DNA from: Rhizophagus irregularis
Taxonomy: Eukaryota; Glomeromycota; Glomeromycetes; Glomerales; Glomeraceae
Reading direction: 5' to 3'
Assembly (NCBI RefSeq): GCF_026210795.1
Contig: NC_089433.1
Coordinates: 4,551,001 to 4,615,000 of the forward strand
DNA length: 64,000 nt
In this document: in pieces, positions 1 through 64,000 of the stretch
Position numbering within the stretch: the first letter of the stretch is position 1
Layout of the letters: every line of letters starts with the position of its first letter
Position numbers and translations under genes: made by a program
The notes under the pieces: model-generated
What the model was told of the DNA's origin: nothing
The model's database searches: none
The model's input: the letters and a program-made list of their open reading frames with translations, nothing else

Positions 1-1
1 T

Positions 2-337
2 ACGATTTCTTCCTTAACTGATTGGACTGATCAATTCCATCATACCATGTCCCAAAACAGGGCAAAGTCTTCTCATTCTCTGACTAAACGTCAATCTAGA
101 GACATTCTTAAATCTGAAATGAATAGATTAGTCGCAGCTCACCCTAATATTTTAATTGTTGACAACCAATATCATTGTAATTCTCGTATAGTTTGCAATG
201 TTAGGGGTAATTTAGTCCCCTTTGATCCTTATACATCAGATGACATGAAAAGTCTTGAAATGTGTTCTTTAAAACGTGATGTAAACATCAATTTGAATCT
301 TTCTTTGCATCATAACATATCGAAATGGTCCGTCTAG
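2..337 (+). CDS. hypothetical protein, probably 5'-truncated by the window edge
   Basis: An open frame runs from base 2 to a TAG at 335-337. The first ATG is at 47, but the frame is also open upstream, so this may be the last exon of a gene that starts outside the window. The ATG form has 96 residues. The N-terminal third is basic (Lys/Arg with Ser). It continues with a short hydrophobic strand (NILIVDN) and a Cys/His pair (YHCN...VCN) that is too sparse to call a zinc finger. I recognise no domain and assign no function. Composition is less repetitive than the surrounding AT-rich DNA, which is the main reason to list it. Confidence 0.35.
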   Translation, partial: TISSLTDWTDQFHHTMSQNRAKSSHSLTKRQSRDILKSEMNRLVAAHPNILIVDNQYHCNSRIVCNVRGNLVPFDPYTSDDMKSLEMCSLKRDVNINLNLSLHHNISKWSV

Positions 338-1159
338 ATCTTTCCTTTGCTTATGATTCCAAGCAGGTGGGTCTGTCTAATAGTTCTAATACTAATTAAT
401 TTTCTTTTTTTACAGTATAGAATTTATTACTTTTTCTTTTTGTTTTTTTTTGGAATCCTTTTATACATAGATTTATCTATTTCTGATACTTGTTTTTTTT
501 TACAAGATAGTTTTTTTTACAATTAGAATAGTGTGAATCACTCCACTTATGACAGTATTTACAGGTGGCGACCTTGTGTCGAAAGAAAAATACGGATCGA
601 GAAATCTTTTTTTTTTGGTTGTTGGGGTGGATGCCCTATTCCTTTGTTGGTCGTAGCTTAGGAAAAGACTAGGTTCTTTATATAATTAGAAGTTTGGGTC
701 CGTTAGGTAATGGATGATAGTAAGAAGTAGGATAAAACCCTTTAGAGGGTATATGTTCTGTTTAATTGTCTGTCCAACTTCACATAAAATAAATAAATAA
801 ATAAATAAATGATAGAATAAGAGAAATAGGTTGCGTGGAGAATATGCGAAGTTATAAATATAAGACGGTCAAGGCTAAACTTTGCTTCACAATAATCTAT
901 GAAGAAATTTATAAGCGAGGGCCAATATAACAATTAAAAAGAACGGTCGTCAATATTTTTTCCGAATGTTTGATTCTAAGTTAACGTTCAGGCGTAAATA
1001 AAAAATTTTGTTGGCAAGAATGCGCAAATTTCTACAGGAAATGAGATAACAGATGGTGAAATTGTGAAAGAACATAACAAAAAATACGGAGCCTTTTTCG
1101 GAAAAGTTATTAGGATCACAAATTAAAATATATCTTAATATACTAACAACAAAAATGAT
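338..1159. other. gene-free stretch with an (AAAT)n microsatellite
   Basis: No supportable gene. Homopolymer T tracts lie at 405-520, and a short AAAT microsatellite at 784-811. Minus-strand ORFs at 742-933 and 950-1183 are AT-rich and hydrophobic with no recognisable motif, and were rejected. Confidence 0.5.
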
Positions 1160-1539
1160 ATGATGAACATGATAACAAATCATAAGTTAGAAAAAGGATT
1201 ACAATTGAAAAGTCAAGATGAACTTATAGGAAAAGACGGTAATTTCAGGTCTCAGAGGATCCACAAGACGAAGCTGAACAACAAGGTATCAGACAAGTCA
1301 AAGGACGAACAAACTCACGATACAAGGAATAGTCTACTAGATCTAAAGGAACTTGGAAATGACAAGGTTACAAATTTTAATAAATTGAACGAGGTTTTTA
1401 GCGATAGAATAAATAAAATTAATGATAATCAAAGGTAACAACGGGTAAGGTATTAAAAAAAAAGAAAGATGGAGAGATTATAAATGAAAATAAAAACGTG
1501 TTGCGTCTGATCGATTGTGAGAGTGATAGTAGTGAATAA
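1160..1539 (+). pseudogene. Lys-rich hypothetical ORF with a frame change
   Basis: A 92-codon ORF at 1160-1438 is rich in Lys, Asn, Asp and Leu. Shortly after its stop, another frame stays open to a TAA near 1539 and ends in an acidic DCESDSSE tail, so the two pieces may once have been one reading frame. No family is recognised. It could equally be a chance low-complexity ORF. There is no plausible intron between the two pieces, because the gap is too short. Confidence 0.2.
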
Positions 1540-1596
1540 AAATTTTAATATGGTAGATTTAGATTTGTATTATTTATTTCATGGGGAGTTGGAAAT

Positions 1597-1633
1597 AATA
1601 GGGTTTTTTTCCCGAAGGGAAAAAAGCCCTATT
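1597..1633. repeat. perfect hairpin, 17-bp stem
   Basis: AATAGGG followed by a T-run and CCC is mirrored, after a GAA loop, by GGG, an A-run and CCCTATT. The arms pair almost completely. It lies in non-coding DNA 340 bp before the CCCTATA transposon and shares the CCCTAT core of that element's ends, so it may be a tiny solo remnant. A transcription terminator role is not supported in a eukaryote. Confidence 0.6.
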
Positions 1634-1971
1634 GTTTTCCTTCCCAGGAAATAAATGGGTAATCCCCTGGAGCGTGTCACTCATTAAATATTAACTATTT
1701 CAACTATTTTAAACTAAAATTAGTAATTTTCCGGCTATATATATGAGACCGGGAAATAACTAAATAGCTTAGGTCTTTTATAATATAGAATATAGATTCA
1801 AATTTGTATTAGATAGATACTTTATTAACACAATGCATGATTTTGGGGTTGATTACTTTTGTAATTTTCTCTAAAACTAAATAAAGAAAAAAATAAATAA
1901 TTACTTTTGTTTACTGTCTCAATCGTAAAAAACCATTGTCAATTTGCGAAATCTTTTTGTTTTGCCCTCAT

Positions 1972-3722
1972 CCCTATAAAAAATGACCCTCCAGAATATT
2001 TCCGGTATAACTCCATGGGTTCCGTAAATATTCAGTGAATTTTTTCGGAATAATAACCGGTTGAATAACAATCCGGATTCTCTCAGTAATTTCAGCAATA
2101 TAAATACGGAATTATCAGATTTCTAAAAATAACTGATAATTTGCTGATAATTAACTATGATAAAAAATGGAAAAAATATGAATATATCTAAATAAAAAAG
2201 CAAATAAAAAATTCACTAGGGATAACAGTCAGTGACGCCTTGGATCTGTAATCCTAGTTTTTTATTATGTAATACAACGCCGTAACGAACTATAATTTAT
2301 AAATAAAGTTTTATTTAAAAAAAATATATTATTAAGAAAATTAATACAATAGTAGTATTAAATATTGGCTTTATTATTAAATATTAAACTATTTATACTT
2401 TCAAATTAATAAGACGCGTATATACTTTTCAAAAGTTTATAAATATATAAACTTTGTTTATTTATTATAAATACAACTCAAACTTTTATCTAATTAAACA
2501 TTCAACTCTTAAAAGAAATTTTTAAAATATTTATTGTCAAAGAAAAGAAAAGATGTCACAAAGTACTAATCACACTATTGATATTTGTGAACTTAGTTAT
2601 GAACAGCGCAAACAACTCTTTGCTTAAGAATTAATAATTTTATGTAATTATTATTACAGAATGATTTACTCGTGGTGAGTGTATAAATTCATATTTTTAG
2701 TGAAGGTATAAAAATGAGTATAAAAATAAATAATCTTCATTATTTTATTACGGTTCAAAGACACAAACCTTACATTACCAGTTTCTGAATCTAACTTTAT
2801 ATTTCGTGAATGGCTTGCTTTGTATTGTAATAATACAGGTTTGTGCTCTATTATATAACTTTTTGTATTTTTTTAAAACAACTTTTACTTAATTTTATTA
2901 TTGTTGACCAAGCCAAAAAAAGAAAATCGCTGGTGCAAAAGAATATGGCCTTCCACTACCACAGCAAAAAAAAAAAAAATTATCAAACCACCTAATAATA
3001 AGAAGTGTAACATGAGTGATTCTACTGGCAGCTTGCAAGCTTCTGGAAGTACTTCAAGTATTATTTTTATAATTATTCCATAGTAATTAATATTAACATT
3101 TTAAATAATATAAACACTATTATTTTTTATTTTCAAAAGCAACAACTTCTATCTCCAAAGCTAATGCGCTAGATACTGAGGCTCTACCATCTTCCACTCC
3201 AGGCGAAGTTAATACTTCTGAAACTAAGGCCAATTCTCTCCATATTACACCTGTTATGGATAAAATTGCAGAAACTTCTAGTAAGGCAGTAATTTCATTT
3301 TTTTCAAATAAATATAATTATATTTATTATGCTTTCCAATTTTATAGGTAAAAAAGAAAAAGAAATCTTCCTCACAAATCCAAGTAAAACTACAAAATCT
3401 TCATGAATAACAAGGTCTGTTGGCAAGAAAACTAATTAGTAACATAAAGGAGAAATCCTAGAATTGTATCTTGGAAATTTATCCGAAATTTATCCATTTT
3501 ACGCAATAAATTATTCTATGAATTAAGTTTTTTATTAGTTTATTATCAGTGTTATTAATTAAATCTATTCAATAAATTTTCAGTTTTTTTACAGGTAATT
3601 TCAGTAAAATTTCCATATAAATGCCGCAAATATGAGACCTTTACTGAATAAACACGGAATTGTCTATTTAATAATATAAACGGAATAAAAACGGAATCAA
3701 ACGGATCAAAATTTTTATAGGG
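1972..3722. mobile_element. CCCTATA-ended DNA transposon (1.75 kb), non-autonomous
   Basis: The left end reads CCCTATAAAAAATG and the right end is the inverse, AAATTTTTATAGGG. The bases CAT stand immediately outside both ends (1969-1971 and 3723-3725), as expected for a 3-bp target duplication. Subterminal DNA on both sides is rich in ACGGAAT/CCGGATT-like motifs. No transposase is visible; the interior holds a degenerate multi-exon gene. A second, palindromic member with the same tip lies at 62282-62576. Three-base duplications are usual for PIF/Harbinger-type transposition, so mobilisation by such an enzyme is an inference. Confidence 0.7.
2553..3410 (+). pseudogene. degenerate multi-exon gene inside the CCCTATA element
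   Basis: Coding-like pieces occur in order: MSQSTNHTIDICELSYEQRK from 2553, interrupted by TAA near 2626; FKDTNLTLPVSESNF near 2755-2840; a Lys-rich piece at about 2905-3056 ending STGSLQASGSTSS; TTSISKANALDTEALPSS at 3141-3285; and a terminal VKKKKKSSSQIQVKL exon ending in TAA at 3410. The last pieces are flanked by good AG and GT sites. The early stop and loss of frame between pieces point to a dead copy. The product is not recognised; the Ser/Thr/Lys-rich tail suggests a nuclear or regulatory protein, but this is only a guess. Confidence 0.4.
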
Positions 3723-3959
3723 CATATATGATTTATAAAATAGTCCAATTCTTTCTTCTATTCAGTTGCAGTCAATATAATTTTTTTTTAAAAAAACCGT
3801 AACGCGTTTATTATTTATGAACAAGTCAAAAGATATAGTTACATAAAGCTATAAACACCTAGAAAAAAGCAGACAAGACCTACTTTCCTCTATAACTGAG
3901 TCCAATCTAGTCTAAAAAACTATGACAAATCTAAAAATTAATAATTGTTAATTTTAAAA

Positions 3960-5000
3960 TCTATCTATTGTGTATGTTGCAGTCAATTTAACATTTTGGT
4001 GCTTCTGGTTTATTTATTTCAGGTCTAATTCCCCTACAGATTTCAAATGCTAATATTTCATCATGTGCAAATTTGTCAAAAGGTTATCTTCCAGTTACTA
4101 AAAAATACATCTCTGCTAAATCCATATCTGAATTACAAAATATATAACTACCATAATATAAAAACTAATAGTTGCCAATATATTTCCTGTATGAAAATCA
4201 CGATGAACCTTGATGAATATTTATTTTTAAGACCAATAATAATAATGTTTAATAATGCATCAAGATTATATGACCAATCAAGTTTATTATAATGCTTATT
4301 TATCCAATAACATACTATATTTCCACCTCTTGCACAATCAAGAACATAATATAATCTATCCTTCCATATTGCTGAATAAATTGTAGCAAACCCACCTTCA
4401 TCTATTTTTTTAATATTTTTAAATTGGTTATAATGTAAAATATTATATCATTCGGTTCATTAAGTTTTTAATTGCATTTCTTAAATTATCAATTTTTCAT
4501 TTCCAATTGTCCATTTTGTAAAATTTAGTTTTAAATTGTTTACCTGAACATTCTAACACCATTTATATATTACACGAACAGATTTCACCACACTTTTTAC
4601 AATATGATGAAAAATAATGATATAAGAATTTGTATCTGGATCTTGAGATGTTTCATATATCGATACTAAATTTTGCTAAATATTTATTAACCTATAAAAT
4701 AAAAAAAAAACAACCTTTTTATTTGAATTTCTTGTCCATTTTTTATTATAACCAAATAAATAATGGACTATTTTCCATCTTGCTAAATATATCGTAACAA
4801 AATCATCGCTTATTTTTTGAATATCCTTTATTTTTATATTTATCGAAAATATAATTATGACAAACTACACATATTTCAAAAATATCCACAAATTCGCATT
4901 CAACAACAGATGATGCGAAATAACTTCCTGATGAAGAAAAAACTTTTTTAGATAAAAAAATTTTTCGTTCAGAAATAAACATTATTAACTCTTTTTAATA
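3960..5000 (-). pseudogene. protein-kinase relics (at least one copy, probably two)
   Basis: Read on the minus strand, fragments of the Rhizophagus-type kinase appear in the correct order but in several frames. From 4980 to 4600 there is an N-lobe-like stretch (FVTIYLARW, then TSQDPDTNSYIII). From about 4540 to 4370 a second lead-in appears with K-W-T-I-G-N followed by YNQFKNIKKIDEGGFATIYS. From 4260 to 3990 come a catalytic-loop remnant (V-H-R-D-F-H-T-G-N-I-L across a frame change) and a C-lobe piece, FDKFAHDEILAFEICRGIRP. Several stops and frameshifts separate them. This is a dead gene or two overlapping dead copies; the kinase identity is secure from motif order. Confidence 0.7.
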
Positions 5001-5926
5001 ATATTGTTGTAAAAAATCATATTTCTCTCAACTAGTTGGAAAAAATCCAAGAAGAAATTGGCGACTTCCAAAAACATTATGAAGAAACTTCAAAAACGTC
5101 ATGATGTGACTGTGCGGGCACTTAACAAATAAGCCACTTTAATAACCTTAAATATAAGACTATACAACCTGAACTGTATATACAACTTCTTTCCGCTTAT
5201 GTCAACTTCGTAATAAAATGTCTATACGTCCATACACGAATATTTTTAATCGCAAACAGTGTCATTGGTTTTTTAAACGAAAGTAAAGAAAAGCGGATCG
5301 AACAACTCTTCTAACACAGAGCCATCTATGGAGGAGCAGTTACAACAAACATTTTTGCATTCCTCTTTCTACTACTATAAGAAAACGGAACTTAGTTGGA
5401 CGCTAATGAAAAATGCTTAGAAAAATAAATTTTATCCAATAGTATGTAATTAGATTCATCCTATTAGTAGAAGTCTGAGCTAAAACGCTAAGATGGGCCT
5501 TTTTTTCGAATGTCTTCAAAGATTTGTTCTAGAAAATAAATAGATAGACACCTGCCTAAGAGATTTTTGAAATTAATATTTTAATAAATTAATATTTTAA
5601 TAACTGTCGAGTACTGGTTACTGCATTAGCGACTCCTAATGAAATGGAAATTTTATTATTTAAACCGAAAATTAACTTTTTCGATTATTAAATTATTTAT
5701 GATTAACGTGGTAAAGGATTATTAAAATCTCGCATGTTCATTTATAATTTTTAACAAATATTTCTGTTAAAATAAAGAAATATTGAATTTTTATTAAGAA
5801 AACATCTAAATTAAGACATGATAAGTTTTTGTGTAAAAGCAAATTTTTTTTTTTTAAAAAATAAATAAACAAAAAATAATTGTAACTATAAATATTATCT
5901 AGAGTCCGTCTCTTTTAACTCTTTTA
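5001..5926. other. gene-free stretch
   Basis: AT-rich DNA between the kinase relics and the hydrolase. A short coiled-coil-like phrase (LEKIQEEIGDFQKHYEE) can be read near 5040 on the plus strand but stops at once. Nothing else is supported. Confidence 0.4.
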
Positions 5927-7367
5927 TCAAATTTTTTCACCATATAAAAACTTTCCAATGCGTTTGACGGTGTTATCATAAGCACCACCCCTACTTAATG
6001 CCCTAGTTGCCGCATAACCATGCATATTAGCATCATCTACCACGAATTCTGTTTTTATATTATTTTGTTGTAATTTTCCAATAAATGCTGTAACATCATC
6101 CAAAAAAATGTCAAAACTTCCAACGCAAGCAAATACTTTCGGTAAACCCAAAAGTTGACTTTCAAATAATGGAGAAATCATTGGACAAGATGGAAGAAGA
6201 TTTGAGTCGCCAATATATAAATTTGTGCTATTGTTGAACCAGGTAACATCTGTGATGTCATTCGAAGCATTGTCGATGAATGATCGAGTATTTCCTAGTC
6301 CCTGAAAACCCCAAAAAGAATTATAAAATGAATAATTAGCAAGAATACTACGTATAAAAACTATAAAATCATAAATTACTTACGGATACTGTAGGAGAAA
6401 GTAAAATAAGAGCAGCAGGAGGATCGGTATATGCTTGATTTATAAGATGTATTGCGCTAATTATAGCCAAATTTCCGCCTGAACTATCACCAGCTAAAAA
6501 AAAAAAAATATTTTTGAATAAAATTAATTTAGATTAAAATATTAATTTAAATAAATTATCAAAATATGTACCAAAAGCAATTTTGGATGGGCTAATTTTC
6601 TTTTCATTAATAAGCCATTGATAACACTCCAACATATTATCTCTAGCAGCTGGGAATGGATGCTCAGGCGCCAATACTATAAAATTAAAATTTCGATATT
6701 CGTTATAGATTATACATTCAAAAACATAATACGTTAATATTTAATTAACTTACGATAATCTAGTGATAAGATTTGTGTTCTAACGCCATAACTCAATTTC
6801 CATGCTTTAATCCAATCGATGTATGTATCTAAGAGAAATAAAGCGTCACCGAAAACGAAGCCACCACCTATTTCGTTCAAAACAAATTAATATTATTGAA
6901 AAATTTTTTACTTTTTTCGATTCTTTACTTACCATGAGCGTATAAAATAATCATATCAGCATCCTTTCCAATTTCTGCACGATCAACACCATCAGCAATT
7001 AAATATCCTTCCCATCCATCTTCTTCGTTACTCGTATTCAATTTCTTTACCCAATGATTTTGTCTTCCACGAGTGAATTTTTCAGATCCACTAAATAATT
7101 TTCTTAATAGCCATAGTGGTAAGTATAACTCAAAGGTTTTAAGGATGGTCGCTGTTATACGTTGATATAAGGATGGTGTCAAACATTCTTTATCAAAGAA
7201 TAAAGACGTGAAATATGCAAGAATTGCTAGTGGAATCTTAAATGCTAAAATAATACATATATAGAGTTGATTTAATTAATATCTCAGGAATAAATAATTT
7301 CTTATCGACATTTTTATACTTTACCCAAGACTAAGGTACACAAAAGTACAGATAAAATGAAATCCAT
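5927..7367 (-). CDS. alpha/beta hydrolase, HSL/fold-3 (lipase/esterase-like) family
   Basis: Six exons on the minus strand: 7325-7367, 6933-7244, 6754-6867, 6572-6676, 6384-6493 and 5927-6301. All have GT..AG borders and stay in phase, giving 352 residues. Family hallmarks are complete: HGGGF oxyanion motif (about 118-122, split by an intron), LAPEHPFPAA, GDSSGG with predicted nucleophile Ser195, SFDIFLDD with acid Asp292, and MHGYA with His322. Residues 1-30 are hydrophobic, so the protein may be membrane-anchored or secreted. Members of this family hydrolyse ester bonds in lipids, sterol acetates or xenobiotics; the substrate here cannot be told. The usual Arg of the Y-R-L-A-P-E motif appears as Leu, which could also mean the exon 3/4 border is slightly off. 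Confidence 0.88.
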
Positions 7368-8755
7368 TTTTGATATTGATAAAAATAAATGAAATTAATC
7401 GGTGTTTATATTAAATGTTTTTAAAAAATTATGCTGCGCATCACATGAAAAATTTAATTCAAAAATGTGAAATCCGCATGCGAAAAATTTGTTTGAAAGT
7501 GATCTGCATAGGCACTTTTCCCATATTAATTAGCGTCAAAATTTTTTCTTGTGACTTCATCGTGACTTTTTCTTTTTTTTTTTAAGTAAATTTATTTTAT
7601 TCGTTAAAATCATGGTAATAGAATGGGGAAATTGTATTTTAACGCACCCTGCACAAAATGCATCTCGACTACTGTTGACAGCAGGAGTTTAGGTTAAGTT
7701 AGGTTAGCATTTTGTACGTCATATCCTTTCTATGTCCCTATTTTTAGTATCACTAATAATAAAAATCTCCGTTAAATAACATCCCTGCATTTTACGTGGA
7801 ATGCATCGAAGATAAAAACCCTTAAAAAATATTTTTATTTATTGCAATTAATACAATTAATTCAATCAACCCAATTTAGGACGATTATCCTCCACTTTTG
7901 AAGTTGAATTATTATTAATACCCCACTTTATTATAGTCGAAGACATACAAAATACAGTAATAAATCATGTTGATAGTGACTTTGAAGGAGAAAATAATCA
8001 CCCCTTAAATTTTATATTCTCGTAACGTCAAATTCTTTAAAATTATTGAAATAATATGAAATATGTAATTTTTTTCGTAAAACTTTTATAAATCACGAGA
8101 TATTTCAATTTATGTATAGAATCACGTGAAAGTTGAGTTAAAAATTTATTTCGTCGGGAGTTAGTTAAGCGTTGGGACTGGTTGAAAAATAAAAATGTTT
8201 AAACGATTGCATTGCATAAATATTGTTCATTCCTTGTTGAGAAAAACTCGGGAAAATTTGGTAATAACTTAATCGTGTTCTGTCGTTACTCGTTAGTTTT
8301 CACCTTATTCTGAGCTTTAACGAGTTTTACCGAATGTACTGTACCTATCCCGTATTTGATGCAAAATTTGAGTCGGGTCATTAACCCGGGTAAACTCAGC
8401 CCGTACGAATTACAATAAGACAACATTTTTCTATTATTTCTATTATAGATGTAAAGCCCATTTAAAATTTAGACAAATAACAAGTGCGTACATGAAGCAT
8501 TATTGTTCCGAACATGCGCAAAAAACCCGAGAAAAAAAATTATTTTTATGCAATCAATTTCAATGATTAATACCGCAAAAAATTTGTATAATATTCTTTG
8601 TTTTAATCTTTATTTCGAGACAAAAATCTAAATGTATTAAACATATGCTTGTACATAAAATGATCGCCGCTATGAATGGCTGCGCCATAATTAATTAATG
8701 AACGGACGTTAATTTTTTTTGCAAAATAAAAAACAAACTTTATATACAGGTGAAG
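7368..8755. other. gene-free stretch between hydrolase and kinase relic
   Basis: No ORF with recognisable content. It contains the hydrolase's upstream region, a TTAGGTTAAGTTAGGTTAG run near 7690 and AT-rich DNA. Nothing else is supported. Confidence 0.4.
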
Positions 8756-9240
8756 ATCATGCGATGATAAATAAATTATTAGAAAAGAATTTTACGATAT
8801 AATATTGGAATGGATACACTATTGATCAATTTTTTGATATTAAAGAAATAAGAAAAGATGATTTAGGTGATTTATCACAATTTTACAGAAATACGGTAAA
8901 CTGGTTCGTTATATTATAATAAAAGGAATTAATGAGAAATTCTTACTTTATTTTGTATAACTCAAAAATCTATAAGTTCACTGTTGAAATATACTTTATT
9001 AAAACAAATATATTATTCCTAAATTATGAATTTAAAGTAAATATCACAAAAGATTATTTGTTTGTAGTTCTTCACGCTGTGAAAAATCTGTATGATTTGC
9101 ATAATTCGCAAAATATTTTAATCCGTTTAACGGAAAATGTTTCACTTATCAAAATGACGCAACTGATCTACATCATTTGAGATTAGTGCTGGTCAACGTG
9201 ATAATTCTGGCCTATATTATATTAAAATTAAAATGATGCC
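8756..9240 (+). pseudogene. possible kinase relic, heavily decayed
   Basis: Weak fragments occur in kinase order: YTIDQFFDIKEIRKDD near 8815-8865 (compare the I-D-x-F and I-K-E-I lead-in of local kinases), HAVKNLYDLHNSQNILI near 9075-9120 (compare D-L-H-S-G-N-I-L) and FEISAGQRDNS near 9175-9210 (compare EIxxGxRxxP of the C-lobe). Frames change between them and stops intervene. Each match alone is poor; their order makes a dead kinase more likely than chance. Confidence 0.3.
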
Positions 9241-9864
9241 AACTAAAATGAAGTAAATCCCGCTTTAAATGGCAGGTCATTTCCGAGCACTTATTCAATA
9301 AAAGTAATATTCTTAAAAAAGTCATCTTAGTTGCATACAGAGCTATTTAAGCTAAGATGGTTCGTTCATACACGCGTATAGAAAAATTATCAACCGACAG
9401 TGCACAAATGGGATCTTTTAGGATGACGGATGGTGTATAGATTAATAATATTAGATAGTCGTCCCGTAATTTAGTTACTTACAAATTGTAACATATAAAC
9501 TTTCTAAGAACAACGTTTTTTTTCCGCAACACATGTTAAAATTAAAAGTGGAAATTTTGGTGATTGGATAAAAAATTATTAATAACTTTAATTTAATTAG
9601 TCGTACAAAATAGAATTATTATTAAATTATTAATAGAGTCCTTAAGGAAAATTCATCAAGAACGGATGGTTTACCTTGATTTACATACAGTCATACAGGA
9701 AATAAATTAAAATTATAATATGTAGTCCTTGAACTCTTGAAGTAATAAGAGATGACGATAAACAAGCAGCTGATACATAATTTATGATTATTACGTATTT
9801 AATAATAATTGACCTTTTCTAATACTCACATGATGAATCCTAAATATCACTACAAATACAGTCA

Positions 9865-10137
9865 AACCTCTATATACCGATACAGCTTTTTTTAGAAAAA
9901 AATATCGGTATATCAAAATATCGGTACTTGTAATTCGTTAGCAAATTATAATGCGGGCCAAAATCTAGGTATATGTTGTTATACTTTACTATAAATGGAC
10001 AAAGGAATTGTATCGATATATGTTATATTGTGAAATTATGTTATAATGAGGTTTTTTTATTAGTTGCGAAACGGGAAAAAGGAAATTCATCGGTATATGT
10101 CAATTATCGGTATATAAACTATCGGTATATCGAGGTT
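9865..10137. mobile_element. MITE with AACCTC-ATATACCGATA inverted repeats
   Basis: The left end AACCTCTATATACCGATA is mirrored at the right by TATCGGTATATCGAGGTT. Further TATCGGTATA copies lie just inside both ends, so the element can fold on itself. It is about 273 bp with no coding capacity. The flanks give no clear target duplication. Tips of this type are reminiscent of Tc1/mariner-derived MITEs, which is an inference only. Confidence 0.65.
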
Positions 10138-11125
10138 ATTATGTTGATTTAAATAAAAAATGTTGTGATTCATGATTCAAGTCCAGATAATAGACCAAAT
10201 GTTATTTGACTATTGATCTTCGAAAGGAACATTATGAAATTAAAAAAAATATTCCAGAGAAGCGGAAAAATATAGAAATTTACATTACATTTTGTAAGAA
10301 ACAGAAACTTATTTATACGCCTTGACCGCTTAATACAATTTACGATTTTATGCTAAATAAAAGTTCTTTTACGCATAATATTACTTGTATGAATTTTTAA
10401 TTGCAATTTAATATAATAATAATAAACATTTATTCTTGATACATGTATTAATTGTATTATTGTAGTTTCTACTATTACAAATAGAAATTAATTTATAATA
10501 ATTACCTAACGCCTTCTCTTGATTCATTGTGCGCAATGGTCTTTTATTTTCTTGTGAAACCTTAATAAAACAATATATTTACAAGATCATATATAATTAA
10601 ACTCTTAGATTTATTATAATATAGTAGTTGAAACAATAAGAAATGTAAATTCAAGTGGATCGCGATCAACCTTTGGATATGAAAATTCCCCTATGTTACA
10701 TTAGAAATAACATATAGGACTGATCATCAAGGATTTAAGTTTCAATTCAATAATATAAATTCATATTTGTAAGTAGGTTATTATGATTCCGGATAAATTT
10801 CCTAGAACTTTACCGAATAAAGTCTTATTTAACACGATTCATTATTACTCAAAGCCATTATATAATCGTTAAGAGAACCCTCTTTCCATATTTAGTCAAT
10901 TAGTATGACTATCAAAAGTAAAAACTCCGGAATTTAACCGAAAACTAATTAATCTATGGAAAATTCTCGGATCTATCGGGTAAATTTTGATTGTTCCAAT
11001 GGGAACATTTCAGGGGCTTTTCGACACAAAAATAAATATAAATAAATAAGAAAAAAAAAATTTTTTTTTTCAATATTGAAGATTCAAAGAAATCGTTACA
11101 TTTCACTAAATATACATTTTTTAAT
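10138..11125. other. gene-free stretch upstream of the glycosyltransferase
   Basis: AT-rich, with no supportable ORF. A poly-A/poly-T tract near 11050-11070 lies about 60 bp before the start codon of the glycosyltransferase gene and may belong to its promoter. Confidence 0.35.
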
Positions 11126-13299
11126 ATGAAGTATCATTCGTTGACTAAACGATTATTCTCGAAGAAATTTTTACACTTCATTATTCTTTGCAATTTATTT
11201 TTCAATGTGGTCATCGGTGCAGATCCTATTCCATCAGCTGCGCCTCCAATAAGTGGTTGGATTCCAAGAGAAATGAATCTTGATCGTACTGAAATTCCGA
11301 AAAATATATTGGTGGTGGTTCCAGTTGGAGGTAAATTATTGTTTTTAATCACGAAATTTAAATTCATTATTTCTAAAATTACGTTAAATTTAATTATAGG
11401 ATTGAGTCATCTTCGACACATTTTAACAATTTCAAATATCTTGGCCGATCGTGGATACAATGTAAGTAAAACTTTGGAAATTCCGAAAGATACTTTTAAT
11501 TTTTTATTAAAAAAAAAACTTTCTCTATTCTTTTTCTCATCTTCGCAAATAGGTTACGTTAACGACGAAAGGAACATTTAAACTATCACAACAATATCCA
11601 AAAATTAATTTTATTTCACTCGGAGAAGTAACCGATTTCTTAAATAATCCAGAATTCGTAGATTTAGTTCAAGGAAAATTTAACATAGGAAAGCTTCAAA
11701 ACATATTTAAAAAACGGTTCGATTCTTATAATAGTACATTTTTACAACTTAAGGTAATTTCTGAGATAGTTAAACCGGATTTATTTTTCTGTGATACTTT
11801 AAATAACGAACCGTGTTTTGACATGGCTTGGGTAAAAAATAAACCTTTCGTTGGAATTGCAACTAGTGTCTTAGGTAAGTTAAATTTTTTTTTTATTCCT
11901 TTTTATTTTAATAAAAAGTATAAGATACATGTAAGAATTTCATATATTTTAGGATTGTCACGTGTCCCTTATAAATCAGATCCTTTATTTGAATGTAAAG
12001 TTAGCATGGAAAATGAATCATTTTGGGAAAGATTTAGATGTGAAATTATTTCACCACTTAAGTTCATATGGACATTAAGAAATTCTTTTGGCGAATTTAA
12101 TGAAGTAAGAGCTAGTTATGGTTTACCAACATTAAAAAATCCATTTGATCGATGGCAATCTTCTTTATTCTTACTCGATAATTTCTTTGGTTTTGAGGTT
12201 AGAAATTGAAAGATTATTTTGTTATAATTGTTTTTTTTTATCGATTAATTATTTAATAATTACAATTATATTTTTATTTTGATTAGATGCCAATTCCTTT
12301 ATCTCCGATAATTCAGGTAAATTTTACATTGGTCGAGACTCAGCTTTTATTCTCATATCCTCAAAAAATTTTGTTGCTTTGTATATATATATATATATAT
12401 ATTAGGAAATTGGACCGGTTTTACCAGATTATTATCCTCCATTAACGCCGGATATCGAGAAATTCCTTACGTTGCACAAACGTACAATGTTTGTAGCACT
12501 AGGATCATTCTTATTCTTAACACCTGAAAATAATGCAAAATTATTACAATCTATCATTGAAGCCACTGAAAATGGAATTGTTGACGGAGTTATTTGGGCA
12601 AATATTGTAAAGAATCGAGAATCATTTCCTCCCAGTATAACTCTTTCAAATGGTAGAATTATTTCCACTTCCGATATATTTGAAAACAAGAATCCAAATA
12701 TTCACATGGCATCATTTGCACCTCAATTTGCCATATTAAATCATACTAATACAAAACTTTTCCTAAGTCATTCTGGGGCAGGAAGTGCTCACGAATCATT
12801 ATATACAGGAACACCTATACTCGCATTACCAATTACTTTTGATCAACCTGGTAATGCCGAAAAATTGGAATTGGCTGGTGTAGCTTTAACATTAGATAAG
12901 CTTAATCTAGACGTGAATGATATATTAGATAAAATTAAACGAATTCAAAATGATGAACAAATACAAAGTAGTTTAAGAAGGATTAAAACTTTAGCCATTA
13001 TTAATAGTAATAGAAAATATAGGGCTGCAGATTTAATCGAATTCACCTTACATTCTTCAGCATTGAACCAAAAGAATATAAATGATGATAATAAATTTGA
13101 TGATAAATTGATATTTAAAGATCTTATTACTCCAGATACTAGGATGGGTTTCATTAAGGGAAAATATTTGGATGTTTACGCTACCGCTTTAGTAATTTTC
13201 GTTAGTATTTTATATGGAATTCTTCGAGGTCTTTATATAATTGGAAAATTAATTTACGTGAAATTATTTAAAAATGAAGATAAAGAAAAGAAAGAATAA
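11126..13299 (+). CDS. UDP-glycosyltransferase (GT1 family), membrane-anchored
   Basis: Six exons: 11126-11330, 11400-11461, 11553-11874, 11953-12197, 12287-12316 (10 codons) and 12406-13299. All borders are GT..AG and in phase, giving 585 residues. The N-terminus has a basic patch and a hydrophobic signal segment (about 14-31). The N-domain contains GLSHLR, the loop that follows the first strand in UGTs. The C-domain has the sugar-nucleotide signature region FAPQFAILNH, LSHSGAGSAHESL and P-I-T-F-D-Q-P-G-N-A (about 390-455). Residues 545-572 form a membrane helix followed by a Lys-rich tail, as in animal-type UGTs of the ER. It should move a sugar from a UDP-sugar to a lipophilic acceptor facing the ER lumen; the acceptor is unknown. 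The intron before exon 6 ends in a (TA)n run at about 12380-12402. Confidence 0.9.
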
Positions 13300-14101
13300 T
13301 GAGAACAAATTTAAATTTTTTTCTAACATTTTTAATATCAATATTTCATGTACCTTTGATCTATTTTACATTTTTTATTAAATAATTTTTAGCTTCAGTT
13401 CATCAATTAGTATTTTTTAAATATGATTTCGGTATACACAACGTCCTTAGAATGTTTTTCATATTGTCACGTGGACGTTAATTTGTCGGTGACGTAACTC
13501 AAACTTCATTTAAAAAGGAATAGGGCGTTGTATTAATCACGTGACATCGTGACGCTGTGATGAAAATTATTTTGACTTCCTATACTTTGTCCGGAAGGAG
13601 TGAAGGACAATATATGTCTACGCACTATTAAAAAAAAATCGATCACATGAATTTCTCTGTCCGCCACGTGATAGTCACCCAATGAAATCGCAAATTTTAG
13701 TTTTTCGCTTCGGACTTACAACGGTTCCCGTTTCCTAGTTCTGTATTCTGTATAAACGAATAACATAAAATTTCTTATAAAAAAAGCGTTGTAAGTTTAT
13801 AAAATTTCGCTTTAAGTAGAAATGCAATTTTCCTTCTTGCAATATACCAAGTAAACTTCTCACACCTTGGAATTAGACATATATAAATACAAATACTGGA
13901 ATAAATAAAATATTCAATATATATTATATAAAATTTATACAAATTCTTTATAAAAATACAAATAATGAAAGAATAAAATAATAATAATAATAATTTGTTT
14001 CGATTGTTATATATTATACAAATCTTACATATTTTTTTAGTATTATGTTAAAATAAAATATAAATACATAGTTTAAAATTTTGTTATAATGATTACCTAC
14101 A
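13300..14101. other. intergenic region with several CACGTG palindromes
   Basis: It lies between the ends of two convergent genes. CACGTG or GTCACGTG-type hexamers recur at about 13468, 13540 and 13666, with TGACGTAA near 13492. Such E-box/CRE-like sites bind bHLH or bZIP factors in other fungi. Because both flanking genes end here, a promoter role is uncertain. Confidence 0.3.
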
Positions 14102-16159
14102 TTAATTAGTATAGTTCTTATTCCATTGAGCTGTTTTATCATTATCTCGGAAATCTAAAATCATTATAATTATTTAATTATTTTAATTTCAATTATAACA
14201 ATAATTATGAAATTTACTTACCATTATTTGAATTTACTTTTAAATTTCCAATTACACTGGATAATTTTTTAGTATTATCATCAAAATCTATTAAAAGATG
14301 ATAAATCGGGATTTAATTTTATTTTAATTTCAATTGTAATAATAATTATAAAATTTACTTACCATTATTTGAATTTATTTTTAAGTTTTCAATTACACTG
14401 GGTAATTTTTTAGTATTATCATCAAAATCTATTAAAAGATGATAAATCGAGATTTTAATTCAAAGTGTTCAAAGTTAATTTTACAATCATGTTAAATTAT
14501 ATTACACTTACCATTAGGAATACTAAAGAAATAATTACTATGGAATTCTTATAAAAAAAACATATCTTAGAGATATTTATATAATAATATACATTTAAAA
14601 ATTAGTTAAATTTATAGTAATACCTTTTTGTCCTGTTTATTTATTTAAAAAAGAAAAAGATAATTATTAATTGAAATTTTTTAAAATAATAATATAGTCA
14701 TTACATAAACATACCTTCACTTGAATTCGGGAATTGATAAATATTACTGGTATTACCTCGGCTTGTAGGGATATTTAATTGCAATTGCGAACTATATGAT
14801 TCTTGGTTGCGTTTCAAAGCTTCATCTAGATAATATGATGCACTTATCTTTCTTATCTTTATCCAAAGATCATTTATATTAGGTCTTTTTTTCGGATCAA
14901 CATTCCAACATTGCTCCATCAAATTTTTATATTCTATAGGAATATGTGATATTATTTTTGGTCTCATTCCATTTATTATACTCATTGCAAGATAATAATC
15001 ATGCTTATAATTACTATACGGAGATTGCCCAAATGCAATTTCCCACATTAGCATCGCAATACTATAAATATCAGATGTATAATTATATTCTTTTTTAATT
15101 ATAACTTCGGGTGCTATATATGGTAAATTTCCATAGATGGATCTTAATGGCTCATTTACTGGACCACAAAATCCAAAATCACATATAAACCATAAATCTA
15201 AGTATTTTGAATATAATATGTTTCCAGAATGTAAATCTCTATGGATTTTATTTTCTCTGTGAATACTATCCAGAGCATTTATTATATCAACGGTAATTTT
15301 AATTCTTTCTTTCCAAGTAAGATTATCATGGTTTTTTATTAAATATGTTCTTAAATCCAAATCCATTTGATGCATTACAAGGAAATAGTTTTGAGTTCGT
15401 GGATCTTGCGTTAGACCATGACATCGAACAATTTCAATCCATTTATTACTCATAGTTAAATGTGATTTTGCCTTTTAATTTAAAAATATTTCAAAAAAAA
15501 AAAAGATTTTATTAGAATAAATTAAATAAATTATATTTAATAATTTTTGTAATTTATAAATTACATACCTCATCAAACCAAGTTCTATTTGCACTTATAA
15601 TATTTTCTAACTTTTTAAGGATCACTTTATGCGTACCTATCCTTTTTAATTGATTTTCTTTAATATCCCATTCGTTATATTGTCCATCTATCCATTCAGC
15701 TAAATAAATTTCGGAGAATCCACCTTTAGTTAAATATTCAATTTTTTGTAAATTATTGTACGGGATCCATTCAACTATCATACTTGGATGAAACGTTTCA
15801 GATTGACATTTCTTTATTAAATCATCAATATCATCATTCCCTGATGTCCAATCTAAAGAGTTTATTTCCAAATAGTTTCGAACGCAATGTTCACAATATA
15901 AAGTTGCTAAACATTCTTGTTCGCAATTTTCGCACGTCCTTTTTTCTCCTTCACCATAAAGAATTTTATTATAATCATAATCTTCATTTAATAATTGCTC
16001 CACTTCTAATCTTTCATTTTTCGTAAGATATTTATTGGTATTAATGGTTTGTATTCTGAATTCATGTCGTTTGGTAATGTTATCGTGGAAATTATAATCA
16101 GTTAACGCGCATACTTTGTTAAATGCATTTATAGCATTAACATTATAAATATAGCCCAT
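14102..16159 (-). CDS. protein kinase with zinc-ribbon-like N-terminus and duplicated tail exons
   Basis: Seven exons on the minus strand: 15569-16159, 14715-15471, 14624-14632 (9-nt microexon), 14512-14547, 14363-14428, 14222-14287 and 14102-14154. The total is 525 residues, in frame throughout. Cys76, 79, 83, 89 and 92 form a C-x2-C...C-x2-C cluster. Next comes D-W-T-S-G-N (103-108), WIPY, a glycine loop TKGGFSEIY (144-152), the ATP-site Lys182, HRDLHSGN (274-281), DFG (295-297), IAPE and the C-lobe WNVDPKKRP. The domain looks catalytically complete. Tail exons 5 and 6 are copies of each other (22 residues each, both DFDDNTKKL...), and exon 7 starts with the related DFRDND. All tail introns are phase 1. 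The 14701 stop of the long exon-2 ORF lies just past a GTATGT donor, so termination there is an alternative isoform. Confidence 0.85.
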
Positions 16160-17755
16160 AACTAATTTGTTGAATTACTTATTTTCGTAACTCAAAAAAA
16201 AAGCGAAAAGCAAGAAAAAGGATTTCCGTTTTATTTACGTTTATTTATACTTAATTTCATCGGATTTAAAACTCCGTCATTCAAATGGATTATTAACATA
16301 TAATTTTAATACAGTAGTATTTTAAAATATAATTATTTGATAATCTTAATCTCATGAGTCATGGTCGATAAAAGGAAAATCTCATAATGTACTACTGTGA
16401 ATTAAAATTAAAAGATAGAAAGAGTATATTTTTATTTTTGTGTCATTCATGGAAATATTCTTTATTTGTTTAAAAATGAATGCGAACGTTTAAAGTAGTT
16501 AGATTCATGTTGATCAAAACAAACAACTTTTGCTTTTAGTATGATCTACAACACGTTTTTCATATGCGTTTGTAACGAGAGTTACGTACTGATAGGGGTA
16601 TTGTTTATTTTTCGTGTCCATTGTTACAAAATGTTACAATAATAGTATTCACAGTTTTTCGAAAACAATAGGTATTCAAAGGGATTATATACGAATGTTT
16701 TTCAAAGGGTTATACACGAATGTTTTTCAAAGGATTATATACGAATGTTTTTCAAAGGGTTATACACGAATGTTTTTCAAAGGATTATATACGAATGTTT
16801 TTAAATTATAACGAAAATAAAAAAAAAAAATATGACGTGGATTAAATTATGGTCTCATTCTTTATAATCCTTATAAATGTCATTCATTACAATTACTGTT
16901 ACACAGTATTTACGAAAAGAGCAAAGGACGTTGTAAAATTTAGGTAATGCATTCGAAAATCAATTTAATGCAAAAATTATTAATAATACTTTCATTACAG
17001 TGAATTTTAACATTACAATAAAACCTTTTTAAAAACTATTGATGCTTCTTTCAATATTTCAATTTCATCTATGATAGATAATGCAACATACATCCTATAA
17101 CTATAAATATTTGTATCCGCCGTATTCTTGCATCGAATTCTATTTTTTTGTTAAACCATGCATATTTTGCATATTTTCTTATTGAACGCAGCAGCATAAA
17201 TGATATTTATCAAAACGGATTAATTAAATGTATTTGTTGTCTATTACAGTTTACTTTGGACTTATCTGATTTCATTGTTGAATTAAAGTGTAGTACGAAT
17301 TTTTTTGATCTCAACATTATTCATTTTAAACTTACTTTTTATGTAAGTTGATAATGTCCGGAAAATTATTTGTTGTACAATGTAGTTATGGGCTTGAAAT
17401 GTGTAATAAGTAGAAAAAATATAAAATGGAGATTTTTGAAGAATAAATAAAACCATTTCACAATGACTAACATAAATGAAATTACCAATATGAATGAAAG
17501 ATTAAATTCGAGATTCAAAAAGTTCAGTTTCAGTGGAATTTGCTCATTTATTTTCTTTAAAATTCTTGCAAGTGTACGTTTCAATTATACTTTATTAAAC
17601 ATATAAAGAAATTTTTTTGTGAGAAAAATAATCGACGTTAAATATGCAAATAATTCGGCAATAATTAACAATTAATATAAAAATGTTATGATAGTTACGT
17701 TAATTACCTATGTGTTTTTTACTTTTTTTCCAATTCTTCTCAAATTTCTTTAAAC
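16160..17755. other. intergenic region, mostly featureless
   Basis: Upstream of the divergent kinase. Apart from the minisatellite at 16674-16802 I see only AT-rich DNA. Short ORFs at 17148-17351 (plus) and 17366-17584 (minus) are hydrophobic, AT-driven and without motifs. Confidence 0.4.
16674..16802 (+). repeat. 25-bp minisatellite, five copies in an alternating 50-bp pattern
   Basis: Units of the form ACGAATGTTTTTCAAAGG plus seven bases repeat about five times. Two variants alternate (ATTATAT and GTTATAC before ACGAATG), giving a 50-bp higher-order period. The copies are almost identical, so the expansion is recent. A 65-codon ORF through it is a consequence of the repeat. Confidence 0.85.
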
Positions 17756-18097
17756 TTAATCTTTTTCTTTTTGGAAACTTTGTTGTATTCCAAAAATCTC
17801 TTGTAAAAGAGGCGCCAGTTCATGAGATGAACATACTTTGTGCTTATTTGATAATTCTACACTAAGAAGTTCGGAAACAGAAAGTCCCGAGGCGGTTGGA
17901 AAATCAAGGAGATAATTAATATCTTTTCCGCTAAAATATTCATTTGAGAAGAAAAATTTAGCCATGGGATCCTTTTCCAAACGAAATCTGGCATCTTCCG
18001 AATCGCTAAAAGTTAAAAGGTCATTGACAAAGATTTTGATTCTGTAAAATAATTCGTCATCTGAATGCAACTTTTGCAGTTCAATTTTATGGTTCAT
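17756..18097 (-). CDS. hypothetical acidic protein
   Basis: A 113-codon ORF from an ATG at 18095-18097. Composition is protein-like and mixed, unlike chance ORFs nearby. It is rich in Glu, Asp, Lys and Ser, with a predicted helical start (IELQKLHSDDELFYRIKIF), a Phe-rich middle (AKFFFSNEYFS) and a Leu-rich C-half. No signal peptide, membrane helix or recognisable domain. Good donors and acceptors were not found at its ends, so it may be a single-exon gene or one exon of a decayed gene. Function unknown. Confidence 0.45.
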   Translation of the reverse strand: MNHKIELQKLHSDDELFYRIKIFVNDLLTFSDSEDARFRLEKDPMAKFFFSNEYFSGKDINYLLDFPTASGLSVSELLSVELSNKHKVCSSHELAPLLQEIFGIQQSFQKEKD

Positions 18098-19151
18098 TGT
18101 ATTTTTTTCACGCGTAAAGTATAATAATAATAACCTTTTTTTCTGACGCTTCCGATAATAAGCGTGTTATAGTTTTAGTTTATTTAATTATTAATTCAAG
18201 AAATTGATCTAATTTAGATTAATATATTTTTTTTTGATTTTTCGATGATACCTGAATTATCATAAATTTTAAATTATATCATATACTGTACATGACATGT
18301 GATTTGTAATTTTAATTTTATAATAAATCTGGCAAAAATTACATGAACAAAGAATTTAGTAATTCCGGCCGAAATTATTTCGGTCAGAGCTAAGATGAGT
18401 AATTTTGGTCAAGATTTATTGATGACCGAAATTAAGTTTAACTAATAATGGAATGTTCATAATAAAGTAAAAGTTATTAAATCAAATTTCTTTTAAATTC
18501 ACAGATCTAACCATATTTTTATTATTTATTTTAATTTAATAATTATATAAATCTAATATATCGTCAAAAATGATTATGATCAATATTAATTAATTAAAAT
18601 AATAATAAATAATAATAAATTAAAATTAAAAAATATATATATATATAAATTCCAAATAGAAAAATCGACATAAAAAAAAAAATTTTTTAGACTTACTAAA
18701 TAAAATTTAGTGGAGTAAAATCTGAAACTAAATTACAATCTCGTACGCGTGGTAATTATTTTATGCACATATATTTCCGGTTGTCAATGTCAAAAAAGAA
18801 AAGATCCACATAATTATTTGAAATTCTTTTACGTAATTATGATAATCAACTTTGATTGGTAAATCATTAATAATTAAATTTTATAAATGTACGAATTAAT
18901 GTGAATTTTTAATGATGGCGTAATTGATAGCGTAATTTAATGGTAAATTTACAGATAAACTATTTATTATTAATTTATGTACAAAGTATACAAATTACAA
19001 AAGTTAATAAAGATAATTAGCTATAATTGTTGATTATAAAGCGATCTAAATTTTCGGAATTGTTTTTCAGAAAAATTTAGATTTACATATACATCCATTT
19101 ATTATCTACAAATATTTATCTCTTTCACGTGTCTGACCGCATTTCATACCT
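18098..19151. other. gene-free stretch
   Basis: AT-rich. A small palindrome GCCGAAATTATTTCGGTC lies near 18368-18386, with a related GACCGAAATT at about 18423-18433. A TA microsatellite sits at about 18636-18648. No gene is supported. Confidence 0.4.
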
Positions 19152-20828
19152 TCAATCTCTACTCGTATTACGCTGTTTTCTGAATTTTTGGGGTACACCA
19201 ACACAATCTCCAAAAAAATCTACTAATTTCCTAAACCCATCTTCACTTATACCTTCTGCGCCTCTAATCTTTAAAATACTTAAACTTTTAATTGGGTACA
19301 TATAAAACATTTCCAGATGCTCATCGGTCATACATGTACAAAATTGAAAGGATAGTCTCTGTAATTGTGTTGTCCTCGTCACCCTCATATCTTTTCTTGT
19401 GTCTTTAGATAAAATTGCTGTCGTACTTGAAGTATCGCCAAGATTTTGTAAAAATGATCCGAAAACTTCAACGCTAAACTTCCAATTCATATTAATATTG
19501 AATTTAATTAATGATGGTGGAATCGCTCGTCCTATCTCTGCTAATAAATTTTCAACATTAATAGTTTGCATATCCCTAATTGAAGAATAAAAGGATCGAG
19601 ATTGATACTTTGGATCATAAAGACTTATACGTTTCAAATTTCTACATGAACGTAATAAAGACGGTAGATATACTATTTGACTTTCATTTACACACGCCAA
19701 AAATTGCCTTATATTTGGACACATCTCAATAAATGGTTCTAACATGGAGTTCGAGGAGGGATTAGAAGTGACTTGTAAATTATTTGCAAAAGAGTTTGGT
19801 AAAGGAATTTCCGCGAACACTTTTCCCATTAAAACAACAGTTTGTAAAGAATACCCTGCCAAAGAAATTAATTTTCTATATAATTCAAAAGGAAGTCTAC
19901 TAGAACTAAAAGTGATGGCCTTCAATTGATGAAATTGTTGTAATTTTTCCGTTATTTTAGAACAATTTCCATAATTCTTACAATTAACAATCTTGAGAAC
20001 TTTTAAATTCTTACAAATTAATAAATGTTTTAGTGGAAAATTTTCGTGAAAATTAATTGATAAGAATTTGATTACGGTCAACGTATCAGATTGAGTTGTT
20101 AAAGATTCAAAAATTTCATTCTTAAATATTGTGTTGTACCTTCCATCTGATAAAAGGATTTTCTTTAATTGTCTTTGTGATCTTATTAAGCGAGCCAAAC
20201 CATCCATTGAATCATCATTAACATTATTAACATTAGGGTGTTGAGGTTCGAGGCAACGAAAAGATATGTAACGAATATCTTTTGCCACACTTGCACAAGA
20301 ATCAATTAAACCTTTCGTATATTCCCCAAAAAAATTACAATTACGCAATTTTGAAAAACTACGTCTCGCTCCAGGAAATAAAAAAATATTATCGCTAAAA
20401 AGCATACTCTTTTTGAAATCAATTCGATCAAATTTTGGAGAATTGGCAATAAAATGTTGAATTAAAAGTTTGAATATGAACAAACGAAAAGAGGATATAG
20501 AAATTGCCCAATAATGAAAAGCCAATAAAATCTTTTCACAATCAAAAACTCGTAAGAATGTAGCGTAATTAAAAGTTGAAATTTCGTTCTGTATGGGGAC
20601 CAATTCTCCAGGAATTTCTTCTGTTTTAAGACGTGAAACGTAGGTGTTTATCAGCATTTTGCAACGATTAGATTTTAAATCTCTACCAAACGGATTCCGC
20701 CACAGTATTGGAATAGTAATTTCGCACCAGTTTCGATTTACCAAAAGACAGGAGTATAAAGAATTTGTATCATTACGGAGATATTCTAGAATTTCCCTAA
20801 TACATTCAACCGGTAAATATGATGCCAT
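19152..20828 (-). CDS. F-box protein with leucine-rich repeats
   Basis: An uninterrupted 558-codon ORF. Residues 4-45 form an F-box: LPVECIREILEYL, then SLYSCLLVNRNWCEITIPILWRNP with the usual Leu-Pro start and Trp-x(n)-Pro-x-Leu-W end. The rest consists of irregular Leu-rich repeats with recurring L-K-x-L/I and C-x-N phrases (for example KHLLICKNLKVLKIVNCKN and LLRSCRNLKRISLYD). F-box proteins bind Skp1 and deliver targets, here presumably via the LRR part, to an SCF ubiquitin ligase; the target is unknown. Families of such proteins are large in mycorrhizal fungi. The start is the first ATG and directly precedes the F-box. Confidence 0.88.
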   Translation of the reverse strand: MASYLPVECIREILEYLRNDTNSLYSCLLVNRNWCEITIPILWRNPFGRDLKSNRCKMLINTYVSRLKTEEIPGELVPIQNEISTFNYATFLRVFDCEKILLAFHYWAISISSFRLFIFKLLIQHFIANSPKFDRIDFKKSMLFSDNIFLFPGARRSFSKLRNCNFFGEYTKGLIDSCASVAKDIRYISFRCLEPQHPNVNNVNDDSMDGLARLIRSQRQLKKILLSDGRYNTIFKNEIFESLTTQSDTLTVIKFLSINFHENFPLKHLLICKNLKVLKIVNCKNYGNCSKITEKLQQFHQLKAITFSSSRLPFELYRKLISLAGYSLQTVVLMGKVFAEIPLPNSFANNLQVTSNPSSNSMLEPFIEMCPNIRQFLACVNESQIVYLPSLLRSCRNLKRISLYDPKYQSRSFYSSIRDMQTINVENLLAEIGRAIPPSLIKFNINMNWKFSVEVFGSFLQNLGDTSSTTAILSKDTRKDMRVTRTTQLQRLSFQFCTCMTDEHLEMFYMYPIKSLSILKIRGAEGISEDGFRKLVDFFGDCVGVPQKFRKQRNTSRD

Positions 20829-22105
20829 ATTAAAATCTATAAGATTGAATTAAAATAAAAGGTTAAAATGCTTAATTAATTTCTCATTTTTCAAAAATTG
20901 AATTATAATAATTTTAATATTACCTGGGTGTACTGAGAAAATAATTTTGTCTGAAAAAAAATTATAAAAATTCGTTAAAAAATTACTTAACCTATTTAAT
21001 TATAACTTATACTGATCCGATAAGTCTATTATATTATATACGGTTACATCATCATACAATTTTTTATACATCATGATATACAATAAATATAACCAAACAA
21101 TTCTTTTGATTTGATATAAATAAATTTTCCAAATAAATAATTTTGACCCGAAATCATAATAAAAATAATATAAATACTAACCTTATTAAGATGAAATAAA
21201 TAACTTCAAAACTTATTTATTTTAAATAATTAATTCATCTGAGAAAATCATAAGATACGTCGTTTCCTGTATGGCGCAGCGAAGTTTTAAGCTAGCTGTT
21301 CTAGCTATAAAAGAACTAATTAAAACATGAAACATACAAATATAGTACGCCTTTTTTTATAATTTAAATTTTTCCGAAAAAAAAAAAAGAAAGAAATGAA
21401 TCAATAAAAAAAATTTTTTTTTTTTTTAAGGAAAAAAGAATTATTTTTCTTTATAAAATATGAATGTATGCAAAATAAATAACAATCAGGTATATAAGGT
21501 ATTACTAAGCATTTTCATTATTTAGCCGAATAAAGTCTGCGCCACGAAGATCATTAATACTGCAGTACCACCCATTTTCTTACACGATTGAGATTATAAA
21601 ATCCGGAAATTATTCGTTCCGCAAGTCATAAACGTAGTACAAAATGGAGAATGATTTGTGTTACGAAGAACGAAGTAATGTCTTTTTGGTTGAACAAGGT
21701 TTTTTATTGACCTGCACATAAAAAGCTAATTTCTTTCCCTCTACCTGGTTTGAAGTCTTCCATATTTTATCCACGTACATATTTTAAACTTCAAATTTTT
21801 TTTTTTTCATGATTGCGAAAAGTTTAATTTGAGCATTTTGAAGTGTTACGAAGGATAATCGATTTACTTTGTGGCTAAAATGTACTACGCTGCATGAATA
21901 CAAAATTGGCATATAAATAAGACGATACATTTCCGGATTACGTTTTCTTAAAAAAAAAAACTTTCATTTTTTTATCTTTATCATTTACCTTCTTTTTTTT
22001 TTTATAAAAAAAATTACTATCCTTAACTATCTTTTTTTTTAGAATTTAGAAATCAAAATAAAGATTAAATAAAGAATATATACAATATATATAAGAATAT
22101 ATAAC
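20829..22105. other. divergent intergenic region between F-box and BTB genes
   Basis: It holds both 5' flanks. Long A/T homopolymers lie at 21380-21430 and 21950-22045. A small inverted phrase AGCTAGCTGTTCTAGCT lies near 21290. No ORF is supported. The oligo-T tracts just before the BTB start may be nucleosome-free promoter DNA (inference). Confidence 0.35.
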
Positions 22106-23713
22106 ATGCCAGAAATATACGACACAGTAAAATCATTTAAACAACTATCTTGCGATTTCCTAAAAATATTAGATCAAGAAGAAACGTTTGATGTCATTAT
22201 TTACGTTGGCGATGAATCTAGTTGTGAAACATTTAAAGCTCATTCAATCATTTTAAAAACTCGCTCAGAGTATTTTAGAGCCGCATTATCGGCTGCATGG
22301 AGTAAAAAGAAAGAGGATGGTTTTTACGTAATTGATTTGCGTGGAATGAACATACCGCAAGCTATATTTGGTCATGTGCTCTTGTATGTATGGAATGATT
22401 TATTTTTTTATTTTGTTGCTTTTTTTTTTATTTTTTTGATCTTTTCCTTTCGAAAAGTGTTCTTTTTTTTAATAAAAGAGAAATAAGATATTTAAATTCT
22501 AAATAATTCAAAATTTAATATTAATTAATTTTTTATTATTATTTTTTATAGTTACGTATATGGAGCATATTTAAATTTAGAAAAAGTAGGGGTTTCAGAG
22601 AAATTACAATTATTAAAAGCAGCAGACGTATTAATGATGGATTCTTTTGTAGATTATATGGAAGCCGATTTAATACGAAATGAAAATACTTGGATCAACG
22701 AAAAAAGTAGCGAGGTGCTTTATGTAGCTTTACAAATTTCAAGATGTAAAGAGTTAGTTTCATTGTGCAATAATGCAATACTTCGACACCCAAAAGCTTT
22801 TGTAAGCTCCAAGGAATTTTTATTTCTCCCACATGATTATATGGTTGGCTTATTAGAACGAGACATATTTGGATTGGAGGAAATTGATATATTTGCAGCA
22901 GTGATAATGTGGGGAATAAATAATACTCCTGGAATTTCGTTGGTAGATGATTTTTCAACTTGGACATCAGACCATATAGCAACATTACAATCAAATGTGA
23001 TTCAATTACTTTCTTTAATAAGATTTTTCCAAATGGAACCCGATGATTTTATTAAAAAGGTTGGACCTTTAACTAAAGTATTCATGCCAGAATTATATGA
23101 TCAAGTTATTGAATATCATTCGAACACACAATTTCAATTTATTTACGATATTTTACCTTTAAGATTAAACAGCACAATTATAAAAGAGAAAGAGGAACCT
23201 GCGTTAATATCATATTGGATTCTTCATCCTGATACTGCGGATGATACACCAGAAAAAAATCCTTACACGACATTCGATAAAGTCCCTTTTGATTTTCACT
23301 TGATATTTAGATGCGGTGGTGCAGAATTGGGTGAACAAAAATGGCGCGAACAATGTTATAATCAAGGACCAACTGTTACGATAATAAGAACAAAAAATCA
23401 AAATGAAGATGAAGCTGTATTTGGTGGATATAAAAGTATAAGTTGGTCAACAGAAAATCAAGAAATGCGAATCGGTGGTGATGGATTTATATTTGGTTAC
23501 CTCTGGCAACAAAGAAAGTTATTGCTGCCCTGGATGTTAAGAGTTAATAATCATTTAGATGTTGACATGTTTTTAGGAGATGGTATTGAAGTCTTTATTG
23601 ATTTTAGGCATGGTCAGAAATTATTGGCTCATGCTAATGGATTTCAAGATTTGGAAGAGACAATTGAAGAATTAGAGGTATTTAGGGTTGTTCAGAAAAA
23701 ATTTGATGAATGA
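22106..23713 (+). CDS. BTB-BACK-TLDc domain protein
   Basis: Two exons, 22106-22383 and 22552-23713, joined in frame (479 residues). The BTB/POZ domain (about 15-115) includes FDVIIYVG, FKAHSIILKTRSEYFRAAL and, across the intron, VLFYVYGAYL. A helical BACK-like region follows (about 120-240; LLKAADVLMMDSFVDYMEADL, LFLPHDYMVGLLERDIF). The C-terminal TLDc-like domain (about 275-440) shows FHLIFRCGGAELG, NQGPTVTIIRTK and FGGYKSISW. BTB-BACK proteins usually act as Cullin-3 adaptors, and TLDc domains are linked to oxidative-stress response or V-ATPase binding; which applies here is unknown. The first intron has a T-rich 3' half and a TATAG acceptor. Confidence 0.85.
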
Positions 23714-26379
23714 CCAGATGTGAACGAATTGATAGGTTATACTTGTTGGAGTTTAGAATAGAATGAAAAGTGTTTATTATGAATATGTTTTGAGAGTCGC
23801 GTTGACCGCAGATATCAAGAACATTATTGATATATATATATATATATACACATTTTTTTTTTATTTTGTTTTTCATTAACAAACAAGTAATTAACATAAC
23901 AAATACGGGTTTTGGTTAAATTAATTTTTAGGATTTATAAATTTGGGTTTAAATAATTACAGTGTTGGCTATGATATTTGGTAATATATTTTTTTTTTAT
24001 CTTTATTTATTCTTGGTATGGACAATATGTGAATTCTAGAAAAAAGATAGTATTTTTCGATACAACATTAATAAGTTAATATGGTATCGATTTTTTTTTT
24101 TATCCAATTTAACTAATACTAAGAACAAATTCCCAATTTCGATCATTTTTAACAACATTCCTTATTTCATTTTTTTTTCTACCACATTATTATATATTTT
24201 TTTTTACGTAGTGGGAACCTAAATATAACCATATATTTCTCCTTCTTTGTTAATTTTTGCAAATAAAAAAAAATCGAATGTAAATTATCCTTTTTTTTAA
24301 ACAAAAAGAAAAAAAACTTCATAAATAAAAGAAAAACACATTTGCAAAGTTTACATTTGTCATTAACTTATTAGCCTTGTTAGATTGTTTGTGCTTGTGA
24401 ATTTGAAACTTTTTTTTTTTTTAAAAAAAAAAAATTTACGTGGTTACGTTACGAAAATAACTTTTCGCGATTACCTTGATCATCAATTGCAGCTGTGATC
24501 GTTAATTTACGTTGCTAACATAAATGCGATCTTGAAAAAAGAAAGGGTAAGTAATACAAACATACAAATATGTGAATAAAATTATCGTTTTAAATCACGC
24601 TTGAAGGGAACGCATAGTAGTAAAGTAGGGGGAATCGGTATTTAAGCCCAAAGATTTAGTTGATATTATAAACAAATACATACAGTGCATCCCTTGTCGC
24701 CACCATTTCTCGAAGTCAATTTTCTGAATGCTCGTTTCCCGAACTGAAACATTTTCCGAAATTCTAATTTCTCGAATGTCTTGAATCCCAATTTTCTAAA
24801 GTTCAATTTCCCGAATCCCAATTTCCCATGTACTAAACTCCTGATTTATCACATAATATATGTGATTTATACAATAACGAGGATTAAGGAAATTATTGCG
24901 TCAAGAATTTTATTGTTAAATTTTTAAATTTATGAACTCACTTTGTATGTACTAGCAATAATTACTACGCAGTAGATCAGATGAATTTTCTTTTTATGGC
25001 TCTCACGCAAAGAAGTTTACGTATATAATAAAATTTTGTAATCAAATACTTCACGAAATGATATATTCGGGAAAATGACAATCGGGAAATCAAACTATAA
25101 TCCAGTACATCATCAATTACATTAATTGAAGCTCCATTATCTAACAATCTCTCTAATAATTTATTCCGCTCCAGTTGCCCCTTTACCTACTGTATATTGA
25201 ATACTCAACCAATCGGGGTAGAGGAGGACAGACAGTATTAAATTATCTGTAAAAAAAAAATTTTTTTTTTTTTACGAGAATTTTCGAGATTATGGCGTAA
25301 ACATGCGTAATTAATGTAGTATAGTATTTAGTAATCACGATATGTTTCATTAAAGGTTAAAACTTAAAATATATCAACAATATGACACATTCCTATATTG
25401 TCGAAATTGTCAAAATCAATATTTTAACACTAGCGATTTTTTTTTCTTACAGAATTTTCTTTTCTCATATTCTAAATTCTAAACTTTCGCTCTTTTCTCC
25501 CTGTTATACATACATTATCTTATAATTTTTATATACAAATTTTACGACACAGCGCTAAAAATATCTATGAGCTAAAGAAATGACTACTATATTAAAAAGA
25601 AAATATCTTTATTTATAACATTACTTCAAATTCATTACTTTCTTATTCTTTAACACATTATCTATCAACAAGTTTTATGAACAAATGTAATATGATTCCA
25701 TAATAGATTCTTCAATTCCATTAAAAGACACTTGTGTACATTCATTTCCAAAAAAAAAGAAATACTATTATTTATAATATATCATAAAATTATATCTAAT
25801 CATATTACTACCTTTTTAACATATCAGTTTCATACAATCAATACACATTAATTATTTTTTTAAGAAACTTTAATATCTTGTTACTTACACCTTTATTATA
25901 TCAAGTCATTTTTCAATTTATATACAGCATATATGTGTATATATTTTCAACGAACCCACTTACAATATGTTCAATGAATATTTTATTTAGCTTCTAAAGA
26001 AACAAAAATATTTTTTTTTTAAAAAAATTATTTTAGCATTTCTAGACTGTTTAAGACGTGGAGGAATCCCGGAAAGATATTTATTCTTTATTATTAATAT
26101 TTTATTAATTCTAATATTAGATTGTATATAACAAGTACAGTATAATCCATTTTTAGCTGTTTAATAGTCAAATTAGGATTTCACGAATTATCACGAATTT
26201 TAAATGAAAATAACCAACCATTTCTTCAAATCTGAAAATCTATTAATATTTTAGTTAAATCATAAAGTAACAAATTATGAATATTTTCTCAAAAATTCCA
26301 ATTTCCAAAAAGCTTATTACCAAAAACACCTGCTGTAAAAAAATCACCTGCCACGATCAGGCAAGCCGAGTTAGACAGA
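23714..26379. other. gene-poor stretch with low-complexity DNA
   Basis: A TA microsatellite lies at about 23828-23848. A degenerate repeat of CAATTTCCCGAAT occurs at about 24705-24830, with the inverse (TTCGGGAAAATGACAATCGGGAAAT) near 25063-25089, so 24.7-25.1 kb may be an old element with repeated ends. An ankyrin-like scrap lies near 25105-25180. The rest is AT-rich without genes. Confidence 0.4.
25105..25180 (-). pseudogene. single ankyrin-repeat-like fragment
   Basis: On the minus strand one frame reads NKLLERLLDNGASINVIDD, which fits the ankyrin consensus LLxxLLxxGAxIN. Nothing ankyrin-like continues on either side, so this is at most a scrap of an ankyrin-repeat gene. Confidence 0.3.
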
Positions 26380-26735
26380 CATTGGGGTCTTCACAAAATT
26401 CGTGATTGAGATTATGATTGAGATTAGAGGTTAATCTGGTTTCACAAAAAACGTGATTGAGATTAAGCTTAATCTCAAGCTGATCGTGATTGAAATTTTA
26501 TATGAAATTTCAATCTTACTCATCAAGTAAGATTAGAATAAGATTAGCATTAACTTCATTAACCTGGCAAATTTTCTTGAATTTTTTTTTTTCAATTTAA
26601 AAAATGTATGCATATTTTTTATTTAAATACTTTTTGAACGCGAAACTATCGCAAAACGCGAACTTTTTTTTGTCATTTTTCTTAAACCATTTTCTTTTAA
26701 ACACTAAAAGTTTGTGATCTTTTTAATAAAAAAAA

Positions 26736-27982
26736 ATGGAATCTACCCATGAAAATAAAAAAGATAAAAATACTGAGAAACCTATTAAAGCTTCAAGAGT
26801 CAGATGGACTGAACCTGCTATTAAAGCTTTATTGTCTTTTCTTCTTGAACATAAAGAAAAGCTTGAAGATTTAAAGTATAAACGTGGTGCTACATCTAAT
26901 CCAGAGAGTGTTCAATTGTGGAAAAATGCTGAAGCTTTTTTTTGACTTTTGAATTTGAACAATCTTATAGTGTTGTTCAAATTGCTAACAAGTGGAAGAA
27001 TTTAGTAGATAATTATAAGGTTTTTATTTAAAATTAAATTTTCTTTACTTATTATTTAAATTTATTAATAAATTTTTTTTTATTTAAGTCTCAACTTGCA
27101 GCTTCAAAAAAAAGTGGCGGACCTCCCATTGTTATTCAATATAAAGAAGAGATTGAGGCAATTTTGAATAAGGATAGGCCTACATTAAATCCAAAATCTT
27201 GTATTGATTCTTCCGTACCCTTACCAAGAATAGAAAATTTTGATCTTGTGCAAGAAGATTTTGAAGACAATAACAAGACAGAAATTACATATGAATTCCC
27301 TAAAATTGGTAGAAAATGAACAAATAAACGTGAAAATAAAGAAGTTGATGTTAATGTAGATAATCAAAGCAGAAAAAAATCCAAAAATCATGGAGCTATT
27401 TTGGAAAATACTATTCAAAAGTGGATGGAGCAACAAGAAATTAGGCAAATAGAATTTGACAAAAGAAGAGAAGAAAAAGAAAAAAGAGATCAAAGGGAAA
27501 GGTCAGAATTGCTTACAATGAAACATCAATCAGATATGATGTTATTTGGTTTATTAAATAATATTACAGAAAGTTTGAGTTCTTCTCAAGGAAATTCAAA
27601 TAATCAATCAGAAAAAAATTTACAAGGTATTTATTATTAATTCCAATGGTAATATTAAGTTTATTTATATGTCATGTTCAAATTCAAATGTTTGTATTGC
27701 ATTCAAATCTTGATTTTTGCGTCACATTTAAATTTTGATTTTTGCGTCACGTACAAATTCAAATTTTTATTTTACGATCAAAATCTGATTTTTTATATTA
27801 AATTCAATTCTAATTTTAATTTAATTAATTTAATTTTAATTCAATTTATAGATGATTTACCTCAATTTTCTTCAAATTTCATGTACTTGCAAAGAAATTT
27901 ACAAACATCTTTACCATCTTTTGCACAATTGGATGATTCTGAATATAAAAGTGATAGAAATGATAGCTCACGCACCCAATAA
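26736..27982 (+). pseudogene. Harbinger Myb/SANT-like DNA-binding partner protein, broken
   Basis: Exons are recognisable: 26736 to about 27018 (RVRWTEPAIKALLSFLLEHKE, then QIANKWKNLVDNYK), from about 27090 (SQLAASKKSGGPPIV...), and a last exon from about 27852 to TAA at 27982. The W-T-x8-L-L...W-K-N-L pattern is that of the Myb/trihelix partner that carries Harbinger transposases to DNA and the nucleus. The middle exon ends in a charged coiled coil (KRREEKEKRDQRER). Two lesions are visible. A T-run of eight bases near 26936-26943 shifts the frame between NAEAFF and LTFEFEQ, and a TGA near 27317 interrupts PKIGRK. The homopolymer shift could be an assembly error; the TGA is less easily explained so. 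Confidence 0.75.
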
Positions 27983-28069
27983 TAAATAATGTAATTCTTT
28001 TAAATGTTTTATGAAATAAATTGGAAAATATATGTTTGTAACAATTTTTTTAATTCATTGATTTATTAC

Positions 28070-29326
28070 TTAATTATTATTTGTATTTAAATATCTCCTC
28101 TGATGATTATTCCATAATAAATCACATATTGCATTTCTTATAGCATTACCTTCTGATGTTTCATTAACATTTGTTTCACTATTTACATCAGTTCCTGTAT
28201 CATGATATTGTTCTTCTGGTGGTAAAAAATCGCGTCTTTCTTCACAAATATTATGGAGTATACAACAAGTAGTTATCATATGTGGTATTATTTCAAATGA
28301 AACTTCTAAACTATGAAGAAGACATCTCCATCTACCCTTTAATAAACCAAAAGCTTGTTCTACTTTGATTCTTGTTTGTGAATGTTTACAATTGAAATAT
28401 GTTTGTTTTTGAATTAATCCTCTACCTATATCTTTATAAGGAACTATTAACCAACTAAGATTCGGATATCCTCCATCACCTAATATGTATTTATTATTAA
28501 AAGTTGTTACTAAATTATTAAACTTATTATATAGATTAGAATTTACTAAAATTCTACTATCATGTGTAGAACCTGGCCAACCAACACATATATCTAAAAA
28601 ACTTGTTTTATGGTCAACTACTGCTTGTAAAACAATTGAATAAAATCCTTTTCTATTAAAATAATCTACAGGAAATAGATGAGGTGCTTTAATTGGTATA
28701 TGACTACCATCAATAGCTCCAATAACATTAGGAATTCTTCCAGTACCTTTGAATCCATTTGTAATTTCATTAATTTCTGATTCTGTATTTGGAAAAACAA
28801 TTTTTTCCGCTAGAAATTTTGTAACTATTACATTAATAAAATCTCTTAATGCATAACTAAAAGTTGATTCTCCCATTCCAAACCTATTACCTATAGACCT
28901 AAAACATTCTCCAGTAGCAAGAAACCATAATGATGCACCAACCTTTTGTTCCCATGCAAGTCCAACTATACCAGGTCCTGTAATTTCTCTTCTTAAATGT
29001 GGTATTATTTCACAGCATAACCATTCGAATGTAGACCTGGTTAACCTAAAATGTCTTTTAAATTCAAAATCTTGCATATTTAAACATATTTCATTAAACC
29101 AATACTGAGATATTGATCTATTTAATCTTCTTAAATTGATGCACTCATTAATTTCTATTCTATTAAGTTGTAAATATAGCAAGTTTAAAGGTAAAATGTT
29201 AAAATTTTCTTCCTCTTCTTCTTGTTCAGTTTGATAAGTAGCAATTAAATTTTCTTCAAATTCATTATATTTAATAAGTATAATAATTATTAATATACAA
29301 ATTGAAATTTGGAATTCCCTGTTCAT
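28070..29326 (-). CDS. PIF/Harbinger-type DDE transposase
   Basis: Uninterrupted 418-codon ORF. A helical N-domain (FKRHFRLTRSTFEWLCCEI) is followed by an HTH-like region (WFLATGECFRSIGNRFGMG). The DDE nuclease then shows GAIDGSHIPI (first Asp), WPGSTHDSRI with GDGGYPN (second Asp), and RIKVEQAFGLLKGRWR (Glu). All acidic residues are present, and the length is usual for the family. It should cut at the GGGGTCTTCAC ends and insert into short targets. With intact ends and an intact ORF the element may be recently active, but its Myb-like partner is broken in this copy. Confidence 0.92.
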   Translation of the reverse strand: MNREFQISICILIIIILIKYNEFEENLIATYQTEQEEEEENFNILPLNLLYLQLNRIEINECINLRRLNRSISQYWFNEICLNMQDFEFKRHFRLTRSTFEWLCCEIIPHLRREITGPGIVGLAWEQKVGASLWFLATGECFRSIGNRFGMGESTFSYALRDFINVIVTKFLAEKIVFPNTESEINEITNGFKGTGRIPNVIGAIDGSHIPIKAPHLFPVDYFNRKGFYSIVLQAVVDHKTSFLDICVGWPGSTHDSRILVNSNLYNKFNNLVTTFNNKYILGDGGYPNLSWLIVPYKDIGRGLIQKQTYFNCKHSQTRIKVEQAFGLLKGRWRCLLHSLEVSFEIIPHMITTCCILHNICEERRDFLPPEEQYHDTGTDVNSETNVNETSEGNAIRNAICDLLWNNHQRRYLNTNNN

Positions 29327-29589
29327 TACTGAGAAAATAATATGTAATTATAAAAATTTATGTAAAATTTTAAAAGAAAGTACGAAAAAAAAAATTTTTA
29401 AAGCATAACGGTAAATCATTAATCTAATGTAACACAAAAATTTGTGAATCAAGATTGAAACGTTAATCTCAATTTCAAGCTGATCTCAATCCCAATCTCA
29501 ATCCCAATCTCAATCACAGGTTTTGTGAAGACCCCCATTGTGCGGTAATAAATCAAGCATGGCTAGACAAAATGTCACCCTGTGTCTGA

Positions 29590-29820
29590 CATTTTACCTG
29601 TTTATGCTTGATTTTCATCTGTCCCGTGCTTGATATTTATCTGTACGTGCTTGATATTTTATCTGTACGTGCTTGATGTTTTATCTGTATGTGCTTGATA
29701 TTTTATCTGTCACGTGCTTGTTGTTTTATCTGTACATGATGCTTGATGTTTTTATCTGTTCGTGCTTGGCATTTTTATCTGTCCGTGCTTGAGGTTTTAT
29801 CTATCTGTACTTTTGTCCAA
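29590..29820. repeat. tandem CGTGCTTGATATTTTATCTGTA repeat, left foldback arm
   Basis: About nine imperfect copies of a 20-25-bp unit built on GTGCTTGAT and TTTATCTGT. The same array, inverted (CAAGCACGTACAGATAAAATAT), lies in the right arm at about 32690-32870. Confidence 0.9.
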
Positions 29821-29929
29821 TTGTATTTGATTTTAATTTTATCTTGTCAAAAATTAGTTTCTTTGTCAGCATAGGGGTGATATTTTGTCAATCACATGTT
29901 TTTTAAGTTTAGCATAGTTTTTACACGAA

Positions 29930-30850
29930 GAATTTTTTTTTATTTTATTGGCTTTTTTTTATAAAACAATTTTTGTAGAGAATTTTTATTTTTAATATAG
30001 GCAAAGGTTTTTTTTGATAAAATTCTTTTGGAATTTTTTTTTAATAAAAAGACTTTTTTTTGATAAAAAATTTTGTTAGAGAATTTTTTATTGATAGGGA
30101 AATTTCTGAGTTTTTCTTCGATGGATAATTTCGTTAAAAAATTTAAATTTCATTGGAGATTTTTTTTTTAATAAGATTTTTTTTTTTGATAGAGAATTCA
30201 TTGAGAATTGAGAACTTTTTTTTTTTGTAGAATTTTTATAATAGGAAAGATTTTTTTTGATAAAATAATTTTGTCAGAAACTTTTTTAGCAAATGAGATT
30301 TTTTTTTGATAGAGAATTTCGTTAAGAATTTTTTTTTTAATAGGAGGGAGTTTTCCTTGATAAAGAATTTCTTTTGGGAATTTTTTTTAATAGGTGAAAG
30401 TTATTTTTTATGGAGAATTTTATTAGAGAATTTTTTTTAATAGGGGGATTGTTTTTGATAGAGAATTTTATTAAAGAATTTTAATTAATAGGAAGATAAA
30501 TAATTTCGCTGAGAATTTTTTTTTTAATGGGTAAAATTTTTTTTTTTTTGATAGATCATTTCATTAGTAAATTTTTTTAACAGAGAAGATTTTTTTTTGA
30601 TTAAGAATTTCATTAGAGAATTTCTGGTTGAAAAGTTTTTTTATTTTTTTGATGGAGAATTTTGTTAGAAGTCTCAATAGAAAATTTATTGAAAATAGTT
30701 TTTTTTAATAAGGGTATCGAGAATTTTGGCTTGATATTTTTTTTTTTAATAAAGAATTTCATTAGATAGAGAGCTTTTTTTTAAAAAAATTGATTGAAAA
30801 TTTATTAAATTTTACAATTTTAATAAATTTTTTTTTTTTTTAATGGATAT
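29930..30850. repeat. degenerate T-rich tandem repeat
   Basis: Some thirty diverged units of the type GAGAATTTTTTTTAATAGG / GATTTTTTTTGATAGAGAATTTCGTTA. It begins inside the left arm and is not matched in the right arm beyond its first 100 bp, so it expanded after the inverted repeat formed. Confidence 0.8.
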
Positions 30851-30869
30851 TATAAAATAAATGGTTTGC

Positions 30870-31225
30870 TGGTAGTTAAAGCTCTGCATGAGCTGGCTCG
30901 AGCTGAGCCAAGGCATAGCTCACGCTCAGCTCGAAAATTAAGAGAGCAGAGTCCGCAATGAACTGAACCACGGCAAATATTGGCTCAAGCTTTTTGAGCC
31001 AAGCCGAACCATAATAAATCCTGGCTCAAGCTGAGCTGGACTTGAGCGGGCTCGAGCTGGCTTGAGCTTTACCTAAAAAAAAAGAGAGAAATGGCGTTAA
31101 TGATGTTTTATAACACCATTACACAGCCACACACTCACCAAACAACACCTACCGCATATTCCATAGCCGGAGAGATGAAAAGGAGTGATGGGAGACGAAA
31201 AGGAGCGATGGGAGATGAAAAAAAT
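30870..31225. repeat. GAGCTGGCTCGAGC-type repeats and a 25-bp purine repeat
   Basis: Less AT-rich than its surroundings, with many short copies of GAGCTGGCTTGAGC/GAGCCAAG in both orientations (30880-31070), followed by GATGAAAAGGAGTGATGGGA copies (31175-31220). A related phrase (AGCCAGCTTGAAGCTGGCTTG) recurs far away at about 50410-50440, which suggests a mobile or hairpin-forming unit. Confidence 0.6.
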
Positions 31226-31319
31226 TTTCTTACAAAATTTTTTATCAAAAAAAATCTTTTTATTATTGCCGTTTTCAAAATTACTGACAAATTCCGATTT
31301 GCGAGGTTTGATATATGAT

Positions 31320-32350
31320 TTTTTGTATAACAAAAGTGAATCACATTTTTACGCGAATTTTTAATATTTTCATGTCAAATTTTTTTGTGAATCATCAAAT
31401 TCAAGATAAAATGTGTACCAACGCAAAATTTTAGCATATATTTAATATAAAAATTTTGGACTTTTACTATGCAGATATCATTTATTATAGTTATTTATAT
31501 ATAAAAATAAAGTGAATCACATTTCTGCATGAATTTTTAATATTTTCATGTCAATTTTTTTTTGTGAATCATCAAATTCAAGTCAAAATGTGTATCAACG
31601 CAAAATTTCAGCATATATTTCATATAAAAATTTTGGACTTTTACTATGTTAATATTATTTATTGCAATTATTTACATATAAAAATAGTGACATAGAAAAG
31701 TCCAAATTTTAAATGAAATATATATTGAAATTTTGCCTTGATATACACAATGTCTTGAATTTGATGATTCACAAAAAAATTTTAATATAAATATATTAAA
31801 AATTGATGTAGAAATGTGATTCACTTTATTTTTATATATAAATGACTGTAATAAATGATATCTGCATAATAAAAGTCCAAAATTTTTATAAGAAATATAT
31901 ACTGAAATTTTGTGTTGATACACATTTTGACTTGAATTTGATGATTCACAAAAAAAATTTGACATGAAAATATTAAAAATTCATGCAGAAATGTGATTCA
32001 TTTTATTTTTATATATAAATAACTACAATAAATGATATCTACATAATAAAAGTCCAAAATTTTTATAAGAAATGTATACTGAAATTTTGCGTTGATACAC
32101 ATTTTGACTTGAATTTGATGATTCACAAAAAAAATTTGACATGAAAATATTAAAAATTCAGAAATGTGATTCACTTTATTTTTATATATAAATGACTATA
32201 ATAAATGATATCTGCATAGTAAAAGTCCAAAATTTTTATATTAAATATATGCAAAATTTTGCGTTGATACACATTTTATCTTGAATTTGATGATTCACAA
32301 AAAAAATTTGACATGAAAATATTAAAAATTCGCGTAAAAATGTGATTCAC
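31320..32350. repeat. ~175-bp repeats in inverted orientation around 31670
   Basis: Units containing GTGAATCACATTT, ATTTTCATGTCAAATTT, TGATTCACAAAAAA and AAAATTTTGGACTTTTACTA occur about twice left of 31670 and four times, inverted, to the right. This is the core of the foldback. Short ORFs through it are artefacts. Confidence 0.85.
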
Positions 32351-33138
32351 TTTTGTTATACGAAAAATCATATATCAAACCTCGCAAATCGGAATTTGTC
32401 AGTAATTTCGAAAACGGCAATAAAAAAAATTTCAAAAGAAATTCTATCCTATCAAACAAAGCCTTTGCCTATATTAAAAATAAAAATTCTCTACAAATTT
32501 GTTTATTAAAAAAAGCCAATAATAAAAAAAATTATTCGTGTAAAATTTAAAAAAAAAAAAAATTTTTAAAACTACGCTAAACTTAAAAACATGTGATCGA
32601 CAAAATATCAACCCTGTACTGACAAAGAAACTAATTTTTGACAAAGATAAAATTATCGAGTATAGTTGGATTAAATCAAACACAGTTGGACAAAAACATC
32701 AAGCACAGACGGACAAAAATATCAAGCACAGATGGATAAAAACATCAAGCACGTACAGATAAAATATCAAGCACATACAGATAAAACATCAAGCACGTAC
32801 AGATAAAATATCAAGCACGTACAGATAAATATCAAGCACGGACAAATGAATATCAAGCATGAACAGGTAAAATGTCAGGCACGGTGTAACATTTTGTCAA
32901 TCCATGCTTGATTCGGCTTGCCATACTGTAACACCTGCTGTACCTGCTGTACCTGCCGTAAAATGTGGCATACTTTGTCAAGTATGGCTCGAAAATCGAA
33001 ATAGTGATCACATAATAAATTTTGCATAAATATTATTACCATATTTACTCATACTAATAGGGCGTTTAATAAAAAAAAGAAAAAAATAGATTTTTTTTTT
33101 TTATTCAGTTAGGGAATATTTTGATATAATAAATAGTA

Positions 33139-36100
33139 ATGGGTCAATGTATTGGTAAAGGTAAAAATCGTATATATAGTATGAACATTTGATACAATAA
33201 GAATTTTAAAATTTTTAACAAATTGACAATATAATAAAACTAGTTTCTGGTAGTGTTAATAAAAAAAATGGCTCTGAAGAATCTGAAGGAAGTACCGAGG
33301 AATATGAAGGTATATTAAACAAGCTGAAATATTAAAATACTTATCTATAAATAAACCTATATATAATATATAACTAACTAAATTATATAAAATCATATTA
33401 AATAATTTAGCTCGTAAGTTAATAGGTTGTTTTATAATTAAATAATAACGGAATTACTTATTATTTTTACTATATTCTATGTAACTAAATATACTATAGT
33501 TTGTAAGTTATCAGTTATTTAAATTTTTAGTTTTTTACTTTATTTATATTTACATAATATTCAAATAACTAATAAATTCTTTGTTTTAAATAACTAATTA
33601 ATTATATTACAGCTGGTAAGTTATAATATTATATTTAATATTATATTTATTTATTAATATTTTACTATAATTTAACTAATTATACTCCTAATTTAAATAA
33701 ATAGATTGTAAGTAATATATTCAATTTATAGTAAATACCTTTCTATTATATTTATATCAACTAATTAAGAATTAATAATAATTCAGGGTGTAAGTTATAT
33801 GATGTCTATATTTCTATTATTTATATAATTTAAGCTAAATTCTTTATTTAAAAAATTATTTGTAATTTCTTTTAGTTGGTAAGTTATTTATTTAATTCTA
33901 TTTTACTTATTGTTATAATATTTACATATAATATAAACTAACAAAATCCTTTATTTAAAAAATTATTTTAATAATATAGGGAGTGAGTTATTTATTTAAT
34001 TCTATTATTACTACTTCTTTACAGAAACTTCAAGAATGGCTTAATGCGCAGTAACTGCATATATGTAATTTCTTTACAATTGCATAATGTGGTCACTATG
34101 TATTTATAACGCAGTTACCACGCATTAAGCCATCGCTACGATCTTGAAGTTTCTGTAAAGTTATTGTTATAATATTTACATATATTTAAACTAACTAAAT
34201 TCTTATTTAAAAAATTATTTAAATAATATAGAGAGTGAGTTATTTATTTAATTCTATTATTACTTATTATAATAATATTTACATATAATTTAAACTAACT
34301 AAATTCTTTATTTAAAAAATTATTATATAGATGGTAAGTTATTTATTTAATTCTATTATTAATCATTGTAATAATATTTACATATAATTTAAATTAACTA
34401 AATTTTTTATTTAAAAAAATTATTTAAATAACATAGCTCGTAAGTTATTTATTTAATTCTATTATTACTTATCATTATATAATTTAAGCTAAACTAACTA
34501 AATTCTTTATAAATTATTTTGTAATTCTTTTAGATTGTAAGTTATAATTTATTTATTTAATTCTATTATTACTTATTGTTATAATATTTATATATAATTT
34601 GAACTAACTAAATTTTTATTTAAAAAATTATTTAAATAATATAGGGAGTAAGCTATTTATTTAATTATACTATTCTTATTGTTATAATATTTACATATAA
34701 TCAAACTAAACCAACTAAATTCTTTATTAAAAAATTATTTTGTAATTTCTTTTAGATTGTAAGTCATAATTATTTATTTAATTCTATTATTACCTATCAT
34801 AATAATATTTACATATAATTTAAATAAATTCTTTATTTAAAAATTATTTTTGTAATTTCTTATACTAGTTGGTAAGTTATTTATTTAATTCTGTTATTAT
34901 TTATTGTTAAAATATTTACATATAATTTAAACTAACTAAATTCTTTATTTAAAAAATTATTTTATAGATGGTAAGTTATTTATTTAATTCTATTATTACT
35001 TATTATTATAATATTTACATATTATATAAACTACTAACTAAATTCTATATTTAAAAAATTATTTAAATAATATAGGGTGTAAGTTATTATTTATTTAATT
35101 TTATTATTACTTATTGTTATAATATTTACATATAATTTAAACTATCTAAATTCTTTATTTAAAAAATTATTTAAATAATTTAGGGTGTAAGTTATTTATT
35201 TAATTCTATTATTACTTATTGTTATACTAAATTCTTTATTTAAAACTTATTTTGTAACTTTTTTTAGTTAGTAAGCTATTTGATTAATTCTATTATTATT
35301 TGTTGTTATAATATTTGCATATAATTTAAACTAACTAAATACTTTATTTAAAAAATTATTTTATAGATGGTAAGTTCATATTTAATATCTATTATTATTA
35401 TTTGTTATAATATTTACGTATTATTTAACTAACTAACTAAATTTATTATTTAATAGATCGTAGGTTATAAGTTATTATTTAATTCTATTATTACATATTA
35501 TTATAATATTTACATATAATTTAAATTAACTAAATTCTTTGTTTAATAGATCGTAAGTTATAACTTATAAGTTATTTATTTAGTTCTATTATTACTCATT
35601 GTAATAATATTTGCATATAATTTAAACTAACAATTCTTTATTTAAATTATATAAATATATAGGGTGTAAGTTATTTATTTAATTCTATTATTACTTATTG
35701 TTATACTAAATTCTTTATTTAAAACTTATTTTGTAACTTTTTTTAGTTAGTAAGCTATTTGATTAATTCTATTATTATTTGTTGTTATAATATTTGCATA
35801 TAATTTAAACTAACTAAATACTTTATTTAAAAAATTATTTTATAGATGGTAAGTTCATATTTAATATCTATTATTATTATTTGTTATAATATTTACGTAT
35901 TATTTAACTAACTAACTAAATTTATTATTTAATAGATCGTAAGTTATAAGTTATTATTTAATTCTATTATTACATATTATTATAATATTTACATATAATT
36001 TAAATTAACTAAATTCTTTGTTTAATAGATCGTAAGTTATAACTTATAAGTTATTTATTTAGTTCTATTATTACTCATTGTAATAATATTTGCATATAAT

Positions 36101-38999
36101 TTAAACTAACAATTCTTTATTTAAATTATATAAATATATAGGGTGTAAGTTATTTATTTAATTCTATTATTACATATTGTTATAATATTTACATACATTT
36201 TAAACTATCTTAATTCTTTATTTAAAAAATTATTTTGTAATTTCTTTTAGTTGGTAAGCTATTTATTTAATTCTATCATTGCTTATTGTTATAATATTTA
36301 CATATAATTTAAACTAACTAAATTCTTCACTTGAAAAATTATTTAAATAATATAGGGTGTAAGTTATTTATTTAATTCTATTATTACTTTATATTGTTAT
36401 AATATTTACATTTGTTTAAACTAACTAAATTCTTTATTTAATAGATCGTAAGTTATAAATTATTTATTGCTTACATTATTACTTATTGTTATTATTATAA
36501 TATTTACATATAATTTAAATTAACTAAATTCTTTATTAAAAAATCATTTAAATAATATAGAGAGTAAGTTATTTATTTAAATCTATTATAGTATTATTAC
36601 TTATTATTATAATATTTACATATAATTTAAACTAACAAATCCTTTATTTAAAAAATTATTTTAATAATATAGGGAGTGAGTTATTTATTTAATTCTATTA
36701 TTACTACTTATGATATTTACATATATTTAAACTAACTAAATTCTTATTTAAAAAATTATTTAAATAATATAGAGAGTGAGTTATTTATTTAATTTTATTA
36801 TTACTTATTATAATAATATTTACATATAATTTAAACTAACTAAATTCTTTATTTAAAAAATTATTATATAGATGGTAAGTTATTTATTTAATTCTATTAT
36901 TAATCATTGTAATAATATTTACATTTAATTTAAATTAACTAAATTCTTTATTTAAAAAAATTATTTAAATAACATAGCTCGTAAGTTATTTATTTAATTC
37001 TATTATTACTTAGTATCATTATAATATTTACATATAATTTAAGCTAAACTAACTAAATTCTTTATTTAAAAAATTATTTTGTAATTTCCTTTAGATTGTA
37101 AGTTATAATTTACTATTTATTTAATTCTATTATTACTTATTATAATAATATTTACATATAATTTAAACTAACTAAATTCTTTATTTAAAAAAATTATTTT
37201 ATAGATGGTAAGTTATTTATTTAATTCTATTATTACTTATTGTTATAATATTTACATTTAATTGAAACTAACTATTTAATTTCCTTTAGATGGTAAGTTA
37301 TTTATTTAATTCTATTATTACTTATTGTGATAATATTTACATATAATTTAAACTAACTAAATTTTTATTTAAAAATTATTTAATAATATAGCTTGTAAGT
37401 TATTTGTAATTTTATTGTTATATATTTTATATTTATTTGTTAACTGTATTCTTTCATTTAAAATTTCTATTACTTTAGTTGGTAAGTTGTGAAATATAGC
37501 TTATTATTATTATATATATTTGTACAAGAACTAAGACATATATTATCTTAAATTCCAATTTAAATTTTAGAGTGAGTGTTAATTTTAATCTTAAATTTTG
37601 TGTCAATTTTATTATGAACTTTAATTATTTAAATTTATAGATTTGGAAAAAGTGGAAATACAATTATAGATAAATTTATCCTTGAAAAAAGATTAAAATG
37701 GATTCCTTATAATAAATTTAAAAATGTTGAATATCTTAATGAAGGAGGATTTGGTACTATATACAAAGCTATTTGGTTAAAAAATAATGAAGATAATAAA
37801 GAAGTAATTCTTAAATGTCATAATAATTTAAATGAAAATTTAAATGAATTTTTAAATGAAGTATGATAGTATATTATTTATTTTTTTCAATTTGAATTAT
37901 AATTTACTTATATTAATATATTATTATTTTTTATAGTGGAAATATCATGAAAGATGTTTAGATTCAATTGAAATTATTTATTTTTATGGATTTACAAAAG
38001 ATCCAGATACTTTAAAATATATGGTAGTAATAGATTATGCAAACAAAGGTAATTTAAGAGGAAACTTAACAAGAATAATCAAAAATAATTGGGATCAAAA
38101 ATTATATATGTTGTGTGAAATTATTTCTGGACTTAATAGTATACATGAACAAAATCTTATTCATTGTGATTTTCATGATGGTAATATTTTAAATCATAAT
38201 GAGGATAAAATTTATGTTAGTGATTTAGGATTATGTCAGCCTGTAAAATCATTTTTGAAAGAGTATAATATTTATGGTGTTGTACCATTTATGGCACCTG
38301 AAGTTTTAAGAGGCAAATCTTATACTCCAGCTAGTGATATATATAGTTTTTCTATGATTATGTGGGAATTTACATCTGGTACGCCACCATTTAACAATAG
38401 AGCACACGATATTCAACTTAGTTTAAGTATTTGTAAAGGTGAACGTCCTGAAATTATTGAAAATACTCCACAATGTTATGTAGATTTAATGAAAAAATGT
38501 TGGGATGAAGATCCATTAAACAGGCCATCTTCTAAGGAAGTTTTAAAAACTATTATAAAATGGATTGGTCTTCCTTCTAACAAGAAAATTAAAGATATTG
38601 ATAAAGAATTAAAATGTAATATTATGGAATTTATAAATGCACCAATTGGGCATAACATTCTTACTACTGAATCTCATCCACAGGCTTGTTATACAAGTCG
38701 CATACTTGATTTTACTAGTAAAAAATTGAATGAAATTCTTGAAAGTGAAGATTTGAATAGTTGTATAATTAAAGATTTGAAGTCATTAGGTATGTAATAT
38801 AGTATATATAAAAATTAATCTTGCAAATCATTTTTGTGAAATTAATTTATTATTTAATATTAAAACAGATAAAAATACTAGTAAAAAATTGAATGAAATT
38901 CTTGAAAGTGAAGATTCACAAACTTATTATGCAAGCCATTCTTCTACTGGCATAACTGAAGAGTTGGATGATTGTATAATCAAAGATACAAGTAATTAG
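33139..38999 (+). CDS. protein kinase with an N-myristoylation-type start and an array of ~40 three-base microexons
   Basis: Exon 1 (33139-33160) encodes MGQCIGK, with Gly2 and Cys4 as in myristoylated/palmitoylated proteins. Exon 2 (33244-33309) encodes SGSVNKKNGSEESEGSTEEY. Then follow 40 predicted 3-nt exons (33411-37481) and a 1-nt exon at 37571. Next are 37641-37860 (SGNTIIDKFI, WIPYNKF, GGFGTIYKA, Lys128), 37937-38789 and 38869-38999. All joins are in frame, for about 470 residues. The catalytic loop reads HCDFHDGN (219-226) instead of HRD, and DFG is DLG (239-241); APE is present. Asp and Lys are kept, so activity is possible but altered. If the intron at 38790 is retained the protein ends at 38797. 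The kinase domain is certain; the exon array is inferred from splice motifs and phase. Confidence 0.7.
34017..34160. mobile_element. 144-bp MITE inside one cassette intron
   Basis: CTTTACAGAAACTTCAAGA at the left is mirrored by TCTTGAAGTTTCTGTAAAG at the right; inside, GGCTTAATGCG and its inverse continue the palindrome. The paralogous cassette near 36700 has the same flanks without the insert, giving a natural empty site. Target duplication is ambiguous (TA or TT). Confidence 0.85.
35187..36144 (+). repeat. two near-identical ~479-bp segments, each five cassettes
   Basis: 35187-35665 and 35666-36144 match almost base for base; a visible difference is GTAGGT versus GTAAGT at the fourth donor. 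Each half contributes the triplets TTA, ATG, ATC, ATC and GGT, that is the codons for N-D-H-R-F. This is a recent tandem duplication. Confidence 0.9.
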
Positions 39000-39140
39000 G
39001 TATGTAATATAATATGATATAAAATAAACTAATTTTGCAAATTATATACATGTAATTAATTTTATTTACTTTAATTATTCAGATATTAAAATAGATAAAA
39101 ATCAACCAATTATTTATGTTTTAAAAAAGGTTTATAGTTT
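38790..39140 (+). repeat. duplicated last exon and intron of the kinase gene
   Basis: The exon at 38869-38999 repeats the phrase TSKKLNEILESED and C-I-I-K-D of the preceding exon's end, and the introns after both start with GTATGTAATAT. In the second copy the sequence before the donor reads AGTAATTAG, which in frame gives a stop. A third fragment starting with GATAAAAATC appears at about 39094. Confidence 0.75.
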
Positions 39141-39200
39141 TTTTAAGTTATATTTGACATCATGCATTTAACAAAAATTGCTCATTATTTTATTCTTTTT

Positions 39201-39530
39201 AGATTTATTTAAACACTAAGGCCAGAGTAGTAAAATATTTTAAAGATTCTTAGTTTGTAATTTAAATAATTCCTTTTATTTATATTTTATCCAAATATTA
39301 AATATATGAATTCTCTTAAAATTATTTAAACACTAGGACTAGAGTAGTAATTATTTTACAAATTTCTTAGCTTGTAATTTAAATAATTCCCTTTTTTTAT
39401 ATTTTATCCAAATATTAAATATATGGATTCTCTTCTTAGAACTATTTAAATACTAGGACTAGAGTAGTAAATATTTTACAAATTTCTTAGTTTGTAATTT
39501 AAATAAATCTTTTTTTTATAAATTATTAAA
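39201..39530. repeat. three ~118-bp tandem copies
   Basis: AGAGTAGTAA recurs at 39224, 39341 and 39461, each with the same surroundings (ATTTAAACACTAGG before; CTTAGTTTGTAATTTAAATAA after). Confidence 0.85.
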
Positions 39531-40089
39531 TAATAGGGTATATAAACCCATTTCTAATGCATAAATTGAAAATGAATAATGTAAAATTTTTATACTTATT
39601 TCAATAGCTGGTTGGATTTAATTTGTATTGTTGACTTTATTTTTAATATTATTTAAATATTTTGATTAATATAGGAATTACATTAAGGATATCTGGGTTA
39701 TTTTTTTTGATAATTCAAAGCCTGCTTACTTTATTCTATTTTGATGTATAAGTACATTTATATATGCTAAAATGAATATATATTTAATTGAAAAGAACTT
39801 TTTCCACTGATCACTTGTCCATAAATTTTAGGAAAAACTGATGAAACAAAAAGCGGAAGAGTTCATATGTAAAGTTATTTCTTGAGCCAGACAAATATTA
39901 TTAACTTCTTTAAATTCATTTTGAGACTAGATTCACACAAAGTTAATAGGAAAAATTCTTTTGGACCTGTTACAACATTTTTTCTTTTTTAACCTATACG
40001 GAGGCTTGAGACCTTGTAAAAGTTAGAGGACTTGTTTTACAACAATACGAATTGGCTTAAAGGAACAGAAATGGTATCACATAGTACAA

Positions 40090-40270
40090 CCCAGTAAAAA
40101 GTCCTGTACTGAATTCATATTAGGTTTGTATTGAATTTATACGTGAGCCCGTTTGGTACGAAAAATTGGACCATAAATAGGATAAAATTAAAATAAATAT
40201 GGCCAAATTTTATACCGAATGGGCTCATTTCATAATTGGCCTATATTTGGTACAAGAACTTTTTACTGGG
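40090..40270. mobile_element. 181-bp palindromic MITE with CAA target duplication
   Basis: Ends CCCAGTAAAAAGTCCTGTAC and GTACAAGAACTTTTTACTGGG are inverted. An inner pair TGAGCCCGTTTGGTA and TACCGAATGGGCTCA extends the palindrome. CAA flanks both sides (40087-40089, 40271-40273). No coding capacity; a PIF/Tourist-like origin is inferred from the 3-bp duplication. Confidence 0.88.
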
Positions 40271-41273
40271 CAAGTAAAGCTCTTTCCTTTGTTTTATCAG
40301 CTTGTTAGAAACTTTTACTCTTTGACCTTGGGTTTCTTGAGAATTTTAGGTCAAGTTTAGCATGGTGGTGGAAGGAAATAAAAATTTTTTGAGGAACCAA
40401 TGAAATTGGAAATCAATTGCATCATCTTGCCGGCGTAACTACATAGTCAAGTAATAGTAGTAAAAATATTTCAGGGACTAAGCAAGGTGACGTCAGATGG
40501 GATAATAAAGCAGGGTCGAATTTAGTTTTGGAGCTATTAGTTGTTATTTATTGTATATACATGTAACACTGTAACACATTCTAAGATTAGATTTATTAGA
40601 TTTGCTGCTAAATTTTCATCATTACTACTCTTGGGCATATTTAGTATCTATTGGGTTAGTAGTTTGGTGTAGAATTTCTTGGGCTAAATCCTGTTTTAGT
40701 TAAAGTTAAGACTTAAGACCGGGTTAGAATCCCTGGTAGTATTTGTTTTTCATTAAATGGTACACTAAATAAATGTTTAGTGTTAAATAGGAATGCAATA
40801 ATCCATTCTTTTATAAAAACATAAACAGAAGGAGTAAGAATTCCAGATCAAGTTAAAATAGATTTGCAATCATTTTTCTCTAATGTGGAATGAAAGATGA
40901 AACGAAAGATGATGATCGCAGCAATGTTAGTAATAATATCATAATTTAATAAAAGTCATAAATATATTACTCCAAGGAAATTCAAATATAATCATATTGA
41001 GGAAATTTTAAAGGGAGGAATTCTATTAGTAAAAAACTCTATTAACAAATTTGATAAGCTTTTTTTTGAAATTTCTATATTGCAATCATTGGTTGAATTT
41101 AAAGTGTAAAAATACCAAGTTCGAAAATTAAATATTTTGTATGACAATTAATAAATGATTGATTAATCATATGGCCGATTTGTCTCTTATCACTAATTAA
41201 TTTTTAGTGATAAATATAAATTATAATCAACATGCCGATCAAAATAACCTGAAAAAAGTGATAATAACAGATT

Positions 41274-43900
41274 ATGCACAATGACATACATGACGATTTC
41301 ATATTTAAACCAATTGTTGGTATCTTGAAACTAGTTTCTCGCAACTTTGAAACCTGTCAGGAATTGGTCTGTAATTGGTTTTATTTGGAAGGAACTATTT
41401 TATTTTGGAAAATGGTAAGTAGTATATTAAAAATTTATTATACTCACTTAACGAACCTTTTTTGCTTTAAAACAATAAAAATGGCTGGAACAACCGTACG
41501 TGTTCTCATTGCTGAAAGTAATTTTTTTTTCAATAATTTTTTTTAATGTAGGAAAGTTCAATAACACCCTTTTATCAATAGCTACGTTTTCTAATTGTGT
41601 TTTCATACATGATTATCCAAGAAGTTCTAAAATTGAAGCACATTTTCAATCAAATGAACGATTATATATTTCATATTACAATATTATTTCTCTGGGAACC
41701 TATCCTTCCACACCGAAATTGACACAAAAATCTAAAAACAACGCATCTCAATATCCAATACCCGACGATTATATAGTTGAAACAGAGTTTTCTGAAAGAA
41801 GTCTTATATGCAAAACTAAATATATTTCAGTTTCAAAGGTAGTATGCTATACAATTAATTGGAAGATTGGTCATGCAGAGTGGAGTGTTAGTAGTACCCA
41901 ATCTTCAACAGCTGTTGTTAATACATTTTTACAGGTATTTAACTCATATTTATATTAGATAAATTTTAATAACATACAATTAATTTTAATATTATATTTA
42001 ATAGAAAATTAACTCAACTAAATCATCTGGGCCTCAGTTATTTGGATTTGATATTGAGCCACTATATCATGCTTGTTTACAAATTGGGTTTTGACCTGCT
42101 ACTGCTGTTACAACAGAAGTTAATAACTGAAAAAGACCACTTGAAGATATCACTTCCTGTTCACAGCAAAATAAAAGATTTAACAGTTTTGGAAGGGATG
42201 TGCAAAAAGCAGTTGATGAATTGATTGTTAAACATAAGCTGACAAATTTATCTGGAGAGCCAATTTTATATTTACAGCATATTGGATTTGATTGCAAAAA
42301 GAATCAAGTTTGCATCAACTTCAAAGATTTGAATTCTATAACAATTCAAACAAAACTTGATGCTATTGTACATGTGTGTGATGAAGCACTTTTAAGTCGT
42401 GATGGATATCGGCATTTAGCAGCAGATGTACCATCACTTTTTTGTGAATATTTAGTTGCTGATCACTGAAATAAGATAAATAAATTAATAAATACTCAGA
42501 TACATGTGGAAATTTTTAATATAGAAGATATTGATCAATTTAATAGTGATAATATATAATTCTGATGAACGTGCTAGTGATGCTTTAGTAAATAATTATA
42601 AAGTAGGAAATGGGCTTATCGGTCACTTTCAACTTTACTTAAAATATTAATACCTGTTTGGAAAGGAAGAGAAAATCCTGTAATAATCCAGGAGATATTC
42701 TTCATATAAAACTTGGTGGAGATGGTCGTAATGTTGGGAGAAAACAAAATCATGTAATGGTTACTTTTTTGTTTATTAAATGAAAAGGATGATATACTTA
42801 AACCAAACTATCAATATAGGTATATTTTTTGTGTATTGTTAAATTAATTGTAATTTTAATAAAAAATAAAATAAAATTCATTACTGTTTTAGTATATATC
42901 TTTACATAGGTAAAGAAAAATATGAGACATTGGATAAAGTTGGCAAAATATTTGCCTTACAGTTGGCTGATTTAAAGGAGAATGGAATAATTGATGATGA
43001 TGGCGTTCACTGGCCTATTAAATTTTATTTTTCTGGTGATTGGAAGTTTACCTATATTATTTTGGGTCTAAATGCACCTAATTCTGAATATTTTTGTCTA
43101 TTCTGTGAATGTGATGCTAAATCCCGGCATAATATGGATCTTTTTTGGATGCCTACTGGAAATACTAAAGGTTAAAATTTTTTTCTAAATTGTTAATTGG
43201 TAAAAAAAAAATAATATGTAAGTAATCATTATAATTACATTAATTAGGGGGGAAAAGGGCATCTTTGTTTCCTGTGATTGATTTACTTAATTATATTTCT
43301 GATGAGCTTCATATCTTATTATGGATATCTGATATATTGATGGAATGTCTATTTAGAGATCTATTTAAGAAAAATGATTTTGAACAAAATTTTAAAGAAA
43401 AAATTGAAAAAAAATGAATGACATTAAAATACTACAATATTTTCCTGTAAGTGAATTTATACCTGGAGTACATGGAGTGGATATTAAAAATTTGTGGTGT
43501 AAATTTTATCAGTTGTATGAGGTTTTAAGAAAACCATCTCACACTGAAGCAGAAATTTTAAAATTTGAGGAAGATGCAAAAAATTGGCCAAATGAATTCT
43601 GCAACAGCAATTCTGGGACTTTATAGGAAGGATGATGTCACACCTTACATGCATATGCTTACAATGCATGTCCCTTATTTTATGTGTCGATTAAAGAAAA
43701 AAGGACTTTTGCTTAGATTATTTTCAACAAGTAGCATTGAAAAAAAAAATCACGATCAGGTATGATATAAAATTTTGCATAAATGTTTTCATTAACTTAT
43801 TATTCGTTTATTACTTATTAGGTTAGATTGTTTTTTAGAGGAACAACTATGGGAGGTGGTAAAAAAACTTCCTGTTGCTTATGATATACTAGTATTTAAA
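41274..43900 (+). pseudogene. transposon-encoded protein of an unnamed family, broken
   Basis: Ordered coding pieces: about 41274-41414 (FETCQELVCNWFYLEGTI), 41560-41934 (long piece with YTINWKIGHAEWSVS), 42005-42469 (split by TGA near 42092), about 42690-42760 (IKLGGDGRNVGRKQNHVMV), 42909-43174 (FYFSGDWKFTYIILGLNAPN, then YFCLFCECDAKSRHNM), 43248-43625 and 43626-43860 (VTPYMHMLTMHVPYFM, STSSIEKKNHDQV). The G-D-G-R, S-G-D-W-K-F and E-K-K-N-H phrases belong to a multicopy family seen in mycorrhizal fungi and some invertebrates (recollection, not checked). The in-frame TGA and frameshifts mark it as dead. A transposase role is inferred from its position within the TIRs. Confidence 0.55.
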
Positions 43901-44137
43901 AATTGGCAAATCTTTTATTTGATCCTAATGAAATAACATGTAGAAAAATTAATATTTATAATGGTGAAAATACAATCTAAATTATGTTTTACATACAAAA
44001 CTTCTAATTTATAATTTATTTATTTCTGGAATTCTGGTTGAAATCCAAAAAAAAATTCTATTAAAATATCTATAAATTATTTATTGATATCTTTTGATTT
44101 AATTCTTGAAGGGAAGCGTGGTAAAATAAGTCTATAT

Positions 44138-47100
44138 TAGTGTTCCAATCTGTGGATCATCCGTCATCCGTCAATAACTGTGATCTGAATCTGAATGGAT
44201 AAATTTAGTTCATCCGATGAGTGATCTGATGGATGATCCGTCTAACTAAATTTAGTTACTATGATCAAAGTTTAAAATAAAATTTTTTTTCAAATATATA
44301 ATTTTAATTTTAACGCTCCTTTTAAAAATGAGACTAATCGCTACATAAAACTCTTAACCAATGAAGACTTAAGAGCTGAAAATGAAAATTTGATTATTTT
44401 ATTAGAACTTTTCCCGTATTCTTTATTTTATTCACGAATTTTGTAGTTGTTTTCTTTCCTGATTTGCAAGCCTAATTACCCAGAACCTCCTAACTAAGCC
44501 GTTTGCTGAGAGAACAACTACATTTTACTTATAATAAGAAAGTTATTTAGGAAGAACATTTGAACTTTTCTTTTCTTTTCTTTTTTAGGAATGGGGTTTT
44601 CAACTTGATCTTGGTAAGTGTCGATGATGCTTCATGTTTCTCCTTTCAGGAATGACAATAACATTCCTCCTTTCTTTTTTTCAAAAGGAATGGATTCTGT
44701 CTAGACTGAAACAATTTAGGTAAATATTAGAGGGATTTCTTGTTTCTTCTTAATTTTTTTTCTTTCTAGGAACGGCATTGACTGTTCCTTCCCTTTTTTA
44801 GGAGCGGATTCAGCTCAGGCTTCTTAGAATGGCCTTAGGTAATATTGGAAGGTTTTTTTTAATCTTTTCTTTCCAGGAATGGTATTGACCGTTCCTTCTT
44901 TAATTTTTTTTTTAGGAATGGCATTAATTATCCCTTCTATCTTGTGACTTGGACTTTAACGTTATTAAGATTCTTGACTAGATTCACCATGAATTGAATT
45001 TAAGTGTTTGCCATTTCGTTTTAAAAATATTAACTTTTTGAAAAAATTAGGACACGTCCTAGTTCTTTTTGCAGTTAATATATTGCCAGCATTAGAGAAT
45101 AGTCTTTTGCTTGCAGTTGAACATGCATAAACTGCTAAGTATTTCTTAGCAAGACAAGTCAAGATTGGAAACTTTTCTTTTCACTTATATCACCATGCAA
45201 ATGGATCACCTTCTAAATCAATTTCCTCTAATTGTAAATAACCAATCTCATCATCAGCCAGAATAATTTTCTTCTTTAAGTCTGCAAAAATAGTATATGC
45301 TTTTTTGTTTTTTTTCCTATTATCATCTACATTTATAGGTAATAATAAATCATCATTTGAACCTTGAAACTTTAATTCTTTATATTTCTTTTCCAACAAA
45401 TCTTTAGCTGCATAACGTTCTGAATCAGAAACAAAGCTAAGATCTTTCATTCTTGGATCAAGTAAAGTGGGAAGAAGTTTATCAAGTGATGTAAGATCAT
45501 TCCAATAATAATTCATCACTGTGAAAAGACTGAGTTTAATTTGATCAATTAGACCATAACAATTAACAGGATTATTAATCTGAGTTCTTTTATTATTAGT
45601 CAGCAATTGTCATTCATTATTCTCTATTCCAGCTTGCAGTTATTCATTTTCTTCTACTGCCATATCTTCATCAAATGCCGTATCGTTATCACCAAAATTA
45701 ATATTAATTTTTTCAGCTGCTGCAACACCACATGATGTTGAAGGATGAAACCTCTTTTTGATGTTAATTAATATAGGATTCATCATTGAATGGGTACAAT
45801 AACTACTTCCTCCTAGAAGTTCTGTGGCTTCTGCATAAGGTTTTAATACTGGAATCAAATCCTGAATTAAATCCCATTCATCTGAAGTTAACATAATACT
45901 ATTTAACCTTTTTTCGAATCTAAATCATTTTTTGTAGTAAGAGTATTAATCAACATAATAATATGATTTTTAAGTTTCAAAAGCCTCTGCCAAGCTAAAT
46001 ATGATGAATTCCATCGTGTTGGTGAATCAGATATAACATGAAGATATTCAGATATCTTTTCAGGATTCTATATTATATACAAAATTTTAATATAATTTTT
46101 TGAATATTAAAAAAAAAAATAATAAAATTATGACAAAATACTTGCAATATATTCCTTTCTAAGATCATTATTCAAATCTGGAAATTTTTTCTGGATATCT
46201 TCTAAACGCTCACTCTGCTTTGAATGCAAAAAAAATTGATAAGACATTTTACACGTGCTATTAATACCTCTGCGGATTTCATACCCTTCCCAACAACCAA
46301 CTGTAGTATATAAGCTGTGCATCTTAGACAATTGACATTTTTCATATCTAGAATTGCTTTTTTGACATTAGAACTGTTATCTGTTGTTGCAGTAAATACC
46401 AATTCACGAATTTTCCATTCCTTCAATATTTCCTCAAGCGTTTCAAGAATATGTTGAGAGGTATGTGGATACTTTACGTAGGCTATATCCAAAGTATATT
46501 CGTGTAATTCAAATGAATTATTAATAAATAAACAAGTAATTCCAAAAAAGCCTTAGCGGTTCTTAACAGTCCAAAGATCCAAAGTCAAGGATACCAATTT
46601 GGCTTGAACTCTAATAGTTTGTTGCAATTTTGAAAAGGAAAAATTAAATGCATTGTGAATAATACCCTTTACAGTTTCTGGACAAGGCATAACAAAGGTA
46701 GGATTTAGTTGATTAATCAATTGGCAGAATTTTAGATTTGCAACAACGCTAATCAGTTGGATATCATCAACTATCCAATCAACAAGATATTGCCAGCATT
46801 CCTCTTGATTTTTTGCTGAATAATGTTTATGACTCTTTGTAACTTGATTATCTGGATCTTTAACAAACCTTATTGTTTTTACCATCTTTAGTGATATCAT
46901 GCTTATTTCTTAAATGATTTATCGCATTACCAGTAGACCCACTACTATTAATGTATATTTTTCTACATGGTGTTTGATTGGAAGCATCAATAACTTTACA
47001 GACAATTACTTGACGTGTTACACCTTTTATTTCTTGTGTCTCTTCATCCCAATAAGTCAATAAGTCCAAACCTAGCTAGTTTTTTTTTGCTGTTCTTAGA

Positions 47101-48562
47101 GTTGGTCTCATCATCATTAAGTAATGGTGCATTATTGGGACTTTCAGTTTCGTTAGGTATTGGTATAGGTATTCATTTTGGCTAAAAGTATTTCGTCAAG
47201 TTTGATTTAATGATTATCATTTATAAGATAGTTCACATGACCTAAAGTATGATCTTTTCTTGTTAAAGACGATACAAAAATATCACATGATAGTAACGAC
47301 AATAAAGATAATTTATCTTTTGCTGATTTGATCTTTATTCTTAAATAGAACAGTTCAATTTTCTTTATATATTATTTACAATCAAAGTAATTTATTTTAA
47401 TTTTTTTGTGTTTGATTTAACAAAGCAAGTCCTAGAATGTAAGAGTAGTTAATATTATTGATCATTCTTAAAATGAAAGAACTTCGAAAAAAAAGGAAAA
47501 CAATACCTAAATTGCTAAACCAGCCAAAAGAACCTAAGCTGAACCCATTTTTAAAGGAAAAAAGACGACATGATTAATACTTAACACCAAAGAAAAGTCA
47601 TCAAAAGAGTCTCTGGACTTACTAGATCATCTAAGATCATCTAAGATCATCTAAGACAAAACAAAGGTGGCCAAACTATTTTCAACAAAATAAAAGGAAT
47701 AGTTGAATTCATTCCTAAAAAAAAAAGAAAGGAGTGGTTAATGCCATCTCAGAAAGAAAAAAAAAATAAAAGAAGCAAAAAACTTACCTAAGATCATTCT
47801 AAGAAGTTCAAGCCTAACCCATTCCTAGAAAGAAAAAAATATCAAAACCAAATCCATTCCTTAAAAAAAGAAAGAAAAATTGGTTAATTTCATTCCAAGA
47901 AAAATCTCTGTCCTGACACTTAAATTCGCCCATGCCTTAAAAAAGTGAAGAAAAACAAAACTTAAAAGAAACACGAAATCTCTCCAACACTTACTCCAAG
48001 GAGCCTAAGCCGTCAAGCTGAAGAACCCATTCCTAAAAAAAGTAAGAAGGAACGGTTAATGCCATCCCTAGAAAGAAAAAAAAATCTTAAAAAAAAACAA
48101 AAACCTACCTAAAGTCGTTCTAACCTAGCCGAAACTATTCCTAATAAAAAAAAAGGAACAGTTAATTCTGTTCCTAGAAACTAGAAAAAAGGAAAACTTT
48201 CTATATATATATACCTAAAATCATTCCCATCATGTCGTTACCGTTTCTAAAAATTAAAAGAGAACAGTTAATATCGTTCATAAAAAAAGAAATACCAAAA
48301 AAAAAGAAAAAATTAACCTGAAATAAGTCTAACGGCGGTATAAGCCGCTGTTCCCTAGTTGTTCCATTACAAAAAAAAAAAAAAGGTTTAAAAAAAAAAA
48401 AAAAAAATTTTCTTAAAAACCTATTTAAGACGATCGGATTTGACAGATGATCTGATTTCATCCGATCCATCAATAAAATGCCCATCCGATCTATCTAATT
48501 TATCCGACGGATGACGGATATCCAAATTTGGAACGGATAATCAGTTGACGGATGGAACTCTA
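44138..48562. mobile_element. hAT-family DNA transposon, 4.4 kb, 8-bp target duplication
   Basis: The tips TAGTGTTCCA (44138) and TGGAACTCTA (to 48562) are inverted with one mismatch. GTCTATAT stands directly outside both (44130-44137 and 48563-48570): an exact 8-bp duplication, the hallmark of hAT. Inside both ends, copies of GATGGATGATCCGTC/ATCCGTCATCCGTC and longer arrays built on GGAATGGCATTGACTGTTCC (about 44580-44940, and inverted at about 47560-48340) form subterminal repeats. It carries one broken transposase gene on the minus strand. Confidence 0.93.
44965..47069 (-). pseudogene. hAT transposase, several frameshifts and stops
   Basis: From 47069 downward: a BED-like zinc-finger remnant (C-R-K-I-Y...INHLRNKHDI), the RNase-H-like core (KLVSLTLDLWTVKNR, FGITCLFI, TDNSSNVKKA, CTAYILQLVV), a typical region DSPTRWNSSYLAWQRL (about 46025), LTSDEWDLIQDLIPVLKPYA, LLPTLLDPRMKDL and the C-terminal dimerisation block LAKKYLAVYACSTASKRLFS with AGNIL (about 45100). 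An intron is likely at about 46065-46130. Lesions: frame shift near 46870, stop after TVKNR near 46553, shift in a T-run near 46230, shift near 45905, stop after DPFAW at 45190. The element cannot encode its own enzyme. Confidence 0.85.
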
Positions 48563-48817
48563 GTCTATATTGCGATTGATTATTTGTTTTAGTAATAGTA
48601 GGTATTGCAGAGTGAGCAGAAGTGTGATTTTCATTTGTTACTTCATTTCTAATAAAGAAAAAAATCAAACTATTAATTCTTCAAAACTATAAAAGATTTG
48701 TATGTGAAATTCTGAACCTTACCCATTATAAACTCTCATGAATCCGTTATAAATGTGCAGATAACTGTCCCACACTGAAAGATTCGGTTGTTTTCAACCA
48801 ATTCATTCTGTGCCTAA

Positions 48818-49350
48818 CTAAAAGAAACTTCATAAATTTCCTCACTATTCACAAATAGTAAATATCCCGTTGTTTTTGTTTTGGGATCTTGTTGGCAATT
48901 CCAGTATTCATAGTTTAAAATTTGCTTTAATCTACCTTTCCCCACCTCACCTTTAAATGTACAACGATATTTTCACAGTGCTGAATTATACCTAAAAGAA
49001 GGTTCATTTTGAAATAAATGAACAAATACATTCTCAGGAAAGACACTTATTGAGAGTCGTTTGGATCCTACAGAATGTCTATTGAAACCAAGACGTTTTT
49101 TAATTAAGACTATAAACGCATCTTGGTAAGATACAAGCTGCTCAAAAGTAGGCTGGTGGAGTGAATGGAGATGATGTATAGTTTTATTGTTTTTATGCTT
49201 AGTTCTATCATGAGTTAAAAGTTGTTTTCGTGAAGAAAAAGTTTTTTGGCAAAGGTAACATTTAAGGATACAGTAAACGCGTGATTGTGCCGCAGCGTGA
49301 ATTTTATTTAGTTGTGATTGGTAAACACAATGTGATATGTATAATAGTTA
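48818..49350 (-). pseudogene. C2H2 zinc-finger ORF of the outer transposon
   Basis: The minus-strand frame reads CYLCQKTFSSRKQLLTHDRT followed by KH, a complete C-x2-C-x12-H-x4-H finger (about 49200-49265). It is followed by a region ending FPENVFVHLFQNEP. A TGA near 48973 interrupts the frame, which then stays open (KYRCTFKGEVGKG... to EEIYEVSFS) to a TAG at 48818. It may be a DNA-binding or target-recognition gene of the element (inference). No good start codon lies upstream. Confidence 0.5.
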
Positions 49351-51884
49351 AACTGGTAATGATCGACCGTCGATCATTTCGCAGGTGATATAACTGAAGT
49401 GAGCCAAATCGGCCATATGTTTTTATTTATAACTTAAATCAAGGAATTTCTTTTTTCATCTGAATTTTTTGATACTGGTGAATTAAATGAATTAGGACGC
49501 CAATTAAATAATGTCGAGATGCATAATTTAAATTCTTTCTTTTGATCCAAATTTTTTTTGATCTAAATACGCTCCATTAAATTTTAAGAATAATAATATT
49601 TCTAATCCCAAAAATGACAAAATTATTTTGAAATGAAGGAGGATGATCTTTTTCACGGTAACTTATTGGAATTAGAATAACTAGAAGTGTTAAAGATAAT
49701 AATATGTAAAAAGGTTTCCTTTCCAAATTGGTTTAAATGTAAGTGATATGAATAATAATAATGGATATAAATAGTACTGAAAAATAGGTAATTTTGGTGG
49801 AAATTCTTTCCATGTTGATAAAGGTGAATTAAAAATGTTTTATTGAGAACCTAATAACATTTTAGTAATAAATGTTATTTGTCTATTTTCTATTGATGTA
49901 AATATATTGAAAAAAATTAATAATATGATTTTGTTTTCTAAGTTATTTTTAGAAAATGAAAAAAAAAAATGAAAAACTCTTTGAATTTATATACTTTTTT
50001 CTTCTTGTTTTTCAGAACAATGAAAATCATTATTATAACAATGATATTACGATAGACAAGAAAGCTTACTAAAAGGTCTTTACTAATTTTAAATTTCAAT
50101 ACCTTATGAGTCATTGTTGGTCTCTTGGTACGATGTGTAAATAAATTTCTTTGATAGGGCATTATATAAATTCGTTCTTCTTTAGGGAGAATAATTGGAA
50201 GAACTCTAACACAATGTAAAGCGCACAAATGATCCTTCACAAAAGGTTTAATAGCAGATTCTTCCGTGTATCTTATATAAGCATGTTGGAATCATACTCA
50301 TTCGCAAATAACATACGATTCACTTATAGAATTAAAGAATAAAAAAAAATTATATGTGGAGAGAGTTTACAAATTTTCAATAAGAATACGTCATATAATT
50401 AAAGCATGAACTAAGCCAGCTTGAAGCTGGCTTGAACTTTTCAAGCCAAGACAAGCCAAGTCAAGAAATAAATTACTTTTAGAAAAATACATTTTTATAA
50501 ATCAAAAATTTCAAATCAGTGAATTGATCGCTAATGCATGTGACATTAAAAATTATCTGCGCTAAAAGTGATGTGTACTATGTATACGAATTTGTACTAA
50601 ATTTACAAGATTTGATCGTACAGGTGCACTATCACTGAATACATTTGTACAAATTTAACCGTCAGGTCAGGGGCTGATTGAAATCATTAAGCTATTATAA
50701 GCTTGTTTCCAGAATTTTTTTTAAAATTTTTTAATTTAAACAATTACGCAATTCTGGCCCTGAAGTGGTGCGTTCTTTAGTCTAAAAAAGAGTTATAAAT
50801 AGAAAATACAAAGAATTGTAGGAGCATCGAAATCACATTGCATGTAATTGTTTCATACAATAAAATTCTAAGAACAGATTTTTTTATAGTTTTATATCAT
50901 TATAAAAATATTTAAATAAATAGAACAATGAAATTTCCAATAATATGTATGAAACATGCCAAGAAGTTATTCTATAAAATTTTACAACGAATTTATCTCA
51001 CATAAAATACATCATAAGAACATGAAAAAAAATTTTTTTTAATGTGTTTACTTGATTCTAACAGGTTCTAACTTCTAAACGAAATTTTATTAATAGTACT
51101 TTTTAAAAAACATTTAATATTAATATTAATTCTTATTGGTGTTTTATAATTGACCATTATTTAAATAAATTTTTTTACTTTATTTTTTTTAAAAAAAAAA
51201 CAAATCATTATTTATTTATTTTTAAAAAAACAATTTTAAAGATAACAAGATAAAATTGTGGCATAATGTTACATTCTAGTTGCTGTTGAAATAAAAGTTG
51301 TGATGGAAACTACAATCAAAAATATGCAGTAATTTTCTTATAACTTTTCATATTTTCATAAATTTTTAATTTATAATGTTTAGTTGATTGGATTCATAAA
51401 TAAACAACATTCATGCAGCAAATTTATTATTAAAACATGAAAACATCTTAAAACATTAAGCGGAATGAACAAATTTTAATTAACAAAAAATTTAAGATAA
51501 TGAAATTTTATTTATAAACAACATTTAATCCATTTGAAATACTAAAACTAGAGATCTGGTAATCATTATTCAGATTTAAATCCAAATATCAAAAGAAACC
51601 AGATATAATAAATCAAGGAAACCGGATTTATCATATCTAACTAAAACTAATTTGCATCTGATGGATGTGGTCGGTTGTATTTTTGTAACTCGTCATCATA
51701 TCTTCGTTCGCGTATTAATTTTGCCTTATTTGACAAATGTGTATCGAGAAGAAACAATAAAATATAAAAATTAAATCTAGCGACTTGATTTTATATCTAA
51801 ATACAGTATATGTTTCTTTCAGATTCATGTTTAACTTTTTTAATTAGTTAATCTTCTAATATTTATAACAGAATATTTAAATTG

Positions 51885-52085
51885 TCAATAAATCAGATTT
51901 CTCTTAGGTTTGTTGGTGCAAATCTTTTTAACAGTTATCAACAAATCAGATTTTTTTCAGATTTGTTGATGCAAATATTTTTAACGGAATACTTAGATCA
52001 ACAACAAATCAGATTTCTTTTCATGGTGCAAATATTTCTAACAGAATATTTAAATCAACCAATTGGATTTCTCTTAAATTTGCTG
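51885..52085 (+). repeat. four ~55-60-bp tandem copies
   Basis: AAATCAGATTTCTCTTAGGT and the following GTTGGTGCAAATCTTTTTAACAG-like sequence recur near 51890, 51944, 52005 and 52064 with moderate divergence. Confidence 0.75.
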
Positions 52086-52199
52086 ACACTGGTCTTTTCC
52101 GTATATGCACTTTATTTGTGCTGAATATCTGCCGATTATCTTTCTTCTGCCATCCTCTAATGATCAGGATGAAAAGAGAGGTCATTGCATTTGTTAGAT

Positions 52200-52347
52200 T
52201 TATCTCAAATAGTCTGGTATGTTTTCCACAATGCCAGTATTTGAAATTATGATCAATACTAATTACACAGCTCTGAAAAGTTCCTGGAGTATGTGTAAGG
52301 CCAAAAGGATAGGTCAAAACAATGATAGGCACTCTACTGATGGACAA
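52200..52347 (-). pseudogene. possible scrap of a retrotransposon reverse transcriptase
   Basis: The minus frame contains TYPFGLTHTPGTFQS, close to the PFGLTNAPATFQ motif of Ty3-type reverse transcriptases. The Y-x-D-D catalytic motif and other blocks are not found nearby, so only a small scrap, or a chance match, is present. Confidence 0.25.
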
Positions 52348-54004
52348 TTTTCATAATAATTAATTACTTTGAGATCACCACCACCATTTGATATTGCTTT
52401 TAATGTAACATAGTCTATTTTATTCAATTGTTGTTCCATAAAAAAAACAAAAATCGGCCGCCACTAAAGTTCTTAAGTTAAAAGTAACTCTTAAAATATT
52501 GTATGTTCAAATGATAAATATATAAAGAATACATTTCTAGATGAATAAGTGATTGTTTCGTCTTCAAAATCATCTGTCCATTTAAAATATCTTAAATTTT
52601 ATTGAACAAATATGCCAATCCATAGTTAAATCGTGTGCATTTATTAATAATTATAATACAATTATAATTATAATATAAGGCTATTTGATAATCCATAAAA
52701 GTATTGTTGAATTGCATATCAATTCATAAAGAAATCCAAGATAAACTTTGGGTTTAATAAATATTTTACTTTGACACATTTTTTTTAACAAAGTGTTATA
52801 AAATTCTTCTTGTAAAAAGAATTGATTAATTACTATTATATCCCCAAGGGTTCTTCCATAAAATTGGGATTGCAATAGCTTATGGTTGAAGATAACAAAT
52901 AATACAAGAATGACTATTAGATAATGCAGTTGAATCTCGAAAGTGTTCAATAAGATGTATATAATGTACAAGATGGTCTTATAATGCTTTATTAACCATT
53001 GGACATGAAAATAAAGCATTGGAATTCTTTGAATATAAAATAATTTTATTTATGTTCAGTGTTAAAAAGTCAAAAAATGAAACCAGTAAAAAATATTTTT
53101 TAATAAAGGGAAAAAATTTTTTAAGGGGAAAGGGGCTCAGTGGTAAATTTATAGGAAAATAAGAAAATGTCAGGATCATCAATTTACATTGTTGTACAGG
53201 TTCTTTCTAATACATTGAGATGTACCAAATATGCATCTCTAGTAATGATTTGCTGAGTTGCTATAATTGTTAAATGTAAATTTTTTTTTTTTCCTAAAAT
53301 AAAATACTATGATATTATTTAGGTTTTTGTTTTGTAAAATTAATAAGTATATAAATATTTCATTATTTCAACAATTAAGTATTTTATTAGATGTTACAGA
53401 TGAACAATAAATTGTAATTTGTGTAGCTTATCGTGCATTATTGACGTCTCACAATAAGCATTTAATTTCTAGCGTGATCAGTTATTTATAAATATGGTAA
53501 ATAATTTATTTATAAACAGAATGAATACAAATAAGACACGGAATTTTTATAAACAATAATAATTTATATAAGATACATAATTATTTGGAATAATTTTTCT
53601 CTAAAATTTGATTATGTATAGATTTTTCTAATATAAATTGTATTGTGTTAATATTTAATATAATCAAATATTCAAAATATTCAAAAGCAACATTTATTTA
53701 TACTGTATGATTTAATAATGAAATAAATTTTGTAAAGACTGTAATGAATTTAAAAAAAATTTCTAATTTACAAAATAAAAATTATCTTAAACTTTATAGA
53801 AATTTTTATGACTATCACAAAATTTTTGTTATACTGTATATATATATAAAAAATATATTTATATGGATGGTTCCAAAAAATGTTATTATCTATATTTTCT
53901 ACTAAAACCTGTTATTTTATTATTATTATTATACTTTTTTGTTATATAGTTGATATTGTCATAAATTTTTTCCAAAAAAAATTACTTTCAATTTTGGCAT
54001 TTTC

Positions 54005-54215
54005 TGGACAAAATTTAAGTTTGTTTTGACTTTTCCATGGGACAAATGGGACAAATCTTGTTTGACTGATGTCGCTTTAACACTTTCCAGAATCAAATCC
54101 GATTTCTACTTTGACCTTTCCAGAACCAAATTTTGTTTTGCTAGCCTTTCCGGGACTAAATCTTGTTTGACTGCCGTCTCTCAGACCAAATTTTGGCTGG
54201 AATCTGCTTTTTGGA
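54005..54215 (+). repeat. degenerate CCAGAACCAAATTTTGTTTTG tandem repeat
   Basis: About five diverged copies of CCAGAACCAAATTTTGTTTTG with TTTGACC-like spacers at 40-50-bp intervals. The 68-codon ORF at 54026-54232 is made of these repeats. Confidence 0.65.
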
Positions 54216-56828
54216 CTATAAATAAATGTTGAATTTTCAACTCATTATTTAAGATATTTGCTTAAAAATATGAATTTAATTTAAAAATATCCATACCAAT
54301 TTTTTTTTCATTGATTATTAATGAATTATACGTATAACAAGTGTATATAAAGTATATTGTATATCTTTTTAGAAAAAAATTTTAAAAAGTGAGAAGAAAA
54401 TTGATAGTTAGAAAAAAAAAAATTTTTTGAGCTTATTTATATTTACATTCTACATATAAAGTCAAATACTTTTTGAATTTCTTTGTTTTGCTAATTAAAT
54501 CTACAATAATATTATCTAAATGTATAACAAAAGGACAAAGGATATAAGAAATTCCTTGTTGAATATTTTGTAATAATAATAAATGTTATTAATAGATATG
54601 TCATGATTGTTGTATGTTAAACTTATTAATAATCAGAATTGAATCTTTATATTATTATCCTTTAACAATAATGAAATTGAGAATTTTTTAATGCAACTTA
54701 ATTTATTAACATATTCAAGATACAAGAATTGTCTGCGTAATTTATACTTTTTATTACAAGATTAAGGTAGTCAACAATACGGCTAATATATTGTGGATAT
54801 GACCGATATTTTTAATCTATTTTAACAATCATCCCTGATCGTCTAAATTATTTCAGGGGATTTACAGATGAAATTATGTAGTGTTTTAATATACGCGTAA
54901 AACATTAATATATTAAATGTATCATATTGATTTTTTAAAGAGTAATAGCAAAATTTTATTATTACTAAATTTTAAAGCTCGAAGTTTTGCTTAAAGTCCC
55001 AAATCTTACAATTTTACTACGCGTTAAAAACTTTTAATAAATGGTAAAATAGTTACTTATTATATTAAATATGAGATCCTTTTCTTATATCATAAGCCCA
55101 TTAAAACTTCAAATCGGGCAACTATATATTATAAGTTTGAATGTGAGCCGCGTTTGATGTTGAATTTTATTATTTCTAGACAGTTTTTTTCTTTGGACGA
55201 AAACTAGTAGTATTCATAGTCGAAGCAGTTCATTTCTGTAAGGTTGTTATTTCCACCATCATATAAAAAAATTTTTAATTTTCTCTAATTAACTATCGGA
55301 CTATAATGATCATATTGTTGAAACTGATTAAAGGATATTTAGGATATCTATAATTAAAAATTGTAATCATCCAATTTGATGATAAAATTCCTTAAAAAAC
55401 GTCAACGATTCTCTCATTTTACGATATATACTTACAGCATTAGTTATGATTTATAATCAATATAATTATACATTTTAGTTTATATAATTAAAATTTTACT
55501 ATAACTAATAACTTGTGTTAGAGTATGGGAAAATTGTCTTTTTATTGGTGTTAATTATAAACAAATAAATACAACAATAAAATAAAATAATTTTTTTTGA
55601 AGAAATAAAAAATTTTTTGGTTTAAGGCTTCAAAAGTCTTTTTTTTCAGTTTAAAAAAAAAAACCGAAAAAAAAATTAAACTTTCAGTCTATAACGATAA
55701 AGAAAAATTTCAGTCTAAGAACCGAAAAAAGATATTCTTAAATAAATTTCTTGGTTTATACTTTATATGGAGTCGAAAAAAAAAATGATAAAAATATTAA
55801 AAAAAAAAATAGTAAAAAAAAAGCCTTAACCGGATGGATAGCTTTGGCGAATGGCCAAAAAATCAAAAATGAAATATGATTGATAAGACAAATTAAACTT
55901 TTTTTCATTAAGACTTACACACAGCCAAGTGAGCCAATCAAATTATTCTAACTATAATAAATACGGAATAGATCAGGCGCAAACATATCATGCGTTTCCA
56001 TGTTACAAAATTCAAATTACAACAAAATTACAACGAGACAGAATTTTTATATTTAATTGGAGTCGTGACAAACGTGACGATCGACAGTCAACTCATAAGC
56101 TCAATAAATTTATAAATTTTATAGTTGTGACGTTAGCCTCTTCTGGAATTTAAAAAAAGTAATATGCCAAGAGGAGTAAAAACATCTTTAGTAGCGCAAC
56201 TTTTAATATTAAATGCAAAATCGTTTATTATACTAGTGGCTAAAATAACGATTATAAAAATAATATCAGAAAATTTTAATTTTTAAGAAATCAAAACAAT
56301 GGAAAAATTATCACAATTAATTTATTAAATAAGCGTGGTATATATTCAAATGAAACTAGGCCAGGCAGCAATACTGAAAAAGATAACAATCGAGGTTGCA
56401 TAGAATTGGCCAAAATGATTTATAGATCTTTTTTTTTTTTTAATGCCAGCCAGAGTTTTGTGCCACCTTAAAATCATTCACTGACATTATGCATCTCCGG
56501 CCAGAATTAGGATACGTAGTAAATGTGTGCCGATCACTTGTTACCCTCTTTATGTATTGCTCGGGGTCCTAACACAACATTAGATTGGCAACATGCCCAG
56601 TTTTAGAATTCACTTTTGGATATGTGTAGCCGCACCTGCATCAATTGCAACACGTATGCATCAATGAGCTGCAGGCTACTGTGCATGCATCTAATTCATT
56701 ATTTACAATGAAATAAAATATTCCCAGAATTCAAAAAAAAAAAAAAAAAATTCCCAGAATTAATAACGGTAAAAAAAATTTTTTTCAACAAATAAATAAA
56801 ATTTTACCATTATTACTTAAATGACAAA

Positions 56829-59800
56829 ATGACATTGGTAAAAGAATGGATTGAAGAAAAGATAAAGAATGAGTATATTCGTTATTTTGAACACGATAAA
56901 TTTAGTTATATCGAAGAAATTGATGAAGGATCTTTTGGTGAAGTGATAAAAGCAAAATTGGCTAATATAGGATTTGTCGCACTAAAAATTATTGTTAAAA
57001 AAAATTCAAAAGAGAAACTTAGAGATGTAAACAATGAGTTTGTCAAGGAGGTAGGAATCGTAATTTTATGTTGTTGGTAGAGTATTAATAGCTTGGTATA
57101 TAAATATAAATTAAGTTTATTTTTATTTTTAGTTAAAACTCCTTCGTGAGATTGATCATCATCCAAACATCAATCGTATTCTGGGAATAACAAAAGGTTT
57201 AGTTTTTTTTTTTGGAATAATTCATTTATAAAGTTCAATATAACTTATTTATGTTCATAATTATTAGATTCTAAGTCTTATATTTTGGTTCTGGAATATG
57301 CCAATGAAGGAAATTTAAGAGATTATTTAGAAAATAATTTTGCTTCCTTGGAATGGAATTATAAAATTCAAATGGCGTTAGATATTACTAGTGGATTGAA
57401 TTTTTTACACTCCAAAGAAATAATCCATAGAGACTTGGTAAGGCGTATTAATTTTGTTTTATGATTTTGTGATTTTGTCTCTGATGATAAATTTAATAAA
57501 TAATGTCATTTATTTTTTAGCACTCAAAAAATATATTAGTGAATAATGGAAGATTATTGATTGCAGACTTTGGATTATCTAAAAAGTTGGCAGAAGTCTC
57601 AACTAATTCAATTGGTAATAAAAAGGGGATTACTCAATATATTGATCCACAATGTTTTAAGAATATAAAGTATAAGAAAGATAAGAAGTCCGATATCTAT
57701 AGTTTAGGTGTTTTATTATGGGAAATTTCAAGTGGGCGTATTCCTTTTTTTGGCTGTACACTACTTGAATATCACATTAAAAATGGAGGTAGAGAAGATC
57801 CCATTGAAGGCACACCTCCAAAGTATGAAAAACTTTATCAAGAATGTTGGGATGACAAACCAGAATTAAGACCTGATATTGAAAAAGTACATGAAATTTT
57901 AGGTCAATTAAATACTGAGAATTCTTCTGATCTACAATCTTCACTTAACAAAAGTAATTCGGAAGGTGATGACTTATATATATCTGATTATCCAAGAGGT
58001 AAGTTTATATACTAATTAATTAATTACATGGTCTCAATACTAAATATTACCGAACTTAATTATTTTAATCAACTAGAAAAAGTTAAAAATCTTCTGATAA
58101 TTGGCGGTACTTTGAGCGGTAAATCATTGTTATCCAACATATTGTGTGATATTGAAAACGGATGTACAAGTAACGAGACCAAAGATTTATCGAAAAAAGA
58201 TTTCGAATGGAATGGAACGAAATATCACGTGATTGAAATTGTAATTTGGTCTATTGAAAAAGTTATTTATAATAAAATAACAGATTTGATGCCAGAAGGG
58301 ATAAGCCAATTCTTATTTTTGGTTGATGAAAGCTTTACAACAAGAGAAGAAATAATGTTTGAGTTATTTAAAAAAATTATTTTCGAAACCGGTATTCTTC
58401 AATATGTTACTATTATTCAAAACAAGCGTGAAAGGGATCAAAAATATGTGTTTGAAAATAAAATAATTGCTGAAATAGTTAAGTCATGCAATGGTGTAGA
58501 TAATTTCTCAATAGATATTGATAAAGAAGAAAACAACAATGATTATGAAGGACAAAATATTATTGATAGAAATGTAAAGAAAGAGATAAGAAATAAATTA
58601 CTAAATTACTTGGAAGAAAATTTTCAGGAAAAATATTACAAATTAGAAAAATGGGATGATATATATAGTAAGATTGCTAATTACGCTAAATCAGATATGA
58701 GTTTTGTTGAAGTGGAAAAAGCTGATATCACAAGTAAGTTAATTTAATTAACTAAATTGATTAACATTAGAACTAATAATTCCTATGCTATTAATCAGAT
58801 ATGACTTCAGATATTTTCAAGAATTTATTTAACTATATTGACAGTGAATCAAAAAAAAGAGATCAACAATGGTTTAATGAAAAATATTCAGAAGCGGAAG
58901 TTATGGATATTACTGATAACAGACGCTTAAATCTTACTGATTCTTTAAAAATAGAAGGTTTTGAAAATTTAAAAAGAATTAGAATAAAGAAATTTAAATT
59001 AATTAGTTTGGAAATAAGAAATTGTTCTCAACTTAATGAGATTAACTTAGTAGAGCTTCCTATACTTACGAGTTTATCTGTAACTGGCTGTTCAAACCTA
59101 ACCATGATAACTGAGTTAACCAGTTTGAAAATTAGTGATTGCTCTCAACTTAATAAGGTTTACTTTTCAAATCTTCCTAAAATTAAGAGTTTATCTGTAA
59201 TTAACTGTTCAAAATTAACCAATTTTAATTGTTCATCAACTGAATTAGCTAGTTTGAAAATAAGTAATTGTCCTCAGGTTGATTTATCAAAACTTCCTAA
59301 AATTATTAGTTTAAATCTAATTTATTGTTCAAATCTAACCACACTTGATTTTTCATCAAATGAATTAACCAGTTTGAAAATAATTAATTGTTCTCAACTT
59401 AATAAGATTGACTTGTCAAGAATTTCTAGAATTATGAATTTATCTATTATTAGCTTTTCAACCCTAATTACATTTGATAATTTATCAACTGGCTTAACCA
59501 GTCTGAAAATAAGTGATCATAGCTTGTCAAAGTTCACCAAACTTGAAAGTTTATCTATAACTGAATGTACGCTTGCAACTAAGTTAACAAATTTGAAAAT
59601 AATTGGTTATTCTCAACTTAATAAGGCTGACTCATCAAATCTTTCTAAAACTATGAGTTTATCTGTAATTTACTGTTCAAATATAACCATGCTTGATTGT
59701 TCATTAACTGAGTTAACTAGTTTGGAAATAAGTGATTTTTCTAATAATATTGACTTATCAAAACTCACCAAACTTAACAGTTTATCTTTAACTAAAATTT

Positions 59801-61026
59801 TAAATCTACTCACGTTTGATTTTTCATCAATTACATTAACCAGTTTGAAAATAAGTAATTGTTCTCAACTTAACAAGGTTAACTTGTCAAAATTTCCTAA
59901 ACTTACAAGTTTATCTGTAACTAATTGTCAAAAATTAACGAACCTTGATTGTTCATCAACTGAGTTAATTAGATTAAAAATAAGTTGTTGTTCACAAATT
60001 TATAATATTGACTTGTCAAAGCTTTCCAAGCTTGAGGGTTTATCTGTAACTGAATGTTCAAATCTAACTACTCTTAATATTTCATCAATTGGATTAACTA
60101 GTTTGAAAATAAGTGATTGCTCCCAACTTGAAGGGATAGATTTGTCAGAATTTCCTAATCTTATGAATTTATCTGTAACTAATTGTCAAAATTTGCCCAA
60201 TCTTGATTGTTCATCAATTAAGGCATTAGGTCAAAAACATGAATTTCCTAATTATTTTTTCACCAATAGTCCAGGAAGAAAAAATTTATTAATAATTGGC
60301 ACCATTCATTCTGGTAAATCTGCATTAGCTAACGTAATATGTAAAACTAAGTTTTTTGAAGAAAATGGATGTAATTCAAAAGATTTTCAAGAATATGATT
60401 TTGTTTGGAATAATACAAATTATCATGTGGTTGATATTAGAGTTAATTTAATTGAAAATGAAATTTTATATAAGATAGGACAAGTAATATATTCAATGCC
60501 GGAAGGGATAAGCCAAATTTTATTTGTAGTTGACCATAGATTAACGGCAGAAGAAATAAAAAAACTTAGTGAAATTGAAGAAGAAATTTTAAAAATCGAA
60601 ATTTGCAAAATTACTACTATTGTCAGAACTAAATTTGAAGACTTTAAAAGTAAAGATGAGTGCAAAAAAGATGAAGAAAATCTCTATAGTTTAAACAAAA
60701 AAATATTTATCAAAAATATATTTACTAATAAACCTCCAATCATTCATGTAGACAATCCATCAGCACATATTTATGTTTATGATAGTGATGATGATGCTAC
60801 AGTAAATTACATTGGTAGAGGAAGAAGAGAAAAGTCAAGAACTATACTCCTAGAACATTTGAATAAAGTATGTTCAGAAAAATACAAATTAAATATGTGG
60901 GATAAGTTGTATGAGTCTAATATGTCAATAGATAATTTAGATAAACAGAAATTAATAAAATCATATTTAAAATTATATGATCCTGACGTTGTTAAAATTA
61001 TCAAAAAACTAGTAAATGGGGAATAA
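56829..61026 (+). CDS. kinase - P-loop GTPase-like - LRR - P-loop GTPase-like multidomain protein
   Basis: Six exons (56829-57050, 57133-57196, 57268-57437, 57521-57998, 58077-58733, 58799-61026), all GT..AG and in frame, give 1272 residues. Kinase domain: glycine loop IDEGSFGEV (31-39), Lys53, HRDL (149-152), DFG (168-170), YIDPQ, SDIYSLGVLLWE and C-lobe CWDDKPELRP. Then Walker A GGTLSGKS (321-328) opens a first domain that also has VIEIVIWS, MPEGISQFLFLVDE and TIIQNK. Residues about 560-1010 are around 20 short leucine-rich repeats (LTSLKISNCSQLNKVNL type). A second copy of the G domain starts at GTIHSGKS (about 1026) with YHVVDIR, MPEGISQILFVVDH and TTIVRTK. The layout of both G domains resembles AIG1/GIMAP GTPases, though the D-x-x-G motif is not typical. 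Role unknown; a sensor is a fair guess. Alternatively it is two or three adjacent genes. Confidence 0.75.
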
Positions 61027-61862
61027 ACGTGTTAAGAGGATTTTACCAATGGTATGTTTGTTAAGTATGTGTTGATTATTTTTTATACAATATTGGGATT
61101 ATTTATTTTATATAATATTGGGATTATTTTTTATACAATATTGGGTGGTTATTTTTTTGTTAACATACGGATTGTTTATATGACAAATATTAATAACCAA
61201 TAAAATTTTAAGATTTCATATGAAGTTTTTTTGACTTATATAAGGGATAAAGTCTTTAAATAAATTTATCCTTTTAAGTTATTACAAAAATTTATATTTA
61301 CAGAAAATGATGTGATATCAATAACTATGGCACAAAAAGTATATACATAAATTATTATTCGAATATACATTTTTGTATATTCAAATTACATGTAATGGTA
61401 ACTTTTATATATTCACATATGACGTGTATAAAGTAGTTATTTCTGAATATACAATAGTTACTATTTGAATATTTCTATTCAAATATACAAAATCAACATA
61501 ATAATCATTTTTATAAATCTACCAATTTTTATGGACAATCCAAAAACCATTTGTGATTTTATAAATTTGGATGACAATTTTTATGATGGTTTTTGTATAT
61601 TCAAATGACATCTTTTGTATGTTTAACTAACAATACTTGTACATTCTATGACTGCTTTTGTATATTTAAATGTTTGTTATGTATAAATGTACAAAGTTAT
61701 CATTTGAATATATAAAAATTGTTATTATGATACTGTATATCTATTGTAGCATCAGATTAACAGTATAGGATATTAATTTTACAATTAGTTAGAACATTTA
61801 TTTTTATATTTATTTAGTTATTATATAGTTATATTATATTATTATAATTAGTTATATTTATA
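61027..61862. other. intergenic stretch with short repeats
   Basis: Three copies of TATACAATATTGGGATTATT lie at about 61075-61160. From 61350 to 61740 the motif GTATATTCAAAT and its inverse ATTTGAATATAC recur many times, including the hairpin GAATATACATTTTTGTATATTC at about 61360-61381. Possibly an old palindromic element; no gene. Confidence 0.45.
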
Positions 61863-62628
61863 GTGGAATGGAAAACAAGAAGCATCGTTTGGATTAATGG
61901 CGTAAGAATTTTAGAAATTTTACCGACTATGATTTTATTAGAAATTTCGAACATAGTAGATGTATACGCTGTAAAAGAATGTTGACTCATATATGGATTT
62001 GTAGCGCAAAACCTGGTTACTATTGGCCAAATCATTAATCAAGCAAAAAAGAAAGTGAAGCTTCACATTGAAATTAATTGTGCTGCGAGGTTATTTGTTA
62101 TTTTAAATGAGCGCTCAAAAGTTATTTTTAATGATCGTATATTTCATGACTCAATTATATTTGGGAATTAATGATGAAATGTTAAAGAAATGAAATATTT
62201 GGGAGGAAGTAAAGGTATTACAAAGCAAATGAATCGATCGAGTAAAGAAGATCTTACTTTGATTCTGTCATCTCGAATTAGCCCTATAAAAAAAGAAAAT
62301 TCGGAATTTGTCCTGAAAAGTATGGAAAATGTCCAGAAATTTTCCGTGCGTCCGGAAAACATTTGGAAACGGTCACGTTTTGGAACACTTTCCGGACGCA
62401 CAAATTCCAGACATTTTCTTGACACTCCAGAATTTGTCCAGAATTTGTCCAGAATCAAGCGTCCGGAAAATGTTCCAAAACATGACCGTTTCCGAATGTT
62501 TTCCGGACGCACGGAAAGTTTCTGGACATTTTCCATACTTTTCAGGACAAATTCCGAATTTTCTTTTTTTATAGGGTAGTCAACAACGATGGTTAGAATA
62601 TAGTGAGGATCGGAATGAACGTATGAAT
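61863..62628 (+). pseudogene. unknown gene fragment split by a MITE
   Basis: After a TATAG acceptor-like site the frame from 61863 reads coding-like text (SIVWINGVRILEILPTMILL ... IGQIINQAKKKVKLHIEINC ... HDSIIFGN), with one TGA near 61982 and stops at 62169-62177. The same frame resumes with ATG at 62190 (MKYLGGSKGITKQMNRSSKE) and reaches the MITE at 62282. Beyond the MITE it continues QQRWLEYSEDRNERMN to a TAG at 62626-62628. The product is not recognised. It is a dead or dying gene whose last exon received the insertion. Confidence 0.5.
62282..62576. mobile_element. 295-bp palindromic MITE of the CCCTATA family
   Basis: The arms, about 110-120 bp, are near-perfect inverted copies: CCCTATAAAAAAAGAAAATT at the left and AATTTTCTTTTTTTATAGGG at the right, with internal GCGTCCGGAAAA copies. 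TAG flanks both sides (62279-62281 and 62577-62579). No coding capacity; overlapping ORFs of 80-130 codons are by-products of the palindrome. It shares its tip with the 1972-3722 element. Confidence 0.95.
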
Positions 62629-64000
62629 TAGGGTATTTAGAGAAGCTAATTACTCTAGAAATTTTTCTTTATTTGATTTGTAGTCTAGTTAAATAGGTTA
62701 TTTTAATAGATGGGTTACTTTATTGATTATTAGTATTGTAAGAAATTTGATACAAATCTAATTAATACTGTACAATATAGACGTAAAACATCTAAAGATA
62801 ATTTTTTCGCCTAATAACTCCTTTAAGTTTTATTTATTATTTATTCACATGATTTTGTTATTTAATATTCATTTAGGATAGGAAGGGTTTGGGGCTTTTG
62901 GCGTTGGTAGGTCATGACGGTGATAACTTTTCATTTTGCTGGAGCTGAATCAGTGAATGTTATTCTTTGTACTTCGAAATTATTTACTTATAAACTGAGG
63001 TTTTACGAAAAAAAAATATGCCGAGACTGATGACGTCTTATAACTTTCTTGAATAATTATGTATGAAATTAATTTCAGAATTATTTCCATATATGAATTG
63101 GCTATGATGGCTTTTTTAGCTCAAAATTTGTACAATTTGGTTGTTTCTTACAATATAATATCTCCATATTTCATCTATTATACAAAACTTATGTTACATA
63201 AAATCAATTAATCACAATAAGATGGAATTTTCGTTTAGTAAAGTTTAACCGTACAAATTTGGGATAGTTTTACTATCAACTGTAACCATGTTAAGGATGA
63301 ATTAATAAGCCGAGCCAGAAAAATAAGGATTGTATGCATAACATGCTATTAAATAAGCGATTAGCATAAAAATTAATTTATTTTTGAGTTCTTATTGCAT
63401 CATCGAGGAATATGTGCCAAAAAAAAATATTACAGTAATGTGAAAAATAAATACAAAAAAGTTTGGAGTACGATTATCATATGACACAGTATGATATACA
63501 TATGATGTCGACTACAACCCAAAAAAAAGAACTACCCCAAGAGCACTCCAAAAAATTCTGCGTAAATCATGTGATCATCACATATCACATGATTGAGATT
63601 AAAGAATTATGTAATTTATACAAAAAAAATTCTGATATTCAAAAAAATTAAAGTATTTTATTATGAAACTTTTAAAGAAAAACTTTATTACTCTATTACT
63701 TTTAAAAAAGAAAATATTTCATAAATTTATTAATTTACTGCCTATCTACAAAATAAATCACTTCTGTTTATTATGATCTTTCCAAGTGCGTGGATTTGTA
63801 ATCTGTCTTTCATACTTATTATTAATTTCTTTTTTTGCAAATTATTCCATTCCCTTTTAAATCTTTTCACCATGAAAGTTTTTCCCAACCACATAAATAT
63901 TTATTATATTGTTGTTGATGATGTGGAATTAAACGAGTAAGAAGAATATAAATTACCAAATCAAGACATGGTCGAATAAATTTTTGAAACATTGCAATTA
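62629..64000. other. gene-free stretch to the window end
   Basis: AT-rich. The ORF at 63463-63651 is short and without motif. Nothing else is supported. Confidence 0.4.

Follow-up and report, generated by a model that had tools for sequence, protein, structure and literature searches.

A predicted kinase gene of the fungus Rhizophagus irregularis (NC_089433.1) contains, between its second exon and its first kinase exon, a long series of tandem units in which a splice acceptor is followed, only three nucleotides later, by the next splice donor. Are the intervening triplets exons that contribute one codon each to the mRNA, and if so, are they always included, or are they discarded along with a single long intron? 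A preliminary description of this locus had counted about 40 such units, all with a spacing of exactly 3 nt, and had allowed both for a chain of real microexons and for a recursive-splicing ladder. Here we analyze the array in its window, that is, the whole 64-kb stretch of DNA examined, together with related arrays elsewhere in the genome.

In a scan of positions 33301-37700 for AG-N(k)-GTRRG with k from 0 to 30, the pattern occurs 40 times at k=3, four times at k=1 and once at k=20; three of the four k=1 matches are the AG within AGA triplets, and the remaining one is a terminal 1-nt unit. The number and spacing of the units agree with the preliminary description, except at the end of the array, which had been placed at 37571: the final unit is a 1-nt exon that fixes the frame and had not been described as such. 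Outside the array, the k=3 pattern is found in the window three times on the plus strand and once on the minus strand. The gene model (Table 1) includes 45 exons, and the 42 introns between exon 2 and the kinase exon are 69-249 nt long (median 96.5). The predicted product of 429 amino acids matches PF07714 (E 4.1e-42, residues 99-348) and PF00069 (E 1.7e-37), which places it among the kinase-domain proteins. Entered with one carried base, the triplets yield 40 open codons out of 40. Leaving out both the triplets and the 1-nt exon leads to a stop after nine codons, which reproduces the result previously given for skipping the whole array; omission of the 1-nt exon alone breaks the frame, and omission of the triplets with the 1-nt exon retained leaves it intact. 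Of the 42 introns, 36 have a YTRAY motif at a distance of 10-70 nt from the acceptor, a count made without a chance control in AT-rich DNA (GC content of about 14% in the array region), and for these reasons we give the branch-point motifs little weight. The longest array intron carries a hairpin insert (approximately 34020-34160). An Rfam scan of the window yielded nothing at the gathering score.

Table 1. Modeled features of the kinase gene in the window (R. irregularis, NC_089433.1; positions are those of the window)
Feature	Position	Strand	Basis
Exon 1 (ATG; MGQCIGK, one base carried)	33139..33160	+	sequence model
Exon 2, one carried base G at end	33244..33309	+	sequence model
Array, 40 single-codon microexons between complete introns	33411..37481	+	spacing scan + sequence model
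Microexon 1 CTC	33411..33413	+	sequence model
Microexon 2 TTT	33500..33502	+	sequence model
Microexon 3 CTG	33613..33615	+	sequence model
Microexon 4 ATT	33705..33707	+	sequence model
Microexon 5 GGT	33787..33789	+	sequence model
Microexon 6 TTG	33876..33878	+	sequence model
Microexon 7 GGA	33980..33982	+	sequence model
Microexon 8 AGA	34232..34234	+	sequence model
Microexon 9 ATG	34331..34333	+	sequence model
Microexon 10 CTC	34437..34439	+	sequence model
Microexon 11 ATT	34534..34536	+	sequence model
Microexon 12 GGA	34645..34647	+	sequence model
Microexon 13 ATT	34756..34758	+	sequence model
Microexon 14 TTG	34869..34871	+	sequence model
Microexon 15 ATG	34968..34970	+	sequence model
Microexon 16 GGT	35076..35078	+	sequence model
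Microexon 17 GGT	35184..35186	+	sequence model
Microexon 18 TTA	35268..35270	+	sequence model
Microexon 19 ATG	35367..35369	+	sequence model
Microexon 20 ATC, donor GTAGG	35457..35459	+	spacing scan + sequence model
Microexon 21 ATC	35550..35552	+	sequence model
Microexon 22 GGT	35663..35665	+	sequence model
Microexon 23 TTA	35747..35749	+	sequence model
Microexon 24 ATG	35846..35848	+	sequence model
Microexon 25 ATC	35936..35938	+	sequence model
Microexon 26 ATC	36029..36031	+	sequence model
Microexon 27 GGT	36142..36144	+	sequence model
Microexon 28 TTG	36251..36253	+	sequence model
Microexon 29 GGT	36356..36358	+	sequence model
Microexon 30 ATC	36445..36447	+	sequence model
Microexon 31 AGA	36561..36563	+	sequence model
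Microexon 32 GGA	36673..36675	+	sequence model
Microexon 33 AGA	36773..36775	+	sequence model
Microexon 34 ATG	36872..36874	+	sequence model
Microexon 35 CTC	36978..36980	+	sequence model
Microexon 36 ATT	37095..37097	+	sequence model
Microexon 37 ATG	37205..37207	+	sequence model
Microexon 38 ATG	37290..37292	+	sequence model
Microexon 39 CTT	37392..37394	+	sequence model
Microexon 40 TTG	37479..37481	+	sequence model
1-nt exon (A), sets frame into kinase exon	37571..37571	+	sequence model
Kinase exon, first	37641..37860	+	sequence model + domain match
Kinase exon, second, stop codon included	37937..38797	+	sequence model + domain match

The preliminary description had assigned the array to one kinase gene and had proposed a genome search for others. 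The kinase assignment stands, but the gene is not alone in having this layout, which dozens of related genes and a second gene family share. Two-unit chains with 3-nt exons match 2,997 times genome-wide (22 in the backwards control); the corresponding numbers are 3 (control 3) for 4-nt exons and 9 (control 6) for 6-nt exons, and chains with GTATGT donors only and gaps of 55-85 nt gave 0 matches. Related arrays were read at 38 loci. When splice chains were fitted with exon length allowed to vary between 0 and 60 nt, the chains contained 753 internal exons, of which 721 are 3 nt long and 16 are 1 nt long; the site model had been derived from 3-nt units, and the best chains of several loci extend over only part of the array. 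The sequence TAG-A-GTAAGT followed by the start of a kinase exon occurs at 88 places genome-wide (0 in the backwards control), not counting the window gene, in which the terminal 1-nt exon has the donor GTGAGT. Of 19 loci tried for exon 2, 13 had a recognized pattern, and in 12 of these the length of the exon is divisible by 3; the exception is L013, where exon 2 is out of frame as read. The kinase exon was not recognized in the fetched stretch at 6 of the 38 loci (L002, L003, L005, L011, L016 and L019). Of the 38 loci, 25 were modeled, several of them partially; at the other 13 the pattern missed the terminal 1-nt exon (for L006 and L017 the reason was established). N-myristoylation, considered on account of the MGQC start, is not proposed as a family trait: this start was matched in just three places (the window, L001 and L023), and other members begin with, for example, MAHSN, MALSN or MACSN.

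The array units are tandem duplicates that recur about every 84 to 99 nt; a 479-nt block is also repeated, two copies of it being identical at 478 of 479 bases. Together with the similarity of the intron interiors, this organization would fit a functionless tandem satellite in an intron, with the 3-nt spacing inherited from one founder unit. We consider this explanation extremely improbable given that the second gene family (L022) has the same 3-nt layout with different introns and that the avoidance of stop codons described below is specific to phase and distance. Among 438 homologous units, 433 keep AG-NNN-donor (in 21 cases the donor is weaker), and 5 are not intact. This count took the place of a comparison of donor and acceptor conservation with that of the intron interior, which was unusable because a short insert shifts the register in many units and the interior is nearly uniform. 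Candidate units with weaker donors were found in 45 of 64 gaps of 150-240 nt (L003, L009, L016 and L022 omitted); these were sought at 3-nt spacing only, without a chance control, and do not enter into the case for that spacing.

Strong evidence comes from stop codons at the junctions that would be formed by different patterns of splicing. L022 (expected stop count of 0 in the open phase) was dropped from all of these stop counts, and pairs of units more than 140 nt apart were not taken as consecutive. In the phase set by exon 2, consecutive junctions in the 38 loci contain 0 stops in 1,009, compared with a mean of 31.8 (sd 4.6, minimum 18) in 1,000 shuffles. Distinct consecutive pairs contain 0 stops in 387 (15.5 expected), and the 12 later-fetched loci alone, 0 in 332 (10.8 expected, minimum 4). 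In the other cross-junction phase, there are 127 stops vs 98 expected in the first 26 loci and 38 vs 38.1 in the 12 later ones. The single stop in a modeled array (L036) disappears when a 6-nt exon, missed by the 3-nt pattern, is read in. T precedes AA or GA units in 0 of 41 cases and AG units in 0 of 82; because T|AA and T|GA are avoided as well as T|AG, the pattern cannot be put down to avoidance of new AG acceptors alone. A T immediately upstream of the 1-nt A exon would give TAA; all 25 loci in which this exon was found have G at that position, the 25 last units being closely related and mostly TTG.

At junctions that skip units, stops occur at about the chance rate. With one unit skipped (distance 2), 26 were observed vs 26.9 expected (16 vs 17.2 in the first 26 loci, 10 vs 9.75 in the 12 later loci, and 14 vs 13.9 among distinct pairs); with two units skipped (distance 3), 18 vs 22.9 (sd 4.1); and at distances 4, 5, 6, 7 and 8, 24, 17, 16, 14 and 9 vs 20.5, 17.5, 15.8, 14.1 and 12.5, respectively. 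A distance-2 stop is present in 16 of the 38 loci and a distance-1 stop in none. Because loci and units share descent through duplication, the junctions are not independent, and distances 2 to 8, which are equally related, serve as the control. Since stops are avoided at consecutive junctions and occur at the chance rate at skips, selection appears to have seen the triplets joined to their immediate neighbors. This avoidance at consecutive junctions only strongly supports the prediction that the triplets are real, translated microexons, one codon each, as the first of the two earlier proposals had it.

The preliminary description had pointed to a very large number of possible in-frame isoforms. 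The same numbers make it unlikely that the microexons are freely skipped in numerous combinations, so that one gene would yield a multitude of proteins differing by 0 to 40 extra residues, even though all triplets are phase-neutral, the 1-nt exon joined straight to exon 2 is also in frame, the distance-3 count is somewhat low, and flatworm micro-exon genes are reported, in the available part of PMC7653826, to produce variants through exon skipping. Skipping that is modest, rare or non-productive may occur. The second earlier proposal, a recursive-splicing ladder in a 4.3-kb intron, here widened to include a decoy repeat, with the triplets absent from the mature mRNA and the structure aiding removal or regulation, appears very improbable: discarded triplets would not avoid stops, least of all in the exon-2 phase and at consecutive junctions only, and stepwise splicing through sites spaced 3 nt apart would retain the triplets. 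Such a ladder would nevertheless preserve the frame when exon 2 is joined directly to the 1-nt exon, and one unit of L006, with AG directly before GTAAGT, is a zero-length site of the ratchet type.

No intronless copy with spliced junctions was found in the genome: one junction pattern had 0 matches, and of the three matches to the other, two read as ordinary acceptors and the third (L039), a candidate processed copy, was judged a chance match on reading. Among the best 150 of 3,627 candidate protein matches, none spans the array stop-free, and 7 remain free of stops over the 7 to 14 residues that precede the kinase exon.

Judging from the sequence, the array very probably consists of 40 genuine constitutive microexons, one codon's worth each, that are spliced in order. 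The bases of each triplet would be split between neighboring codons, with introns of about 95 nt on both sides, and the triplets together with the 1-nt exon at 37571 would contribute about 40 residues to the protein, placed between its N-terminal tail and its kinase domain. Because only 3 nt separate an acceptor from the next donor, the two probably cannot be used simultaneously, and therefore the introns would probably be removed singly. Every splice would add a triplet to the growing upstream exon, thereby presenting the next donor, in a putative ratchet that resembles recursive splicing but retains three bases per step. Classical ratchet points retain no bases. As in recursive splicing at ratchet sites and RS-exons, the acceptor and donor nearly abut and splicing is probably stepwise; unlike at recursive splice sites, all 40 units have 3 nt separating AG from GT. 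Given that any whole number of units preserves the frame, units may be gained and lost as exon-plus-intron blocks, and each such event would alter the protein by one residue. On balance, we lean toward a joint view in which arrays in this genome, distributed over two or more unrelated gene families, hold about 6,000 single-codon exons; the spliceosome excises dozens of introns from each transcript in strict order, with acceptor and donor 3 bases apart; and the arrays diversify, one residue at a time, the length and sequence of the segment between tail and kinase domain.

We compared this layout with published systems as described in the available portions of the respective sources. An operational definition of a micro-exon gene calls for at least 7 exons, with micro-exons (<70 nt, divisible by 3) accounting for at least half of them (PMC7653826); in the window gene model, 41 of the 45 exons (the 40 triplets and the 66-nt exon 2) are of this kind, in a run of 41 consecutive ones. 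The Schistosoma-type variation of the protein by exon skipping is not apparent by the indirect test of stops at skip junctions, which are not avoided. As modeled, the window gene is a micro-exon gene by structure only, not a Schistosoma-type MEG, and is an extreme variant with almost only single-codon exons, in fungal kinases. The flatworm MEGs (Schistosoma, Echinococcus, Hymenolepis) form multi-copy families that are poorly caught by gene finders, with exons mostly of 15 bp (6-81 bp according to the text, 3-81 bp according to the abstract), introns of up to 5 kb, secreted products and alternatively spliced central exons (PMC7653826, PMC10526429). The fungal arrays are similar in that consecutive, phase-neutral tiny exons make up the majority of the exons of a multi-copy gene, and differ in that the array exons are nearly all 3 nt long, the introns measure about 95 nt, the encoded protein is a kinase and the organism a fungus, and there is no clear sequence trace of skipping.

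The exons of the aphid bicycle and megacycle genes are longer than single codons. These genes have many small internal exons, nearly all in one phase, with more than 100 microexons in one gene (PMC9168663), and so share with the fungal arrays numerous tiny internal exons in a common phase but, unlike them, encode insect effector proteins. In plants, RNA-seq and RT-PCR have confirmed 1-nt exons, flanked by an intron on either side, in APC11 and VPS55 (PMC8831610), which is a precedent for spliceosomal inclusion of a 1-nt exon such as that at 37571; the plant ultra-short microexons number one or two per gene, compared with dozens in the fungal arrays. A functional microexon has been described in a filamentous fungus, in Xlr2 of Trichoderma virens (PMC11121469), where it is a single, regulated one rather than an array. 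In the literature searched, we found no published description of such single-codon exon arrays.

To our knowledge, three-base exons lie close to the presumed lower limit for splicing and are normally described singly. Dozens of 3-nt exons in succession, in dozens of related genes, would stretch the known limits of both exon size and exon number. The arrays let ordered splicing through sites that can hardly be occupied together be tested directly, and allow study of the cost of splicing errors and of the multiplication of introns. Comparison of stop avoidance between consecutive and skipped junctions provides a method for separating inclusion from skipping without RNA. Nanopore RNA reads have been described for R. 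irregularis (PMC10234402), although standard aligners may place exons this short incorrectly. Finally, because exons of 3 nt and 1 nt are difficult to locate, the present analysis points to putative N-terminal misannotation of many kinases in this family.

Forty units, each made of an acceptor AG, exactly three bases and a donor GTRRG, were counted in the array region of the window (C5:4551001-4615000, in a genome of 146.7 Mb in 32 contigs), which bears out the exact 3-nt spacing and the number of units claimed in the preliminary description. With the spacing varied between 0 and 30 nt, the only further matches in the same region were one at 20 nt, the terminal 1-nt unit and three arising from the AG inside AGA triplets. 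The gene model, in which all gene and exon boundaries were drawn by reading the sequence, predicts a product of 429 residues with a clear kinase domain.

Features of the predicted kinase gene (window positions)
Feature	Position	Basis
Exon 1	33139-33160	gene model from sequence
Exon 2	33244-33309	gene model from sequence
40 triplets	33411-37481	gene model from sequence
1-nt exon A	37571	gene model from sequence
Two kinase exons	downstream of 37571	gene model from sequence

Units of this array are duplicated with periods of 479 nt and approximately 99 nt. The tandem 479-nt block at 35184-36141 comprises five units, and its copies are identical at 478 of 479 bases, apparently showing recent growth of the array. 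A MITE-like hairpin of about 140 bp (34020-34160) is inserted in one of the array introns; it is missing from the duplicated unit (36671-36777), which represents the empty site, and the triplets flanking the insert are intact. Elsewhere in the window, two arrays of 177-bp tandem repeats lie upstream of the gene in opposite orientation (31333-32353; of the 303 15-mers of the first array, 182 match the second when it is reverse-complemented and none match it in direct orientation). There are also a 741-aa open reading frame (58801-61026) with 117-129-bp tandem repeats, leucine-rich by eye, and a 418-aa open reading frame on the minus strand (28070-29326) that, we presume, resembles a Harbinger-type transposase.

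The search for further arrays suggested in the preliminary description yielded 2,997 genome-wide matches to two consecutive 3-nt exons, compared with 22 for the backwards control; the same pattern with 4-nt and 6-nt exons gave 3 and 9 matches (controls, 3 and 6), all these counts coming from one assembly and being lower bounds for repeats. When the 5' part of the gene was used as a DNA query, the best 40 of 416 candidates were scored, the window included; these matched over at least 260 bases with at least 69% identity. Besides the window itself, the 38 loci analyzed as a family include 20 found by this search, 5 that head the list of pattern matches and 12 with the 1-nt-exon motif described below; a kinase exon was recognized in 32 of the 38. 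Together with a locus of a second family (L022), they contain 608 strict pattern matches, or 1,212 units in 39 sequences, which suggests a genomic total of roughly 6,000 units, by extrapolation from loci picked for arrays or family ends. The first two bases of the triplet are TT, AT, GG, CT or AG in 1,008 of 1,138 cases across the 38 loci, the third base being far more variable.

If the triplets are joined to each other and translated in the phase that exon 2 dictates, each codon consists of the last base of one triplet and the first two of the next, which are approximately 95 nt apart in the DNA, so that a stop can arise only where a triplet ending in T is followed by one starting with AA, AG or GA. 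No such stop was found among the 677 consecutive pairs of the first 26 loci (20.6 expected from 2,000 shuffles, minimum 10) or among the 332 pairs of the 12 later loci (10.8 from 1,000 shuffles, minimum 4); for all 38 loci, the count is 0 of 1,009 against 31.8 (1,000 shuffles, minimum 18; 31.5 in a repeat), and for distinct consecutive pairs, 0 of 387 against 15.5. Stops are not avoided in the other cross-junction phase (127 against 98 in the first 26 loci and 38 against 38.1 in the 12 later ones). Triplets that are themselves stops number 4 in the first set and 1 in the second, a tolerance that would be expected if no triplet is read by itself as a codon.

The avoidance is confined to immediate neighbours. 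The base preceding AG is A, C, G and T in 31, 20, 31 and 0 consecutive junctions, respectively, but in 20, 20, 17 and 19 cases two units apart. At distances 2 to 8, we observed 26, 18, 24, 17, 16, 14 and 9 stops, with shuffle means of 26.9, 22.9, 20.5, 17.5, 15.8, 14.1 and 12.5; the lowest values relative to expectation, at distances 3 and 8, are each slightly more than one standard deviation below it. Kinship of the loci does not account for the zero at distance 1 alone because relatedness acts equally on every distance, and therefore selection has acted on triplets joined to their immediate neighbours. This strongly supports the array being a chain of microexons each adding one codon, as had been proposed. 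The accompanying proposal of very many isoforms produced by skipping fared less well: stops created by skipping one unit are at the chance level and occur at least once in 16 of the 38 loci, so that productive skipping frequent enough for selection to register is not supported, with the small count of 26 being compatible with a modest amount.

One base is carried out of exon 2 and two are required before the first A of the kinase exon; because triplets cannot alter the number of carried bases, the 1-nt exon supplies the missing frame shift, and without it the window gene model loses frame within ten codons. The sequence TAG-A-GTAAGT followed by the start of the kinase exon is present at 88 places in the genome (backwards control, 0), with the window gene, whose donor is GTGAGT, counted as extra. 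Triplet arrays lie upstream of the 1-nt exon in all 12 loci taken from the 88, which were hand-picked for a range of intron types. In 25 of 25 loci found, G precedes the 1-nt A exon, although most of these last units are a single, related TTG. In one family member (L006, reverse-complemented), the 1-nt exon is T rather than A; just upstream of the kinase exon, AG abuts GTAAGT in this locus, a zero-length exon where relatives carry TTG, which would fit a continuum with recursive splice sites.

When exon length was left free in a splice-site model trained on 3-nt units and fitted to 27 sequences including L022, with some chains partial, 721 of the 753 internal exons were 3 nt long and 16 were 1 nt long. 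Modelled arrays, several of them partial, are open in 24 of 25 cases; only L036 is not, and its stop disappears once a 6-nt exon missed by the 3-nt pattern (TTATTG, position 4717 of the reverse-complemented locus) is read in its otherwise 3-nt array. The 438 units found via the intron start include 412 intact ones, 21 with a weaker donor and 5 broken. The length of exon 2 moves in threes across relatives: of the 13 loci where it was recognized (19 tried), 12 have a length divisible by 3. In the remaining one, L013, exon 2 as read is 130 nt long and breaks the frame, which may reflect decay of the copy or use of another splice site. Three overlapping matches to the 6-nt-exon pattern at C21:741112-741494 possibly represent a small array of 6-nt exons; a match to the terminal 1-nt exon (C21:741975) follows about 0.5 kb downstream.

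The array of L022 (C1:1725500-1733000) precedes what by eye is a coiled-coil gene, and its introns are quite unlike those of the kinase family. With donor GTRAG, its spacings number 46 at 3 nt, 5 at 1 nt and none at other lengths up to 12 nt; a relative, L040 (C17:3900400-3904400), has 17 at 3 nt, one at 2 nt and one at 4 nt. The downstream exon of L022, as read, implies the stop-free phase, the stop test being without power in this family.

The nearest known systems are the micro-exon genes of flatworms, the bicycle genes of aphids and the 1-nt microexons of plants. The window gene has the structure by which micro-exon genes are operationally defined in PMC7653826, but its exons are almost exclusively single codons, which differs from the published sizes, and the sequences of its family give no sign of the skipping behaviour of micro-exon genes. 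In Trichoderma, a single functional microexon is reported (PMC11121469). The long-read annotation of R. irregularis lists 2,533 kinases, and the nine main-text passages of that article containing exon, intron, kinase, splic- or tandem do not mention microexon arrays (PMC10234402). Among the papers listed from the library searched, titles and abstracts on microexons of Rhizophagus or arbuscular mycorrhizal fungi, consecutive microexon arrays and single-codon exons included nothing alike.

An acceptor and the next donor are probably too near for simultaneous binding and, because they could not be bound together, introns would be removed stepwise: each removal would fuse a triplet to the upstream exon and expose the next donor, and repetition would walk along the array. 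Units appear to be copied in blocks, and 3-nt exons may have been able to multiply because any number of whole units leaves the frame intact. Where the model extends to its beginning, the encoded stretch opens with A-L-x-D-W or close variants in many members; it ends with F-E-F-G-K-S-G-N or close variants, and the middle is variable. Our guess is that this variable stretch is a linker whose length and composition can be adjusted.
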